This document shows positions 1-64,000 of a stretch of 64,000 nt of DNA, piece after piece. The notes below the pieces were generated by a model. The model was not told the origin of the DNA, searched no databases, and worked only from the letters and a program-made list of their open reading frames with translations. The DNA is from Peterkaempfera bronchialis. GTDB lineage: Bacteria > Actinomycetota > Actinomycetes > Streptomycetales > Streptomycetaceae. The stretch is taken from positions 1,922,001 to 1,986,000 of the forward strand of contig NZ_CP031264.1 in the NCBI RefSeq assembly GCF_003258605.2, given 5' to 3'. The translations under genes and the position numbers were made by a program. How positions within the stretch are numbered: the first letter of the stretch is position 1; every line of letters starts with the position of its first letter.

Positions 1-1
1 G

Positions 2-991
2 GCGATGATGCTGGAGCAGGCCGGGATCGAGCCGGGCATGCGGGTGCTGGAGGTCGGCTCGGGCGGATACAACGCGGCCTTGATCGCCGAGCTGGTGGGT
101 GCTTCCGGCGAGGTGACGACGGTCGACATCGACCCTGAGGTCACGGATCGGGCTGCTCGTCTGCTGGCGGGCGCCGGCTACACCCGTGTCCGTGTGGTCT
201 GCGCGGACGCCACGGACGGTGTTCCCGCGTACGGCCTGTACGACAGGATCGTGGTGACGGCCGGTGCCTGGGACATCCCGCCGGCCTGGGTGTCCCAGCT
301 GACCGCCGGCGGGCGGCTGGTAGTGCCGCTGCGGATGCGGGGGCTGACCCGGTCGATCGCCTTCGACCGCGCCGGTGACCACCTGACCAGCGTCTCGGCG
401 CAGGTGTGCGGGTTCGTGCCGATGCAGGGCGCGGGCGCGCACCGTGAGGAGTTGCTGCTGGTCACCGGTACGGGCGAGATCGGGCTGCGCTTCGACGACG
501 GACTGCCCGCAGACCCCAGCCGCCTGGACAACGCGGTGCGCACGCCGCGGGCGGAGACCTGGAGCGGCGTGCTGATCGGGCGGCAGGAGCCGTTCGACAC
601 GCTCCAGCTGTACCTGGCCACGGTCCTGGACGGCTTCTGCATCATGGCCGTCGACCCGGATCTGGATACCGGTCTGGTGGCGCCGGCGAACAGGTGGTTC
701 TGCATGGCCGCCGTCGACGGCGGCAGTTTCGCCTACGTCACCACCCGCCGCACTGCCGACGAGGCGTCGGTCGAGTTCGGCGTGCATGCCCTCGGGCCCG
801 ACGCCGTCGCGCTCGCCGAGCGCGTCGCCGAGCAGATCCGCACCTGGGAACGGGAGCGCCGCAGCGGCCCCGGCCCGGTGATCCGCGTCTACCCGGCCGA
901 CACCCCCGATGACCAGCTGCCCGACGGGCGGGTCATCGACAAGCAGCACTGCCGGATCTCCATCTCCTGGCCTGCGGCGACCGCCGCCTAG
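2..991 (+). CDS. FxLD-system PIMT-like O-methyltransferase (5' partial)
   Basis: This is a SAM-dependent methyltransferase of the protein-L-isoaspartate methyltransferase family, in the form linked to FxLD lanthipeptides. In the related OlvSA system the enzyme methylates an Asp side chain of the modified peptide, which then forms a succinimide and isoaspartate. The visible part opens inside the Rossmann fold: the SAM-binding motif VLEVGSGGYNAAL lies about 10 residues from the left edge, followed by the acidic motif VDIDPEV and the post-motif DRIVVTAG. About 200 further residues form the C-terminal extension typical of the lanthipeptide-linked subfamily. The frame is open to base 2, so the N-terminus lies outside the window. 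The precursor gene starts about 50 bp downstream. The family call is confident; the exact modification is inferred from relatives. Confidence 0.85.
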   Translation, partial: AMMLEQAGIEPGMRVLEVGSGGYNAALIAELVGASGEVTTVDIDPEVTDRAARLLAGAGYTRVRVVCADATDGVPAYGLYDRIVVTAGAWDIPPAWVSQLTAGGRLVVPLRMRGLTRSIAFDRAGDHLTSVSAQVCGFVPMQGAGAHREELLLVTGTGEIGLRFDDGLPADPSRLDNAVRTPRAETWSGVLIGRQEPFDTLQLYLATVLDGFCIMAVDPDLDTGLVAPANRWFCMAAVDGGSFAYVTTRRTADEASVEFGVHALGPDAVALAERVAEQIRTWERERRSGPGPVIRVYPADTPDDQLPDGRVIDKQHCRISISWPAATAA

Positions 992-1042
992 GCCAGGCGT
1001 CCTGCACCACCCACCGAGAAGAAGAACAGGAGAGTGATCGAG

Positions 1043-1249
1043 ATGGCGGACACCCGCGTCTCGGGCGGCGCCACGGCGCTGGCCGAGCGGCCCGCTGCCG
1101 ACGGCGCCTTCGCCGACGAGTTCTCGCTCGACGTGAGGGTCGTCGTCGCCGCCCATCCCAACGGCAAGCTCGCGTGCTCCACGAGTGACGGCTGCGGCTC
1201 CTCCTGCAGCGGAAGCGCCTGCACCAGCTTCACCGACGACCCGGTCTGA
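1043..1249 (+). CDS. FxLD-family lanthipeptide precursor
   Basis: This is a 68-residue precursor peptide. The leader carries the family signature F27-S-L-D30 (context EFSLDVRVV). The C-terminal core has four Cys (45, 51, 55, 60) among many Ser and Thr, enough for up to four (methyl)lanthionine rings. Asp49-Gly50 sits between the first two Cys and is the natural target for a PIMT-type methyltransferase. ATG at 1043 is chosen because AGGAG at 1028-1032 gives about 10 nt spacing. The in-frame GTG at 1034 would nearly abut that ribosome site. A strong hairpin and the LanB gene follow. The start of the core (the leader cleavage site) cannot be read from sequence, and no dedicated protease is visible in the window. 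Confidence 0.88.
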   Translation: MADTRVSGGATALAERPAADGAFADEFSLDVRVVVAAHPNGKLACSTSDGCGSSCSGSACTSFTDDPV

Positions 1250-1260
1250 CGGGTCCGACG

Positions 1261-1301
1261 CCGGTGGTGTGCCGGGCGGTCCCCGCCCGGCACACCACCG
1301 G
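1261..1301 (+). terminator. Perfect 19-bp hairpin between precursor and LanB gene
   Basis: Arms CCGGTGGTGTGCCGGGCGG (1261-1279) and its exact complement (1283-1301) enclose a 3-nt loop. There is no T-tract, as is usual in this genus. The position just after the precursor stop and 34 bp before the LanB start suggests a partial terminator or mRNA stabiliser that keeps precursor message in excess over enzyme message, as in other lantibiotic operons. The function is inferred. Confidence 0.75.
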
Positions 1302-1335
1302 TACCCGGCAGCACGCGTTCCCAGGGGAGGGGCCG

Positions 1336-4300
1336 ATGGCATCGAGTTCACCGCTGCGCTACCGGTGGCGGGGCGGCGCGATACTGCGCGCCACCACCGA
1401 TCCGGGGGACCTGGGTCTGCCCGGTGATCTGGACCTGTGCGGCGACGCCGGCGCGGCGCGGGCCCGGGGATGGCTAGGCCAGGTGTGGCGGCGCGAGGAC
1501 GTCCGCGACGCCCTGAGCGCGGCCAGCCCCGTCCTGTGCCGCCAGGTCGACGCCGTCCTGGCCGACGCGTCCTGCGGGGCACGGCAGCTGCGCCGGACCG
1601 TGCTCTCGGTCGCCTCCTACCTGCTGCGCTGGCAGCGCCGCCCCACGCCTTTCGCCCTGTTCGCCGGCGTCGCCGCCGCGCGGATCGGCTCCGTGCCCCG
1701 TGCCTCCTGGGGAACCGGGCACACCGCGTTCGTGCGGCCCGACGCGGAGTGGCTGGCGGATGTCATCGGGTGCCTGGAGCAGCATCCCGACCTGCTGCGC
1801 CGGCTGCCGGTGGTCGTCAACGACGCGGGGCGGATGCGCGGGGGCCGCTTCGTGGTCCCGGGGGCGCCAGCGGATGGGCGTGCCCACCTGCTCGCCCCCC
1901 TGGAGGTCTCGGTCGGTGTGACCCGACCGGTCTGCGCGGTGCTGGACGCTGCCCGGGCCCCGATCCCGTACGACGACCTGCGCTCCCTGCTCGTAAGCCG
2001 GTTCCCCGCCGCTGCGCCGCAGCAGGTCGACTCCGTGCTGCGCGGGCTGATCACTCAGAACATGCTGATCACCAGCCTGTGGCCGCCGATGACCCACCTG
2101 GACGGCCTGGGGCACCTGTGCCGGGAGCTCGAAGCCGCCGGGGCCGAGACGGTCGGGGCGGTCGCGGACCTGGTGCGCAGGCTGTATGAGATCCGCGACG
2201 GACTCGCCGACCAGGACCCGACGGCTGCGTGGTCGGCCCGTGCCGGGCTGATCGAGCGGATGAACGCGGTCAGCACGGTCACGCCGGTGCCACTGATCGT
2301 CGACACCGCCCTGGACTGCGACATAGAGATCCCCGAGCAGGTGGTCCAGGAGGCGCAGGAGGCGGCCTGCGTCATGTACCGGCTCACCCCGCAGCCGTTC
2401 GGGTACCAGCAGTGGCGCGATTACCACCGCGCGTTCCGCGCCCGGTACGGGACCGGCGCGCTGGTCCCCGTCCTGGACCTGGTCGCCGACAGCGGCCTCG
2501 GCCTGCCCGCCGACTACCAGGGCGCCGCGCTGGGCCGCCCGCCCCGGCAGGTGACCGAGCGCGACGAGAAGCTCCTCGCCCTGATCCAGCAGGCCCTGCT
2601 GGAGCGGCGCGAGGAGATCGTCCTGACCAAGGAGGTGATTGCGGACCTGGCCCTCGGCCAGGACGCTGAGCTGATCCCCGTGCCGAGGGTCGAGATCGCG
2701 GTCGAGATCCACGCCGCCTCCCTGGAAGCCCTCGCGCGGGGGGCGTTCCGCCTGGTGGTGACCGGGGCGCCGCGGCCGGGAGCCAGCATGGCCGGCCGCT
2801 TCACCCACCTGCTGCCCGAACCGGACCAGGCCGCGGTCGCCGCCACCTACGAGACCGCCGACCCCGGGGTGGTCGCCGCGCAGTTGTCGTTCGCGCCGAG
2901 GCGCCGCCGCACCGAGAACATCATCCGCACCCGGCAGGTCCTGCCCCACGTCATCCCGGTCAGCGAGCACCGCGCCGATACCGACGGCGTGATCGGTCTT
3001 GCGGACCTGGCGGTCACCGCGGACGCCCGCGCCTTCCAGCTCGTGCAGATGTCCACCGGGCGCCTCGTGGAACCGCGGGTCGCGCACGCGCTGGAGGCCG
3101 GTGTGCACACCCCTGCCCTGGCCCGGTTCCTCGCAGAGATCACCACCGCCCGGTCGGCCGCCTACAAGGGCTTCGACTTCGGAGCGGCCGTCCATCTGCC
3201 CTACCTGCCGCGGGTGCGCTACCGCAGCACCGTGCTCTCCCCTGCCCGCTGGATGCTCAGATCCCAGGACCTGCCCAGCCACGGTGCCGCAACCACCGAG
3301 TGGGACAAGGCGCTTACGGCGTGGCGGGGCAGGCTGCGGGTACCTGAGCGGGTGACGGTCGTCGACGACGACCAGCGGCTCCCGCTGGACCTCGACCACT
3401 CGCTGCACCGGATGATGCTGCGCCGCAGCCTGGATGCCGCCGGACGCCTCGAACTGGGCGAGGCACCGGCTCCCGACGCGGTGGCCTGGCTCGGCCGCCC
3501 CCACGAACTGCTCCTGCCCCTGACCCTGGAGACGCCTCTCGCCCCCAGACGGCCAACCGGGCCGCTCCGCCGCGTCGCGGGCGACGCCGCCCAACTGCCG
3601 GGGCGCGGCCAGGTGCTGGCGGTGCATCTGTCAGCCCATCCGGCCCGCTACGACGAGATCCTCACCCACCACCTGCCGAGCTGGCTCGACCCCGCCGAGC
3701 GGTGGTGGTTCCGGCGCCACCGCGACCTGGCCCGCCCGGACGCCGACCAGTACCTCGCCCTCTACCTGTCGCTGCCCCACCCGGACGCGTACGGGCAGGT
3801 CGCGCGGCGCGTCAGCGACTGGGCGGCCGAACTGCGCCGCCGACACCTGGCCTCCCACCTGGCCCTGGCCACCTACGAGCCCCAGACGGGACGCTACGGC
3901 CACGGCGCGGCGATGGACGCCGCGCACATCGTGTTCGTCGCGGACTCCGCCGCGGCGCTCGCCCAGATCCGCCTGGCCGAAAAGGCTGGAGTCCCAGCGC
4001 AGGCACTGGCAGCGGCCGGCATGGTCGACCTCGCCGCCCGCTTCGCCGCCTCCCCCACGCAGGGCCTGCACTGGCTGGTGGAGAACCTGCCCCGCGAGCA
4101 CGGCCCGCTGGACCAGGCTCTGCGTGACCAGACCCTGGCCCTCGCGGACCCGTACGAACCGTCCGCCGGCGTGCGGGAGCTGCCCGGCGGCGGCGACCTG
4201 GCAGCCGCATGGCAGACCCGGGCATCGGCCCTGGCCGCCTACCGGGAGCATCTGAAGGTCGAGCGCGACCCGCTGACCGTCCTTCGGTCCCTCCTGCACC

Positions 4301-4410
4301 AGCACCACGTGCGCTCCCTCAGCGTCGATCCGGACGACGAACGCGCCACCGGCCGTCTGGTCAGGGCGTGCGCGCTGCGCCACACCTCTCGCCGGGATGG
4401 CGTCCGATGA
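1336..4410 (+). CDS. Class I lanthipeptide dehydratase (LanB)
   Basis: This full-length LanB has 1,024 residues. LanB enzymes dehydrate Ser/Thr of the precursor by glutamyl-tRNA-dependent glutamylation followed by glutamate elimination. The large N-terminal glutamylation domain shows the signature RRPTPFALFAGVAAA near residue 100 and a later FRARYGTGALVPVLDLV block. The C-terminal 270 or so residues form a SpaB-C-type elimination domain (WWFRRHRDLARPD onward, ending in the conserved VFVADSAAAL stretch). ATG at 1336 is preceded by AGGGGAGGGG; longer in-frame starts would lie inside the upstream hairpin. The stop overlaps the LanC start as ATGA. A second, separate elimination-domain protein two genes downstream is unusual next to an intact LanB. 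Confidence 0.9.
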   Translation: MASSSPLRYRWRGGAILRATTDPGDLGLPGDLDLCGDAGAARARGWLGQVWRREDVRDALSAASPVLCRQVDAVLADASCGARQLRRTVLSVASYLLRWQRRPTPFALFAGVAAARIGSVPRASWGTGHTAFVRPDAEWLADVIGCLEQHPDLLRRLPVVVNDAGRMRGGRFVVPGAPADGRAHLLAPLEVSVGVTRPVCAVLDAARAPIPYDDLRSLLVSRFPAAAPQQVDSVLRGLITQNMLITSLWPPMTHLDGLGHLCRELEAAGAETVGAVADLVRRLYEIRDGLADQDPTAAWSARAGLIERMNAVSTVTPVPLIVDTALDCDIEIPEQVVQEAQEAACVMYRLTPQPFGYQQWRDYHRAFRARYGTGALVPVLDLVADSGLGLPADYQGAALGRPPRQVTERDEKLLALIQQALLERREEIVLTKEVIADLALGQDAELIPVPRVEIAVEIHAASLEALARGAFRLVVTGAPRPGASMAGRFTHLLPEPDQAAVAATYETADPGVVAAQLSFAPRRRRTENIIRTRQVLPHVIPVSEHRADTDGVIGLADLAVTADARAFQLVQMSTGRLVEPRVAHALEAGVHTPALARFLAEITTARSAAYKGFDFGAAVHLPYLPRVRYRSTVLSPARWMLRSQDLPSHGAATTEWDKALTAWRGRLRVPERVTVVDDDQRLPLDLDHSLHRMMLRRSLDAAGRLELGEAPAPDAVAWLGRPHELLLPLTLETPLAPRRPTGPLRRVAGDAAQLPGRGQVLAVHLSAHPARYDEILTHHLPSWLDPAERWWFRRHRDLARPDADQYLALYLSLPHPDAYGQVARRVSDWAAELRRRHLASHLALATYEPQTGRYGHGAAMDAAHIVFVADSAAALAQIRLAEKAGVPAQALAAAGMVDLAARFAASPTQGLHWLVENLPREHGPLDQALRDQTLALADPYEPSAGVRELPGGGDLAAAWQTRASALAAYREHLKVERDPLTVLRSLLHQHHVRSLSVDPDDERATGRLVRACALRHTSRRDGVR

Positions 4411-5642
4411 GCACGCCGCCCCGGCCGCCCGCCGCCCCGGCCGACCTGGTGGAGCTGTTCGCCGCGGCCCTGGACCGGCCCGCACCACCACCGCCGCACG
4501 AACCTTGGCAGGCGCACTCCCTCGCCGAGGGCGCCGCCGGGATCGCCCTGCTCCACCTCCAACGCGCCTACACCGGCCACGGAACCTGGCAGCAGGCGCA
4601 CGCCTGGATCACGACCGCAGCCAGCGGCGACATCAGCGCCGCCGACAACACCGGTCTGTTCCTCGGCGTGCCCGCCCTCGCCTTTCTGCTGCACGCCGCC
4701 ACCGGCTCCCCAGCCCGCTACGAGGAGTCCCTGGCCACGCTCGACCTCCACGTCGCCGCCCTCGCCCGGCGCCGCAGCGCCGCCGCCCTCGCCCGCATCA
4801 CCCGAGGCCAACTCCCGGCGTTCGCCGAGTACGACATCTTCTACGGCCTCACCGGCATCGGCGCCTATCTGCTGCGCCGCGACCCGGTCGGCACCGCGCT
4901 GGAGCAGGTCCTGGACTATCTCGTCGCGCTCACCCGCCCGCTGCGGGCCGACGGCCACCAACTGCCCGGCTGGTGGGTCGCCCATGACCCGCACGGCCGA
5001 ATGTCCTCCCGCTACGCCGGGGGGCATGGCAACCTCGGCGCCGCCCACGGAATCACCGGCGTCCTTCTGCTCTTGAGCCAGGCCGCGCGCCGCCGCGTCA
5101 CCGTCGCCGGTCAGCTCGACGCCATCGCCGCCCTGTGCGCCTGGCTGACGGCATGGAGACAGGAGGGGACGAGCGGGCCATGGTGGCCGGAGCACCTGTC
5201 GCCGGCCGACCTGCGCACCGGGACGACGCACCAATCCGGACCCGGCCGCCCGAGCTGGTGCTACGGCACCCCCGGCATCGCCCGCGCCGGTCAGCTCGCC
5301 GCCATCGCACTCCATGACCACCAGCTCCAACGCGAGTTCGAGGACGCGCTCACCGCCTGCGTCCATGACCCCGCGCAGCTGGACCAGATCACCGACACCG
5401 GCCTGTGCCACGGCTGGGCGGGCCTGTACCAGACGGTGTGGCGTGCGTCCCGCGACGCTCTCACCCCAGCCCTGCGCGCACGCCTGCCCGGCCTGGCCAA
5501 AGCGCTGGCTCGCCACGCCCGCCCAGGCACCGCCGGTCCCGGCTTCCTCGACGGCGACGCGGGGACCGCCCTCGCCCTGACCACGGCCGCCAACGACGCG
5601 GCACCGACCTGCGGATGGGACGCATGCCTGCTGATCGACTGA
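4407..5642 (+). CDS. Lanthipeptide cyclase (LanC)
   Basis: This is a 411-residue LanC-like zinc enzyme that adds Cys thiols to dehydroalanine/dehydrobutyrine to form lanthionine rings. The expected zinc ligands are present: Cys285 in WCYGTPG and the pair Cys334-His335 in LCHGWAG. The glycine-rich repeats of the alpha-toroid (YGLTGIGAYL, AHGITGVLLLLS) are also visible. Translation is probably coupled to LanB through the 4-bp ATGA overlap. The 3' end overlaps the next gene by 19 bp. Length and motifs are normal for the family and nothing looks broken. Confidence 0.9.
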   Translation: MSTPPRPPAAPADLVELFAAALDRPAPPPPHEPWQAHSLAEGAAGIALLHLQRAYTGHGTWQQAHAWITTAASGDISAADNTGLFLGVPALAFLLHAATGSPARYEESLATLDLHVAALARRRSAAALARITRGQLPAFAEYDIFYGLTGIGAYLLRRDPVGTALEQVLDYLVALTRPLRADGHQLPGWWVAHDPHGRMSSRYAGGHGNLGAAHGITGVLLLLSQAARRRVTVAGQLDAIAALCAWLTAWRQEGTSGPWWPEHLSPADLRTGTTHQSGPGRPSWCYGTPGIARAGQLAAIALHDHQLQREFEDALTACVHDPAQLDQITDTGLCHGWAGLYQTVWRASRDALTPALRARLPGLAKALARHARPGTAGPGFLDGDAGTALALTTAANDAAPTCGWDACLLID

Positions 5643-6691
5643 CCTCGCCCCCGGCCGTGCCGTCGGCCCGGCTACCGGCCGGCGTCCCGGAGACGGCGCG
5701 GGCCGTCCGGGAGGTCCTGGCCGGTACCCCGCTTGGTGAAGCCGCTCTCCGGGCGGACCTGGACCCGGCCGAACTGGCAACGGCCGTCGAGCTCTTCACG
5801 ACCGCCGGCCGCCGAGCGCTCGCCGAGCAGCACGGCGCCCACAGCCGGTGGACGCAGCTCTACCTGGAGTTCACCCACTGGGCGAGCGCGGAAAAGACGG
5901 CCGCCGAGCACCTGGCACCGCTGCTGCACACCGCGCAGCGGCAGGGCGATCTCACCGGCTGGTGGTTCATCCGCAAGCACCCCTGCTGGAGGCTGCGCCT
6001 GCGAACCTCCCACGACGCCGCGAAGGCCAGCGTGCCGGCTGCGCTGGACGGCCTCGTCACTGCGGGGCATCTGCGGCGCTGGTGGCCGGGCATCATCTAC
6101 GAGGCGGAGACACCGGCCTTCGGCGGCGGCGCCGCCATGACGGTCGCCCACGAGCTGTTCACCGCGGACAGCACCGGCATCCTGGCCCTGACCCGCCGCG
6201 GTGACCGTGCGCTCGGCCGTCGCGAGCTGTCCGTCCTGCTGTGCACGACGCTGATGCGCGCCGCCGCCCTGGAGTGGTACGAGCAGGGCGACGCCTGGCA
6301 CCGCGTCAGCGAGGACCGCCCCCTTCCCTCCGATGTCCCGCCGGACCGGCTCCAGGAGCTGGCCGGGAACATCGCCACGCTCCTGCGCGCCGACTTCGCC
6401 CCCGACGGCCCGCTGTGGGGCCCCGGCGGACCGGCGGAGTTCGCCGCCGACTGGGCCGGCGCCTTCCGCCGAGCGGGACAGGACCTCGGGGCAGCGGCCC
6501 GCACCGGGACGCTGGAGCGCGGACTGCGCCACGTCCTGGCGTACCACGTGATCTTCCACTGGAACCGCCTCGGCCTGCCGCTGCACACCCAGAGCGTCCT
6601 GTCGTGGGCGGCCCGCGCCGCGATACTCGACGCGCCCGCCTCCCCCGCCCCTCCGGCACCGGGCCCCGGACTCCAGCGGGAGGGCACATGA
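5624..6691 (+). CDS. Stand-alone SpaB-C / thiopeptide-type biosynthesis protein
   Basis: This 355-residue protein has the 'thiopeptide-type bacteriocin biosynthesis domain', the family of the LanB glutamate-elimination domain. The marker block is WTQLYLEFTHW, then GWWFIRKHPCWRLRLRT, i.e. the conserved W-x-FIRK-P-x-WRLR element. The C-terminal half is helical and ends near LAYHVIFHWNRLGL, also typical. ATG at 5624 lies inside the end of lanC; a GTG about 33 bp downstream is the alternative. Since the LanB already has this domain, the extra copy may assist elimination on particular residues, help complex formation, or do something else. The family is clear; the specific role is not known. Confidence 0.8.
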   Translation: MPADRLTSPPAVPSARLPAGVPETARAVREVLAGTPLGEAALRADLDPAELATAVELFTTAGRRALAEQHGAHSRWTQLYLEFTHWASAEKTAAEHLAPLLHTAQRQGDLTGWWFIRKHPCWRLRLRTSHDAAKASVPAALDGLVTAGHLRRWWPGIIYEAETPAFGGGAAMTVAHELFTADSTGILALTRRGDRALGRRELSVLLCTTLMRAAALEWYEQGDAWHRVSEDRPLPSDVPPDRLQELAGNIATLLRADFAPDGPLWGPGGPAEFAADWAGAFRRAGQDLGAAARTGTLERGLRHVLAYHVIFHWNRLGLPLHTQSVLSWAARAAILDAPASPAPPAPGPGLQREGT

Positions 6692-7853
6692 CCGGGTCGG
6701 AGCACCGCCGGCCGGGCAGCGAGCTGCCGGATGCGGCCCGCCGGGTGGTCGCCCGGTTTCCGCTGGTGTCCCGCCCCCGCCTGACCTGCCCCGACCTGGC
6801 GACGCGGATCGGCGAAGTGCGCGAGCACGCCCTCGCCGCCGAGCAGGATCCGGACCCGGCTGCCCGGCGACACCGGGCCTGCGCCGCCTGGAACCTGGCA
6901 GCGCTGATCGCCGCGGACTGCGGCATGCCCGCCTACGCCGCGCAGCTGTGCGAGCAGCAGTTCCACCTCTTGCGCGCCTCCTGGCCGACGACCGGCCCGG
7001 CCTCGATCGCCTCCCTCCAGCCGCTGGTCAACCTCGCCCGGCTCACCCACCGTGCCGGGGACCCGTACGGCGCATATCAGGCGCTGCTCGGCCTGGACGA
7101 AGCCGTGAACCACGGCGGAAGCGTCCCGGTAGCAGGCATGCCTGTGCCCTTCGACGCCTTCGCCGCGACCGATCGGGACCGAAGCCAGGCCGCGGAGTGG
7201 CTGCGGATCCTCGTCCGCCAGGACGGTCCCCGCTTCCTGGCCGCCGCCGGCCGGTGGGACACCGCCGCTGAACGCACCATGCTCGACGGCCCCGACGGCG
7301 GGCGGCTACGCGAAGGCCGCCAAGTCCACGTGATCGCCCACCTGCTCACCGGACGCACCCGCACCGCGCTCGCGCTCCTGGAGATCAGCCTGGTCAACAA
7401 GCCGTGGGAAGAAGCCGTCGCGGAGTGCCTGCACACGCTCGCACTGCTGCTCGACGAGCACCTCACCCGCCGGGACGCCGAACGGCTGCTGGCCGCGTTC
7501 CACGCCCTCCGGGAACCGGTACCCCGTCCGGACACCGGCGCCTTCCGGACCCGGCTCGGCCTGGCCGTGGCCGACCTCATGGCCGGCCCATGCCCGCAGC
7601 AGGCAGACCTGCTGCACGGCGAGCTGATCCGAGACGCCCAGGGCAGCGACGACGCCTTCACCGCCCGGGACCTCCTGGGCCACCCCGGGGCACGCGGACG
7701 GATGACTCCCGGCGAAGCCGGCACGCTCACCCTCATGGTGAGCAACGCCGGCCTCGACCACGGCTCGATCCCGCAGCCGCTGCTCGGCCTACTGCGGACA
7801 GCGACCCAGAGAGCCGAGACCGTCCTCACCCGGGTCCTTGCCCGTGGGTCTAG
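6688..7853 (+). CDS. Cluster-end helical protein of unknown function, probable 3' frameshift
   Basis: No family is recognised. The translation is Ala/Leu/Arg-rich and helical, with paired helices resembling TPR-type repeats (AAWNLAALIAADCGMPAYA, LVNLARLTHRAGDPYGAYQ). It starts by ATGA overlap with the previous gene, so it belongs to the lanthipeptide operon. The oddity is the 3' end: the reading frame meets no stop until 9241-9243, deep inside the ABC exporter gene, where the translation becomes Pro/Arg/Gly-rich noise. A TAG at 7851-7853, directly followed by a hairpin, is one frame away; one missing base around 7829-7847 would put it in frame and give about 388 residues. Alternatively the gene was truncated by recombination at the cluster edge. 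The end coordinate given assumes the frameshift model. Confidence 0.55.
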
Positions 7854-7878
7854 CCCCCGGCCCCCGCCGGGAGGGGGC
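7853..7878 (+). terminator. GC-rich hairpin closing the lanthipeptide operon
   Basis: An interrupted inverted repeat (GCCCCC ... GGGGGC around a smaller GGC/GCC pair) begins at the last base of a TAG. It supports 7851-7853 as the original end of the operon. The stem is bulged and has no T-tract. Confidence 0.5.
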
Positions 7879-7978
7879 GGCCAGGAACTCCGGTGCGGGT
7901 GGGGATGCGTTTCTGGGAAGATATGTGGGCCCTCACGGCATGATCCCAGCCCGACCCCTCGCACAGGAGACTCCCGAC

Positions 7979-9745
7979 ATGGCGTTGCCGCAGGGACCTC
8001 TCGATCACCGCTACCGAGGCGAGCACCCCGTCCGCACCCTCGCCTATCTGCTCCACCAGGACCGGGGACGGCTGGCGCTGGCCGTGCTCGCGTTCCTGAT
8101 CAAGCACAGCCCGACCTGGCTCACCCCGCTGATCACCGCCAATGTCATCGATGTCGTGGTGCAGCACCGGCCCATCACCCAGCTGTGGCTGGGCGCCGGG
8201 CTGCTGCTGGTGATGCTGGTGCTCAACTATCCGTTCCAGCTGGTCTACATCCGCTGCTGGTACGGCAGCGCCCGCCGGATGGGCACCCGGATGCGGACCG
8301 CGCTCTGCCACCGGATGCAGCAGCTCTCCATCGGCTACCACTCCCGGGTGAGCGCCGGGGTGCTCCAGACCAAGGTGATCCGCGATGTGGAGAGCGTCGA
8401 GCAGGCGTTCCAGCAGACCGGCGACCTGGGGCTGTCGGCGCTGGCCACGCTCACCGGGGCGCTGGTGGTGATCGGGGTGCGGGCGCCCGCGTTCCTGCCG
8501 GTCTTCCTGGTGGTGGTGCCGGCCGCGTCGGCGCTGGTGATGTGGCTGCGCGGGCGGCTGCGCGCATACAACGAGTCGTTCCGGCAGGAGGTGGAGCAGC
8601 TCTCGTCGCGGGTGAGCGAGATGACCACCCTGATACCGATCACCCGGGCGCACGGCCTGGAGCACACCGCGCTGCGCCGGGTGGACGGCACCCTGCGGCA
8701 GGTGCTGACGGCGGGTCTGCGGCTGGACCGGCTCAATGGGCAGTTCGGGGCGCTGGCCTGGATCATGCTCAATGCGCTGGGGGTGGGCTGCCTGGCCGGC
8801 TCCGCGCTGGCCGCGTACTACGGCTGGCTGGCCGTCACCCCCGGCGATGTGGTGATGCTCAGCGCGTACTTCTCCGCCCTGACGGCGGCGGTGACCACGC
8901 TGATGGGGCTGACCCCGGTGATCAGCAAGGGCCTGGAGTCGGTGCGGTCCGCGGGCGAGGTGCTGGAGGCGCCGGACCTGGAGCAGAACGCGGGCAAGGC
9001 CCAGGTGGCCGAGGTGCGCGGCCGGGTGGACTTCCAGGGCGTCGGCTATGCGTACGACGACGCGGAGCGGCATTCGGTGCGGGACTTCACCCTCTCGGTG
9101 CGGCCCGGCGAGACCATCGCCCTGGTCGGCGCCTCGGGCGCGGGCAAGTCCACGGCGCTCAACCTGGTGACCGGCTTCCTGCGGCCCACCGAGGGCCGGA
9201 TCCTGCTGGACGGCGCCGACATGGAGTCCCTGGACCTGCGTAGCTACCGGCGGTTCCTGTCGGTGGTGCCGCAGGAGTCGATCCTCTTCGAGGGCACCAT
9301 CCGGGAGAACGTCACCTACGGGATGTCGGATGTCTCCGAGGAGCGGGTACGGGCGGCGCTGCGCGACGCCAATGCGCTGGAGTTCATCGAGCGGCTGCCG
9401 ACCGGGCTGGGCACGGTGGTCGGCGAGCGCGGGGCCCGGCTGTCGGGCGGTCAGAAGCAGCGGCTGGCCATCGCGCGGGCGCTGATCCGGGACCCCCGGG
9501 TGCTGGTGCTGGACGAGGCCACCTCGGCGCTGGACTCGCACTCCGAGGCGCTGGTGCAGCAGGCGCTGTCCCGGCTGGTGCGCGGCCGTACGGTCTTCGT
9601 GGTGGCGCACCGGCTCTCCACCATCCGCAGCGCCGACCGGATCGTGGTGATGCACGACGGCCGGATCACCGAGGTCGGCACCCATGAGCAGTTGCTGCGC
9701 AGCGGCGGGGCGTATGCGGGGCTCCAGGCGGCGCAGTCCGCCTGA
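7979..9745 (+). CDS. ABC exporter (fused permease-ATPase)
   Basis: This 588-residue type I ABC half-transporter has an N-terminal six-helix membrane domain (about 30-330) and a C-terminal nucleotide-binding domain. Visible ATPase motifs are Walker A GASGAGKST (384-392), signature LSGGQ (488-492), Walker B LVLDEA followed by the D-loop SALD, and the H-loop His in VAHRLS. The catalytic Glu is intact, so it can work as a homodimer. ATG 7979 follows AGGAGA. An in-frame ATG at 7940 is possible but lacks a good ribosome site. It lies directly after the lanthipeptide genes and could export the product, but the 120-bp gap, the hairpin before it and the lack of a peptidase domain leave this unproven. 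Convergent with the next gene (9 bp gap). Confidence 0.85.
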   Translation: MALPQGPLDHRYRGEHPVRTLAYLLHQDRGRLALAVLAFLIKHSPTWLTPLITANVIDVVVQHRPITQLWLGAGLLLVMLVLNYPFQLVYIRCWYGSARRMGTRMRTALCHRMQQLSIGYHSRVSAGVLQTKVIRDVESVEQAFQQTGDLGLSALATLTGALVVIGVRAPAFLPVFLVVVPAASALVMWLRGRLRAYNESFRQEVEQLSSRVSEMTTLIPITRAHGLEHTALRRVDGTLRQVLTAGLRLDRLNGQFGALAWIMLNALGVGCLAGSALAAYYGWLAVTPGDVVMLSAYFSALTAAVTTLMGLTPVISKGLESVRSAGEVLEAPDLEQNAGKAQVAEVRGRVDFQGVGYAYDDAERHSVRDFTLSVRPGETIALVGASGAGKSTALNLVTGFLRPTEGRILLDGADMESLDLRSYRRFLSVVPQESILFEGTIRENVTYGMSDVSEERVRAALRDANALEFIERLPTGLGTVVGERGARLSGGQKQRLAIARALIRDPRVLVLDEATSALDSHSEALVQQALSRLVRGRTVFVVAHRLSTIRSADRIVVMHDGRITEVGTHEQLLRSGGAYAGLQAAQSA

Positions 9746-9754
9746 TCGCGGTGC

Positions 9755-10342
9755 TCAGCCGCCGACCTGGAGGAGCACCTGCGCCGTGTCGGGGTTGCCC
9801 GAAACGGACACCTGGCCGGTGACGGGGTAGCCGGTGGGTAGCAGCACGCCCGTCCAGCGGGCCACCCCGGTGCTCGGCTCCTCCAGGCCGCACATCCGCG
9901 ACGCGCCCAGCCACCCGGTGGAGGTCTCGGCCCGCAGCGCCAGGCCGTTGGCCTCCATCGACGCGTCCAGCGTGGCGCGCGGGACGCGGTAGGCGAGGTG
10001 CAGCGGCACCTTGGCGCCGCCGGCGCCACCGGGGTCGGCGAGGTAGTGGACGTCGACGGCGCCGGCGGGCAGCCGCACTCCGTACCGGGCGGTGGCCGAG
10101 TCCAGGCTCTCGGTGCTGCCGGGGCAGGCCCGCGCATCGGTGCCGTCCGGGGCGGAGAGCTGCCGGTAGAGCAGGGTGCCGACCACCGCCGCCAGGGCGA
10201 CCGGCAGGCCGATCACCACCAGCGGGCCGAGCCAGCGCGGCCCGGGGCCGGGTGCGGCCGGCTCCGGGGCGGGCGGGGTGAGGTCGATGACCGCCTCGGT
10301 GTCCTGCGGCCCGGCCCCGCCCATGTCGCCGGTCATGCCCAT
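9755..10342 (-). CDS. Membrane-anchored extracytoplasmic protein of unknown function
   Basis: This 195-residue protein has a cytoplasmic acidic/Pro-rich N-terminus, a single membrane helix (LGPLVVIGLPVALAAVVGTL, about residues 39-58) and a 130-residue outer domain with three Cys. No catalytic motif is recognised. ATG at 10342 is preceded by GAGGGG at good spacing; internal ATGs are alternatives. It is on the same strand as, and 81 bp downstream of, the SGNH esterase gene, so co-transcription is possible. Function unknown. Confidence 0.6.
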   Translation of the reverse strand: MGMTGDMGGAGPQDTEAVIDLTPPAPEPAAPGPGPRWLGPLVVIGLPVALAAVVGTLLYRQLSAPDGTDARACPGSTESLDSATARYGVRLPAGAVDVHYLADPGGAGGAKVPLHLAYRVPRATLDASMEANGLALRAETSTGWLGASRMCGLEEPSTGVARWTGVLLPTGYPVTGQVSVSGNPDTAQVLLQVGG

Positions 10343-10423
10343 CGCGCGCCCCTCGCCGTCCGACCGGCCTGCGGCCGGGTGCGTCCCGATGCTACTGACG
10401 CGGCGGTGCGTCAGAGCAGTGCG

Positions 10424-11413
10424 TCAGAACGGGCCCCGTACCGCCCGCAGCACCGCGTCGGCCATGCCGCGCTCGCCGCGCTCATTGGGGTGGGCGGGCG
10501 CGGCGGGGGCAGCCGGGGAGAGCGGCTCGATCCAGCGGACCGCCTCGGCGGTGCAGGCGTCGTGGCCCAGCGACGGCGTCCAGGTGTCCACATAGCGCGC
10601 CCCGGCCGCCTCGGCCCGCTGCCGCAGCTCGGTGTTGAGCCGCTGCTCCTCGTCGTGCAGAAAGGCGACGTCCCCGGCGGCCAGCCCCAGCTGCGAGGGG
10701 CACGCCGCCCCGGACTCCGGCACCAGCGCCGGGTAGCCCACCACGAAGACCCGGGCCAGCGGCGCCCGCTGCCGGACCTCCGCCAGCCCGGCCGCCAGCC
10801 GCCGCCCGGCCGTCTGCACCCGCTGCCCCAGCTCATCGTGGCCGGAGGCGGTGTAGAAGTCCTTGCAGGGCGCGTCACCGGACGGCGCTGCGGACCGGTC
10901 CAGGCCGAGGGAGCGCAGCACCCCCGCCTGGACGCAGCGGCTGAGCAGGGCGACAAACCCCACGTCATTGCCGCCGATGCTGAGCGTCACCAGCCGGGTC
11001 CGGGTGGACAGCGCGGCGAGCTGCGGCGGGTTGACACCGTCGGAGGTGGACTGCGGGGCGGCGAGGTTGGCGGTGGTGGCGCCGCTGCAACTGACGTCGC
11101 GGAAGTCCCGGCCGGTCAGGCCCAGCGCCTTGGCGACCAGCGACGGATAGTTGCGGTCGGAGCGGTCGCAGCCCAGCGGGGTGCCCGCCTGGGTGGGGAT
11201 GCGCGGCCCGGAGGTGTAGGAGTCGCCGAGCGCCGCATAGGGGCCTGCGGACGAGCCGCTGCCGGGGCTCGGCGCGGTGGTGGCCACCGGTACGGGGGCG
11301 GGCTTGGCGGGGCCCGCCTGGGAGCCGCCGCCGCCGGAGCAGGCGGCGGTGAGCAGCAGCGCTCCGGTCGCGGCCAGGGCGCCGGCGGCGGTCCGCAGGT
11401 CCTTCTTCTGCAT
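10424..11413 (-). CDS. Secreted SGNH/GDSL-family lipase or esterase
   Basis: This 329-residue SGNH hydrolase resembles secreted Streptomyces lipases and esterases. It starts with an MQKKD basic segment, a hydrophobic signal and a Cys in LLLTAAC, a weak lipobox, then a Gly/Pro/Ser-rich linker. All four SGNH blocks are present: nucleophile Ser in ALGDSYTSG, oxyanion Gly and Asn in SIGGNDVGF, and the His of the HPN block in HPNERG. Several Cys in the mature part suit disulfides outside the cell. ATG 11413 is chosen because the signal peptide starts there; the open frame extends further upstream without coding character. The natural ester substrate is unknown. Confidence 0.85.
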   Translation of the reverse strand: MQKKDLRTAAGALAATGALLLTAACSGGGGSQAGPAKPAPVPVATTAPSPGSGSSAGPYAALGDSYTSGPRIPTQAGTPLGCDRSDRNYPSLVAKALGLTGRDFRDVSCSGATTANLAAPQSTSDGVNPPQLAALSTRTRLVTLSIGGNDVGFVALLSRCVQAGVLRSLGLDRSAAPSGDAPCKDFYTASGHDELGQRVQTAGRRLAAGLAEVRQRAPLARVFVVGYPALVPESGAACPSQLGLAAGDVAFLHDEEQRLNTELRQRAEAAGARYVDTWTPSLGHDACTAEAVRWIEPLSPAAPAAPAHPNERGERGMADAVLRAVRGPF

Positions 11414-11485
11414 CGGCGGGCTCCCCGGGGGTCGGGTCAGGGCGTGCGACGGCCCTCTCCTCGAACCGTACGAGCGTGCAACGTC

Positions 11486-11518
11486 CGGCGCCCGCCGGAG
11501 GACTCCCGGCGGGCGCCG
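11486..11518 (-). terminator. Terminator hairpin after the PAC2 gene
   Basis: A 13-bp stem (CGGCGCCCGCCGG with its complement) and a 7-nt loop lie about 30 bp beyond the PAC2 stop codon, in the gap before the SGNH gene. Confidence 0.6.
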
Positions 11519-11546
11519 TCGGGGGGACGGCGGGACGGCCGCCGGG

Positions 11547-12479
11547 TCAGTCCGCGCCGTGCTCCTGCTCGGCCAGGAACTCCTCGAAGCGCCGCCCCAG
11601 CTCGTCGGCGGACGGCAGCTCGGCCTGCTCGGCGAGCAGGCTCTCCCGGCTCTCCGCGCCGGCCACGGCGTCGTACTGGCTCTCCAGGCCACGGATGGCG
11701 GTGGGCAGCTCGCCGTCGGTCTGGGCCAGCTGCTCGTCGATGTCCGCGCGGACCTCGGTGACCCGCTCGCGCAGCTCGGTACCGGGCAGCACCAGGCCGG
11801 TCGCCGACTGCACCGCCTCCAGCACCGCGACCGCCGCCGCCGGATAGGCCGACCGGGCGACATAGTGCGGGACGTGGACGGCGAAGCCGAGCACATCGTG
11901 GCCCGCCTCCGCGAGTCGGTACTCCAGCAGCCCCTGGGCGCTGCCGGGCACCTGTGCCTGCTCGAACCAGCGGGGGTGGGCGGCGGCCAGGTCGAGCCGG
12001 TTGCCGTGCGGGGTCAGGCCCACCGGGCGGGTGTGCGGCACGCCCATCGGGATGCCGTGGAAGTCCACCGCGAGCCGCACCCCGAAGCGGGCGACCAGCC
12101 CGCGTACGGCCGCCGCGAACCGCTCCCACTCGACATCCGGCTCGGGGCCGCTCAGCAGCAGGAACGGCGTACCGGCCGCGTCGTGCACCAGGTGCAGCAG
12201 GATCTCCGGCGGCTCGTACGCCGACCAGCGGTCGCGGTCGAAGGTCATCGGGGGCCGGCGTGCCCGGTAGTCCACCAGCCGGTCGTGGTCGAAGCGGGCC
12301 ACCACCTGCGGCTCGCCGTGCTCCAGCAGGTGCTCCACCACCTGGGCGCCGGCCTCGCCGGCGTCCATGAAGCCCCCGAGGTGGTACAGCAGGACCAGCC
12401 CGGGCGACTCGGCGGCGGTGGCGGCCACCGCCTCCACGCCCTCCCGCTCCAGGTCGTACAGAGCCTCCGGATCACGCAC
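11547..12479 (-). CDS. PAC2-family protein (proteasome assembly chaperone-like)
   Basis: This 310-residue PAC2 domain protein belongs to the type found throughout actinobacteria, related to archaeal and eukaryotic proteasome-assembly chaperones. Typical features are the N-terminal [16 protein letters not shown] block, the [14 protein letters not shown] region, the [12 protein letters not shown] segment and a charged, coiled C-terminal tail rich in Glu. GTG at 12479 opens the canonical N-terminus ([10 protein letters not shown]), with GGAAGGAA upstream. The actinobacterial function is not firmly known; a role in proteasome or other protein-complex assembly is inferred from the fold. No proteasome genes are nearby. 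Confidence 0.8.
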
Positions 12480-13023
12480 CGTGCACCCAATTCCTTCCGT
12501 CCCGGACGGGTGCCCGGCGCCATGCGCGCGGGAACCCTCTCTCGGGACACCTCAGCGTCACGGGCGGCCACCGCATTCCCCTGCCCGGCCACCTGGTCCG
12601 TCCCCGCCGGGATTCCGGCAAACGCGCTGGCCAGAGGGTGTGCCCGGGCGGCCGGGGCCACTGGTCGGTGCGCGGCGGAATCCGCGCGCCCCTCTCGGCG
12701 TGCCGAGGGATGACGCACGGCCCGCGGCCCTGTATCGTCCTCTCGCTGCCCGGCTTCGCACGGCCGTGGCCAGCCCCTCCCCGCACCTTGCCTTCATCTG
12801 GCCGCCTGCTTCCTTTCGCGCACCCGTTCCTGCCTCGGCCATCTCGCGGACACACACTGTCCCCTCCCGCTCCCCCCGCCGGGCCCATGCGATCCGTCGC
12901 CGACCCCGGCATGCGCCGCACGCCGCAGGGGCCGCCGCACCGATCCGCCAGGCCGGTGCCGGACCGCACCTGCGCGGCGGGGCGACCGTCCACTCCGCCT
13001 CCTCGCCGAAGGACCGAAGGCCC
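12480..13023 (+). other. Divergent intergenic region without a convincing gene
   Basis: About 540 bp separate the divergent PAC2 and GNAT genes. Open frames here are long only because of base composition and translate to Pro/Arg-rich noise. A possible promoter toward the GNAT gene is TATCGT at 12733-12738 with a weak TGAC-containing -35 sixteen to seventeen bases upstream. Nothing else is recognised. Confidence 0.4.
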
Positions 13024-13728
13024 GTGCCCGTCTCCGTCACCCTCACCGGCCGCATGGTGCGGCTGGAGCCGCTCACCGAGCGGCACGCCCCGGCCCTGGC
13101 CGCCGCCGCGGCCGAGGACCGCACGGCGTATGCCTTCACACCCGTGCCGCACGGACTGAAGGCCGCCCGCGCGTATGTCGCGGCGGCCCTGGCCGACCAG
13201 GCCGCCGGGCTCGCCATGCCCTTCGCCACCGTCCGGGTGTCCGACGGGCTGGTGGTCGGCTCCACCCGGTTCGCCGAGCTGGACTACTGGCAGGGCCCGG
13301 TGCTCTGGCCGCCCGTGCCGCGCGGCCCGCTGGGCGACCCGTACGCCGCCGTGCCCGACGCCGCCGAGATCGGCGGCACCTGGCTCTCCGCCCGCGCGCA
13401 GGGCACCGGGATCAACACCGAGGCCAAGCTGCTGATGCTGCGGCATGCCTTCGAGACCTGGGGGGTCCGCCGGATCTCGCTCCGCGCCGACGCCCGCAAT
13501 CTGCGCTCCCGGGCCGCCATCGAGCGGCTGGGCGCGGTCTGCGAGGGCGTCCGCCGGGCCCACACCCGGGGCCTTGACGGGCTGGTCCGGGGGACGGCCT
13601 TCTACTCGATCCTGGACGAGGAGTGGCCGGCCGTACGGGACATCATCGAGCTGCGGATCGCGGCGGCCGACTCCCCAAGCGCCCCGGACCGCCCGCTGAC
13701 CGCCGATCCCGGCCTGATCCCGGCCTGA
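13024..13728 (+). CDS. GNAT-family N-acetyltransferase (RimJ/RimL-like)
   Basis: This 234-residue acetyltransferase opens with LTGRMVRLEPLTERHAPAL, the usual start of RimJ/RimL-type GNAT proteins. The acetyl-CoA region is visible around GTWLSARAQGTGINTEAKLL, followed by AFETWGVRRISLRADARN and the SRAAIERLGAVCEGVRR block of motifs B and C. GTG 13024 is chosen because it begins the family N-terminus; the frame stays open upstream without coding character. The substrate (protein N-terminus or small molecule) is unknown. Its 3' end runs into a three-copy 11-bp repeat that supplies the last residues and the stop. Confidence 0.8.
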   Translation: MPVSVTLTGRMVRLEPLTERHAPALAAAAAEDRTAYAFTPVPHGLKAARAYVAAALADQAAGLAMPFATVRVSDGLVVGSTRFAELDYWQGPVLWPPVPRGPLGDPYAAVPDAAEIGGTWLSARAQGTGINTEAKLLMLRHAFETWGVRRISLRADARNLRSRAAIERLGAVCEGVRRAHTRGLDGLVRGTAFYSILDEEWPAVRDIIELRIAAADSPSAPDRPLTADPGLIPA

Positions 13729-13737
13729 TCCCGGCCT
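13705..13737 (+). repeat. Three tandem 11-bp repeats across the GNAT stop codon
   Basis: GATCCCGGCCT is repeated exactly three times (13705, 13716, 13727). The TGA stop of the GNAT gene falls across the junction of units two and three. Slippage here would alter the last few residues only. Confidence 0.85.
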
Positions 13738-13759
13738 GACCTCCGCCGCGCCCGACCTC

Positions 13760-13915
13760 CGTTCTTCGGGTACGGCACACTCCGCCCCGGCCAGGGCGAC
13801 TACCTGATCCACCCTGGCCGGGCACACCCCTCCGCCGTGCGCGGGGACCTGTCGGCGGTGCCCCTGGCGGAGTACCCGGGCGTGCCGGGCCGAGCCGGAC
13901 GCCTTGGAGGACCAC
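13760..13915 (+). pseudogene. Possible gamma-glutamylcyclotransferase-like remnant
   Basis: In one frame this gap reads FFGYGTLRPGQGDYLI and then GDLSAVPLAEYPGVPG. Gamma-glutamylcyclotransferase-like proteins share the F-x-YGTLRxGxxN opening and an L-x-GYPxxV element about 40-50 residues later. There is no start codon or ribosome site in place and no catalytic Glu block downstream, so this looks like a decayed fragment. The match is short and could be chance in GC-rich DNA. Confidence 0.3.
13787..13821. terminator. Hairpin between convergent GNAT and TetR genes
   Basis: The 10-bp perfect stem CCGGCCAGGG/CCCTGGCCGG with a 15-nt loop is a possible bidirectional terminator. It overlaps the suspected remnant above. 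Confidence 0.4.
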
Positions 13916-14013
13916 CGGGAGGACGGGACCGGCGACTAGCTACGGCCCCGCCGCCGGGTGGCACCGGCGGTCGGCGAGCGCGGCACTGGCGGCGGACTGG
14001 CTGCGCCGCCGAG

Positions 14014-14709
14014 TCAGGGGGCCTCGGGCAGCCCGAGGAAGTCGGCCATCTCCTCCACCGCATGGGCGAAGAACGGGTCCGCCGGGTCGGCGGAGCCGAC
14101 CAGATGGCCGAAGAGTTCAAAGCTGACCATGCCGAAGAGCTGCGTCCAGGCGATCAGGCCGCGCGCCATGTCGGAGGGGCGCAGCTCGCCTCCGAGCTGC
14201 GCGGCCAGGCCGGTCAGCTGGTCGGCGAGCTGCCCGGTGGGGACCCGGGCGGCGGTCTGCGGGCCGGGCCCGGCGGCGCGCACCACGGCGACCAGGACCA
14301 GGGCGACCCTGGCCGCCGGGCCGATGGTGGCCTGCGGCGCCTGGTAGCCGGGCACCGGGGTGCCGTACACCAGCGCGTACTCATGGGGGTGCTCGCGTGC
14401 CCAGTCCCGTACGGCGTGGCAGAGGGCCCGCCAGCGGGCGCGGTGGTCGCCGGGCGGGGCGGCGGCGACCGCTGCCTCGGTCCGCTCGCCCAGGGCGTTG
14501 TACGCGTCGATGATCAGCGCGGTCAGCAGTTCGTCGCGGCTCGGGAAGTACCGGTAGAGCGCGGACGAGACCATGCCCAGCTCGCGGGCGACGGCGCGTA
14601 GCGAGAGTCGCTGGGCGCCCTCGGCGGCGAGCTGCCGGCGGGCCTCCTCCTTGATCTCCAGGGTGAGTTCCTCGCGGGCCCGCTGCCGGGCGGTACGGAT
14701 GGCGGCCAT
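14014..14709 (-). CDS. TetR-family repressor
   Basis: This 231-residue TetR/AcrR regulator has an N-terminal helix-turn-helix (about 15-60) with the family blocks LSLRAVARELGMVSSALYRYF and SRDELLTALI. The ligand domain is of the TetR_C type with WRALCHAVRDWAREHPHEYALVYG. ATG 14709 is chosen as the family-like start (MAAIRTARQRAREEL); an upstream in-frame start adds 11 residues. It is divergent from the deazaflavin-dependent reductase. The 146-bp gap holds two copies of one palindrome, so the protein very probably represses both itself and the reductase. The inducer is unknown. Confidence 0.9.
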   Translation of the reverse strand: MAAIRTARQRAREELTLEIKEEARRQLAAEGAQRLSLRAVARELGMVSSALYRYFPSRDELLTALIIDAYNALGERTEAAVAAAPPGDHRARWRALCHAVRDWAREHPHEYALVYGTPVPGYQAPQATIGPAARVALVLVAVVRAAGPGPQTAARVPTGQLADQLTGLAAQLGGELRPSDMARGLIAWTQLFGMVSFELFGHLVGSADPADPFFAHAVEEMADFLGLPEAP

Positions 14710-14747
14710 GGGCGCAGTCTGCCAGAGATCGGAGCGTCGCACGCATT

Positions 14748-14764
14748 CGAGAGCACTGCTCTTG
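14748..14764. promoter_or_regulatory. Predicted TetR operator 1
   Basis: GAGAGCACTGCTCTT is a 7-1-7 palindrome with one mismatch in its outer arm. It overlaps the TTGACA -35 element (14762-14767) of the promoter toward the reductase gene, which suits repression by blocking polymerase. Confidence 0.7.
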
Positions 14765-14790
14765 ACAACGCTCGGAGCCGGGTGCCACTC
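14762..14790 (+). promoter_or_regulatory. Promoter for the deazaflavin-dependent reductase
   Basis: A perfect TTGACA lies at 14762-14767. A weak -10 (CACTCT, 14785-14790) lies 17 bp downstream. It sits between the two operator copies. Confidence 0.5.
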
Positions 14791-14805
14791 TCAGGGCAGA
14801 CGAAA

Positions 14806-14822
14806 CGAGAGCACTGCTCTCG
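14806..14822. promoter_or_regulatory. Predicted TetR operator 2
   Basis: CGAGAGCACTGCTCTCG is a perfect 8-1-8 palindrome centred 58 bp from operator 1, in the 5' leader of the reductase gene. The shared core with operator 1 marks both as sites of the same regulator. Confidence 0.75.
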
Positions 14823-14855
14823 GAAGTCGCCGAAACCATCCAAAGGGAGCCCGAG

Positions 14856-15335
14856 ATGTCCGACGCCACCACCCCCCGGCCCGTCCGCTATGTGATGCCG
14901 ACCACCGCCCTGGGCCGCCTGGCCGGTGACCTCACCAACCGCCTGGTGGCCGCGCTGACCAGGGCCGGGCTCAGCGTCTGGGGCTCCCGGGTGCTGGCGG
15001 TGCGCGGACGCAGCAGCGGCGAGTGGCGCACCACCCCGGTCAACCTGCTGACCCACCAGGGCGAGCGCTATCTGGTCGCGCCGCGCGGCCACACCCAGTG
15101 GGTGCGCAACATCCGCGTCTCCGGCGGCGGGGAGCTGCGGCTGGGCCGCCGCGCCGAGCCCTTCCGGGTGGCGGAGCTGGCCGACACCGAGAAGCCTGCG
15201 GTGCTGCGGGCCTACCTCCGGCGCTGGAAGTTCGAGGTCGGCGTCTTCTTCGACGGCATCGGCCCGGACGCCTCGGACGCCGAGCTGCTGCGTATCGCCC
15301 CCGGCTACCCGGTCTTCCGGGTCCTCGACCGCTGA
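14856..15335 (+). CDS. F420/deazaflavin-dependent nitroreductase-family protein
   Basis: This 159-residue protein is of the Ddn-like split-barrel family, which uses coenzyme F420H2 to reduce quinones, nitroaromatics and other electrophiles. Family markers are LAVRGRSSGEWRTTPVNLL, the GERYLVAPRGHTQWVRNI block that contacts the cofactor phosphate, and the RRWKFEVGVFF segment near the C-terminus. It begins just after GGGAGCCCGAG. Control by the divergent TetR protein through two operators is likely, which fits an inducible detoxification enzyme. Physiological substrate unknown. Confidence 0.85.
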   Translation: MSDATTPRPVRYVMPTTALGRLAGDLTNRLVAALTRAGLSVWGSRVLAVRGRSSGEWRTTPVNLLTHQGERYLVAPRGHTQWVRNIRVSGGGELRLGRRAEPFRVAELADTEKPAVLRAYLRRWKFEVGVFFDGIGPDASDAELLRIAPGYPVFRVLDR

Positions 15336-15350
15336 AGACCCGCTGAACCG

Positions 15351-15387
15351 GACACCCGGCGGGCACCTGGCGGACACCCGGCGGGCA
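15351..15387. repeat. Direct repeat of 15 bp after the reductase gene
   Basis: GACACCCGGCGGGCA occurs at 15351-15365 and 15373-15387, a 22-bp period, in the convergent gap. No function is evident. Confidence 0.7.
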
Positions 15388-15392
15388 GCGGT

Positions 15393-15427
15393 CAGGGCCG
15401 GCCCCCGCACGGCGGGGACCGGCCCTG
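15393..15427. terminator. Bidirectional terminator between reductase and permease genes
   Basis: Arms CAGGGCCGG and CCGGCCCTG, extended inward by CCCCG/CGGGG with one mismatch, form a long hairpin between two convergent genes. Confidence 0.65.
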
Positions 15428-15434
15428 GCGTCGC

Positions 15435-16799
15435 TCAGCCGGCCTCGGCGACCCGAGGCTCCTCGGAGAACTCCATCTCCGGCGGCGCGGTGCGGAACAT
15501 CCCGGTCAGATAGGCCAGGTAGGCCACCCCGAGCCCGAGCCAGATCAGCCCCAGCACCAGGGCCTTGCCGTCCAGGTGGGCCAGCAGCCAGAGGTCCACC
15601 ACGGCCCCGATCGCGGGCGCGGCCACATGGCGGAGCGCGCCGAGGTCGCGGCCCGCGCGGCGTTCGCGGACGAAGGTGGCGATGACGCTCACATTGACGA
15701 AGGTGAAGGCGGTGAAGGCGCCGAAGTTGATGAAGGAGGTGGAGGTGGCCACATTGAGCCGCAGCGCGATCAGCCCGACCGCGCCGGTCAGCAGGATGTT
15801 GAAGGCCGGGGTCCGGAAGCGGGGGTGCACATAGCCGAACAGCTTGCGCGGCAGGACGGAGTCACGGCCCATGGCGAAGAGCAGCCGGGAGGTGCTGGCC
15901 TGGGCGGCGATCCCGGAGGAGAACTGGGCGACCACCAGGCCCGCGAGGAAGATCGAGGAGAAGAGGTCGCCGCCGATGGTCTTGGCGATCTCGAAGGCGG
16001 CCGAGTCCGGGTCGGAGAAGGTGCTGCCGGGGTGGACCAGCTGGGTGGCGTATGCGACGCCGACGAAGATGCCGCCGCCGATCAGCGCGATCAGCATGAT
16101 GGCGCGCGGGATGGTGCGGCGCGGGTTGACGGTCTCCTCGGTGAGCGTGGTGACCGCGTCGAAGCCGAGGAAGGAGTAGGCCGCGATGGCGGCGCCGGCC
16201 GAGATGCCCGCGAAGGTGGTGGCGCTGTTGGCGAACGGTGTGCCGCTGACCACCGCCCCGGCTCCGCCGAGGTGGAAGACATGGCGCAGCGAGAGCAGTA
16301 CGAAGATCGCGATGACCAGGATCTGGAAGACCATGAGCAGGTCGTTGACCCGCTCGGCGGTCTTGATCCCCAGCAGGTTGAGCACGGTGGTGAGGACCAC
16401 GAAGGCCAGGATCCAGGTCCAGAAGGGGACCCCGGGGAACTGGGCCTGGAGGTAGGCCCCGCCGATCAGCCAGATGACCATCGGCAGGAAGAAGTAGTCC
16501 AGCAGGGTGGCCCAGCCGACCAGGAAGCCCACCCGGGAGTCGATGGACCGCCGGACGTAGGTGTACGCGGAGCCGGCCACCGGGTGGAAGGCGGCCATCC
16601 GTCCGTAGCTGTGGGCGGTGAAGATCATCGCCGCCAGCGCCAGCAGATAGGCGGTGGGGGTCGCGCCATGGGTGATGTCGGCCACCACGCCGAACGTCCC
16701 CAGGACGATCAGCGGAGTCATATAGGCGAGGCCGAAGAGAACGACGGATCTGAGCGTCAGGGCGCGCGTCAGGCTCGGCGCGGCGGTGCTGTGGTCCAC
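15435..16799 (-). CDS. APC-superfamily amino acid/amine permease
   Basis: This 454-residue inner-membrane transporter has about twelve hydrophobic helices. The first carries the APC substrate-site pattern SVVLFGLAYMTPLIVLG. The consensus FHPVAGSAYTYVRRSI (helix 3) and SFLGFDAVTTLTEETVNPRR (helix 6 and loop) are also clear. It lies 21 bp downstream of the nitrilase-family amidase on the same strand, with AGGAG before its GTG start, so the two form an operon. The pair suggests uptake and hydrolysis of an amide, amine or carbamoyl compound. The substrate cannot be fixed from sequence. Confidence 0.88.
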   Translation of the reverse strand: MDHSTAAPSLTRALTLRSVVLFGLAYMTPLIVLGTFGVVADITHGATPTAYLLALAAMIFTAHSYGRMAAFHPVAGSAYTYVRRSIDSRVGFLVGWATLLDYFFLPMVIWLIGGAYLQAQFPGVPFWTWILAFVVLTTVLNLLGIKTAERVNDLLMVFQILVIAIFVLLSLRHVFHLGGAGAVVSGTPFANSATTFAGISAGAAIAAYSFLGFDAVTTLTEETVNPRRTIPRAIMLIALIGGGIFVGVAYATQLVHPGSTFSDPDSAAFEIAKTIGGDLFSSIFLAGLVVAQFSSGIAAQASTSRLLFAMGRDSVLPRKLFGYVHPRFRTPAFNILLTGAVGLIALRLNVATSTSFINFGAFTAFTFVNVSVIATFVRERRAGRDLGALRHVAAPAIGAVVDLWLLAHLDGKALVLGLIWLGLGVAYLAYLTGMFRTAPPEMEFSEEPRVAEAG

Positions 16800-16820
16800 G
16801 GGGTGGGCTCCTGGGGTGGT

Positions 16821-17726
16821 TCAGGTGCGGGCGGGGGGTTCCGCCGGGGGCTCGGCGGGGGTCGCGGGGCGCCAGCGGCGGGGGTCGATACGGCCGCCGT
16901 ACAGCGGTAGCTCCAGCGGGGAGTCGGCGTCGGTGAACTGCTCCCACATGCGGTTGATCCCAGCGGTGCCATAGGTGCGCACCCGGGAGACCTCATCCAG
17001 GTCGAGGACGTCGGTGAGGACGGTCGCCCCCTCGGACGGGGCCTCGGTGCGGACCCGCCCCTCGGGGTCGACGACCAGGCTGCGACCGGTGCCGACCGGT
17101 CCGGCGGTGTTGACGCTGACCACGAAGACCTGGTTGACGATGGCGTTGGCCCGGGCCAGGACCAGCTCCTGGGCCCGGTCCCCGGTGGTGGTCATCACCG
17201 GGTTGACGATCACCTCGGCGCCCATCCAGGCCAGATGGCGGGCGACCTCGGGGAACCAGGCGTCGTAGCAGATCGAGAAGCCGATCCGCCCGGTCCCGGG
17301 GATCTCCATGACCACGAACCGGTCCCCCGGAACGTACGGCTCGCGCGGCCGCCAGGGGAAGACCTTGCGGTACGACGCCGCCAGCCGGCCGTCCGGGGAG
17401 AAGGCCAGCGCGGTGTTGAACAGCTCCCCGCCCGGGCCGCGCTCGCAGACGCTGCCGGGCAGCAGCCAGATGCCCAGGTCGCCGGCGAGCTCGGCGAGCT
17501 GCCTGGTACGGCGGCCGTCCAGCGGCTCGGCGGCCTCCTGCAACTGCTCCTCCTCCCGGCCGGGAGGCCCGTCCACCCCGCACAGGTGCAGCTCGGGGTA
17601 GACCGCCAGCCGGGTCTGCGGAAAGCGCGCGAGGAGGGACTCCACCTCCTCGGCGAAGCCGGAGAGCGGTGCCGTCGCCAGGCGCGGCGGCGCCTGGGCC
17701 AGGGCGATGGGCAGAGGTCGGGACAC
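16821..17726 (-). CDS. Nitrilase-superfamily carbon-nitrogen hydrolase
   Basis: This 301-residue amidase-type enzyme has the complete Glu-Lys-Cys triad: Glu in LAVYPELHLCG, Lys in SYRKVFPW, and the nucleophile in SICYDAWFPE. A second conserved Glu (YVPGDRF region) and the family C-terminal fold follow. Relatives hydrolyse N-carbamoyl compounds, omega-amides or short amides. GTG at 17726 follows AGGTGA at short spacing; another GTG nine bases upstream is possible. It is the first gene of an operon with an amino acid permease and is divergent from a GntR/FadR regulator, the likely controller. Confidence 0.85.
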   Translation of the reverse strand: MSRPLPIALAQAPPRLATAPLSGFAEEVESLLARFPQTRLAVYPELHLCGVDGPPGREEEQLQEAAEPLDGRRTRQLAELAGDLGIWLLPGSVCERGPGGELFNTALAFSPDGRLAASYRKVFPWRPREPYVPGDRFVVMEIPGTGRIGFSICYDAWFPEVARHLAWMGAEVIVNPVMTTTGDRAQELVLARANAIVNQVFVVSVNTAGPVGTGRSLVVDPEGRVRTEAPSEGATVLTDVLDLDEVSRVRTYGTAGINRMWEQFTDADSPLELPLYGGRIDPRRWRPATPAEPPAEPPART

Positions 17727-17835
17727 GGAAGTCACCTGCTTCTTACGGGGCGTCGGGGTGAAATTAGAGCAAGATGAGCACTTAAGCAATACTGATCAGC
17801 ATGAGATGTTTTCTTCTCCGGCTACAGTGACACCC
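17727..17835. promoter_or_regulatory. AT-rich divergent control region with two palindromes
   Basis: This 109-bp gap is unusually AT-rich for the window. It contains the palindromes CTTAAG (17781-17786) and CTGATCAG (17792-17799), flanked by the near-repeats ATGAGCA and ATGAGAT. TACAGT at 17823-17828 is a fair -10 only 7 bp before the GntR ATG, so that message may be leaderless. The palindromes are candidate operators for the GntR protein. Confidence 0.5.
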
Positions 17836-18618
17836 ATGCCTGGCTCCCCCGACCGACCGGAACCGGACCCGGATCCGGGCGCGGACGTCGCCCTGGGTCT
17901 CAACACTCCCGCGCTCAGCGGCATCCGGCGGCTCTCCGCCCTGGACGCCGTACGGGCCAGGATCGGCCTCGCCGTCGACCTCGGCCTGCTCGCGCCCGGC
18001 GAGCGGCTGCCGAGCAGCGACCGGATCGCGGCGGCGCTGGGCGTCGGCGAGATCACCGCCCGCCGGGCCCTGGTCTCACTCTGCCGGGACGGCGTCCTCG
18101 AACGGCGTCGGGGCCGGACCGGCGGCACCCTGGTCGCCGAGCGGCCCGCCCGCGCCGCCGCCGAGACCACCGCCGCCTTCCGGTCGGACAGCGCCGCCGT
18201 ACGCCGGCTGATCGACCACCGGCTGGTCCTGGAGTGCGGGGTGGCGCACCTGGCCGCCGCCCGGGTGGACGACGACACCCTGAAGCGGCTGGACGACCTG
18301 GTCGCGGAGATGGACGAGGCCCCCAGCTGGGCCGAGTTCCACAGCTGCGACGAGCGGTTCCACCTCGCGGTGGCCGCCGCCACCGGGCTCGACTCGGTCA
18401 CCGAGCCGTACAGCGCGCTGCTGCGGGACCTCTACCGCTACTACCTGCCGTATCCCATGGAGGCACTGCGTGCCTCCAACGCCGAGCACCGCGCCCTGGT
18501 CGAGGCGCTGCGCCGGCACGACGCCGCCGGGGCGGCCGACATCACCCGGCGCCATGTCGAGGAGCTGCACCAGACGATGTTCGTCGGCCTGCTCGGCGGC
18601 GAGGCGGACACCGCCTAG
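17836..18618 (+). CDS. GntR/FadR-subfamily transcriptional regulator
   Basis: This 260-residue protein has a winged helix (about 35-105: ARIGLAVDLGLLAPGERLPS, then IAAALGVGEITARRALVSL) and an FCD effector domain (about 115-250). Metal or ligand-binding residues of FCD domains are suggested by the Asp in SCDERFH, His in DERFHLAV and His in SNAEHRALVEAL and RRHVEELHQ. It is divergent from the amidase-permease operon across a short AT-rich gap, so it likely controls that operon. Its TAG stop overlaps the stop codon of the convergent RNase gene by two bases. Confidence 0.88.
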   Translation: MPGSPDRPEPDPDPGADVALGLNTPALSGIRRLSALDAVRARIGLAVDLGLLAPGERLPSSDRIAAALGVGEITARRALVSLCRDGVLERRRGRTGGTLVAERPARAAAETTAAFRSDSAAVRRLIDHRLVLECGVAHLAAARVDDDTLKRLDDLVAEMDEAPSWAEFHSCDERFHLAVAAATGLDSVTEPYSALLRDLYRYYLPYPMEALRASNAEHRALVEALRRHDAAGAADITRRHVEELHQTMFVGLLGGEADTA

Positions 18619-19052
18619 CAGCGTGTGTCGATCTCCTTGAAGGACGCGTAGTGGTCGGCGGTCCAGTACTCCTCGCCGCCGCTGCCGGTGATGATCCGCC
18701 GGGCGCCGCGGTCCCGGGAGCCCGGGGTGCGGACGGTGAACTCGTGGTAGTAGCCGGACCGCTGACGGGGCAGCAGCCGCTCGCGGTTGCCGAAGACCGT
18801 GCCGTCCGAGCGGTACGGGTAGGGGCCGCCGGCCTGGATCAGCGCCAGGGTGTCATGGGCCTGGTCGGGCAGCCGGGTACCGCAGATGTCGGGTATCGCG
18901 GGGTCCGAGGGATGCCAGGCACCCGACGGCCCGGACGACGCAGGCGGCGCGGTCGGCCCGGCGGGGTGGGCGCCCGACGGCGCGGAGGTCGAGGCGCAGC
19001 CGGCGGCGAGCGCGGCCAGCAGTGCGGCGGCGGCCGCGCGGCGGAACGTCAT
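18615..19052 (-). CDS. RNase Sa/T1-family guanyl-specific ribonuclease with lipoprotein signal
   Basis: This 145-residue microbial ribonuclease aligns by eye with RNase Sa over its C-terminal 95 residues. The catalytic residues are all present: Glu104 (YYHEFTV), Arg115 and Arg119 (RDRGARRIITG) and His134 (TADHYASF). Cys57 and Cys145 match the RNase Sa disulfide. The N-terminus is a short hydrophobic signal ending in LAAGC (Cys19), a good lipobox, followed by a 30-residue Ser/Pro/Ala linker. The enzyme would therefore be anchored outside the membrane rather than freely secreted. No barstar-type inhibitor gene is adjacent. Substrate RNA is expected to be cut after G. Confidence 0.88.
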   Translation of the reverse strand: MTFRRAAAAALLAALAAGCASTSAPSGAHPAGPTAPPASSGPSGAWHPSDPAIPDICGTRLPDQAHDTLALIQAGGPYPYRSDGTVFGNRERLLPRQRSGYYHEFTVRTPGSRDRGARRIITGSGGEEYWTADHYASFKEIDTRC

Positions 19053-19100
19053 CCCAGCAGCATGGCCGCCCACGGCTCCGCGATCAAGGCGGGAATGCCG

Positions 19101-19140
19101 CCGGGGCGGGACCGGACGCCATTGTCCGGCCCCGCCCCGG
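19101..19140 (-). terminator. Terminator hairpin after ppdK
   Basis: A 10-bp CCGGGGCGGG/CCCGCCCCGG stem extended by CCGGAC/GTCCGG across one mismatch lies about 75 bp past the ppdK stop codon. Confidence 0.6.
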
Positions 19141-19146
19141 GGCCTG

Positions 19147-19186
19147 CCGTGCGGCGGCGTCTCCTGCGCCGAGCTCCGCCGCACGG
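19147..19186 (-). terminator. Second hairpin after ppdK
   Basis: An 11-bp perfect stem (CCGTGCGGCGG and complement, 18-nt loop) lies between the ppdK stop and the hairpin above. The two may act together. Confidence 0.45.
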
Positions 19187-19215
19187 GTGCGGTCACCGAC
19201 TCTCGCTGCGTGGTA

Positions 19216-21933
<2,718 letters not shown>

Positions 21934-22376
21934 GGGTGTTCTCCTCGCGCAACGGGTCGCACGGTTGCCCTGACGGCGGAGAACATACCCATTTCAAAGG
22001 CCGCTCAGCGCAGCCGATAGGCCGTCAGAGCTTCGGAGTCGGCCCCGACCCGACACTTCCATGCCTTCAGGGCTTGATCACCTGCGTTTGTGAAATCGTC
22101 CGCTTGACGCTAGCTCGCGTTCATTTGTCGAAGTCGGCGAAACTCCATGATCACATCTGGGCGACCGCCGGAGAGCCGGGCTGGCACTCAGTGCCACCAC
22201 GTCTTGATTACCTGGAGACAGCGCGCCCGATCCGCCGGACCCCCCTTCGGGAACCGATCCGCGCCCGGCACCGGCCGCCGCGCACCCCCGGGGAGCGGCG
22301 ACCGCCCCGGTATGTGTCCAGCGTCACGGCCGCGTCTCACCAGCCGTACGGGCTCCGGTACGGACGCCGCCCCGGC
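21934..22376 (-). promoter_or_regulatory. Upstream region of ppdK
   Basis: This 443-bp gap carries no convincing gene. It should contain the ppdK promoter, but no clear -35/-10 pair stands out. A weak 6-bp hairpin (CCGTAC/GTACGG, 22344-22363) follows dusB, and a perfect palindrome lies at 22182-22196. The stretch 22075-22150 is less GC-rich than its surroundings and is the likeliest promoter area. Confidence 0.4.
22182..22196. promoter_or_regulatory. Perfect palindrome upstream of ppdK
   Basis: TGGCACTCAGTGCCA has perfect 7-bp arms around one base. It is 249 bp upstream of the ppdK start. The half-site resembles that of the CIRCE element at 50.8 kb, but the arms are joined by 1 nt rather than 9 nt, so HrcA is not the expected binder. 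It could be an operator or a small hairpin. Confidence 0.4.
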
Positions 22377-23552
22377 TCAGCCGCCGGAGGTGTCCAGCTC
22401 GGCGTCGGCGCCCGGGACCGCGCAGTCGTACGGGTCGTCCAGCCAGCCCTCGGGGAGGACCACCCGGCGCTCCCCGGTGGTCCGGCCGCGCGGGCCGTCC
22501 GCCCCCTCCGGCCAGGGCTGGTCCAGGTCGAGCGAGGAGAGCAGGCCCTCCAGCTCGGCCAGCGAGGAGGCGTTCGCCAGCTTCACCCGCATCTCGGAGC
22601 CGACCGAGAAGCCCTTGGTGTACCAGGCCACATGCTTACGGAAGTCGATCACGCCGCGCGCCTCGTCGCCGATCCACTCCCCCAGCAGCTCGGCATGGCG
22701 CAGCATCACCGAGGCGACCCGGCGGAACGACGGACGCTGGTAGTCCACCTCGCCCTCGAAGATCGACACCAGGTCCTTGAACAGCCACGGCCTCCCCAGG
22801 CAGCCGCGCCCCACCACCACGCCGTCGCAGCCGGTCTCCCGCATCATCCGCACCGCGTCGTCCGCCGACCAGATGTCGCCGTTGCCCAGCACCGGAATCC
22901 CGTCCGGCACCGCCTCGCGCAGCCGGGCGACCGCCGACCAGTCGGCGGTGCCGCCGTAGTGCTGCACGGCGGTGCGGCCGTGCAGGGCGATGGCCGCCAC
23001 CCCCTCCTCGGCGGCGATCCGCCCGGCGTCCAGGTAGGTGAGGTGGGCGTCGTCGATGCCCTTGCGCATCTTGACCGTCACCGGCAGCGCGCCCGCGTTG
23101 CCGACCGCCTCGCGCAGCAGGGCGCGCAGCAGGTTCCGCTTGTACGGCAGCGCCGAGCCGCCGCCCTTGCGGGTCACCTTGGGCACCGGGCAGCCGAAGT
23201 TCAGGTCGATGTGGTCGGCCAGGTCCTCGTCGGCGATCATGCGCACGGCCCGGCCCACGGTGACCGGGTCCACCCCGTACAGCTGGATGGAGCGCGGCTG
23301 CTCGCTGGGGTCGAACCGGATCAGCCGCAGGGTCTTGCGGTCCCGCTCCACCAGCGCCCGGGTCGTGATCATCTCGCTGACGAACAGCCCCCGGCCGCCG
23401 CTCTGCTCCCGGCAGAGCGTGCGGAACGGCGCATTGGTGATCCCCGCCATCGGCGCCAGCACCACCGGCGGCCACACCTGCATCGGCCCCACCCGCAGCG
23501 GCGCAAAGCCGCCCTGGGGTGCGGTGGCGGCGGGTTCGGCGGTGGTGGTCAT
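22377..23552 (-). CDS. dusB: tRNA-dihydrouridine synthase DusB
   Basis: This 391-residue FMN-dependent enzyme reduces specific uridines in the tRNA D-loop. The TIM-barrel motifs are intact: VVLAPMAGITNAPFR at the start, the IDLNFGCPVPKVTRKGGGSAL block containing the catalytic Cys, TVKMRKGIDD, the ALHGRTAVQHYGG loop, and GNGDIW plus GVVVGRGCLGRPW for phosphate binding. ATG 23552 is preferred as the family-like start; the open frame extends 18 codons further upstream. The C-terminal helical RNA-binding domain is present. Confidence 0.93.
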   Translation of the reverse strand: MTTTAEPAATAPQGGFAPLRVGPMQVWPPVVLAPMAGITNAPFRTLCREQSGGRGLFVSEMITTRALVERDRKTLRLIRFDPSEQPRSIQLYGVDPVTVGRAVRMIADEDLADHIDLNFGCPVPKVTRKGGGSALPYKRNLLRALLREAVGNAGALPVTVKMRKGIDDAHLTYLDAGRIAAEEGVAAIALHGRTAVQHYGGTADWSAVARLREAVPDGIPVLGNGDIWSADDAVRMMRETGCDGVVVGRGCLGRPWLFKDLVSIFEGEVDYQRPSFRRVASVMLRHAELLGEWIGDEARGVIDFRKHVAWYTKGFSVGSEMRVKLANASSLAELEGLLSSLDLDQPWPEGADGPRGRTTGERRVVLPEGWLDDPYDCAVPGADAELDTSGG

Positions 23553-23681
23553 GCCTGTGGTCCTCGGGGTGGGAGCGGTGGTCCGGAGAGACCCATTCTC
23601 CCCCACCGCCCGGGGGCGCCGGTGCGTACGTCATCCGGAAATTCCGTGGGCGCTGTCGGGGGCGGGTGCGACGATCGGGCC

Positions 23682-24290
23682 ATGAGCGCGATGCAGCCCA
23701 GCACCGGGCACACCGAGCCCACCCGGCCCACCGAGCCCGCGGCCGTCCGCAGCCGCTCCGAGCTGGCCGACCTCACCGCCTCCGGGGTGCGACCGAGGTA
23801 TCTGATGTTCTGGGGACCCCGGCCGCAGCGGGACGGGAGCGTCGGCGCCGGGTGCCTCAGCCAGTGGTGGCCGTCCCCCTTCACGGTGGACGGGGTGGAG
23901 TACGCCACCGCCGAGCACTGGATGATGGCGGGCAAGGCCCGGCTGTTCGGGGACGAGGAGACACTGGGCGGCATCCTGGCGGCGCGCACCCCGGGGGAGG
24001 CCAGGAAGCTGGGCCGGCTGGTGCGGGGGTTCCGCGAGGAGCAGTGGGCGCGGGAGCGGGCCGAGCTGGTGGTGGAGGGGAACGTCGCCAAGTTCGGACA
24101 GGACGCGGCGCTCTCCGCCTATCTGCTCGCCACCCGGCACCGGGTGCTGGTGGAGGCCAGTCCGCTGGACCGGATCTGGGGCATCGGCCTGGCCGCCGAT
24201 GATCGGCGCGCCGCCGATCCGGCCCGCTGGCGAGGGCTCAACCTGCTGGGTTTCGCGCTGATGGAGGCCCGCCGCAAGCTTGCTGACTGA
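23682..24290 (+). CDS. NADAR-family protein
   Basis: This 202-residue protein has the NADAR (YbiA/DUF1768) fold. Some members hydrolyse N-glycosidic bonds in early riboflavin intermediates, and others remove ADP-ribose from guanine in DNA. Family markers are FWGPRP, the LSQWWPSPFTVDGV motif, the conserved Glu of ATAEHWMMAGKARLF, KFGQDAALSAYLLAT and the C-terminal DRIWGIGLA block followed by RWRGLNLLGFALMEAR. The 45-residue N-terminal tail is Pro/Thr-rich and variable. Divergent from dusB. No DarT-type toxin or phage-defence gene is adjacent, so a metabolite-repair role is the simpler reading. Confidence 0.85.
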   Translation: MSAMQPSTGHTEPTRPTEPAAVRSRSELADLTASGVRPRYLMFWGPRPQRDGSVGAGCLSQWWPSPFTVDGVEYATAEHWMMAGKARLFGDEETLGGILAARTPGEARKLGRLVRGFREEQWARERAELVVEGNVAKFGQDAALSAYLLATRHRVLVEASPLDRIWGIGLAADDRRAADPARWRGLNLLGFALMEARRKLAD

Positions 24291-24493
24291 TAGTCAGGCG
24301 GCTGCGGCCGCCGCCGCCCGGAACCGCGCCGACAAATGGACGCGATTCGCTACCTTCCCATGCCCTCTTTGCGGCAGGATGGCCACCGGCCATGACCCCC
24401 GGTAACCAAGTGGACGCCCGGGGTCGGTGGCCGGTGCCAGGTCGGGGGAGACGAGGGCCGGGGCCGGACGGGCGCCCGGTGGGAGGTCGCACC

Positions 24494-25861
24494 ATGGCGG
24501 TTCACGGCGGGGCTCCGGACCCCGTGCAGGTCGACGACATGCGCATGCAACTGGACGAGATGCTGCGGGCACGCCAGTACGCCGTACAGCGGGAGCGGCG
24601 GCTGGCCGCCGAGCTGCGGTCGGCCGGGCATCGCTACGCCGCACCCCCGGCGGGGCCGGACCCGGAGGCGGCCCGGCAGCTGGCCCAGGCGCGGGCATAC
24701 CGGGAGCAGCTGGGGGCGGAGTGCCTGCGGCTCAGCGAGCAGCTGCGCGGCGTGGAGGCGCAGGCCCGCTGGAACGGGGCCTCCCCACCGCCCCCGGGCG
24801 AGGCGGAGCCCGAGGCCGAGGCGCCGATCGACGTCGAGATCGAGGGGGACCTCGCGCCCGAGGCCAGGGTCGAGCCGGAGCCCGGCCCGGCCGCCGGTCG
24901 GCGGACGCGTCCACGGCGGGCGGGCGGAGCCCGGCACGGCGGGGCCGCCGCCGACCGGCCCATACCGGAGCCACCGGCCGAGGTCCCCGAGGCACGCGAC
25001 GGCCGGGACCGCCAGGTGGCCGGGGAGCGCCCGATGGCCGGGGAGCGGCCCGGGTCCGACGCGGAGGCGGCCCGGCAGCAGCCGTGGCCGATCGTGGACC
25101 CGGTCGCGCTGGCGGCCCGGGTGTCCGGGATGCATGCGGCCGGGCAGGGCCGGCAGGCGGTGGCGGCGGTCGCCGAGGCCGCGCTGTCGCTGGCCCCGGC
25201 CGATGTGGCCGCGCTGGCCGCCGAGCTGCACACCGGGGGGCCGTCCGGCTCGGCCGGCTATCTGGCCCGGGCCGCCGCCGGCGGTACGGCCGACCATGCC
25301 GCGCAGGTGCTGTCGCTGCTGCGCCAGGCGGAGCTGACCGAGGAGGCGCAGGAGCTCTTCCACCAGCTCTGGTCATGGCCCCCGGACCGGCTGCCGCCGC
25401 TCTTCGCCGCGCTGGAGCGCACCGGGCAGGCGGCGGACGCGGCGACGCTGCTCTGGGAGTCGGCGTCGGCCCCCGCGGACGAGGTGGCGGCGCTGGTGGG
25501 GGCGCTGGCCGACGCCGGACGCGACGCGGACCTGCGCAGCCTGCTGGGCCAGACCGCCAGCCGGGCCGCGCCCGAGGTCGCGGACCTGGTCCGGGCCCTG
25601 GCGGACGCGGGCCGGGAGTCGGCGAACGAGGTGCTGCTGCGGACCCTGGTCCGTGGGCGGCAGCCGGGCGACCTGGCGCGGCTCGGCTCGGTGCTGATGG
25701 CCGAGGGCCGCCCCGAGGTGTACGGGCGGCTGCTGGCCGCCGCCGAGGAGACCGCCCCGGAGCGGCGGCGCGACATCGCCTCGGCGCTCCGGCTGGCCGG
25801 ACTGCCGCTGCATGTCCCGGCGTCCTCCGGCCGCAACCGCCTGGGCCGCCGCAGCCGCTGA
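24494..25861 (+). CDS. Coiled-coil plus helical-repeat protein of unknown function
   Basis: This 455-residue protein has three parts. Residues 10-90 form a charged coiled coil (VDDMRMQLDEMLRARQYAV, then RQLAQARAYREQL). A disordered Pro/Glu/Arg linker spans about 95-205. A C-terminal array of short Ala/Leu helices, about 33 residues per repeat, runs to residue 440 (e.g. VAALVGALADAGRDADLRSLL followed by VADLVRALADAGRESANEVLL). The repeat units are clearly related to one another. ATG 24494 follows GGGAGG at good spacing; the frame stays open further upstream. No catalytic motif or signal peptide is seen, which suggests a cytoplasmic scaffold. No named family is recognised. Confidence 0.7.
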   Translation: MAVHGGAPDPVQVDDMRMQLDEMLRARQYAVQRERRLAAELRSAGHRYAAPPAGPDPEAARQLAQARAYREQLGAECLRLSEQLRGVEAQARWNGASPPPPGEAEPEAEAPIDVEIEGDLAPEARVEPEPGPAAGRRTRPRRAGGARHGGAAADRPIPEPPAEVPEARDGRDRQVAGERPMAGERPGSDAEAARQQPWPIVDPVALAARVSGMHAAGQGRQAVAAVAEAALSLAPADVAALAAELHTGGPSGSAGYLARAAAGGTADHAAQVLSLLRQAELTEEAQELFHQLWSWPPDRLPPLFAALERTGQAADAATLLWESASAPADEVAALVGALADAGRDADLRSLLGQTASRAAPEVADLVRALADAGRESANEVLLRTLVRGRQPGDLARLGSVLMAEGRPEVYGRLLAAAEETAPERRRDIASALRLAGLPLHVPASSGRNRLGRRSR

Positions 25862-25912
25862 GCCCAGCCGAACTCCGCCGAGCCCAGTCGAGCCGAGCCG
25901 ATCGCCACTGAG

Positions 25913-25933
25913 CGCCGCCGTTCCCCGGCGGTG
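25913..25933 (+). terminator. Terminator after the helical-repeat gene
   Basis: An 8-bp stem CGCCGCCG/CGGCGGTG with loop TTCCC lies 52 bp past the stop codon. Confidence 0.5.
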
Positions 25934-26092
25934 TCTCAGGGGTGCGGCGAGGAAGCGCAGCACCGCGAGCACCCGGCGGTGGTCGGCGTCGGCGGGGGGC
26001 AGGTCCAGCTCGCCCGCTTGGCCGGCCCGCTCCGGCCGGGGCCCCGGTGCCGGACCGCCGCGCCCTGCGGAGGGCCGCCTGAGAGACGGCGA

Positions 26093-26125
26093 GGGCGTAC
26101 CGGCGGTCGAGCCGCCGGTACGCCC
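26093..26125 (-). terminator. Terminator after glyS
   Basis: A perfect 14-bp stem (GGGCGTACCGGCGG and complement) with loop TCGAG lies about 45 bp beyond the glyS stop codon. Together with the hairpin at 25913 it separates two convergent genes. Confidence 0.75.
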
Positions 26126-26167
26126 CTGCGGTGCGCGGAGGGTGCGCGGAGGGTGCGCGGGTGGGTG

Positions 26168-27550
26168 TCAGCAGCCGAGGAGGCGGGCACCCAGGTAGGA
26201 CTTGACCTGGTCCAGGGAGACGCGCTCCTGGGCCATGGTGTCGCGCTCGCGGACGGTCACCGCGTTGTCCTCAAGGGTGTCGAAGTCGACGGTGACGCAG
26301 AACGGGGTGCCGATCTCGTCCTGGCGGCGGTAGCGCTTGCCGATGGCGCCGGCGTCGTCGAACTCGACGTTCCACGCCTGGCGGAGGTCGGCGGCCAGGC
26401 CGCGCGCCTTCGGGGAGAGGTCGGTGTTGCGGGAGAGCGGCAGCACGGCGACCTTGACCGGCGCGAGGCGCGGGTCCAGGCGCATGCCGACGCGCTTCTC
26501 CAGCACGCCCTTGGCGTTGGGCGCCTCGTCCTCGAAGTAGGCGTCCAGCAGGAAGGCCAGCATGGCGCGGTTGAGGCCGGCCGCAGGCTCGATGACATAG
26601 GGGAACCAGCGCTCGCCGGACTCCTGGTCGAAGTACTTCAGGTCCTGGCCGGAGTGCTCGCTGTGCACCGAGAGGTCGTAGTCGGTGCGGTTGGCGACGC
26701 CCTCCAGCTCGGAGAACTCCTGACCGCCGAAGTTGAAGCGGTACTCGATGTCCACCGTGCGCTTGGCGTAGTGGGAGAGCTTCTCCTTGGGGTGCTCGAA
26801 GAAGCGCATGTTGTCGGGGTTGATGCCCAGGCCGGTGTACCAGTCCCAGCGCTCCTGGAGCCAGTACTCGTGCCACTTCTCGTCCTCGCCGGGCTTGACG
26901 AAGAACTCCATCTCCATCTGCTCGAACTCGCGGGTGCGGAAGATGAAGTTGCCGGGGGTGATCTCGTTGCGGAAGGACTTGCCGGTCTGGGCGATGCCGA
27001 ACGGCGGCTTCTTGCGCGAGGTCTGCTGCACGGCCTTGAAGTTGACGAAGATCCCCTGCGCGGTCTCCGGGCGCAGATAGGCCAGACCGGAGGCGTCCTC
27101 GGTCACGCCCAGGTGGGTCTTGAGCATGCCGGAGAACTGCTTGGGCTCGGTGAAGGTGCCCTTGTTGCCGCAGTTGGGGCAGTTGACGTCGGCGAGGCCG
27201 CCGGCCGGGACATGGCCGTGCTTGGCCTCGTACGCCTCCTCCAGGTGGTCCGCGCGGAACCGCTTGTGGCAGGAGGTGCACTCGGTCAGCGGGTCGTTGA
27301 AGGTGGCGACGTGGCCGGAGGCCTCCCACACCTCGCGGGCGAGGATCACCGAGGAGTCGATGCCCACCACATCCTCGCGACCGGTGACCATGGCACGCCA
27401 CCACTGCCGCTTGATGTTCTCCTTGAGCTCCACGCCCAGTGGCCCGTAGTCCCAGGCGGCGCGCTGACCACCGTAGATCTCGCTGCAGGGGTAGACGAAG
27501 CCACGGCGCTTGCTCAGGCTGACGATCGTGTCGATCTTGTCGGCGGCCAC
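26168..27550 (-). CDS. glyS: Glycyl-tRNA synthetase (alpha2 type)
   Basis: This 460-residue class II synthetase charges tRNA-Gly. The bacterial/eukaryotic alpha2 form is recognised by the opening [18 protein letters not shown] and by motif 1 ([16 protein letters not shown]). An insertion with two CxxC knuckles follows ([19 protein letters not shown]). Motif 2 is around [10 protein letters not shown] and [16 protein letters not shown], and motif 3 is around [16 protein letters not shown]. The C-terminal anticodon-binding domain is complete. GTG at 27550 is the start. It is divergent from the zinc-uptake operon. Confidence 0.95.
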
Positions 27551-27625
27551 AGTGCTCTCTTCAGTACGACGACGCGGTCAAAGGGCTCGGGGAGGGTGCC
27601 GCGGAGCGGCACAACCGAATACCTC

Positions 27626-27656
27626 AGGTTACCGGCCCGGGCAGGAGCGGTTTCAA
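27626..27656 (-). promoter_or_regulatory. Candidate glyS promoter
   Basis: On the minus strand TTGAAA (27656-27651) is followed 19 bp later by TAACCT (27631-27626). The hexamers fit but the spacing is long, so this is tentative. Confidence 0.3.
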
Positions 27657-27702
27657 ATCCGTTGCCCCGCTGCGGCGGTCTGATCGTCCGAACAGCTGAG
27701 AA

Positions 27703-27732
27703 TTGACAATCGTTTCCACTTCAAATGAGAAT
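27703..27732 (+). promoter_or_regulatory. Promoter of the zinc-uptake operon
   Basis: TTGACA (27703-27708) and GAGAAT (27727-27732) are spaced by 18 bp. Transcription would start about 27739-27740, at the A of the znuA ATG, so the message is probably leaderless. Both hexamers are buried in the Zur boxes. Confidence 0.6.
27704..27718. promoter_or_regulatory. Zur box 1
   Basis: TGACAATCGTTTCCA resembles the actinobacterial Zur consensus (TGAnAATnnTTnTCA) with a mismatch in the right arm. It overlaps the -35 element and lies 22 bp, two helical turns, from box 2. Confidence 0.6.
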
Positions 27733-27740
27733 GGTTGTCA
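27726..27740. promoter_or_regulatory. Zur box 2
   Basis: TGAGAATGGTTGTCA matches the Zur consensus at every fixed position. It covers the -10 element and reaches the first base of the znuA start codon, so bound Zur-Zn would block transcription of the whole operon. Confidence 0.8.
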
Positions 27741-28699
27741 TGAGCCACCGTCGCGTCCTTCCCTCCATAGCCCTCGCCGCCACCGCCTCCCTGGCCCTCG
27801 CCGCCTGCGGAAGCGGAGGCGGCACCAGTGCCTCGGCCGGCGGCGGGAGCCCGGCCGGAGGCGGCAAGTTGGGCGTGGTGGCGTCGTTCTACCCCCTGGA
27901 GTACCTGGCCGAGCAGATCGGCGGCAGCCATGTCGCCGTCACCGACCTCACCTCCCCCGGCGTGGAGCCGCACGACCTGGAGCTCTCCCCCAAGCAGGTC
28001 GCCGCCGTGGGCAAGGCCGGCGTGGTGGTCTACCTCAAGGGGCTCCAGCCCGCCGTGGACGACGCCGTGGCGCAGTCCGGCGTCTCCCATGTGGTGGAGG
28101 CATCCACCCTCTCCCCGCTGGTCGACCACCACCTGGACGAGGAGGGCGGCGAGGACGGCGAGGAGCACTCCCACACCACCGGCGACCCGCACATCTGGCT
28201 CGACCCCACCCGCTACGCCACCGTGGCCAAGGGCGTCGGCGAGGAGCTGGCCAAGGCCGACCCGGACCACGCCGCCGAGTACCGGAAGAACGCCGAGGCG
28301 CTGGTGACCCGGCTCACCGCGCTGGACCAGGAGTTCCGCACCGGCCTTGAGCCCTACAAGGGCAAGGAGTTCATCACCAGCCACGCCGCCTTCGGCTACC
28401 TCGCGGACCGCTACGGCATCACCCAGATCGCCATCAACGGCGTGGACCCCGAGTCCGAGCCCAGCCCCGCCCGGCTCGCCGACATCCAGAAGCAGGCCAA
28501 GGCGCACGGCGTCAGCACGATCTTCTTCGAGACCCTCACCAACCCCAAGCTGGCCACCACCCTCGCCCACGACCTGCACCTCAAGACCGCCGTGCTGGAC
28601 CCGATCGAGGGCGTCAAGGACCCCGCCAAGGACGACTACTTCTCGGTCCAGCGGCAGAACCTCAAGAACCTCGAAGCGGCCTTCGGGGCGGCCCGATGA
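27740..28699 (+). CDS. znuA: Zinc ABC transporter substrate-binding lipoprotein
   Basis: This 319-residue cluster-9 (ZnuA/TroA) solute-binding protein captures Zn2+ outside the membrane. The signal peptide ends in SLALAAC, a clear lipobox. Metal ligands fit the family: His in GVEPHDLEL, His in DPHIWLDP, His in ITSHAAFGYLADRYG, and an acidic residue near the C-terminus. The flexible His/Asp/Glu loop DHHLDEEGGEDGEEHSH (129-145) is diagnostic of zinc rather than manganese binders. ATG 27740 begins a normal signal peptide; an in-frame ATG at 27725 would lie inside the promoter. It overlaps znuC by ATGA. Confidence 0.93.
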   Translation: MSHRRVLPSIALAATASLALAACGSGGGTSASAGGGSPAGGGKLGVVASFYPLEYLAEQIGGSHVAVTDLTSPGVEPHDLELSPKQVAAVGKAGVVVYLKGLQPAVDDAVAQSGVSHVVEASTLSPLVDHHLDEEGGEDGEEHSHTTGDPHIWLDPTRYATVAKGVGEELAKADPDHAAEYRKNAEALVTRLTALDQEFRTGLEPYKGKEFITSHAAFGYLADRYGITQIAINGVDPESEPSPARLADIQKQAKAHGVSTIFFETLTNPKLATTLAHDLHLKTAVLDPIEGVKDPAKDDYFSVQRQNLKNLEAAFGAAR

Positions 28700-29478
28700 G
28701 CGCGGACGCCCCTGCGGCCGTCTGCCTCTGCGACGCCGTCGCCTCGCTCGGCGGACGGCCGGTGCTGCGCGGGGTGGACCTCGTGGTGCGCCCCGGCGAG
28801 GTGGTCGCCCTGCTGGGCGCCAACGGCTCCGGCAAGTCCACCACCGTCCGCGCCGTGGTCGGCTCGGTGCCGCTGCAACGCGGCGGGCTGGAGCTCTTCG
28901 GCACCCCGTACGGCAGGTTCCGCGACTGGCACCGGATCGGCTACGTACCGCAGCGCACCACCGCCGCCAGCGGCGTACCCGCCAGCGTCCGCGAGGTCGT
29001 CGCCACCGGCCGGCTCTCCCGGCACGGGCTGCTGCCCTTCCGCCGCCGCGACCGCGAGGCCGCCGACCGCGCGCTGGCGGCGGTCGGCATGCTGGACCGG
29101 GCGGGAGACGGCGTCGCCGACCTCTCCGGCGGCCAGCAGCAGCGGGTGCTGATCGCCCGCGCCCTGGTCTCCGAACCCGATCTGCTGATCATGGACGAGC
29201 CGATGGCCGGCGTGGACCTCGCCAGCCAGCAGGTACTCGCCGAGACGCTGCACCGGGAGGTCGAGCGCGGCGCGGCCGTGCTGCTGGTGCTGCATGAACT
29301 GGGCCCGCTGGAACCGCTGATCGACCGCGCCGTGGTGCTGCGTGACGGCTGCGTCACCCACGACGGACCGCCGCCACCGGCCACCGGCCAGCATGCGCTG
29401 CCCGGCCATGACCACGTGCATCCGCACGCCGCCGACGACCACCGTAGGAGCACGACCGCGACGGGGCTGCTGCCATGA
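28696..29478 (+). CDS. znuC: Zinc ABC transporter ATPase
   Basis: This 260-residue ABC ATPase energises zinc import. Motifs are Walker A LLGANGSGKST, Q-loop VPQRTT, signature LSGGQQQR, Walker B LLIMDEP with D-loop AGVD, and the H-loop His of VLHELGP. The C-terminal tail is His-rich (GHDHVHPHAADDHR), a feature often seen in zinc-handling proteins. Start and stop overlap both neighbours by 4 bp, so translation with znuA and znuB is coupled. Confidence 0.92.
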   Translation: MSADAPAAVCLCDAVASLGGRPVLRGVDLVVRPGEVVALLGANGSGKSTTVRAVVGSVPLQRGGLELFGTPYGRFRDWHRIGYVPQRTTAASGVPASVREVVATGRLSRHGLLPFRRRDREAADRALAAVGMLDRAGDGVADLSGGQQQRVLIARALVSEPDLLIMDEPMAGVDLASQQVLAETLHREVERGAAVLLVLHELGPLEPLIDRAVVLRDGCVTHDGPPPPATGQHALPGHDHVHPHAADDHRRSTTATGLLP

Positions 29479-30428
29479 CCGAGATGCTCTCCACCGACTT
29501 CATGCGGCGGGCGCTGCTCGCCGCCCTGCTGATCGGCATCACCGCCCCCGCCGTCGGCCTCTACCTGGTGCAGCGCCGCCAGGCGATCATGGGCGACGGC
29601 ATCGGCCATGTCGCCCTCACCGGCGTCTCGCTGGGCTTCCTGCTCAACACCAGCCCGGTCTGGATGGCCACCCTGGTAGCCGCCGCCGGCGCGGTCCTCA
29701 TGGAGCTGATCCGCGCGCGCGGCCGGACCCGTGGCGACATCGCGCTGGCCATGCTCTTCTACGGCGGCATGGCCGGCGGCGCGCTGATCATCAAACTGGC
29801 GCCCAATGGCTCGATGGCCAACCTCACCACCTATCTGTGGGGGTCCATCCTCACCGTCTCGGCCGGCGACATCCTCACCATCACGCTGCTCGCCGTCTTC
29901 GTCATCGCCATGACCGTCGGCCTGCGGCGGCAGCTCTTCGCCATCTGCCAGGACGAGGAGTTCGCCAGGGTCACCGGGCTGCCGGTGCGGCTGCTCAACC
30001 TGCTGCTGGCGGTCACCGCCGCCGTCACCGTCACCGTGGCCATGCGAGTGGTCGGGCTGCTGCTGGTCAGCGCGCTGATGGTGGTTCCGGTCGCCGCCGC
30101 CCAGCAGGTCACCCGGTCCTTCGCCGCCACCCAGGCACTGGCCGTCGGCGTCGGCGTGGCGGTCTCGCTGACCGGCACCACCGCCTCCTACTACCAGGAC
30201 CTGCCGCCCGGCCCCACCATCGTGGTCCTCGCCATGGTCGTCTTCGGTCTGATCGGCCTGGTCGCCATGCCGCTGGCCCGCCGCCGCCACCGCGCCGGCA
30301 CCGCCGATCCGGCCGCCTGCGACCTGGTGCTGCCCGCCCCCCGGGCGAGCGGCGAGAGCGTCAGCGGCGGCAGCGGCGGCGCGGCCGACGAGCGGCAACC
30401 GGCACCGGGGGCAACGCTGGCACAATGA
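29475..30428 (+). CDS. znuB: Zinc ABC transporter permease
   Basis: This 317-residue membrane protein of the ABC-3 family has about eight hydrophobic helices and forms the zinc channel with ZnuA and ZnuC. Characteristic stretches are LLIGITAPAVGLYLVQRRQA, MGDGIGHVALTGVSLG and MRVVGLLLVSALMVVPVAAA near the C-terminal half. The last 50 residues form a soluble Ser/Gly tail. It begins as ATGA overlapping the znuC stop. The operon continues 34 bp later with zur. Confidence 0.92.
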   Translation: MTEMLSTDFMRRALLAALLIGITAPAVGLYLVQRRQAIMGDGIGHVALTGVSLGFLLNTSPVWMATLVAAAGAVLMELIRARGRTRGDIALAMLFYGGMAGGALIIKLAPNGSMANLTTYLWGSILTVSAGDILTITLLAVFVIAMTVGLRRQLFAICQDEEFARVTGLPVRLLNLLLAVTAAVTVTVAMRVVGLLLVSALMVVPVAAAQQVTRSFAATQALAVGVGVAVSLTGTTASYYQDLPPGPTIVVLAMVVFGLIGLVAMPLARRRHRAGTADPAACDLVLPAPRASGESVSGGSGGAADERQPAPGATLAQ

Positions 30429-30462
30429 AGCTTCACAGCACCCGCAACCGAGGAGGACTCCG

Positions 30463-30873
30463 GTGACCACCGCCAGTCCGTCGCCGCGTGCCCGATCGAC
30501 CCGGCAGCGCGCCGCCGTGTCCGCTGCCCTGGACGAGATCCAGGACTTCCGCAGCGCGCAGGAGCTTCACGACCTCCTCAAGCACAAGGGCGACTCGGTG
30601 GGCCTCACCACCGTCTACCGCACCTTGCAGTCGCTCGCCGACGCGGGCGAGGTCGATGTGCTGCGCACCGCCGAGGGCGAGGCGGTCTACCGGCGGTGCA
30701 GCAGCGGGCACCACCACCACCTGGTCTGCCGCAGCTGCGGGCGCACGGTGGAGGTCGAGGGTCCGGCGGTGGAGCGCTGGGCGGACGCGGTGGCCGCCGA
30801 GCACGGCTTCTCGGACATCGCCCACACGCTGGAGATCTTCGGTACCTGCGCGGGCTGCGCCGCCGCCGGTTAG
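30463..30873 (+). CDS. zur: Zinc uptake regulator (Fur family)
   Basis: This 136-residue Fur-family repressor binds Zur boxes when zinc-loaded and shuts off zinc uptake. The N-terminal winged helix contains TRQRAAVSALDE and GLTTVYRTLQSLADAGEVD. The hinge and dimer domain carries the His-rich SGHHHHLVCRSCG. The structural zinc site is formed by the two Cys pairs CRSC and CAGC. The GTG start follows GAGGAGG. Being the last gene of the operon it controls, it sets up negative autoregulation through the tandem boxes at 27.7 kb. Confidence 0.93.
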   Translation: MTTASPSPRARSTRQRAAVSAALDEIQDFRSAQELHDLLKHKGDSVGLTTVYRTLQSLADAGEVDVLRTAEGEAVYRRCSSGHHHHLVCRSCGRTVEVEGPAVERWADAVAAEHGFSDIAHTLEIFGTCAGCAAAG

Positions 30874-30883
30874 CGGGCGCGTT

Positions 30884-30921
30884 CCAGGGGCCCGGGAGGC
30901 AGTCGCCTCCCGGGCCCCTGG
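30884..30921. terminator. Bidirectional terminator between zur and uppS
   Basis: A perfect 17-bp stem (CCAGGGGCCCGGGAGGC and complement) with a 4-nt AGTC loop lies 10 bp after zur and 16 bp after the uppS stop. It clearly serves both convergent units. Confidence 0.85.
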
Positions 30922-30937
30922 TGTGCCGCCGTACCCG

Positions 30938-31810
30938 TCAGACCTGGTCGCCTGCGGTCTCCTCGCCGACAGTCTCCTCGCCTGCGGTCTCCTCGCCGGC
31001 GGGCACCTGGTTGGGCTGGGCGCCGCCGAACCGGCGGTCGCGCATCGCGTACTGCTCGCAGGCCCGCCACAGGTCGCGGCGGTCGAAGTCCGGCCAGAGC
31101 ACGTCCTGGAAGACGAACTCGGCGTAAGCGGACTGCCAGAGCAGGAAGTTGGAGGTCCGCTGCTCGCCGCTGGGGCGCAGGAAGAGGTCCACGTCCGGCA
31201 TGTCGCGGTGGTAGAGGTAGCGCGCGAAGGTCTTCTCGGTGACCTTCGCCGGGTCGAGCCGACCCGCCGCCACATCCTGCGCGAGGGCTGCGGCGGCGTC
31301 CGCGATCTCCGCCCGCCCGCCGTAGTTGACGCACATGTACAGCGTCACCGCGTCATTGTCCCGGGTCATCTCCTCGGCGACCTGGAGCTCCTGCACCACG
31401 CTCTTCCAGAGCTTGGGCATCCGGCCGGCCCAGCGCACCCGCACGCCCATGGCGTTCATCTCGTCGCGGCGGCGGTGGATGACATCCCGGTTGAAGTTCA
31501 TCAGGAAGCGCACCTCGTCCGGGGAGCGCTTCCAGTTCTCGGTGGAGAAGGCGTACAGCGAGAGGTTCTTCACCCCCAGCTCGATGCACCCCTTGAGCAC
31601 GTCCAGCACCACGCCTTCGCCGACCTTGTGGCCCTCGGTGCGGGGCAGTCCCCGCTCCTTGGCCCAGCGGCCGTTGCCGTCCATCACGATGGCGACGTGT
31701 TCCGGCACCAGCTCGCCCGGGATCTTCGGCGGCTGGGCGCCGCTGGGGTGCGGGCTGGGCGGCAGGTACGTGCGCTGCTGCCCGCCGCCGAAGAACCGTC
31801 GTCCTGCCAT
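30938..31810 (-). CDS. uppS: Isoprenyl transferase (undecaprenyl diphosphate synthase family)
   Basis: This 290-residue cis-prenyltransferase makes the polyprenyl diphosphate carrier for cell-wall synthesis. All signatures are present: [20 protein letters not shown] (catalytic Asp), [26 protein letters not shown], the diphosphate-binding [19 protein letters not shown], and the [14 protein letters not shown] end. The C-terminus carries a short repeated acidic tail ([20 protein letters not shown]). ATG starts 3 bp after the recO stop, whose last codons contain the ribosome site, so recO and uppS are co-transcribed. Confidence 0.93.
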
Positions 31811-31813
31811 CGC

Positions 31814-32560
31814 CTACTTCTCCACGTATCTCAATGAACGGAGGCCCCGCTCCAGGTGCCACTGTAGATAGGCGGCCACCAGGCCGCTGCCCTCGCGGCA
31901 GTACCGGGACTCGCAGGCGTCCGCGGTCTCCCAGTCGCCCGAGAGCAGGGCGCCGAGCAGTTCCAGTGTCTCAGGGGAGGGTACGGCACTGCCGGGCACC
32001 CGGCAGTCGCCGCAGAGCACGCCACCCGCCTGGAGCGAGAAGAAACGATTGGGCCCCTCCAGCCCGCACTTGGCGCAGTCGTCGAAGGTCGCGCCATAGC
32101 CGTTGACCGCGAGCGAGCGCAGCAGAAAGGCGTCCAGCACCAGATGGGCGCCATGGTCGCCGGAGGCCAGCGTGCGCAGCGCGCCGACCAGCAGCAGATA
32201 CTGCTGGACGGCGGGCTCGCCCTCGTTCTCGGTGAACCGCTCGGCGGTCTCCAGCATGGCGGTGCCCGCGGTGTAGCGGCCGTAGTCGGCGACTATGGGG
32301 CCGCCGTACGGGGCGATGGTCTCCACCTGGGTGCAGAGCGGCAGACCCCGGCCGATCAGCTCGCTGCCCCGGGCGAAGAACTGCACATCCACATGGGAGA
32401 ACGGCTCCAGCCGGGCGCCGAACTTCGACTTGGTGCGGCGTACCCCCCGGGCGACCGCCCGCACCCGGCCGTGGTGGCGGGTGAGCAGGGTGATGATGCG
32501 GTCCGCCTCGCCCAGCTTCTGGGTGCGCAGCACGATGCCGTCGTCGCGGTAGAGGCTCAT
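31814..32560 (-). CDS. recO: DNA repair protein RecO
   Basis: This 248-residue RecO helps RecR load RecA on SSB-coated DNA. The N-terminal OB fold opens with the canonical SLYRDDGIVLRTQKLGEADRI and contains GRVRAVARGVRRTKSKFG. The helical C-terminal part has the zinc knuckle CAKCGLEG and CGDC. ATG 32560 starts at the family N-terminus. The frame is open far upstream, including an in-frame repeat of HHDR codons, but that part is not expected to be translated. Forms an operon with uppS. Confidence 0.92.
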   Translation of the reverse strand: MSLYRDDGIVLRTQKLGEADRIITLLTRHHGRVRAVARGVRRTKSKFGARLEPFSHVDVQFFARGSELIGRGLPLCTQVETIAPYGGPIVADYGRYTAGTAMLETAERFTENEGEPAVQQYLLLVGALRTLASGDHGAHLVLDAFLLRSLAVNGYGATFDDCAKCGLEGPNRFFSLQAGGVLCGDCRVPGSAVPSPETLELLGALLSGDWETADACESRYCREGSGLVAAYLQWHLERGLRSLRYVEK

Positions 32561-32589
32561 CCGGCGGCCCCGCCGGGCGCGGCAGCGGT

Positions 32590-32655
32590 GACGGCGGTCG
32601 TGATGACGGCGGTCGTGATGACGGTCGTGATGACGGTCGTGATGACGGTCGTGGC
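32590..32655. repeat. Tandem 12/15-bp repeat upstream of recO
   Basis: There are two 15-bp units (GACGGCGGTCGTGAT, 32590-32619), two 12-bp units (GACGGTCGTGAT, 32620-32643) and a partial unit. All unit lengths are multiples of three. The array sits 30 bp before the recO ATG, in the 290-bp gap (32561-32850) after the TerB-like gene, where no other feature was found. It may vary in copy number. Confidence 0.85.
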
Positions 32656-32850
32656 GGTGGTGCGGGCGGGCAGCGGGGGCGGCATGGGGCCATTCTCCCG
32701 CACGGGCCGGACGGCCGTGGGCCCGTCCGGGGCGCCCCGAAGTCCCGCACCGGGGGCTGCGCGGCCACGACGGGGCCGATGCCCGCACCGGTGCGGGACT
32801 GGGCAGGCCCGGGAGGGGGGACGCGGGCCCGTCCGGGGAGGCTCTTGCCG

Positions 32851-33546
32851 CTACGGGTGCGGGGTACGGGCGGCGGCCTCCAGCAGTTCCGCGATCTGCT
32901 CCGTGCCCAGGTGCAGGCAGTGCCCGACGGCGGCCAGCGCGTCCCGCTCGGCGGGTCGGTAGGGGCCGTCGGCCAGCGCGATCCAGGCACCCTGGAGCAG
33001 CAGCCGTTCCAGGCCCTGCGGGGCCAGATGCGGGGCGAGCGGCTCCAGCGCGGCGTGCAGTTCGATGGCCAGGCCGCTGCCGATCCCCCCGTACGCCTCG
33101 TCCAGCGGGCTGCCGGAGCCATGCGGCGCATCCGTCGAGCCGAGGCCGGAGAGCGCCGCCAGGGAGGCCAGCACCTGGACCTCGCCGCAGTCCTCGAAGC
33201 CGGCCTCGCGGATCACCTCGCAGGCCGCCTCCCGGGCCTGACGGCCGGCCGCACCACCGGCGGCGAGCACCGCCAGCGCGATGGTGTACTGGGCGTCGCG
33301 CAGCATCCCGGAGAGCTTGGTGCAGGTCGGCCGCTCCAGGGCGGACGGCGCATAGCGGCTGCGGCAGGCGGTGCACTGCACGCTGGTCCCCGCCTGGCCC
33401 AGCGGCAGCGCGGGAGCCCCGCAGAGCCGCAGCCAGCGGCGCCCCCGCTGCCGGCGGTAGTTGCGGTCCCCACCGCAGCCGGGGCAGAAGAACTCGCCGA
33501 GGACCTCCGTCCGCCACGACGGACGGACACCCCACAGACGCGTCAC
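32851..33546 (-). CDS. Zinc-ribbon TerB-like protein
   Basis: This 231-residue protein has an N-terminal two-CxxC zinc ribbon (FFCPGCGGDRNY and QCTACRSRY), then a helical TerB/DjlA-like domain (about 75-225). The TerB part shows TKLSGMLRDAQYTIALAVLAA and an acidic end (LADGPYRPAERDALAAVGHCL) like the calcium-dependent helices of tellurite-resistance TerB. GTG 33546 is the start. It lies between leuA and recO on the same strand. TerB proteins are linked to metal stress and membrane complexes; a precise role here is unknown. Confidence 0.75.
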   Translation of the reverse strand: MTRLWGVRPSWRTEVLGEFFCPGCGGDRNYRRQRGRRWLRLCGAPALPLGQAGTSVQCTACRSRYAPSALERPTCTKLSGMLRDAQYTIALAVLAAGGAAGRQAREAACEVIREAGFEDCGEVQVLASLAALSGLGSTDAPHGSGSPLDEAYGGIGSGLAIELHAALEPLAPHLAPQGLERLLLQGAWIALADGPYRPAERDALAAVGHCLHLGTEQIAELLEAAARTPHP

Positions 33547-33707
33547 AGGCGCACTCCCCTGTCACTGTCGGCGGCCCTGCCCGATACCCACGGGCGAGGT
33601 CACGCATCCGAACACACTTCTAGGGGCGTCCCACCGACCCCGGTGTCGGTGTGATCGATGCTGCCACGCGAGTGATGTCCTGTCAGTACCCCGGACGGCC
33701 CTCAAAG

Positions 33708-33764
33708 GAAAAAATGTGGCCCTGGACACACGCACGCCGCCGGGGTGGCCCGGCGGCGTGCGTG
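33708..33764 (-). terminator. Terminator after leuA with T-tract
   Basis: A perfect 16-bp stem (CACGCACGCCGCCGGG and complement, loop GTGG, 33729-33764) is followed on the minus strand by a TTTTTT run at 33713-33708. This is one of the few hairpins in the window with a U-tract. The rest of the 254-bp gap (33547-33800) holds nothing recognisable. Confidence 0.8.
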
Positions 33765-33800
33765 GTGGTACGTGGTGGTCTGGCGCGGGGGTGGCGAGGG

Positions 33801-35699
<1,899 letters not shown>

Positions 35700-35718
<19 letters not shown>

Positions 35719-35747
35719 CAGCTAAGAAGAAGCAGCCCGTAACGCAT
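35700..35747 (-). CDS. leuA leader peptide
   Basis: This 15-residue ORF reads MRYGLLLLSCRGEGL, with four consecutive Leu codons (CTG CTT CTT CTT) and a fifth Leu before TAG. It is too short for routine gene finders. Its place 118 bp before leuA, the Leu run including three CTT codons that are rare in this GC-rich background, and the complementary stem that begins within its last codons all fit classical ribosome-mediated attenuation. Leader peptides of this type have been described for actinobacterial leuA genes. No ribosome site stands out clearly. Confidence 0.8.
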
Positions 35748-35917
35748 GATGCCGCCCAGAGTAACCCAGCCCCTCCGTGCACCGCAGGGACATCCCGCCC
35801 CTTGAGACGCCGAGCGGACACCTCGGGAGGGTGCCGAAACGATCCCTCCTCGCCGCCACGGGGGAATCCCGCTCCCGATCCGGTGACATTCCGTACCCGC
35901 TCGGCCACTCTGGGCGC

Positions 35918-36970
35918 ATGGACTCCACAGCCCGCAGCCACGCCTGCTTCTGCACCATCGTGCCGCCGCATGTCCTGGACCGGCTCGCGGAGGCGGCCGA
36001 CGCCTCGCTGCGCGACGCCGCGCGGCGTGCCCTCGCCCTCGACACCCGGCACCGGGAGAACCGGCTGCTGGCGCCGCGCGTCGCCCTGCCGCTCAGCTCC
36101 GGCGGCGACCGGCCCCAGCGCACCATCGCCGACGCCCACCACAGCGAGGCGCTGCCCGGCCGCGCCGTCCGCCACGAGGGCCGCCCGGCGGTGAAGGACG
36201 GCCCGGTCAACCACGCCTACGACGGCCTGGGCGCCACCTTCGCCCTCTTCCACGAGGTCTACGGCCGCCGCTCGATCGACGACGCCGGGCTGCCGCTGAA
36301 CGCCACCGTGCACTACGGCCGCGACTACGACAACGCGTTCTGGAACGGAGAGCGGATGGTCTTCGGCGACGGGGACGGCCAGATCTTCACCGACTTCACC
36401 GCCGCCGTGGACGTGATCGGCCATGAGCTCACCCACGGCGTCACCCAGTACACCGCCGGTCTCGCCTACCGGGGCCAGTCCGGCGCCCTCAATGAGTCGC
36501 TCTCCGACGTCTTCGGCTCCCTGGTCAAGCAGTACGCCCTCCAGCAGACCGCCGAGCAGGCCGACTGGCTGATCGGCGCCGGTCTGCTGACGCCCCGGGT
36601 GCACGGGGTGGCGCTGCGTTCGCTGCGCGAGCCCGGCACGGCGTACGACGACGAGGTACTGGGCAAGGACCCGCAGCCCTCCACCATGGACGGCTATGTG
36701 CACACCTTCGACGACAACGGCGGGGTGCACATCAACTCCGGCATCCCCAACCACGCCTTCTACCTGGTGGCGACCGCGCTGGGCGGGCACGCCTGGGAGA
36801 AGGCCGGGCAGATCTGGTACGACACCCTCACCGGCGGCCTGCTCCGGCCGAACGCGGACTTCGCCGCCTTCGCCACCGCCACCGTGTCCGCCACCCGGGC
36901 CCGCTACGGCGAGGGGCGGGAGGCGGAGGCGGTGGCCAAGGGGTGGACCCAGGTCGGCGTCCTCGGGTGA
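35918..36970 (+). CDS. Protealysin-like M4 metallopeptidase
   Basis: This 350-residue M4 protease lacks a signal peptide, unlike secreted thermolysins. The N-terminal ~60 residues contain IVPPHVLDRLAEAA, matching the short protealysin-type propeptide with its PPxxL motif. The zinc site is complete: His169 and His173 in HELTH (catalytic Glu170) and Glu193 in NESLSDVFGS. The catalytic His is His271 in GVHINSGIPNHAF. It should act inside the cell or leave without the Sec pathway. The following gene encodes an emfourin-like inhibitor. ATG 35918 fits the propeptide start. Confidence 0.9.
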   Translation: MDSTARSHACFCTIVPPHVLDRLAEAADASLRDAARRALALDTRHRENRLLAPRVALPLSSGGDRPQRTIADAHHSEALPGRAVRHEGRPAVKDGPVNHAYDGLGATFALFHEVYGRRSIDDAGLPLNATVHYGRDYDNAFWNGERMVFGDGDGQIFTDFTAAVDVIGHELTHGVTQYTAGLAYRGQSGALNESLSDVFGSLVKQYALQQTAEQADWLIGAGLLTPRVHGVALRSLREPGTAYDDEVLGKDPQPSTMDGYVHTFDDNGGVHINSGIPNHAFYLVATALGGHAWEKAGQIWYDTLTGGLLRPNADFAAFATATVSATRARYGEGREAEAVAKGWTQVGVLG

Positions 36971-36997
36971 GCCGGGCAGGCGGGGCCGCCCGGGTCA

Positions 36998-37028
36998 CCG
37001 AGATCGTTTTCCGCTCCGAGATCGTTTT
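36998..37028 (+). promoter_or_regulatory. Direct repeat between protease and inhibitor genes
   Basis: CCGAGATCGTTTT occurs exactly twice (36998-37010 and 37016-37028) with an 18-bp period, 52 bp before the inhibitor ATG. The T-runs are striking in this GC-rich context. It could be a tandem regulator site allowing the inhibitor gene its own control. Confidence 0.5.
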
Positions 37029-37080
37029 GTAAGGGCCAATCCCTCGCCAGACGGCGCCGTTCCGTAGCACACTGGCAACC

Positions 37081-37347
37081 ATGCGTATCCGGGTGACCCG
37101 CACCGGCGGCCTCGCCGGGATCTCGCGCCGGGCCGAGCTGGACACCTCCGCACGGACCGATGCGCCACACGTCCATGCGCTGGCCCGGGAGGCCATGGCC
37201 TCCGGCCTGCGCACCCCCACCTTCGGCGTGCCCGACGGCTTCCACTACGAGATCACGGTGGACGGCCGCACGGTCCACTGCGCCGACCCCCGCCTCACCG
37301 AGTCCCAGCGGGAACTGGTCTCCCTGGTGCTGCGCGAGGGCGCCTGA
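37081..37347 (+). CDS. Emfourin-like M4 protease inhibitor
   Basis: This 88-residue protein opens with MRIRVTRTGGLAGISRRAELDT, the pattern of emfourins. Emfourins are small cytosolic inhibitors found next to protealysin-like protease genes, which bind the protease active-site cleft. The fold continues with FHYEITVDGRTVHCADPRLTESQRELV, typical of the second half. It lies 110 bp after the protease gene on the same strand. No strong ribosome site precedes the ATG. The assignment rests on sequence pattern and the diagnostic pairing with the M4 gene. Confidence 0.8.
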   Translation: MRIRVTRTGGLAGISRRAELDTSARTDAPHVHALAREAMASGLRTPTFGVPDGFHYEITVDGRTVHCADPRLTESQRELVSLVLREGA

Positions 37348-37364
37348 CTGACGCTACGCCGGCG

Positions 37365-38306
37365 TCAGAAGCCCAGCTTGCGGAGCTGCTTGGGGTCGCG
37401 CTGCCAGTCCTTGGCGACCTTGACATGCAGGTCCAGGAAGACCGGGGTGCCGAGCAGCGCCTCGATGTGCTTGCGGGCGGTGGTGCCGACGTGCTTGAGG
37501 CGGGCCCCCTTGGCACCGATGACGATGGCCTTCTGGCTCTGCCGCTCGATGTAGAGGTAGGCGTGGATGTCCAGCAGCGGGCGGTCGGCGGGGCGGTCCT
37601 CGCGGGGCAGCATCTCCTCGACCACCACGGCCAGGGAGTGCGGCAGCTCGTCCCGGACGCCCTCCAGGGCGGCCTCGCGGATCAGCTCGGCCACCATCAC
37701 CTGCTCGGGCTCGTCGGTGAGGTCGCCGTCCGGGTAGAGCGGCGGGCTCTCGGGCAGCAGCGGGACCAGCAGGTCGGCGAGCAGGCCCACCTGCTTGTCG
37801 CCGACGGCCGAGACCGGGATGATCTCCGCCCACTCGATGCCCAGCTCCTTGCCGAGCTGGTCGATGGCGATCAGCTGCTCGGCCAGCCGCTGCGAGTCCA
37901 CCAGGTCGGTCTTGGTGACGATCGCGACCTTGGGGGTCCGCTTGACCTCGGAGAGCTCCTTGGCGATGTAGCGGTCGCCGGGGCCGAGCTTCTGGTCGGC
38001 GGGCAGGCAGAAGCCGATCACATCGACCTCGGCCCAGGTGGCGCGGACCACGTCGTTCAGCCGCTCGCCGAGCAGCGTGCGGGGCTTGTGCAGGCCGGGG
38101 GTGTCCACCAGCACCAGCTGGGCGTCGGGGCGGTGCACGATGCCGCGTACGGTGTGCCGGGTGGTCTGCGGGCGGTTGGAGGTGATGGCGACCTTCGTCC
38201 CCACCAGCGCGTTGGTCAGGGTCGACTTGCCCGCGTTCGGCCGCCCGACGAAGCAGGCGAAGCCGGCGCGGAAGGGGGCGCCGCCGGAAGGGGGAGTGAG
38301 GCTCAT
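37365..38306 (-). CDS. era: GTPase Era
   Basis: This 313-residue ribosome-assembly GTPase binds the 3' end of 16S rRNA. The G domain contains G1 GRPNAGKST, G2 within ITSNRPQTTRH, G3 DTPGLH and G4 TKTDL. The C-terminal KH domain includes YIERQSQKAIVIGAKGARLKHVG. Both parts are complete. ATG 38306 is about 10 nt after GGGGAG; an ATG three codons upstream would be too close to it. A small membrane-protein gene precedes it on the same strand. Confidence 0.94.
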   Translation of the reverse strand: MSLTPPSGGAPFRAGFACFVGRPNAGKSTLTNALVGTKVAITSNRPQTTRHTVRGIVHRPDAQLVLVDTPGLHKPRTLLGERLNDVVRATWAEVDVIGFCLPADQKLGPGDRYIAKELSEVKRTPKVAIVTKTDLVDSQRLAEQLIAIDQLGKELGIEWAEIIPVSAVGDKQVGLLADLLVPLLPESPPLYPDGDLTDEPEQVMVAELIREAALEGVRDELPHSLAVVVEEMLPREDRPADRPLLDIHAYLYIERQSQKAIVIGAKGARLKHVGTTARKHIEALLGTPVFLDLHVKVAKDWQRDPKQLRKLGF

Positions 38307-38358
38307 GGCACCCATTCTCCCCGACCGCCGAGGCTGCGACGTACCAGCCCCGGCGCGG

Positions 38359-38523
38359 TCACTTCTTCTTGCCGCCGCTCGCCAGCGCGTGGATCACGCT
38401 GGCCAGGGTGAGCACCGCGACGGTGATGGAGGCGGCCAGCCAGCCGGTCGAGCCGGTCTCGTACCAGATGCCCATCCCCCAGAGCACCACCAGCACGGCC
38501 GCGAAGAACGCGCAGCCCCCCAT
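38359..38523 (-). CDS. Small membrane protein (54 residues)
   Basis: This short gene encodes two hydrophobic segments (CAFFAAVLVVLWGMGIWY and WLAASITVAVLTLASVIHAL) separated by a short loop, with a Lys-rich end (GGKKK). The hairpin-like membrane topology and positive C-terminus look like a real small membrane protein. Its place directly upstream of era on the same strand, with a 52-bp gap, suggests co-transcription. No function is known to me. Confidence 0.65.
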   Translation of the reverse strand: MGGCAFFAAVLVVLWGMGIWYETGSTGWLAASITVAVLTLASVIHALASGGKKK

Positions 38524-38781
38524 CACCCCGGTCCTCCTCCGCCCCTGCCCGCCGCCTCGCCAAGCTTATGATCTTCCCGGCAGCAGGCCCAGACCAGGGC
38601 CGTTCAGGACAACCGCCGCTGCTCCCCCGCCGCCGCGGCCACCGCCGGGCGTCCCGTACGGCCACCCGCAGCACAGCGGCGACGGCGGCCACGAACGCCC
38701 AGACCCCGTAGAGCGGGACCGCCCTGTCGAACACATGGCGCCAGGTCCAGCCTCTCGACCACGGCCCCGGCACCGGGATCC
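38524..38781 (-). other. Gap between cytidine-deaminase-like gene and small membrane gene
   Basis: These 258 bp have one minus-strand frame with a hydrophobic stretch (VPLYGVWAFVAAVAAVLRV), but the frame then overlaps the whole small membrane gene and turns Arg/Gly-rich. It may be a decayed membrane-protein gene. I see no supportable complete gene here. Confidence 0.35.
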
Positions 38782-39135
38782 TCAGGCGGGCGTGGTGGAC
38801 CGCAGCACCCCGTCCGGCCCGGCCAGCAGCACCGGCGTACCGGCGCCCCCCAGCTCCCGCACCGCCGCCACATCGCCCTCGGCCGGAGCCTCGGCCCCGC
38901 TGACCACGGCCGCCGCCTCCAGCCCCTTGGCGCCGCTGGCCACCGCCATCGCCACGGCGGTCTGGAGCGCACTCAGCCGCAGCGACTCCAGCCCGACCGT
39001 GCCCGCCACATACGTCCGCCCCATCTCGTCCCGCACGGCCGCCCCCTCCGGCACACCGTTGCGCGCCCGCACCGAGCGGGCCAGGGTGATGATCTTCTTG
39101 TCCTCGGGGCCCAGTTCGGCCGCAGCGTCACTCAT
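38782..39135 (-). CDS. Cytidine-deaminase-like protein lacking the zinc site
   Basis: This 117-residue protein has the size and secondary-structure order of small homotetrameric cytidine deaminases, including the N-terminal ARSVRARNG helix and a segment VGLESLRLSALQTAVAMAV in place of the usual N-A-S-x-x-x-x-x-CAE-R block. The catalytic Glu and its Cys ligand, and the later PCGxCRQ motif, are all absent, and the protein has no Cys at all. It cannot bind catalytic zinc in the normal way. It may be a structural or regulatory relative. ATG 39135 gives the MSDAAAEL start; an upstream ATG adds seven residues. Confidence 0.65.
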   Translation of the reverse strand: MSDAAAELGPEDKKIITLARSVRARNGVPEGAAVRDEMGRTYVAGTVGLESLRLSALQTAVAMAVASGAKGLEAAAVVSGAEAPAEGDVAAVRELGGAGTPVLLAGPDGVLRSTTPA

Positions 39136-39231
39136 ATGCCTGAGCATACTGATCACCCGATGAGTAGGCCGGTAGTGCTCAGCCGAACGCCAACTCCCGG
39201 AAGGCGTCCCGGATCCCGGTGAGGCAGCAAC

Positions 39232-39295
39232 GGGGTCAGTCGCTGACGGTATCAGTCGGTGACGGGGTCAGTCGGTGGCGGGGTCAGTCGGTGGC
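39232..39295. repeat. Four tandem 16-bp repeats at the end of the CorC-like gene
   Basis: Four units of GGGGTCAGTCGGTGRC (39232, 39248, 39264, 39280; the first two diverged) span the stop codon of the CorC/HlyC gene. Each minus-strand unit contains GACTGA, so copy-number change would alter the Pro/Thr/Asp-rich tail slightly but still supply a stop in one frame. Confidence 0.85.
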
Positions 39296-40626
39296 GGGAT
39301 GGGGGTGTCGGCGGGCGGGGTGGGGGCGGGGTGGCGGGGGACGGGTTCGGTGAGGACGGTGCCGATGCGGTTGCGGCGGCCGGCCGAGGACTCGGCGGTG
39401 AGGCGCAGGGCGATGATCGGCAGGGCGTCGTCCTCGGGCAGCGGCACCTCGCAGGAGGCACCCGGGATGGGCACCCGGCCCAGGTGCTTGGCCAGCAGCC
39501 CGCCGACGGTCTCCACGTCCTCGTCGACCAGTTCCAGGCCGAAGAGCTCGCCGAGGTCCTCCACCGGCAGCCGGGCGGTGACCCGGTAGCTGCCGTCGCC
39601 CAGCTCCTCCACGGGCGGGGTCTCCCGGTCGTACTCGTCGGTGATCTCGCCGACGATCTCCTCCAGGATGTCCTCGATGGTCACCAGGCCGGCGGTGCCG
39701 CCGTACTCGTCGATCACGATGGCCACATGGGAGCGCATCTGCTGCATCTCCCGCAGCAGGTCGCCGGCCGGCTTGGAGTCGGGGACGAAGACGGCCGGGC
39801 GCATCACCGAGGAGACCGGCTCGGACTCCGCGTCGCGGTTGATGTGGGTGCGGCGGACCAGGTCCTTGAGGTAGACGATGCCGACGACGTCGTCCTCGTT
39901 CTCGCCCACCACCGGGATGCGGGAGAAGCCGCTGCGCAGCGCCAGGGTGAGGGTCTGCCGTACGGTCTTGTGCCGCTCGATCAGCACCAGGTCGGTACGC
40001 GGCACCATCACCTCGCGGACGATGGTGTCGCCGAGTTCGAAGACGGAGTGCACCATGCGGCGCTCCTCGTCCTCGATCAGCGAATCCTTCTCGGCGAGGT
40101 CGACCAGGGCGCGCAGCTCCGCCTCGGAGGCGAAGGGGCCTTCGCGGAAGCCCTTGCCCGGGGTGAGCGCATTGCCGAGCAGGATCAGCAGCCTGGGGAT
40201 CGGGCCGAGCACCCGGGCCAGCGGCAGCAGCACCACGGACGCCGCGGTGGCCGTGTACAGCGGGTGCTGCCGGCCGATGGTGCGCGGCGAGACCCCGACC
40301 ATGACGAAGGAGACCAGCACCATCACGCCGATGGCGACCAGCACCGCGACCCAGGTGGAGCGGAAGCCGCGCACACAGACGACGGTGACCAGGACGGCCG
40401 CCGCCATCTCGGAGCCGACCCGGATCAGGGTGGCCAGGTTGAGGTAGCGGATGGGGTCGGTGGCCATGGCGAGCAGTCGACCGGAGCCGCGCCGACCGGC
40501 GCGGACGGCCTCCTCGGCGCGAAACCGGGAGACCCGGGAGATGCCCGCCTCGGCGCAGGCCGCCAGCCATCCGACGATGACCAGCAGGACCGCGCCGATG
40601 ACGAACGTCGTCGTATTACCGCCCAT
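39268..40626 (-). CDS. CorC/HlyC-type hemolysin-family membrane protein
   Basis: This 452-residue protein has an N-terminal CNNM/DUF21 membrane domain of about four helices ([20 protein letters not shown] at the start). Two CBS domains follow ([33 protein letters not shown]), containing [19 protein letters not shown] and [25 protein letters not shown]. The C-terminal transporter-associated domain is of the CorC type ([15 protein letters not shown]). Relatives take part in Mg2+/Co2+ efflux. It is in line behind phoH and ybeY, an order common in actinobacteria. The Pro-rich C-terminal tail is affected by a tandem repeat. Confidence 0.88.
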
Positions 40627-40651
40627 GTGCGTCTGTCAGCTCCCGGCCGGC

Positions 40652-41140
40652 TCAGCGGGTGGTGGGGGCCGGGGAGGGGCCCTCCAGGCCACGGGCGGCG
40701 CGCCAGTCGTCCAGGATGCGCTTCTGCAACCCGAACATCTCGCGCTCCTCCTCGGGCTCCTCGTGGTCGTAGCCGAGGACGTGCAGCACGCCGTGCACGG
40801 TGAGCAGTTGCAGCTCCTCGTCCATGGAGTGGCCGGCGGTCCCGCCCTGCTTGAGGGCCACCTCGGGGCAGAGCACGATGTCGCCGAGCAGGCCCTGCGG
40901 CAGCTCCTCGCCCTCCTTGCCGGGGCGCAGCTCGTCCATCGGGAAGGACATCACATCGGTGGGGCCGGGCTCGTCCATCCACTGGATGTGGAGCTGCTCC
41001 ATGGCATCGGCGTCCACCAGGATCACCGAGAGTTCGGAGAGCGGGTGGATGCGCATCCGGTCGAGGGCGTAGCGGGCGACGTCGAGCACGGACTGCTCGT
41101 CGACCTCCCAGCCGGACTCGTTATTGACGTCGATCGACAT
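40652..41140 (-). CDS. ybeY: Endoribonuclease YbeY
   Basis: This 162-residue zinc-dependent endoribonuclease is involved in 16S rRNA 3' maturation and ribosome quality control. The diagnostic metal motif HxxxHxxGYDH is present as [11 protein letters not shown]. The substrate groove residues [15 protein letters not shown] and [12 protein letters not shown] are conserved. It lies 21 bp after phoH and 25 bp before the CorC-like gene, consistent with one operon. Confidence 0.94.
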
Positions 41141-41161
41141 GATCGGTTGGGCTCTCGGCTC

Positions 41162-42364
41162 TCAGCTGTGGTTGCGGCGGGGCTGGCGGGGGGCGCGGCG
41201 GCGGTCGGGCGGGTCTCCGGCGTCGTCGCCCGCGTTGCTGCCGGAGGCACCGTTGGGGGCGCCGCCGGGGGTGTCGCCGATCTGGGCGACGTCCCAGCGC
41301 TCATAGGCGTCGACGATCCGGCTCACCAGCTTGTGGCGGACCACGTCGGTGCTGGTGAGCAGGGAGAAGTGGATGTCCGGCACATCGCTCAGGATCTCCT
41401 GGACGACCTTGAGTCCGCTCCTGGTGCCGCCGGGGAGGTCGATCTGGGTGACGTCTCCGGTGATGACGATCTTGGAGTTGAACCCGAGCCGGGTGAGGAA
41501 CATCTTCATCTGCTCGGGGTTCGTGTTCTGCGCCTCGTCCAGGATGATGAACGCGTCATTGAGCGTACGGCCTCGCATATAGGCCAGCGGGGCGACCTCG
41601 ATGGTCCCGGCGGCCATCAGACGCGGGATGGAGTCGGGGTCCATCATGTCGTGCAGCGCGTCGTAGAGCGGGCGCAGATAGGGGTCGATCTTCTCGTAGA
41701 GGGTGCCGGGCAGGAAGCCCAGCCGCTCGCCGGCCTCGACCGCGGGGCGGGTGAGGATGATCCGGTTGACCTCCTTGGCCTGAAGGGCCTGGACGGCCTT
41801 GGCCATGGCCAGATAGGTCTTGCCGGTACCGGCAGGGCCGATGCCGAAGACCACGGTGTGCTTGTCGATGGCGTCGACATAGCGCTTCTGGTTGAGGGTC
41901 TTGGGGCGGATGGTGCGGCCACGGCTGGAGAGGATGTTGGCCGTCAGCACCTGCGACGGGTTCTCCGACGCCTCGGGGTGGGCAGGGTCGACCGCCGCGC
42001 TCTTGAGCATGGCGATGGAGCGCTCCACGGAGTCCTCCGTCAGGGGCTGGCCGGTGCGCAGCACCAGCATCATCTCGTTGAACACGCGCTGCACAAGAGC
42101 GATCTCGCCCGGGTCTCCGGAGGCGGTCACCTCATTGCCGCGGACGTGGATGTCGGCTCCCGGGAACGCGTTCTCGATCACCCGGAGCAGGGAGTCCGCA
42201 GAGCCCAGCACCGTCACCATGGGGTGCTTCTCGGGGATCACAATGCGGGCTCGGGCCGGGCCGCCGCCATCGGCCGCCGGGCTGCCACCGGCGGGACGGG
42301 CGCCATTGGGGCGCTGGACGGGGGTACGGGCGTTCGAGGTGCCGCTGTCTGATGTCGCAGTCAT
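41162..42364 (-). CDS. phoH: PhoH-like ATPase
   Basis: This 400-residue PhoH family member is a P-loop ATPase with the RecD-like core, linked to RNA metabolism. Motifs are Walker [36 protein letters not shown], and Walker [10 protein letters not shown] with sensor [13 protein letters not shown] and [11 protein letters not shown]. The N-terminal ~140 residues carry a KH-like region ([20 protein letters not shown]). The ATG lies within a gap that also holds a dispersed repeat. The downstream ybeY gene is a standard functional partner. Confidence 0.93.
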
Positions 42365-42464
42365 GGGTCGGCCGCGCGGGCCTGCCTCATCCCATCCGTA
42401 GATCCGATACGCCGCTTCCGGCCTGGCACCCCAAGGGTACGCCGAGGCCCCAAAAGCCGTGCTC

Positions 42465-42627
42465 CCCTTTTTTGTGGCTCGGCTCGCCTCCGGGCGCCCT
42501 GTTGCCGATGCCGACACTCGTCGCTCTGGCACTCGCTCCTTCGTCGCTCGCTTGTCGCTCCTCGCTTTCGGCATCGTCGGCGCCCTTTGGCTCGCTCGCC
42601 CTTCCCAGTACAACCGGGGATCACCGT
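42465..42627 (-). repeat. Dispersed ~160-bp intergenic repeat, copy A
   Basis: This element lies between the rnz stop (42661) and the phoH start (42364). It is about 95% identical by eye to the copy at 47552-47713. It contains an imperfect long inverted repeat (GGGCGCC ... GATGCCGA with TCGGCATC ... GGCGCCC) around a tract rich in CTCGCT. No terminal repeats or coding sequence of a transposase are seen. Confidence 0.85.
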
Positions 42628-42660
42628 TCCCATCGGCAGGCATCCCCTGGGGTGTCGTGG

Positions 42661-43581
42661 TCAGCGGCGGGGTGGAAGGTCTATGCGGGCCAGGTCTTCG
42701 GCGAGGACGATCTCGCCGTCGAAGTGGCGGCGGGCCTCGGTGAGGTGGGCGTCCAGGTCGGGGTAGCGCTGGGAGAAGTGGGTGAGGACCAGGGTGGTGA
42801 CCCCGGCTTCGGTGGCGGTGCGGGCCGCCTGGGCGGCGGTGAGGTGGCCGTACTCCTCCGCCAGGGCGGCGTCGGCCTCCAGGAAGGTGGCCTCGATCAC
42901 CAGCATGTCCACCCCGTCGGCGAGCGCCGCCACTCCCTCGCAGAGCCGGGTGTCCATGACGAAGGCGAAGGACTGGCCGCGCCGGACCTCGCTGACCTCG
43001 GCCAGGCCCACGGTGCGGCCGTCCGGCAGGGTCAGGCTGCCCCGGCGCTGGAGTCGGCCGATGTCGGGGCCGGTGATGCCGTACGCCGCCAGCCGCTCGG
43101 GGAGGATCCGCCGCCCGTCCGGCTCGACCAGCCGGTAGCCGAATGACTCCACCGGGTGGGAGAGCCGTACCGCCCCGAGTGCGAAGGGGCTGCCCGGGGC
43201 CTCCAGCGGACCGGCGGCGGCGATCGGGCGGGGGCGCAGCTCCACCGTCTCGTGGAAGGCGCTGGCGTGCCGCAGCCGCTCGAAGAAGTGCGTGCCGGAG
43301 GCGGGGAAGTAGCAGTCCACCGGGTGGGCCACCCGGTCCAGGTTGAGCCGCTGGACGACGCCGGCCAGCCCGAGGCAGTGGTCGCCGTGGAAGTGGGTGA
43401 CGCAGATGCGGGTGATGCCGGTGGCGGAGACCCCGGCGTAGAGCAGCTGCCGCTGGGTCCCCTCCCCCGGGTCGAAGAGCAGGCCCTCGCCGTCCCACCG
43501 CAGCAGGTAGCCGTTGTGGTTGCGGTGCCGGGTGGGCACCTGGCTTGCCGTGCCGAGCACGACGAGTTCGCGGTGGGACAA
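42661..43581 (-). CDS. rnz: Ribonuclease Z
   Basis: This 306-residue metallo-beta-lactamase-fold enzyme trims tRNA 3' ends. The opening [21 protein letters not shown] and the zinc motif [12 protein letters not shown] are classic. Further ligands lie in VMDTRLCEG and [10 protein letters not shown]. The start is probably TTG at 43581, giving the family N-terminus (SHRELVVLG) 10 nt after GAGAGG; no ATG is available nearby. It is 29 bp downstream of the HIT gene. A dispersed repeat follows its stop. Confidence 0.9.
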
Positions 43582-43610
43582 GGCGGGGGCCCTCTCGGGG
43601 GTGGCTCGCG

Positions 43611-43976
43611 TCAGACCAGGGCGCCGTGCAGGCTGCCCTTGCCGCCGAGGACGTGCACATGGGCGTGGAAGACGGTCTGCCCGGCGCCCTCCCCGGTGTT
43701 GAAGATCATCCGGTAGCCGGACTCGGCGATCTTCTCCTGGGCGGCCACCTCGCCGGCCTCGGCCAGCACGGCGGCGGCCTGTACGGGGTCGCCGACCGCC
43801 AGCGCCGCAGCGTTGGGGTAGTGGGCCTTGGGCACCACCAGCACATGGGTCGGAGCCTGCGGGTGTATGTCGCGGAAGGCGAGGGTGGTGTCCGTCTCGC
43901 GGACCACCTCGGCGGGGATCTCCTTCGCCACGATCCGGCAGAACAGGCAGTCCGCCACCGGGTTGCCGTCGGACAT
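43611..43976 (-). CDS. HIT-family nucleotide hydrolase/transferase
   Basis: This 121-residue histidine-triad protein belongs to the Hint type, which hydrolyses purine nucleoside phosphoramidates. The N-terminal [17 protein letters not shown] and [19 protein letters not shown] are characteristic. The catalytic triad motif is [12 protein letters not shown] 43976 follows a GGAGAAG ribosome site. It sits between the S41 protease gene and rnz on the same strand. Confidence 0.92.
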
Positions 43977-44132
43977 CGGCTTCTCCTCCCAGCACAACGT
44001 CAACGTCGGGCCCCGCATGCCACGGGGCGGGCGGGCCGGAACCCGCAGGCAGGAGACTACCGCGCCGCCCGGGGGCGGCCCGGTGGCCGGGGCGGTGGGT
44101 CGGCTGCCCGCACCCGCCCCGGCCACAGGGCG

Positions 44133-47100
44133 CTACAGCTCCGGGAGGGCCGGCGGCTGCTTGGCCGGCTGCTCGGCGAGGGCGGCCAGGGCGATCCGTA
44201 CGCCCTCCGCCAGCTGCGGGTCCTCGTCGGCGGCCCAGTGGTGCGGGGCCATGACGACCTCGACGTCCGGGTCGATGCCGTGGTTCTCCAGGCCCCAGCC
44301 GTAGTTCTCGAACCAGGTGGCGTACTTGGGCTGGGTGACACTGGTGCCGTCCACCAGGTGGTAGCGCCCGTCGATGCCGATCACCCCGCCCCAGGTGCGC
44401 ACGCCGACCACCGGGCCGATGCCGAGCGCCTGGATGGCGGCGTTGACGATGTCGCCGTCCGACCCGGAGAACTCATTGGCCAGCGCCACCACCGGGCCGC
44501 GCGGGGCGTCCGACGGGTACGGCTCGGCGGACCGCATCCCGCGCGCCATGCCCCAGCTGACGATGCGCCGGTGCAGCTTCTCCACCACCAGCTGGGAGGT
44601 GTGGCCGCCCCGGTTCTCCCGTACGTCGACGATCACGCCCTCGCGGGCCATCTCCACCCGCAGGTCGCGGTGGAGCTGCGCCCAGCCCGCGCCGACCATG
44701 TCGGGTACGTGGAGGTAGCCCAGCCGGCCGTCGGAGAGCCCGTGCACGGCGGCGCGGCGCCCGGCCACCCAGTCGTGGTAGCGCAGCGGTTCCTCGTCGG
44801 ACAGCGGCACCACCACGACATGGCGGGGTTCGCCGCCGCCCGCCGGGGCGACGGTCAGCTCCACCGGGCGGTCGGCGGTGCCCGCGAGCAGCGGCATGGG
44901 ACCGGTCACCGGGTCGACCGGGCGGCCGTCGACTGCGGTCAGGGCGTCGCCCGGCCGGATCGCCACGCCGGGGGCGGCCAGCGGGGAGCGGGCCCGGGGT
45001 CGGAGGACTCCCCGGGCAGCACCCGGACCACCCGCCAGGCGTCGCCGTCGCGGGCCAGGTCGGCGCCGAGCAGGCCCTGCCGCCGGGCCGCCTCGGTACC
45101 GCGGCCCGGCGGGGTGACATAGGCGTGCGAGGTGCCCAGCTCGCCCTGCACCTCCCAGAGCAGGTCGACCAGGTCGTCATGGCTGCCCAGCCGGTCGACC
45201 AGCGGGCGGTAGCGGGCGAGCACGCCGTCCCAGTCGATGCCGTTCAGGTCCTCGCGCCAGTAGTTGTCGCGAGCCAGCCGGCCGTTCTCGTCGTACATCT
45301 GCCGCCACTCGGCGCCCGGGTCGACGGTGACCCGGATGCGGGAGAGGTCGACGGACAGGTCGTCGTGGGAGTCGCCGCCGGAGACCTTGCGGTCGGCGGG
45401 CAGGACGCGCAGCCGCCCGTGGTCGAGCACCGCGATGCGGCTGCCGTCGCCGGAGACGGCGAACGCGTCCAGCCCGTCCAGCAGTTCGTCGTCCTTGAGG
45501 TTCTTCAGGTCGTAGCGCTCCAGCACGGGACGCGGCTCGTCGTCGTCGGGCGAGGCCAGGTCGTCGCCGAGCACCCCGGCGAGGGGCAGCCGGGTCCAGA
45601 GCACACCGTCCTTGGCGGCGTGCAGGGTGCCGAAGCGACCGCCGGGAACCGGGAAGGGCACGATGCGGTCGGCCAGCCCGTCGAGGTCGACCCGGGTCGT
45701 CGGCGCCTGCTCGGCGTCGTCGCCCTTGCCCTTGCCGGACGTACCCGCCTTGCCGCCGTGGTCGCCGTCGCCGTCCGAGTCCCCGCCGAACGGCCTGCCG
45801 TGCCGCTGCGGACCGAACGGGGAGGGGGTGTCGGCGGCCAGCGTGATCAGGTACGGCCGGCAGCCGGTCGGGAAGGACAGGTCGAAGACATGCGCGTCAT
45901 AGACCGGGTCGAAGTTGCGGATCGACAGGAACGCCAGGTGCTTGCCGTCGGCGGTGAAGGCGGGCGAGCTGTCATGGAAGCGGAGCGGCGTCGCATCGCA
46001 GACCGCCAGGTCGGTGGTGTTGGCCAGCTTGAGCTGCCGCAGCGGCCAGGGGCCGGGGTGGGACCAGGCCAGCCAGCCGGAGTCGGGCGAGAAGGCCAGG
46101 TCGGAGACGTCACCCTCGTCGCTGCGGGTGACCTCCCGTACCTCGCCGGTCTCCACCTCGACCAGCAGCACCCGGCCGTCGTGGGAGGCGACGGCCACCC
46201 GGCGGCCGTCGGGGGCGGCGGCCAGCTCCAGCACCCGGCCGAGCCTGCCGCCCGCGACCCTGCGCGGGGTGGCGCCGACGGCACCGGTGGCCGGGGCGAA
46301 CTCCAGCGCGTCCTCACCGTCCGCGTCGGTCACCCAGACCACGCTCTGGCCGCCCTCGCCGGGCACCACCCGGGCCAGCCGGGCCCGCACACCGGGCTCG
46401 GCGGCCAGCGCCCGGACCGGGCCGTCGCGGTGGGTGACCCAGTGCACGGTGCCCCGGACCGTGACGGCGCTGGCGCGGCCGGTGCGGTCCGGGGCGGGCA
46501 GGCCCAGGTGGTGCCCGGCAGCGGCCGGGAAGGGCTGCCGGGCGGTACGGGGGCCGCCGAGGACGATCTCCGGGCGGCGCGGTTGGACGCCGTCCGCCAG
46601 GGAGTCCAGCAGCCACAGCTCGCCGGCCTCGTGCCAGACGACCCTGGAGCCGTCGGTGGTGGCGTTGCGGGCGTAGAACTCGCCGCCGCTGTGGCGCCGC
46701 AGGTCACTGCCGTCGGGCAGGCTGGACCAGAGGCGGGCGACGCCGTCGTGGTCGGAGAGGAAGGCGATGCGGTCGCCGACCCACATCGGGGAGTCGATCT
46801 GGGTGTCCAGCCCGGCGTGGACCCGCTGGAACTCCTCGCCGGTACGGCCGATCCAGAGCTTGCCCGCAGTGCCGCCCCGGTAGCGCTTCCAGTGGGCGGG
46901 CTCCTTGCCCGCGCCGACCGGACCGGCGGAGAGCAGCAGCACCCGGCCGTCCTCGGCGCCGTCCGGGACCGGCTCGAAGGCCAGCCCGCCGATCGGCCCA
47001 TACGGCAGCCGGCGCGGCTCGCCGCCGTCCAGCGGGACGGCAAACGCCCAGGTGCGGCGGAGCGTGGACTGGCCGGCGGTGGTGATGGCGATCGGCTCGC

Positions 47101-47425
47101 CCTCGGGCGTCCAGCCGCGCAGCGCGGTCTTGGCGCTGCCCCAGTGGGTCAGCCGCCGCGCTGGGCCGCCGTCGACCGGGGCGACATGGATCTCGGGGGC
47201 GCCGTCGCGGGTGGAGGTCCAGGCGACCTGGCTGCCGTCCGGCGAGAAGCGGGGATGGGCCACAGGGTCCTGGTCCGCGCTGAGGCGCCAGGCACGGCCG
47301 CCGTCGACCGGGGCGATCCAGACGTCGTCCTCGGCGACGAAGGTGACCAGCTCGCCGTGGAGGTACGGGTGGCGGAGGTAGGCGCCGGCAGGGTTGGCGG
47401 TGGGTCCGGAGTCAGCATCGATCAC
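44133..47425 (-). pseudogene. Tricorn-like S41 peptidase with a frameshift
   Basis: The combined product (about 1,097 residues) is a Tricorn-type protease: an N-terminal beta-propeller with many WD40-like repeats (e.g. VAHPRFSPDGSQVAWTS), a Gly/Asp linker, a PDZ domain (VAIRPGDALTAVDG) and a C-terminal S41 catalytic domain. The catalytic Ser lies in [14 protein letters not shown], with RENRGGHTSQ before it. The frame breaks at a GGGG run (44996-44999): upstream the protein reads LPGESSDP and then turns to nonsense, while the expected continuation (RARSPLAAPGVAIRPG) is one base out of frame. Adding one G restores it. The rest is undamaged, so a sequencing error or a recent mutation is likely. 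GTG 47425 follows AGGGTGG. Confidence 0.8.
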
Positions 47426-47479
47426 GTCGGCCACCCTAACCAGGGGGATCAGACACCGGCGAGAGTTTTGTGGCAGCGG

Positions 47480-47551
47480 CCCTTTTTGTGGCTCGGCTCG
47501 CCGCCGGGCGCCCTGTTGCCGATGCCGACACTCTTCGCTCCGGCACTCGCT
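47480..47551 (-). repeat. Dispersed repeat, truncated copy B
   Basis: This copy matches the first ~72 bp of copies A and C and ends at CACTCGCTC, where copy C begins. It looks like the product of unequal recombination within the element. Confidence 0.8.
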
Positions 47552-47713
47552 CCCTTTTCTGAGGCTCGGCTCGCCGCCGGGCGCCCTGTTGCCGATGCCG
47601 ACACTCGTCGCTCCCGCGCTCGCTCCTTCGTCGCTCGCTTGTCGCTCCTCGCTTTCGGCATCGTCGGCGCCCTTTGGCTCGCTCGCCCTTCCCAGTACAC
47701 CGGGGATCACCGT
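47552..47713 (-). repeat. Dispersed repeat, full copy C
   Basis: This full-length copy lies between the rsmE stop (47751) and the Tricorn start (47425). It is in the same orientation relative to the upstream gene as copy A behind rnz. Conserved flanks include ACGGTGATCCCCGG and GTACTGGGAAGG on the minus strand, so the element extends a little past the hairpin core. Confidence 0.85.
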
Positions 47714-47750
47714 CCCGCTGGGGCCGGACAGTCAAGCGGGCAAGCGGCGC

Positions 47751-48500
47751 TTAACTCCAGCGCCCTGTGCGGCCGAGCAGCAGGGCTCCGGCGGCGACTC
47801 CGGCGGTGGAGGTGCGCAGCACCGAGCTGCCAAGCCGGTAGGGCCGGGCGCCGGCCTCGGCGAAGGCTGCCAGTTCGTCCGGGGAGACGCCGCCCTCCGG
47901 GCCGACCACCAGGACGATGTCGCCGGTGTCGGGGAGTGCGGCGGTGGCCAGGGGTTCGGCGCCCTCCTCGTGGAGTACGGCGGGCAGCGCGGCGGTGCCG
48001 AGCAGCGCCGCGACCTGACGCGTCGTCATCAGCTCGGCCACGTCGGGGAAGCGCAGCCGCCGGGCCTGCTTGCCCGCCTCGCGGGCGGTGGCCCGCCACT
48101 TGGCCAGCGCCTTCTGCCCGCGCTCGCCCTTCCACTGGGTGATGCAGCGGGAGGCGGCCCAGGGCACCACCGCGTCCACGCCGACCTCGGTCATGGTCTC
48201 CACGGCGAGTTCGCCCCGGTCGCCCTTGGGGAGCGCCTGGACGACGGTGATCCGGGGCCGGGCCTCGGGCTCCTGGCGGACCTCGGCCACCTCGGCGTCC
48301 AGGCCGTCCTTGCCGTGCAGCCGCGCCACGGTGCCGTACGCGCCGGTGCCCCGGCCGTCGGTGAGCACGATCGGCTCGCCGACGGTGAGCCGCTTCACGG
48401 CGGCGGCATGCCGCCCCTCGGCGCCGTCCAGGCGCACCAGGGCGCCGGGGCCGACGCCGTGCAGGCGGTCGTCGTCGACGACGAAGACGGGGGCGGTCAT
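47751..48500 (-). CDS. rsmE: 16S rRNA m3U1498 methyltransferase RsmE
   Basis: This 249-residue SPOUT methyltransferase modifies U1498 of 16S rRNA. The N-terminal PUA-like part has FVVDDDRLHG and EGRHAAAVKRLTVGE. The knotted SAM site is shown by VVQALPKGDRGELAVETMTEVGV, VVGPEGGVSPDELAAF and the LGSSVLRTSTAGVAAGALL end. It lies 29 bp after dnaJ, a conserved order (hrcA-dnaJ-rsmE). Confidence 0.94.
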   Translation of the reverse strand: MTAPVFVVDDDRLHGVGPGALVRLDGAEGRHAAAVKRLTVGEPIVLTDGRGTGAYGTVARLHGKDGLDAEVAEVRQEPEARPRITVVQALPKGDRGELAVETMTEVGVDAVVPWAASRCITQWKGERGQKALAKWRATAREAGKQARRLRFPDVAELMTTRQVAALLGTAALPAVLHEEGAEPLATAALPDTGDIVLVVGPEGGVSPDELAAFAEAGARPYRLGSSVLRTSTAGVAAGALLLGRTGRWS

Positions 48501-48529
48501 GGTGACGGGGGTCCTTTTCGGGGGAGCGC

Positions 48530-49678
48530 TCAGCGGCCGTTGAAGGCGTCCTTGAGCCGGGAGAAGAGCCCCTGCTGGCCGGGTGCGAAGGTGCCGGACG
48601 GCCGCTCCTCGCCGCGCAGCTTGGCGAGCCGGCGGACCAGCTCCTCCTGCTCCGGGTCGAGCTTGGTCGGGGTCTGCACCTCGACGTGCACGATCAGGTC
48701 ACCGCGCCCGCCGCCGCGCAGGTGGGTGATGCCTCGGCCGTGCATCGGGATGGACTGCCCGGACTGGGTGCCCGGCCGGATGTCGACGTCCTCCAGCCCG
48801 TCCAGCGTCTCCAGCGGGACCTTGGTGCCGAGCGACGCCGCCGTCATCGGGATGGTGACGGTGCAGTGCAGGTCGTCGCCGCGCCGCTGGAAGACCCGGT
48901 GGGCGGTCTCGGCGATCTCCACGTACAGGTCGCCGGCCGGGCCGCCGCCGGGGCCGACCTCGCCCTCGCCGGCCAGCTGGATGCGGGTGCCGTTGTCCAC
49001 ACCGGCCGGGATCTTCACCGTGAGGGTGCGGCGGGCCCGTACCCGGCCGTCGCCCGCGCACTCCGGGCAGGGGGTGGGGACGACGGTGCCGAAGCCCTGG
49101 CACTGGGGGCAGGGCCGGGAGGTCATGACCTGGCCCAGGAAGGAGCGGGTGACCTGGGAGACCTCGCCCCGCCCGCGGCACATGTCGCAGGTCTGCGCGG
49201 AGGTGCCGGGCGCCGCGCCCTCACCGTTGCAGGTGGTGCAGGTGACGGCGGTGTCGACCTGGATCTCCTTGGTGGTGCCGAATGCGGCCTCCTCCAGGGT
49301 GATCTCGATGCGGATCATGGCGTCCTGGCCCCGCCGGGTACGCGACCGCGGCCCCCGCGACCCGGCCGCAGCACCGAAGAAGGCGTCCATGATGTCGGAG
49401 AAGCCGAACCCGGCCGCACCGGCGCCGAAGCCGCCCGCGCCGGCACCGCCGCCGCCGTTCGGCGACAGCGGGTCGCCGCCCAGGTCGTAGACCTGGCGCT
49501 TGGCCGGGTCGGAGAGCACCTCGTAGGCGGCGTTGATCTCCTTGAAGCGCTCCTGCGTCTTGGGGTCGGGGTTGACGTCGGGGTGCAGTTCGCGAGCCAG
49601 ACGCCGGAACGCCTTCTTGATCTCGTCCTGACCCGCGTCACGTCGGACGCCCAGTACCGCGTAGTAGTCCGTGGCCAC
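48530..49678 (-). CDS. dnaJ: Chaperone DnaJ
   Basis: This 382-residue type I Hsp40 co-chaperone has an N-terminal J domain with the essential HPD (LARELHPDVNPDP), a Gly/Phe region (GGGAGAGGFGAGAAGFGFS), four CxxCxGxG zinc knuckles (starting CTTCNGEG, CDMCRGRG, CPQCQGFG, CPECAGDG) and the C-terminal substrate-binding domain. This is the hrcA-linked DnaJ2-type copy. GTG 49678 is favoured, with GGAG 6 nt upstream; TTG one codon earlier is an alternative. It is 30 bp after hrcA and shares the CIRCE-controlled promoter. Confidence 0.93.
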   Translation of the reverse strand: MATDYYAVLGVRRDAGQDEIKKAFRRLARELHPDVNPDPKTQERFKEINAAYEVLSDPAKRQVYDLGGDPLSPNGGGGAGAGGFGAGAAGFGFSDIMDAFFGAAAGSRGPRSRTRRGQDAMIRIEITLEEAAFGTTKEIQVDTAVTCTTCNGEGAAPGTSAQTCDMCRGRGEVSQVTRSFLGQVMTSRPCPQCQGFGTVVPTPCPECAGDGRVRARRTLTVKIPAGVDNGTRIQLAGEGEVGPGGGPAGDLYVEIAETAHRVFQRRGDDLHCTVTIPMTAASLGTKVPLETLDGLEDVDIRPGTQSGQSIPMHGRGITHLRGGGRGDLIVHVEVQTPTKLDPEQEELVRRLAKLRGEERPSGTFAPGQQGLFSRLKDAFNGR

Positions 49679-49708
49679 CAATGACTCCGCTTGCTCCGCC
49701 TATCGAAC

Positions 49709-50725
49709 TTAAGACTCAGCCAGGATCTGACCGACGTACCGTGCCACCGCGCGTACCGCCCCCATTGTGCCTGGATAGTCCATCCGGGTCGGGCCGATGA
49801 CGCCCAACTTCGCGACGGACTCGTCGCCCGAACCGTAGCCCACCGAGACGACCGACGTGGAATTCAGGCCCTCGTAGTCGTTCTCATGACCGATCCGGAC
49901 CGTCATCCCGGGCTCCGCCGTCTCACCGAGGAGTCTCAGCAGCACCACCTGCTCCTCCAGTGCCTCCAGCACCGGCCGGATGGTGAGCGGGAAGTCGTGC
50001 CCGAAACGGGTGAGGTTGGCCGTGCCACCGAGCATGATCCGCTCCTCGGTGCGCTCCACCAGCGTCTCGAAGAGCGTGGAGAGGACCGCCGTGACGATCG
50101 GCCGGTCGTCCGCCTCGAAGGCGTCCGGCAGGTCCTGGAGCCGCGTGGGCACCTCGGGGAACCGCACCCCGCCGGCGGCGGCGTTGAGCCGCGCCCGCAG
50201 ATCGGCCAGGACCGTCTCGCCGACCGGGGACGGGGCGTCCACGATCCGCTGCTCCACCCGGCCGGTGTTGGTGATCAGCACCAGCATGATCTTGGTGGGC
50301 GCCAGGGCCAGCAGCTCCACGTGCCGCACGCTGGACCGCGAGAGCGACGGGTACTGCACCACGGCGACCTGCCGGGTGAGCTGCGCCAGCAGCCGTACCG
50401 TGCGGGCCACCACGTCGTCGAGGTCGACGGCGCTGTCCAGGAAGTGCCGGATGGCCCGCCGCTCCGGCGCGGACAGCGGCTTGACCTCGGCCAGGCGGTC
50501 CACGAAGAGCCGGTAGCCCTTGTCGGTGGGCACCCGGCCGGCGCTGGTGTGCGGCTGGTGGATGTAGCCGTCGTCCTCCAGCGCCGCCATGTCGTTGCGC
50601 ACCGTGGCCGGGGAGACGCCCAGGCTGTGCCGCTCCACGAGGGCCTTGGAGCCGACCGGCTCCTCGGTGCCGACGTAGTCCTGCACGATGGCGCGCAGCA
50701 CCGCGAGCTTGCGTTCGTCGAGCAT
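49709..50725 (-). CDS. hrcA: Heat-inducible repressor HrcA
   Basis: This 338-residue repressor of heat-shock genes binds CIRCE operators and depends on GroEL for activity. The N-terminal winged helix contains [20 protein letters not shown] and [18 protein letters not shown]. The GAF-like middle and the C-terminal [19 protein letters not shown] block are conserved. ATG 50725 gives the family start; the open frame extends upstream over the operator. A perfect CIRCE element 62 bp before the ATG indicates autoregulation together with dnaJ. Confidence 0.94.
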
Positions 50726-50787
50726 GGCACGCACCTCCGGCGTCACGCGTTGCATCAGTACGGGTTCGGTTCCCGGCCCCTGCGGGT

Positions 50788-50814
50788 CTGGCACTCTGCG
50801 CGGGCGAGTGCCAG
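50788..50814. promoter_or_regulatory. CIRCE operator (HrcA binding site)
   Basis: CTGGCACTC-N9-GAGTGCCAG is a perfect 9-9-9 inverted repeat. It lies in the hrcA-htpX divergent gap, nearer hrcA. The actinobacterial form differs from the Bacillus consensus (TTAGCACTC) only in the outer bases. Confidence 0.92.
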
Positions 50815-50992
50815 AACCGTACCTGCCAGTGTAAGGCCCGACTCCCGTGCCCGGAACGGGCCGTCGCCGGAAGCCGCCAGGATCACCTCGCGTGCTGCTG
50901 CCGCCGGGGGCCCGACGGTGGCAGCATCGAAGCAGAGGGGCGCACCCGCAGCCGCCCCGGCCGCCGTCGGCGGCACATCTGGAGGAGGCGCC

Positions 50993-51901
50993 ATGGCTGT
51001 GTCAGGGCAGCGGACCCGTTTCGCACCCGACCGCGGGCTGACCCGGCGGATGGTCACCACGATGTTCCTCATCGGCCTGGTCTACGTGGGCTTCACCGGC
51101 CTGCTGGTCGCCCTGCTGGGGCGGGCCTGGCCGATCGTGGTGGTGATCGCGGTCGTCCTGTTCGTCGTGCAGTTCTGGTTCAGCGACACCATCGCCGAGA
51201 AGGCGATGGGCGCCCGGGAGGCGAGCCCCGAGCAGTACCCGCAGCTGCACGGCACGATCGACCGGCTCTGCGCCCTGGCCGACATGCCCAAGCCACGGGT
51301 CGCGGTCGCCGTCAACGACATGCCCAATGCCTTCGCCACCGGCCGCAACCCGGAGCGGGCGGTGGTCTGCGTCACCACCGGGCTGCTGCGGCGGTTGGAG
51401 CCCGAGGAGTTGGAGGGCGTGCTCGCCCATGAGCTCTCCCATGTCGCCCACCGGGACGTCGCGGTGATGACCATCGCCGGCTTCCTCGGGGTGCTGGCCG
51501 GGGCCATCACCCGGATCGGCCTCTGGGGCGGCTTCCGGGGCAGCCGCGACCAGAACATGGCCATCGCGGCGATCGTCATCCCGCTGGTCTCCATCGCCGT
51601 GTACGTGCTGAGCCTGCTGCTGACCCGGCTGCTCTCCCGCTACCGCGAGCTGGCCGCCGACCGCGCGGCGGCGCTGCTCACCGGGCGGCCCTCCGAGCTG
51701 GCCTCGGCGCTCACCAAGGTCACCGGCCAGATCGCCCGGATCCCCAGCGAGGACCTGCGGCGGGCCCAGCCGTACAACGCCTTCTACTTCGCCCCGGCGC
51801 TCAACGCCCGGGAGACCGCCGCACAGCTCTTCTCCACCCACCCCACGCTGGAGAAGCGGCTGGAGCAGCTCGGCCGGATCTCCACCGAGCTGGGCCGCTG
51901 A
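50993..51901 (+). CDS. htpX: HtpX-like zinc metalloprotease
   Basis: This 302-residue membrane protease of family M48 works in membrane-protein quality control. Two hydrophobic segments open the protein ([36 protein letters not shown]), and two more follow the active site. The zinc site is His146 and His150 in HELSH with the catalytic Glu147, plus Glu219 in [15 protein letters not shown] follows GGAGGAGG. It is divergent from hrcA with CIRCE between them and is coupled to pspAB, fitting an envelope-stress role. Confidence 0.92.
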
Positions 51902-51902
51902 G

Positions 51903-52487
51903 GTGGGGTTCCTGGAGGCGCTGCTCGGTCGGCGCAAGCCCGTCCGCCCGGACCTGGACCAGCTCTTCGGCCTGCCCTCGGCCGCCATCACCCTGGAGGC
52001 GGCGGCCGGCTTCCGGCCGACCGGGCTGGGCTCGGTCTGCTTCGCCGCCGTGGAGGGCGGCGCCTTCGCCGAGGTGGAGCGGCAGGTACGGGCGCTGCTG
52101 GACGCCGACACGGCCGACGGCGGGGTGCCGGTGGAGACCAGCCGGGACGGCTACGGCTACTCCTGGCTGCTGGCCCGCCACTCCCCCGACGACCTGCCCG
52201 GCCTGGTCAACGACCTGCACGCGGTCAACAGCGAGCTGGAGGCCAATGGCTTCGGCCCGCAGCTGCTCTGCTCCCTGGTCGGCTTCAAGGACGCCGAGGG
52301 CCGGTCGCTGGCGCTGGTCTACCTCTACAAGCGGGGCACCTTCTACCCGTTCGCGCCGGTCGCGGGCGGCGGGGAGAAGCGCGACAGCGCACTGGAGCTC
52401 CAGGTGAAGGCGATGGTCGGCGACGACCTGCGGGTGGAGCAGGACCTCACCCGCTGGTTCCCGGTGTGGGGCGCCCCGGGGCTCTGA
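51903..52487 (+). CDS. pspAB: PspA-associated protein PspAB
   Basis: This 194-residue soluble protein belongs to the actinobacterial PspAB family, linked to the PspA envelope-stress response. The conserved start GFLEALLGRRKPVRPDLDQLF and the end LTRWFPVWGAPGL are distinctive, with YLYKRGTFYPFAP before it. GTG 51903 follows the htpX TGA by one base, so translation is coupled. No PspA homologue lies in the window. Confidence 0.8.
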   Translation: MGFLEALLGRRKPVRPDLDQLFGLPSAAITLEAAAGFRPTGLGSVCFAAVEGGAFAEVERQVRALLDADTADGGVPVETSRDGYGYSWLLARHSPDDLPGLVNDLHAVNSELEANGFGPQLLCSLVGFKDAEGRSLALVYLYKRGTFYPFAPVAGGGEKRDSALELQVKAMVGDDLRVEQDLTRWFPVWGAPGL

Positions 52488-52510
52488 CGGCGGCCCCTAT
52501 CATGCGGGGG

Positions 52511-53347
52511 ATGCGCAGCAGGCAGTACGGACCCGACCTCACCCCGCCGTGGAAGCGGCAGCGGCCCGCCCCGGAGGTCCCGGCCGAACCCGACCTGGTG
52601 GTGGAGGAGGCGGCCACCGGCTTCTGCGGCGCCGTGGTGCGGTGCGAGAAGACCGCCGAGGGGTTCACCGTCACCTTGGAGGACCGCTTCGGCAGGCATC
52701 GGGTCTTCCCGATGGCGCCGCGCGGCTTTCTGCTGGAGGGCAGGGTCGTCACCCTGGTGCGCCCCACCGCACCCGCCGCGCCCGCCGCGCCCCGCCGCCC
52801 TGGGCTGACCGCCTCCGGGTCGATCGCCGTGCCCGGCGCGCGGGCCCGGGTCGCCCGGGAGTCCCGCATCTATGTGGAGGGCCGCCACGACGCCGAGCTG
52901 GTGGAGCGGGTCTGGGGCGACGACCTGCGGATCGAGGGCGTGGTGGTGGAGTACCTGGAGGGCGTGGACGACCTGCCCGCCGTGGTGGCCGAGTTCGCCC
53001 CGGGCCCCGGCCGGCGGCTGGGCGTGCTGGTGGACCACCTGGTGCCGGGCTCCAAGGAGCAGCGGATCGCCGACCGGGTCGGCGGCGACGGCGTGCTGGT
53101 GGTCGGCCACCCGTACATCGACATCTGGCAGGCGGTGAAGCCGTCCAGCGTGTCCATCCCCGGCTGGCCGGAGGTGCCGCGCGGCGAGTCCTGGAAGGAG
53201 GGCGTCTGCCGCCGCCTCGGCTGGCCGGTGGACACCCCCGCCGCCTGGCGCCGCATCCTGGCCTCGGTGCACTCCTACCGCGACCTCGACCCGGCGCTGC
53301 TGGGCCGGGTCGAGGAGCTGATCGACTTCGTCACCGAGCCGGGCTGA
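52511..53347 (+). CDS. DUF3097 family protein
   Basis: This 278-residue protein belongs to the conserved actinobacterial family DUF3097. The N-terminal part (VVEEAATGFCGAVVRCEKTA, VTLEDRFGRHRVFPM) is a small beta domain. The C-terminal part has a Toprim-like pattern: the acidic IYVEGRHDAELVERVWGDDL, then VLVDHLVPGSKEQRI and VVGHPYIDIWQ. Such folds bind Mg2+ and nucleic acid or nucleotides. ATG 52511 is chosen by family comparison; ATG 52502 is also possible. The gene ends 5 bp before the corrected hemW stop. Function unknown. Confidence 0.8.
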   Translation: MRSRQYGPDLTPPWKRQRPAPEVPAEPDLVVEEAATGFCGAVVRCEKTAEGFTVTLEDRFGRHRVFPMAPRGFLLEGRVVTLVRPTAPAAPAAPRRPGLTASGSIAVPGARARVARESRIYVEGRHDAELVERVWGDDLRIEGVVVEYLEGVDDLPAVVAEFAPGPGRRLGVLVDHLVPGSKEQRIADRVGGDGVLVVGHPYIDIWQAVKPSSVSIPGWPEVPRGESWKEGVCRRLGWPVDTPAAWRRILASVHSYRDLDPALLGRVEELIDFVTEPG

Positions 53348-53352
53348 CTGTC

Positions 53353-54581
53353 TCAGTCGACCAGGTCGCGGACCAGCGCGTCGGCCAGCAGGCGGCCCCG
53401 GAGGGTGAGGGCGGCGCGGCCGGCGGCGTAGGGCTCGGGGCGGAGCAGGCCGTCGGTGAGGGCCCGGTCGGCGGCGCGGCGGCCGGCGGGGCGAGCAGCG
53501 CGAGCGGGCAGCCGTCGGCGAGGCGCAGCTCCAGCAGGATGCGCTCCACGCGGCGGTCCTCGGCGGTGAGCAGTTCGCGGCCCTGGCCGGGGCTGCGGCC
53601 CTCGGCGAGGGCCTGGGCGTATGCGGCGGGGTGCTTGGCGTTCCACCAGCGGACGCCGCCGACGTGGCTGTGCGCGCCGGGTCCGGCGCCCCACCAGTCG
53701 GCGCCGGTCCAGTAGAGCTCGTTGTGGCGGCAGCGCCCGGCCTCGGAGGCGGCCCAGTTGGAGACCTCGTACCAGGCGAAGCCGGCGGCGGTGAGCAGTT
53801 CCTCGGCGATCAGGTAGCGGTCGGCGTGCACATCGTCGTCGGTCATCGGGATCTCGCCGCGCCGGATCCGGGCGGCGAGCCGGGTGCCGTCCTCCACGAT
53901 CAGGGAGTAGGCGGAGATGTGGTCCGGCCCGGCGGAGAGGGCGGCGTCCAGTGAGGTCCGCCAGTCGGCGTCGGACTCGCCGGGGGTGCCGTAGATCAGG
54001 TCCAGGTTGACATGGTCGAAGCCGGCCGCCCGTGCCTCGGCGACGCATGCCTCGGGACGGCCGGGGGTGTGGTGCCGGTCGAGCAGGCGCAGCACATGGG
54101 GGCGGGCGCTCTGCATGCCGAAGGAGATCCGGTTGAAGCCACCCGCGCGCAGCTCGGCCAGGTAGGCAGGGTCGACCGACTCGGGGTTGGCCTCGGTGGT
54201 GACCTCGGCGCCCTCGGCCAGCCCGAACTCCTCGCGGATCGCGGTCAGCATGGCCACCAGGTCGGCGGCGGGCAGCAGGGTGGGGGTGCCGCCGCCGACG
54301 AAGACGGTGGAGACCGGCGCCTCGGCCGCTCCCAGCACCTTGCGGGCCAGCCGGACCTCGGCGACCAGGTTCTGCGCATAGGTCTCCTGCGAGGCGACCG
54401 CCCCGGAGGAGCGCAGCTCGGTGGCGGTGTAGGTGTTGAAGTCGCAGTAGCCGCAGCGGGTGGCGCAGTAGGGCACATGGACGTAGAAGCCGAAGGGGCG
54501 CTCCCCGACGCCGGCCAGGGCGGAGTCGGGCAGAGCACCGTCGGACGGCACGGGCTCGCCGTCGGGGAGGGTGGAGGGCAT
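53353..54581 (-). pseudogene. hemW: Radical SAM protein HemW with a 3' frameshift
   Basis: This protein is the heme chaperone HemW, formerly called oxygen-independent coproporphyrinogen oxidase-like. The radical SAM cluster motif is YCATRCGYCDFN, followed by STVFVGGGTPTLLP, EVTTEANPESV, RISFGMQS and DLIYGTPGESD. It is intact to LELRLADGCPLALLAP. There the frame breaks at a GGGG run (53488-53491): the expected helical end (ADRALTDGLLRPEPYAAG, then LADALVRDLVD) continues one base out of frame to a stop at 53353. Inserting one G restores a normal protein and removes an overlap with the DUF3097 gene. Only about 45 C-terminal residues are affected. Start 54581 is by family similarity; 54599 is an alternative. 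Confidence 0.85.
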
Positions 54582-54636
54582 GGCTCCATTGTCCGGCATC
54601 CGGCGCGCTGCCCCGCCGGGCGCCGGGCCGCCGGGG

Positions 54637-56535
54637 TCATGCCTCCCGGGCGCCCTCGTACATCGACTCGATGACCTCGGCGTACCGGCGCTCCACCACC
54701 GGGCGCTTGACCTTGAGGCTCGGGGTGAGCTCGCCGTGCTCGATGTCCAGGTCGCGCGGCAGCACCGTGAAGCGCTTGACCGTCTGCCAGCGCTGGAGCC
54801 CGGCGTTGAGCCGCGCCACCGAGCCGTCGATCAGCCGGTGCACCTCGGCGGAGGCGCAGACCTCGGCATAGGACTTGCCGGCCAGGCCGTGGGCCTTGGC
54901 CCAGGGCATGATCGCGGACTCGTCCAGGGTGATCAGCGCGGTGCAGTAGTTCCGTCCGCTGCCGATCACCAGGACATTGCCGACGAAGGGGCAGACCGCC
55001 TTGAACCGGCCCTCGACCTCGCTGGGCGCCACATACTTGCCGCTGGAGGTCTTGAACATGTCCTTCTTGCGGTCGGTGATGCGCAGAAAGCCGTCCGGGT
55101 CGACCTCGCCGATGTCACCGGTGTGGAACCAGCCGTCGCTCTCCAGCACCTCGGCGGTCTGCTCCGGCAGGTTGTGGTAGCCGCGCATCACCCCCGGGCC
55201 GCGCAGCAGGATCTCGCCGTCCTCCGCGATGCGGACCTCGGTGCCGGGCAGCGGCGGACCCACGGTGCCGATCCGGTAGCCCTCGCCTCGGTTGACCGTG
55301 GAACCGGCGCTGGTCTCGGTGAGGCCGTAGCCCTCCAGGATGTGGACGCCGGCGCCGGAGAAGAAGTAGCCGATGTCGGGCGCCAGGGCCGCACTGCCGG
55401 AGATACAGGCCCGCATCCGGCCGCCGAAGGCCTCCCGGATCTTGGCGTAGACCAGCTTGTCGGCGAGGGCGTGCTGCACGGTGAGGGCGAGCGGGGCGGA
55501 GCGGGTGCCGGTCTGCACCGCGGACCGCTCGGTGGCCTTGGCGTACTCCCGGGCCACCCCCGCCGCCCACTGGAAGATCCGGTACTTGGCGCTGCCCCCG
55601 GCGCGGGCCTTGGCGGCGATGCCGTTGTAGACCTTCTCGAAGATCCGTGGCGCCGCCGCCATATAGGTGGGCTTCACCTCCGGCAGGTTGTGGATGATGC
55701 GCTCCACCCGGCCGTCGACCGCGATGACCACGCCGAGCTGCATGGCGCCGGAGGTGAGGGTCTTGCCGAAGACATGCGAGAGCGGCAGCCAGAGGAACTG
55801 CATATCGCCCTCGACGAGCAGCCCTGAGGCCACCTGGGCGGCGGCCTGGTACGCCCAGCAGTCGTGCACCAGGCGGACGCCCTTGGGGCGGCCGGTGGTG
55901 CCCGAGGTGTAGATCAGGGTGGCCAGTTGCTCGCGGTCGATGGCCTGGACGGTCTTGGCGACGGCGTCCGGGTGGTCCGCGAGGTGGAGCGCGCCACGGG
56001 CCTCCAGCTCGGCGAGCGACAGCACCTCGACGCCCTCGGGCTCGGGCAGCTCGGCGGGGGCGTCGAAGACGATCACATGGCCCAGCTCGGGCAGCTGGGC
56101 CCGCTCGCCGAGCACCTTGGCGAGTTGGGCGGCGTCCTCGGCGAAGATCGCCCGGCTGCCGGAGTCGGCGAGGATGTAGGTGGTCTCGTCGGCGTTGGTG
56201 GAGGGGTAGACGGCGGTGGTGGCGGCTCCCGCGCACATCACGCCCAGGTCGGCGAGGATCCACTCGATCCGGGTGGAGGAGGAGATCGCCACCCGCTCCT
56301 CGGGGAGGATCCCCAGCGCCATCAGCCCGGCCGCGATGGCCTTCACCCGCTCGGCCGCCTGCGCCCAGGTCATGGACCGCCACTGCTCGGCGCCGGGGGT
56401 GCTGTCGGCGGCCTGCTCGTCCACCGGCACCGGGTAGCGGTACGCCTCCCGGTCCGGTGTGGCCTCGACCCGGGAGAGAAAGAGGTGGGCCACGGAGGTG
56501 GGGCGGTTCTCGATCAGTGATTGCGCGGAATTCAC
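54637..56535 (-). CDS. Long-chain fatty acid CoA ligase
   Basis: This 632-residue adenylate-forming enzyme activates fatty acids to acyl-CoA. Motifs are the AMP-binding loop LIYTSGTTGRPKGVRL, LPLSHVFGKTLTS, the EGYGLTETSAGSTVNR adenine-site region, DGWFHTGDIGEVDPDGFLRITDRKKD (hinge), and the catalytic Lys in TSSGKYVAPSEVEGRFK. Length and order fit the FadD15-like subfamily of actinobacteria. GTG at 56535 is the start. The upstream gap (56536-56823) is shared with the divergent ABC exporter operon. Confidence 0.92.
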   Translation of the reverse strand: MNSAQSLIENRPTSVAHLFLSRVEATPDREAYRYPVPVDEQAADSTPGAEQWRSMTWAQAAERVKAIAAGLMALGILPEERVAISSSTRIEWILADLGVMCAGAATTAVYPSTNADETTYILADSGSRAIFAEDAAQLAKVLGERAQLPELGHVIVFDAPAELPEPEGVEVLSLAELEARGALHLADHPDAVAKTVQAIDREQLATLIYTSGTTGRPKGVRLVHDCWAYQAAAQVASGLLVEGDMQFLWLPLSHVFGKTLTSGAMQLGVVIAVDGRVERIIHNLPEVKPTYMAAAPRIFEKVYNGIAAKARAGGSAKYRIFQWAAGVAREYAKATERSAVQTGTRSAPLALTVQHALADKLVYAKIREAFGGRMRACISGSAALAPDIGYFFSGAGVHILEGYGLTETSAGSTVNRGEGYRIGTVGPPLPGTEVRIAEDGEILLRGPGVMRGYHNLPEQTAEVLESDGWFHTGDIGEVDPDGFLRITDRKKDMFKTSSGKYVAPSEVEGRFKAVCPFVGNVLVIGSGRNYCTALITLDESAIMPWAKAHGLAGKSYAEVCASAEVHRLIDGSVARLNAGLQRWQTVKRFTVLPRDLDIEHGELTPSLKVKRPVVERRYAEVIESMYEGAREA

Positions 56536-56713
56536 GGCTACCTCCGGGGGACCGAGTGCCGATCAACGACGTTGTTAACTGGCGGGTAACTCGCAAGCAA
56601 CGGTCAGCGTAGGGGGAAACCGGCCGTGGCGTAAGGGGGCGCTCGGCATTGCAAAGTCCCCGGTGGGGACTGGTGCGCACGGGCGCCGGTAGGGTCCCGG
56701 CAGCCGGTGGCCG

Positions 56714-56731
56714 CTCGGTCCTCGGACCGAG
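56714..56731. promoter_or_regulatory. Palindrome 1 upstream of the ABC exporter pair
   Basis: CTCGGTCCTCGGACCGAG has perfect 8-bp arms around TC. It lies about 95 bp before the exporter start, next to a second palindrome. It may be an operator for an unlinked regulator. Confidence 0.5.
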
Positions 56732-56732
56732 G

Positions 56733-56744
56733 TCGGATATCCGA
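56733..56744. promoter_or_regulatory. Palindrome 2 upstream of the ABC exporter pair
   Basis: TCGGATATCCGA is a perfect 12-bp palindrome 80 bp before the exporter GTG and one base from palindrome 1. Its AT core stands out from the GC-rich surroundings. Confidence 0.5.
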
Positions 56745-56823
56745 TACGCGAACGCACCGGAATAACCGATGATGGACCCCGCCCCGTTCCAGCCCACCGT
56801 CCGCCACCTCCGAGAGAATCCGC

Positions 56824-58557
56824 GTGCTGATCAGACTCCTCCGGGCCCATCTGCGGCCCTACACCAGGCCGATCGTGCTGCTTGTGCTGCTCCAGCTGAT
56901 ACAGACGATCGCCACGCTCTACCTGCCCACGCTCAACGCCGACATCATCGACCAGGGCGTGGTCAAGGGTGATACCGGTTACATCATGCGCACCGGCGGG
57001 GTGATGATCGGCGTCACCCTGGTGCAGATCGTCTGCGCCGTCGGCGCGGTCTACTTCGGCGCCCGCACCGCCATGGCCCTGGGCCGCGATGTGCGGGCCG
57101 CCGTCTTCGACCAGGTGCAGTCCTTCTCCGCCCGCGAGGTCGGCCGCTTCGGCGCACCCTCGCTGATCACCCGGACCACCAACGACGTCCAGCAGGTGCA
57201 GATGCTGGTGCTGATGACCTTCACGCTCATGGTCTCGGCACCGATCATGTGCGTCGGCGGCATCATCATGGCGCTCAACCAGGATGTGCCGCTCTCCACC
57301 CTGCTGGTGGTGATCGTGCCGGTACTGGGCATCCTGGTGAGCCTGATCGTCCGCCGGATGCGCCCGCTCTTCCGCACCATGCAGGGGCGGCTCGACATCG
57401 TCAACCGGGTGCTGCGGGAGCAGATCACCGGCCTGCGGGTGATCCGGGCGTTCGTCCGCGACCGCTATGAGCAGCAGCGGTTCGCCCGCGCCAACGACGA
57501 GCTGATGGACGTCTCGTTGCAGACCGGCCGGCTGATGGCGCTGATGTTCCCCACCGTGATGCTGGTGGTGAACGTCTCCAGCGTCGCCGTGCTCTGGTTC
57601 GGCGGCCACCGGATCGACAGCGGCGGCATGGAGATCGGGGCGCTGACCGCCTTCCTCAGCTATCTGATGCAGATCCTGATGTCGGTGATGATGGCCACCT
57701 TCATGTTCATGATGGTGCCGCGCGCCGAGGTCTGCGCCGAGCGCATCCAGGAGGTGCTGGAGACCGACTCCAGCGTCGTCCCGCCCACCGCCCCCGTACG
57801 GTCCCTGGCCCGGCACGGGCACCTGGAGCTGCGCGGGGCCGACTTCCGCTACCCGGGCGCCGAGGCGTCCGTACTGCGCGGGGTCGACCTGGAGGCGCGG
57901 CCCGGCGAGACCACCGCCGTGATCGGCTCCACCGGCAGCGGCAAATCCACCCTGCTGGGGCTGGTCCCCCGGCTCTTCGACGCCACCGGCGGCGCGGTGC
58001 TGGTCGACGGGGTGGACGTACGGAAGCTGGAACCGGCGCTGCTGGCCCGCACCGTCGGCCTGGTGCCGCAGAAGCCGTACCTCTTCTCCGGCTCCGTCGC
58101 CTCCAACCTGCGCTACGGCAACCCGGACGCCACCGACGAGGAGCTGTGGCACGCCCTGGAGGTGGCGCAGGCCCGCGACTTCGTCGAGCAGCTGCCGGAG
58201 GGGCTGGCGGCGCCGGTCGCCCAGGGCGGCAGCAACCTCTCCGGTGGGCAGCGGCAGCGCCTGGCCATCGCCAGGACGCTGGTGCGGCGGCCGGAGATCT
58301 ACCTCTTCGACGACTCCTTCTCGGCGCTGGACTACGCCACCGACGCCGCCCTGCGGGCCGCGCTCGCCCGGGAGACCGCCGACGCCACCGTGGTGATCGT
58401 CGCCCAGCGGGTCAGCACCATCCGGGACGCCGACCGGATCGTCGTCCTGGACGAGGGCAGCGTGGTCGGCACCGGCACCCATGGCGAGCTGATGGACGGC
58501 AATGCCACCTACCGGGAGATCGTGCTCTCCCAGCTGACCGAGGAGGAGGCCGCGTGA
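56824..58557 (+). CDS. ABC exporter subunit with degenerate ATP site
   Basis: This 577-residue fused permease-ATPase has six membrane helices in residues 15-300, then an ATPase domain with Walker A GSTGSGKST (from Gly368), signature LSGGQRQR and Walker B YLFDDS, where the usual catalytic Glu is Asp. This substitution is typical of one partner of heterodimeric exporters (TM287/288 type). The H-loop is also altered (VAQRVS, Gln for His). It overlaps the second subunit gene by GTGA, so equimolar synthesis is expected. The substrate is unknown; drugs, lipids or peptides are possible. Confidence 0.88.
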   Translation: MLIRLLRAHLRPYTRPIVLLVLLQLIQTIATLYLPTLNADIIDQGVVKGDTGYIMRTGGVMIGVTLVQIVCAVGAVYFGARTAMALGRDVRAAVFDQVQSFSAREVGRFGAPSLITRTTNDVQQVQMLVLMTFTLMVSAPIMCVGGIIMALNQDVPLSTLLVVIVPVLGILVSLIVRRMRPLFRTMQGRLDIVNRVLREQITGLRVIRAFVRDRYEQQRFARANDELMDVSLQTGRLMALMFPTVMLVVNVSSVAVLWFGGHRIDSGGMEIGALTAFLSYLMQILMSVMMATFMFMMVPRAEVCAERIQEVLETDSSVVPPTAPVRSLARHGHLELRGADFRYPGAEASVLRGVDLEARPGETTAVIGSTGSGKSTLLGLVPRLFDATGGAVLVDGVDVRKLEPALLARTVGLVPQKPYLFSGSVASNLRYGNPDATDEELWHALEVAQARDFVEQLPEGLAAPVAQGGSNLSGGQRQRLAIARTLVRRPEIYLFDDSFSALDYATDAALRAALARETADATVVIVAQRVSTIRDADRIVVLDEGSVVGTGTHGELMDGNATYREIVLSQLTEEEAA

Positions 58558-60515
58558 GCATCCCCAAGACGGCCCCGCGCCGTGGCCCGGCGCCGATGGC
58601 GGGACCGGGCCGCTTCATGAGCGGCGGCCCGGTGGAGAAGTCCATGGACTTCAAGGGCTCCGGGAAGCGGCTGCTGGGCACCCTGCGTCCGGAGCGGGCG
58701 CTCGTCGCGGCCGTGCTGGCGTTCGGCGTGGTCAGCGTCGGGCTCTCGGTGCTGGGGCCGCGCATCCTGGGCCACGCCACCGACCTGATCTTCTCCGGGG
58801 TGATCGGCCGCCGGCTGCCGTCCGGCACCACCAAGGCGGAGGCGGTGCAGCATCTGCGGCAGCAGGGCCAGTCCACCCTGGCCGACCTGCTGAGCTCGAT
58901 GCACTTCACCCCCGGGCAGGGCATCGACTTCGACGCCGTGGGCCATGTGCTGCTCTGGGTGCTGCTGATCTACGTCGGCGCGGGTGTGCTCGGCATCCTC
59001 CAGGGCCGGCTGGCGGCGCTGGTCATCCAGCGCACCGTGTTCCGGCTGCGCGAGCAGGTGGAGGCCAAGCTCTCCCGGCTGCCGCTGGGCTACTTCGACC
59101 AGCAGCCGCGCGGCGAGGTGCTGAGCCGGGCCACCAATGACATCGACAACATCGGGCAGACCTTCCAGCAGACCATGGGCCAGGTCGTCAACTCGCTGCT
59201 CACCATCGTGGGCGTGCTGGTGATGATGTTCTGGCTCTCCCCGCTGCTGGCACTGATCGCCCTGGTCACGGTGCCGGTCTCGGTCGTGGTGGCGACCGCC
59301 GTCGGCAAGCGGGCCCAGCCGCAGTTCGTCGCCCAGTGGCGGACCACCGGCAAGCTCAACGGCCATATCGAGGAGATGTACACCGGGCACTCCCTGGTCA
59401 AGGTCTTCGGCCGGCAGCAGGAGTCCGCGGAGACCTTCCGGGCGCACAACGAGGAGCTGTACGCCTCCAGCTTCAAGGCGCAGTTCATCTCGGGCATCAT
59501 CCAGCCCGCCATGATGTTCATCGGCAACCTCAACTATGTGCTGGTGGCCGTCGTCGGCGGGCTCCGGGTCGCCTCCGGCGCGCTGTCGATCGGCGAGGTG
59601 CAGGCGTTCATCCAGTACTCGCGGCAGTTCAGCCAGCCGCTGACGCAGGTCGCGAGCATGGCCAACCTGGTGCAGTCCGGGGTGGCCTCCGCCGAGCGGG
59701 TCTTCCAGCTGCTGGACGCCGAGGAGCAGTCCGCGGAGCCGTCGAAGCCCGCCCGCCCCGCCGAGCTGCGCGGCACGGTCGCCTTCGAGGACGTCTCCTT
59801 CCGCTATGAGGCGGACAAGCCGCTGATCGAGGGGCTGTCGCTGGCGGTGGAGCCGGGCCAGACGGTGGCCATCGTCGGCCCCACCGGCGCCGGCAAGACC
59901 ACCCTGGTCAATCTGCTGATGCGGTTCTATGAGACGACCGGCGGCCGGATCACCCTGGACGGGGTGGACATCGCCGCCATGTCCCGCGAGGAACTGCGGT
60001 CCGGTATCGGCATGGTGCTCCAGGACACCTGGCTCTTCGGCGGCACCATCGAGGAGAACATCGCCTACGGCGCCGAGGGGGCCACCCGGGAGCAGGTCGT
60101 GGCGGCGGCGCGGGCGGCGCATGTGGACCGCTTTGTCCGCACCCTGCCGCACGGCTATGACACGGTGATCGACGAGGAGGGCTCGGGGGTCAGCGCGGGC
60201 GAGAAGCAGCTGATCACCATAGCCCGGGCGTTCCTCTCCGAGCCGGTGATCCTGGTGCTGGACGAGGCCACCAGCTCGGTCGACACCCGTACCGAGGTGC
60301 TGATCCAGCGGGCCATGGCCACCCTGCGGTCGGGGCGGACCAGCTTTGTGATCGCGCACCGGCTCTCCACCATCCGGGACGCCGATGTGATCCTGGTGAT
60401 GGAGTCGGGCGCCATCGTGGAGCAGGGCTCGCACGCCGAGCTGCTGGCCTCGGGCGGCGCTTACGCCCGGCTGTATGCGGCGCAGTTCTCGGCGGCGGTG
60501 GCCGAGGTCGACTGA
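58554..60515 (+). CDS. ABC exporter subunit with canonical ATP site
   Basis: This 653-residue partner of the preceding exporter has a longer N-terminus (about 50 residues) and an insertion after the first helix (SSMHFTPGQGIDFD region), then six helices. The ATPase domain carries Walker A GPTGAGKTT (from Gly442), a signature variant VSAGEKQ, Walker B LVLDEA with catalytic Glu, and the H-loop His in IAHRLS. The altered signature here and the altered Walker B in the partner are the hallmarks of an asymmetric heterodimer with one active ATP site. A strong terminator follows 18 bp later. Confidence 0.9.
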   Translation: MSIPKTAPRRGPAPMAGPGRFMSGGPVEKSMDFKGSGKRLLGTLRPERALVAAVLAFGVVSVGLSVLGPRILGHATDLIFSGVIGRRLPSGTTKAEAVQHLRQQGQSTLADLLSSMHFTPGQGIDFDAVGHVLLWVLLIYVGAGVLGILQGRLAALVIQRTVFRLREQVEAKLSRLPLGYFDQQPRGEVLSRATNDIDNIGQTFQQTMGQVVNSLLTIVGVLVMMFWLSPLLALIALVTVPVSVVVATAVGKRAQPQFVAQWRTTGKLNGHIEEMYTGHSLVKVFGRQQESAETFRAHNEELYASSFKAQFISGIIQPAMMFIGNLNYVLVAVVGGLRVASGALSIGEVQAFIQYSRQFSQPLTQVASMANLVQSGVASAERVFQLLDAEEQSAEPSKPARPAELRGTVAFEDVSFRYEADKPLIEGLSLAVEPGQTVAIVGPTGAGKTTLVNLLMRFYETTGGRITLDGVDIAAMSREELRSGIGMVLQDTWLFGGTIEENIAYGAEGATREQVVAAARAAHVDRFVRTLPHGYDTVIDEEGSGVSAGEKQLITIARAFLSEPVILVLDEATSSVDTRTEVLIQRAMATLRSGRTSFVIAHRLSTIRDADVILVMESGAIVEQGSHAELLASGGAYARLYAAQFSAAVAEVD

Positions 60516-60533
60516 CGCACGGCCGTACATGCC

Positions 60534-60572
60534 GAAGGGCGCCCCGGGAAACTGCTTCCCGGGGCGCCCTTC
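60534..60572. terminator. Bidirectional terminator between ABC exporter and lepA
   Basis: A perfect 17-bp stem (GAAGGGCGCCCCGGGAA and complement) with loop ACTGC lies between two convergent units, 18 bp after each stop. Confidence 0.85.
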
Positions 60573-60590
60573 GTACGGGCTGCGTGGGTC

Positions 60591-62462
60591 CTACTTCTTC
60601 TTCTCGGACGGGCTGTCGGAGTCGGTGGAGAGCGCGGCGATGAACGCCTCCTGGGGGACCTCCACCCGGCCCACCATCTTCATCCGCTTCTTGCCCTCCT
60701 TCTGCTTCTCCAGCAGCTTCCGCTTACGGGAGATGTCACCGCCGTAGCACTTGGAGAGGACGTCCTTGCGGATGGCGCGCACCGTCTCGCGGGCGATCAC
60801 CCGGGAGCCGATGGCAGCCTGGATCGGCACCTCGAACTGCTGACGCGGGATCAGCTCGCGCAGCTTGCCGGCCATCTGCACGCCGTAGTTGTACGCCTTG
60901 TCCTTGTGCACGATGGCGGAGAAGGCGTCCACCTTGTCGCCGTGCAGCAGGATGTCGACCTTCACCAGCTGGGACTCCTGCTCGCCGATCGGCTCGTAGT
61001 CCAGCGAGGCGTAGCCCCGGGTCTTCGACTTCAGCTGGTCGAAGAAGTCGAAGACGATCTCGGCGAGCGGCAGGGTGTAGCGCAGCTCGACGCGGTCCTC
61101 GGAGAGGTAGTCCATGCCCTGGAGGTTGCCCCGGCGGGTCTGGCACAGCTCCATGATGGCGCCGACGAACTCATTGGGCGCCAGCACGGTGCCGCGCACC
61201 ACCGGCTCATGCACCTCGGCGATCTTGCCGTTGGGGAACTCGCTGGGGTTGGTGACGATGTGCTCGGTACCGTCCTCCATCACCACCCGGTAGACCACAT
61301 TGGGCGCGGTGGCGATCAGATCGAGGTTGAACTCACGCTCCAGCCGCTCCCGGATGATCTCCAGGTGCAGCAGGCCGAGGAAGCCGCAGCGGTAGCCGAA
61401 GCCCAGCGCCACCGAGGTCTCCGGCTCATAGACCAGGGCCGCGTCATTGAGGCGCAGCTTGTCCAGGGCGTCGCGGAGCAGCGGGTAGTCCGAGCCGTCC
61501 AGCGGGTAGAGGCCGGAGAACACCATGGGCTTGGGGTCCTTGTAGCCGCCCAGTGCCTCGGTCGCGCCCTTGTGCATCGAGGTGATGGTGTCGCCGACCT
61601 TGGACTGCCGGACGTCCTTCACCCCGGTGATCAGGTAGCCCACCTCGCCGACGCCCAGCCCGTCGGACGCCTTGGGCTCCGGGGAGATGACGCCGATCTC
61701 CAGCAGCTCATGGGTGGCGCCGGTGGACATCATGGCGATGCGCTCGCGCTTGGTGAGGTTGCCGTCGATCACCCGGACATAGGTGACCACGCCCCGGTAG
61801 GCGTCGTACACCGAGTCGAAGATCATCGCGCGGGCGGGCGCGTCCGCGTTGCCGACCGGGGCCGGGATCTTGGCGACGACCTCGTCCAGCAGCGCCTCGA
61901 CGCCCATACCGGTCTTGGCGCTCACCTTGAGGACGTCCTCGGGGTCGCAGCCGATGATGTGCGCCAGCTCGGCGGCGTACTTCTCGGGCTGGGCGGCCGG
62001 GAGGTCGATCTTGTTGAGCACCGGGATGATGGTGAGGTCGTTCTCCAGCGCCAGGTAGAGGTTGGCGAGGGTCTGCGCCTCGATGCCCTGGGCGGCGTCC
62101 ACCAGCAGAACGGTGCCCTCGCAGGCCGCCAGCGACCGGGACACCTCATAGGTGAAGTCCACGTGGCCGGGGGTGTCGATCATGTTCAGCACATGGGTGC
62201 GGCCCGCGCCCTCGCCGACCGTCGGCGCCCAGGGCAACCGGACGGCCTGCGACTTGATGGTGATGCCGCGCTCACGCTCGATGTCCATCCGGTCGAGGTA
62301 CTGAGCGCGCATCTGCCGCTGGTCCACCACCCCGGTGAGCTGGAGCATCCGGTCGGCGAGCGTCGACTTGCCGTGGTCGATGTGGGCGATGATGCAGAAG
62401 TTCCGGATCAGCGCAGGGTCGGTGCGGCTGGGCTCCGGCACGGTGTTGGAAGTCGCGGGCAC
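60591..62462 (-). CDS. lepA: Elongation factor 4 (LepA)
   Basis: This 623-residue ribosome-bound translational GTPase has a G domain beginning with [19 protein letters not shown], switch region [20 protein letters not shown] and NKIDLP. Domains similar to EF-G follow, then the unique C-terminal domain with KANQ-like basic end ([25 protein letters not shown]). GTG 62462 is the start. It is divergent from rpsT with a 215-bp gap, the usual arrangement in Streptomyces. Confidence 0.95.
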
Positions 62463-62546
62463 CTAGTGGTCCAGATTCTCAGGGGATCGATACGTCCCTC
62501 CCATAGTCCCATGAGCGGACGCCCGCCCGCTCGGGGCGCTACCGGG

Positions 62547-62576
62547 CGGCTCGGCCGCCGGGCGGCGGCCGAGCCG
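62547..62576. promoter_or_regulatory. Hairpin in the lepA-rpsT divergent region
   Basis: A perfect 13-bp stem CGGCTCGGCCGCC/GGCGGCCGAGCCG with a 4-nt loop lies immediately before the rpsT -35. It could insulate the two divergent promoters. Confidence 0.5.
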
Positions 62577-62578
62577 GT

Positions 62579-62607
62579 TTGGGTGGCCGAACCGCCCCTG
62601 GTAACGT
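62579..62607 (+). promoter_or_regulatory. rpsT promoter
   Basis: TTGGGT (62579-62584) and TAACGT (62602-62607) are spaced by 17 bp. The predicted start leaves a leader of about 60 nt before the rpsT GTG. Confidence 0.5.
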
Positions 62608-62677
62608 GGCCTGCTGCGCCTGCGTACGACTACGCGGGCGCGCTCAATCCCGACCCAGACCAGACTGAGGCTCCTTC

Positions 62678-62947
62678 GTGGCGAACATCAAGTCCCAGAT
62701 CAAGCGGAACAAGACCAACGAGAAGGCGCGGCTGCGCAACAAGGCCGTCAAGTCCTCGCTGAAGACCGCTGTCCGCAAGGCCCGCGAGGCCGCCGAGGCC
62801 GGCGACTTCGAGAAGGCCACCGTGCTGGCCCGCGAGGCGTCCCAGAAGCTCGACAAGGCCGTGAGCAAGGGCGTCATCCACAAGAACCAGGCCGCCAACA
62901 AGAAGTCGGCCCTGGCCCAGCGCGTGAACACCGCCAAGGCCGCCTGA
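62678..62947 (+). CDS. rpsT: 30S ribosomal protein S20
   Basis: This 89-residue basic, helical primary 16S rRNA-binding protein shows [20 protein letters not shown] and [19 protein letters not shown], which are diagnostic. The GTG start has a CTGAGG ribosome site. S20 genes often use weak start codons with translational autoregulation. Monocistronic, divergent from lepA. Confidence 0.96.
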
Positions 62948-63072
62948 CCCCAGGCTCCTCGCGGCACCCGGCCGGACGGCGCAGCGGTCCCTCTCAACCG
63001 CCGCCCTCCACGGCCACCCCCGCCCGACCCGGACCGGCCCTCTACCCGGTCCCGTCGCGGCAGCACGACCTC

Positions 63073-63112
63073 GCACCGCACGCGGCCTGCGTTCGCCACG
63101 CGGGTGCGGTGC
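63073..63112 (+). terminator. Hairpin downstream of rpsT
   Basis: A 9-bp perfect stem GCACCGCAC/GTGCGGTGC with a 22-nt loop lies 125 bp after rpsT. It is weaker than the hairpin that follows. Confidence 0.35.
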
Positions 63113-63155
63113 ACAGCTTCACCAAGCGAACCGGCCGGCCACAGGCCAGCCGACC

Positions 63156-63187
63156 ACTGCCCGCCAGGGGATGCCCTGGCGGGCAGT
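63156..63187. terminator. Terminator between rpsT and holA
   Basis: A perfect 14-bp stem ACTGCCCGCCAGGG/CCCTGGCGGGCAGT with loop GATG lies between convergent rpsT and holA. The rest of the 321-bp gap contains no gene that I can see. Confidence 0.7.
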
Positions 63188-63268
63188 TCGCGTTCGGTAC
63201 GCAGGATGCACGTGGTACACAGGCGCGTCGGCGACCCCGTCCGGGCCTGTTTCGGTGTGCCCGGTCTG

Positions 63269-64000
63269 TCAGCGGCCTCGGCCGTAGCGTGACGCCTGGG
63301 AGACCGAGACCACGGCCCGCTCCAGGGCGTATGCGGGGTCGTCGGAGCCGCCCTTGACCGCGGCGTCGGCCTCGGCGACGGCGGTGAGGGCGGCGGCCAC
63401 CCCGTCGCCGGTCCAGCCGCGCATCTGCTGGCGCACCCGGTCGACCTTCCACGGCGGCATGCCCAGCTCCCGGGCGAGGTCGGCCGGGCGCATGTTCCGC
63501 CCGGCGGTGGCCAGCCGCCCGATGCTCCGCACCCCGGACGCCAGGGCGTAGGTGATGCCGGTCGGCGGCTGGCCCACCGCCAGCGCCCAGCGCAGCCGCT
63601 CCAGCGCCTCGGCCGTGCGGCCGGTCACCGCCAGGTCGGCCACCTCGAAGCCGGTGGCCTCCGCCCGGCCGCTGTAGTAGCGGGCGACCACGGCCTCGTC
63701 GATGGAGCCGTCGGTGTCGGCGACCAGCTGGCCGACGGCGGCGGCCAGCTCGCGCAGATCGCTGCCGATGGCGTCGAGCAGCGCCCGGCATGCCTCCTCG
63801 GCGGCCGACCGCCCGGCGGTGCGGAACTCCCCCTTGACGAACGCCAGCCGCTCCGCCGCCTTGGCCAGCTTGGCGCACTGCACCTCGCGGGCGCCGGCCT
63901 TGCGCGCGGCGTCCAGCAGCCCCTTGCCCTTGGCGCCACCGGCGTGGACCAGGACCAGGATCACCTCGTCGGCGGGGGCGTCCAGGTATGCCTTGACGTC
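63269..64000 (-). CDS. holA: DNA polymerase III delta subunit (N-terminus beyond window)
   Basis: This is the C-terminal part (about 243 residues) of HolA, the clamp-loader subunit that opens the beta clamp. Visible features are LVLVHAGGAKGKGLLDAARK (end of the ATPase-like fold), FVKGEFRTAGRSAAEEACRALL, the GSDLRELAAAVGQLVADTDG lid region, DEAVVARYYSGRAEATGFEVAD, and the C-terminal collar helices. The frame is open to the right edge (first codons read DVKAYLDAPADEV). The neighbouring order holA-rpsT-lepA is conserved in Streptomyces. Confidence 0.9.
   Translation of the reverse strand, partial: DVKAYLDAPADEVILVLVHAGGAKGKGLLDAARKAGAREVQCAKLAKAAERLAFVKGEFRTAGRSAAEEACRALLDAIGSDLRELAAAVGQLVADTDGSIDEAVVARYYSGRAEATGFEVADLAVTGRTAEALERLRWALAVGQPPTGITYALASGVRSIGRLATAGRNMRPADLARELGMPPWKVDRVRQQMRGWTGDGVAAALTAVAEADAAVKGGSDDPAYALERAVVSVSQASRYGRGR

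Follow-up and report, generated by a model that had tools for sequence, protein, structure and literature searches.

An FxLD Lanthipeptide Gene Cluster with an Altered LanB Lyase Domain and a Predicted Stand-Alone syn-Glutamyl Lyase

The Locus and the Proposed Pathway

Which enzyme eliminates glutamate from a lanthipeptide core when one of two lyase domains encoded in the cluster has lost active-site residues is the question raised by the class I lanthipeptide cluster at positions 2-7853 of the window, that is, of the whole 64,000-nucleotide stretch of Peterkaempfera bronchialis DNA analysed here. All genes are located on the + strand in close packing and follow the order methyltransferase, 68-amino acid precursor, LanB, LanC, stand-alone Lant_dehydr_C protein, and conserved helical protein, a six-gene set that is common to most of 80 named loci. 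The original prediction, which had read an FxLD leader, a four-Cys core, LanB, LanC, and a PIMT-like methyltransferase in a tight operon, is confirmed by NCBIfam and Pfam as well as by the coordinates. Its gene inventory holds for the genes that it named, while the stand-alone Lant_dehydr_C protein (5618-6691) and the helical protein (from 6688) had been missed. A leader protease is, as had been stated, not visible in the cluster, but such absence is normal for the family (PMC9486935).

According to the overall explanation, in which we place high confidence, LanB would glutamylate Ser and Thr residues of the core, the glutamate would be eliminated at least partly by the stand-alone syn-type lyase, and LanC would form the (methyl)lanthionine rings, the first of which is most likely Thr47-Cys51. 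The methyltransferase would then methylate Asp49 within this ring, and the methyl ester would convert into an aspartimide, the hydrolysis of which would mainly give isoaspartate. The conserved target, the family membership, and the signature residues are features of the sequences themselves, from which activity, ring pattern, stereochemistry, and product are deduced. The aspartate modification itself is already established; what is new is the change of LanB in the sub-clade to which the window belongs.

The Precursor and Its Family

The precursor gene (1043-1249, + strand) encodes 68 amino acids with the leader motif FSLD at residues 27-30, the core CSTSDGCGSSCSGSACTS, the cysteines Cys45, Cys51, Cys55, and Cys60, and the pair Asp49-Gly50. 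The protein matches NCBIfam model TIGR04363 with 60.5 bits (cut-off 30; E 1e-16), and since no match at E <= 0.001 is found in 14 control genomes, this is not a chance match; among related genomes, 51 of 150 contain matches. With both the precursor and the methyltransferase (TIGR04364) well over the NCBIfam cut-offs, the cluster is, by sequence, a member of the named FxLD (lanthimiditide) family, and at family level there is no difference. The closest relative of the precursor among those found shares 68% identity with it, so that the core does look distinct, as had been remarked, but such distinctness is trivial. A search of the precursor against plasmids returned zero matches. As a separate observation, a second Cys-rich peptide, LPALDIRLIEQDADVVQPTDLTDDSCGSGCSRS, is encoded at L076:13769 (- strand), beside the normal precursor of that locus.

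The Predicted Aspartate Target and Ring Pattern

The codons at 1181-1195 (+ strand) specify Thr47-Ser48-Asp49-Gly50-Cys51, the published TxDGC motif of lanthimiditides in the form TSDGC. The wider pattern T-x-D-x-C is invariant in 32/32 relatives obtained from HMM matches, a set that was found with a model containing this very motif; it also recurs in 73/73 precursors of a second set, defined as Cys-rich frames upstream of LanB in 80 loci that were found through another gene, with Asp not being required. The other acidic residues of the core, Asp65 and Asp66, are not conserved among the 32 relatives. Aspartate of TxDGC is the target of LanSA/OlvSA-type methyltransferases, as published for the whole family (PMC13001092, PMC11285071). 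Taking these counts together with the co-location of precursor and methyltransferase (76/79, see below) and with OlvSA chemistry, the assignment of Asp49 as methylation target is well supported on comparative grounds, as the original prediction had it.

The rings of CoiA1 are Thr43-Cys47, Thr50-Cys55, and Cys51-Thr57 (PMC9486935). Mapped onto the window core, they would correspond to Thr47-Cys51, Ser54-Cys60, and a ring of Cys55 with Ser62 or Thr61. T-x-D-x-C conservation and the analogy to CoiA1 thus predict a methyllanthionine ring around Asp49, and Thr47-Cys51 is more likely as first ring than one that involves Cys45. It had been suggested that Asp49, placed between Cys45 and Cys51, would give a β-amino acid in or next to the first ring; with Thr47-Cys51 as that ring, Asp49 would lie inside it. 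Cys45 would be the counterpart of the extra N-terminal Cys of OlvA. Two points count against the overall explanation. Between FSLD and Cys45 the window precursor has neither Ser nor Thr, a situation shared by 8 of the 38 precursors that possess this Cys; and the position of CoiA1 Thr57 is occupied by Ser62 (or Thr61), Ser being poorly used by CoiSA (PMC9486935).

The isoaspartate of OlvA is a reconstitution result, and the mature natural product is not known (PMC7268733). The mass test once proposed, a signature of +14 or -18 at Asp49, is flawed, as both the ester (+14) and the aspartimide (-18) are transient. Because isoaspartate is isobaric with aspartate, an Asp49 appearing unmodified by MS/MS would be no refutation, and mass criteria would catch only intermediates.

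LanC and the Stand-Alone Lyase

LanC (4407-5642, + strand) matches PF05147 with an E-value of 7e-41 and, in phmmer searches, 8byk and NisC; the WCYG and CHG motifs, which carry the zinc ligands, were located. The transferase domain of LanB and the zinc site of LanC mark the cluster as class I.

The following gene product, P0005 (5618-6691, + strand; start codon not fixed), matches TIGR03891 with 189.5 bits. It contains K120, R125, R127, E164, and A167, with the spacing of CoiSA K46/R51/R53/E89 and a non-Arg residue at the position of NisB R826. This combination, namely Lys in place of Tyr, two Arg, Glu, and a hydrophobic residue at R826, is the published mark of syn-lyases of the SptBb/CoiSA type, the makers of (E)-Dhb and D-allo-L-MeLan (PMC9011353, PMC9486935, PMC9890492). 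In all 78 lyases compared, Lys is kept and Arg826 is absent. By its signature, P0005 is predicted to be a stand-alone syn-type glutamyl lyase. Searched by sequence against the PDB, it gave no match. A stand-alone syn-lyase beside a full-length LanB is an already published category. Divergent extra lyases were seen in two class I clusters, L186 and L120, with RRQDA and KRRPA, respectively, at the signature positions.

The LanB Lyase Domain

LanB (1336-4410, + strand) matches PF04738 (E 3e-221, 2-649/649) and PF14028 (E 2e-30). Its transferase domain is intact, with Y95, R98, R102, and T104 in the spacing of NisB Y80/R83/R87/T89, whereas its lyase domain is altered. A808, Y810, and Q850 are found at the positions of NisB R784, R786, and E823, so that this canonical anti-lyase set is absent; the second canonical set is kept, with R853 and H988 corresponding to NisB R826 and H961. 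NisB numbering was mapped by published motif spacing, and a phmmer alignment to 5ehk gives the same pairing. The original prediction, sound in its choice of Asp49, had overlooked both this alteration and the second lyase. An altered LanB lyase site in FxLD clusters was not found described in the literature examined.

The alteration is not confined to the window. R784, R786, and E823 are present in 100% of 66 intact LanBs and in 0% of the 40 LanBs that make up the window clade, in which the fold residues of the lyase domain are kept; H988 is retained in 93% and R853 in 88% of this clade. In a tree built from the N-terminal domains only, all 40 members of the clade group together, with full SH-aLRT support, and the distribution of altered and intact sites on this tree requires three changes. 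Eight loci with a different four-Cys core (L187-L194) encode LanBs of about 680-756 amino acids, which stop short of the lyase domain, and one lyase per locus, which is of the syn type and fused to the methyltransferase. Their sisters L134 and L143 possess a full-length LanB with all checked site residues replaced (HHHQQD versus YRRERH), and L181, in which the Arg pair is lost, is a third loss case. Wherever a syn-lyase was looked for in these loss cases, it was found. From the window clade, the group L134/L143/L187-L194, and L181 it follows that the anti-lyase site was lost beside a syn-lyase on at least three branches. Judged from these sequences, key residues of the window LanB lyase site were apparently lost because a second, stereochemically different lyase took over.

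A one-to-one link between an extra Cys at T-2 and an altered LanB (31/31 versus 1/55) was considered and found imperfect, L200 and L202 being altered without that Cys; clusters with the T-2 Cys but without a LanB lyase domain are a separate lineage.

A Possible Division of Labour between the Two Lyases

The overall explanation may be refined to a split dehydratase, in which the LanB lyase domain would serve as scaffold only, the syn-lyase would perform all eliminations, Thr47 would become (E)-Dhb, and the Asp49 ring would be D-allo-L-MeLan; we give this refinement an even chance. It is favoured by the complete loss of the three residues in a single supported clade that has kept the fold residues, by the independent loss in L134/L143 with a sister clade devoid of the LanB lyase domain, and by an extra survey that was seeded with LanB itself and not with other genes. 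There, an extra lyase accompanies 15/15 altered LanBs and is absent from 5/28 intact ones, all five lyase-free clusters keeping RR, but the table by itself is not significant (Fisher p 0.14). Further points stand against the split. The catalytic His (H988) and Arg826 (R853) remain in most of the clade, so that residual LanB lyase activity is possible; NisB R784A alone still yielded 7-fold dehydrated nisin (PMC4341554); CoiSA R51A/R53A remained active (PMC9486935); and the coi system requires both lyases, at different Thr residues (PMC9486935).

The retained His and Arg826 and the need for two lyases in coi favour an alternative, to which we assign somewhat less than an even chance. In this view the glutamate pocket of the LanB lyase domain would be remodelled but its anti-lyase still active, and the action of P0005 would be limited to one site, as in coi. 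Against it, the γ-carboxylate pair and E823 are completely lost, and the variable replacements (A/S/D/W/T and Y/F/L/H) look like relaxed constraint; in addition, the whole lyase domain has been lost in parallel in another lineage.

Extended to the large actinobacterial FxLD clade, the split dehydratase would mean that a full-length LanB is functionally split, with its anti-lyase decayed (and deleted in a separate lineage), that the syn-lyase eliminates all glutamate, and that the aspartimide/isoaspartate ring is D-allo-L-methyllanthionine, in contrast to OlvA, where it is DL, and to CoiA1, where it is LL. This wider claim is tentative and falls slightly short of an even chance. If the lyase reading is true, the published grouping, in which full-length LanBs are all predicted anti-lyases and added syn-lyases go together with a full-length dehydratase (PMC9486935), does not hold without exception. 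The clade would then be a core family with predictable, unusual stereochemistry around the aspartimide, which is directly testable, and a decayed site followed by a deleted domain may represent the stepwise loss of one activity in a two-domain enzyme. Independent of this, the fused lyases of L187-L194, which occur without a LanB lyase domain, differ from the survey of PMC9486935, which states that a fused lyase is accompanied by a full-length dehydratase.

The Methyltransferase

The O-methyltransferase of the FxLD system (LanSA/PAMT type) is represented in the window by the 3' part of its gene (2-991, + strand). Its start codon is located 242 bases before the window (L009:5759), so that only 329 of 410 amino acids are encoded within it; the gene ends 51 bases before the precursor start. 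The full-length protein matches TIGR04364 with 587.9 bits over 394/394 positions (cut-off 320). A PCMT domain at residues 16-223 is followed by a C-terminal extension of about 187 residues, and an extension of more than 100 residues on a PIMT homologue is the feature of LanSA enzymes; such extensions are typical for aspartyl methyltransferases of RiPPs (PMC10787088). That an ordinary protein-repair PIMT, as the PCMT domain match might suggest, adjoins the cluster by coincidence is highly improbable, as the window fragment scores 482.6 bits with the FxLD equivalog model versus 86-108 bits with PIMT models, none of the control genomes contains a TIGR04364 match over the cut-off, and a precursor lies within 10 kb of the FxLD methyltransferase in 76/79 cases.

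Comparison with Known Systems

The olv cluster of Streptomyces olivaceus (OlvA/OlvB/OlvC/OlvSA) shares with the window a conserved Asp in a class I core, LanB, LanC, and a stand-alone O-methyltransferase (PMC13001092, PMC11285071, PMC9486935), and OlvA also has an extra N-terminal Cys. The olv cluster is described without an additional lyase and without CoiH, whereas the window cluster has P0005 and a protein at the CoiH position; OlvB is grouped with the anti-lyase LanBs, whereas the lyase site of the window LanB is altered. The window core lacks the Ser/Thr upstream of Cys45 that an OlvA-type N-terminal Lan ring would need.

The coi cluster of Streptomyces coelicolor A3(2) has in common a full-length LanB with a syn-lyase, a methyltransferase, CoiH, and the Thr-x-Asp-x-Cys ring (PMC9486935). 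Its lyase, however, is fused to the methyltransferase while that of the window is separate, and CoiB keeps the canonical anti-lyase while the window LanB has lost R784/R786/E823. The split-LanB clusters of SapT (spt) and dmxorosin (dmx) resemble the window in having a separate glutamyl lyase, and in spt the syn-lyase does the eliminations and yields D-allo-L-MeLan (PMC9011353, PMC11855644). Their LanBs are physically split, whereas the lyase domain of the window LanB is altered but still present as a folded unit, and an aspartate methyltransferase, present in the window cluster, is not described for them (PMC9011353, PMC11855644).

The Helical Protein and the Cluster Borders

The last gene of the cluster (6688-7851, + strand; 388 amino acids by homology) encodes a conserved, TPR-like protein. 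Homologues are encoded in 42 of the 150 genomes, and 53 of 57 are located no more than 10 kb from the methyltransferase; a species-wide collection contributed 254 confirmed relatives. Pfam and NCBIfam have no family for it beyond weak TPR matches in some members. AlphaFold confidently predicts a nearly all-helical repeat (pLDDT 95); Foldseek against the PDB gave no match at E <= 0.001, the best being TPR/MalT/14-3-3/Rap-like repeats, so that no function is assigned, and a sequence search of the family against the PDB gave no match either. In coi-type loci it follows the lyase/methyltransferase, which suggests that it may be CoiH, named with unknown function (PMC9486935).

Nearly all homologues end at 354-401 residues, but the window frame has no stop there (about residue 388). 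The stop at 7851-7853 lies in another frame; the frame of this gene is open to 9243 and overlaps an ABC transporter gene. A frameshift, a stop loss, or a sequencing error may account for the missing stop near 7840-7860. The ABC transporter (7979-9745), considered as exporter or immunity protein, is not a conserved part of the cluster, as no more than 8 of 82 related loci contain a relative, in no case immediately behind the last gene; likewise, the divergent XRE-like regulator upstream is not conserved (4 of 82 loci).

Paralogous Clusters

The host genome, a single contig of 7.09 Mb, contains three FxLD clusters according to profile searches. Those outside the window, L010 (G000:C1, about 5099900-5107500) and L011 (G000:C1, about 3980700-3987400), each have their own methyltransferase, precursor, LanB, LanC, and syn-lyase. 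Their precursor motifs are TDDGC and TGDGC, respectively, and the LanB lyase residues are intact (YRRERH) in both, by which the genome offers a natural comparison of one altered and two intact LanBs. Four to six FxLD methyltransferases per genome are found in the actinobacterial genomes G049, G012, G037, G081, and G099, so that it is common for a single strain to carry paralogous sets.
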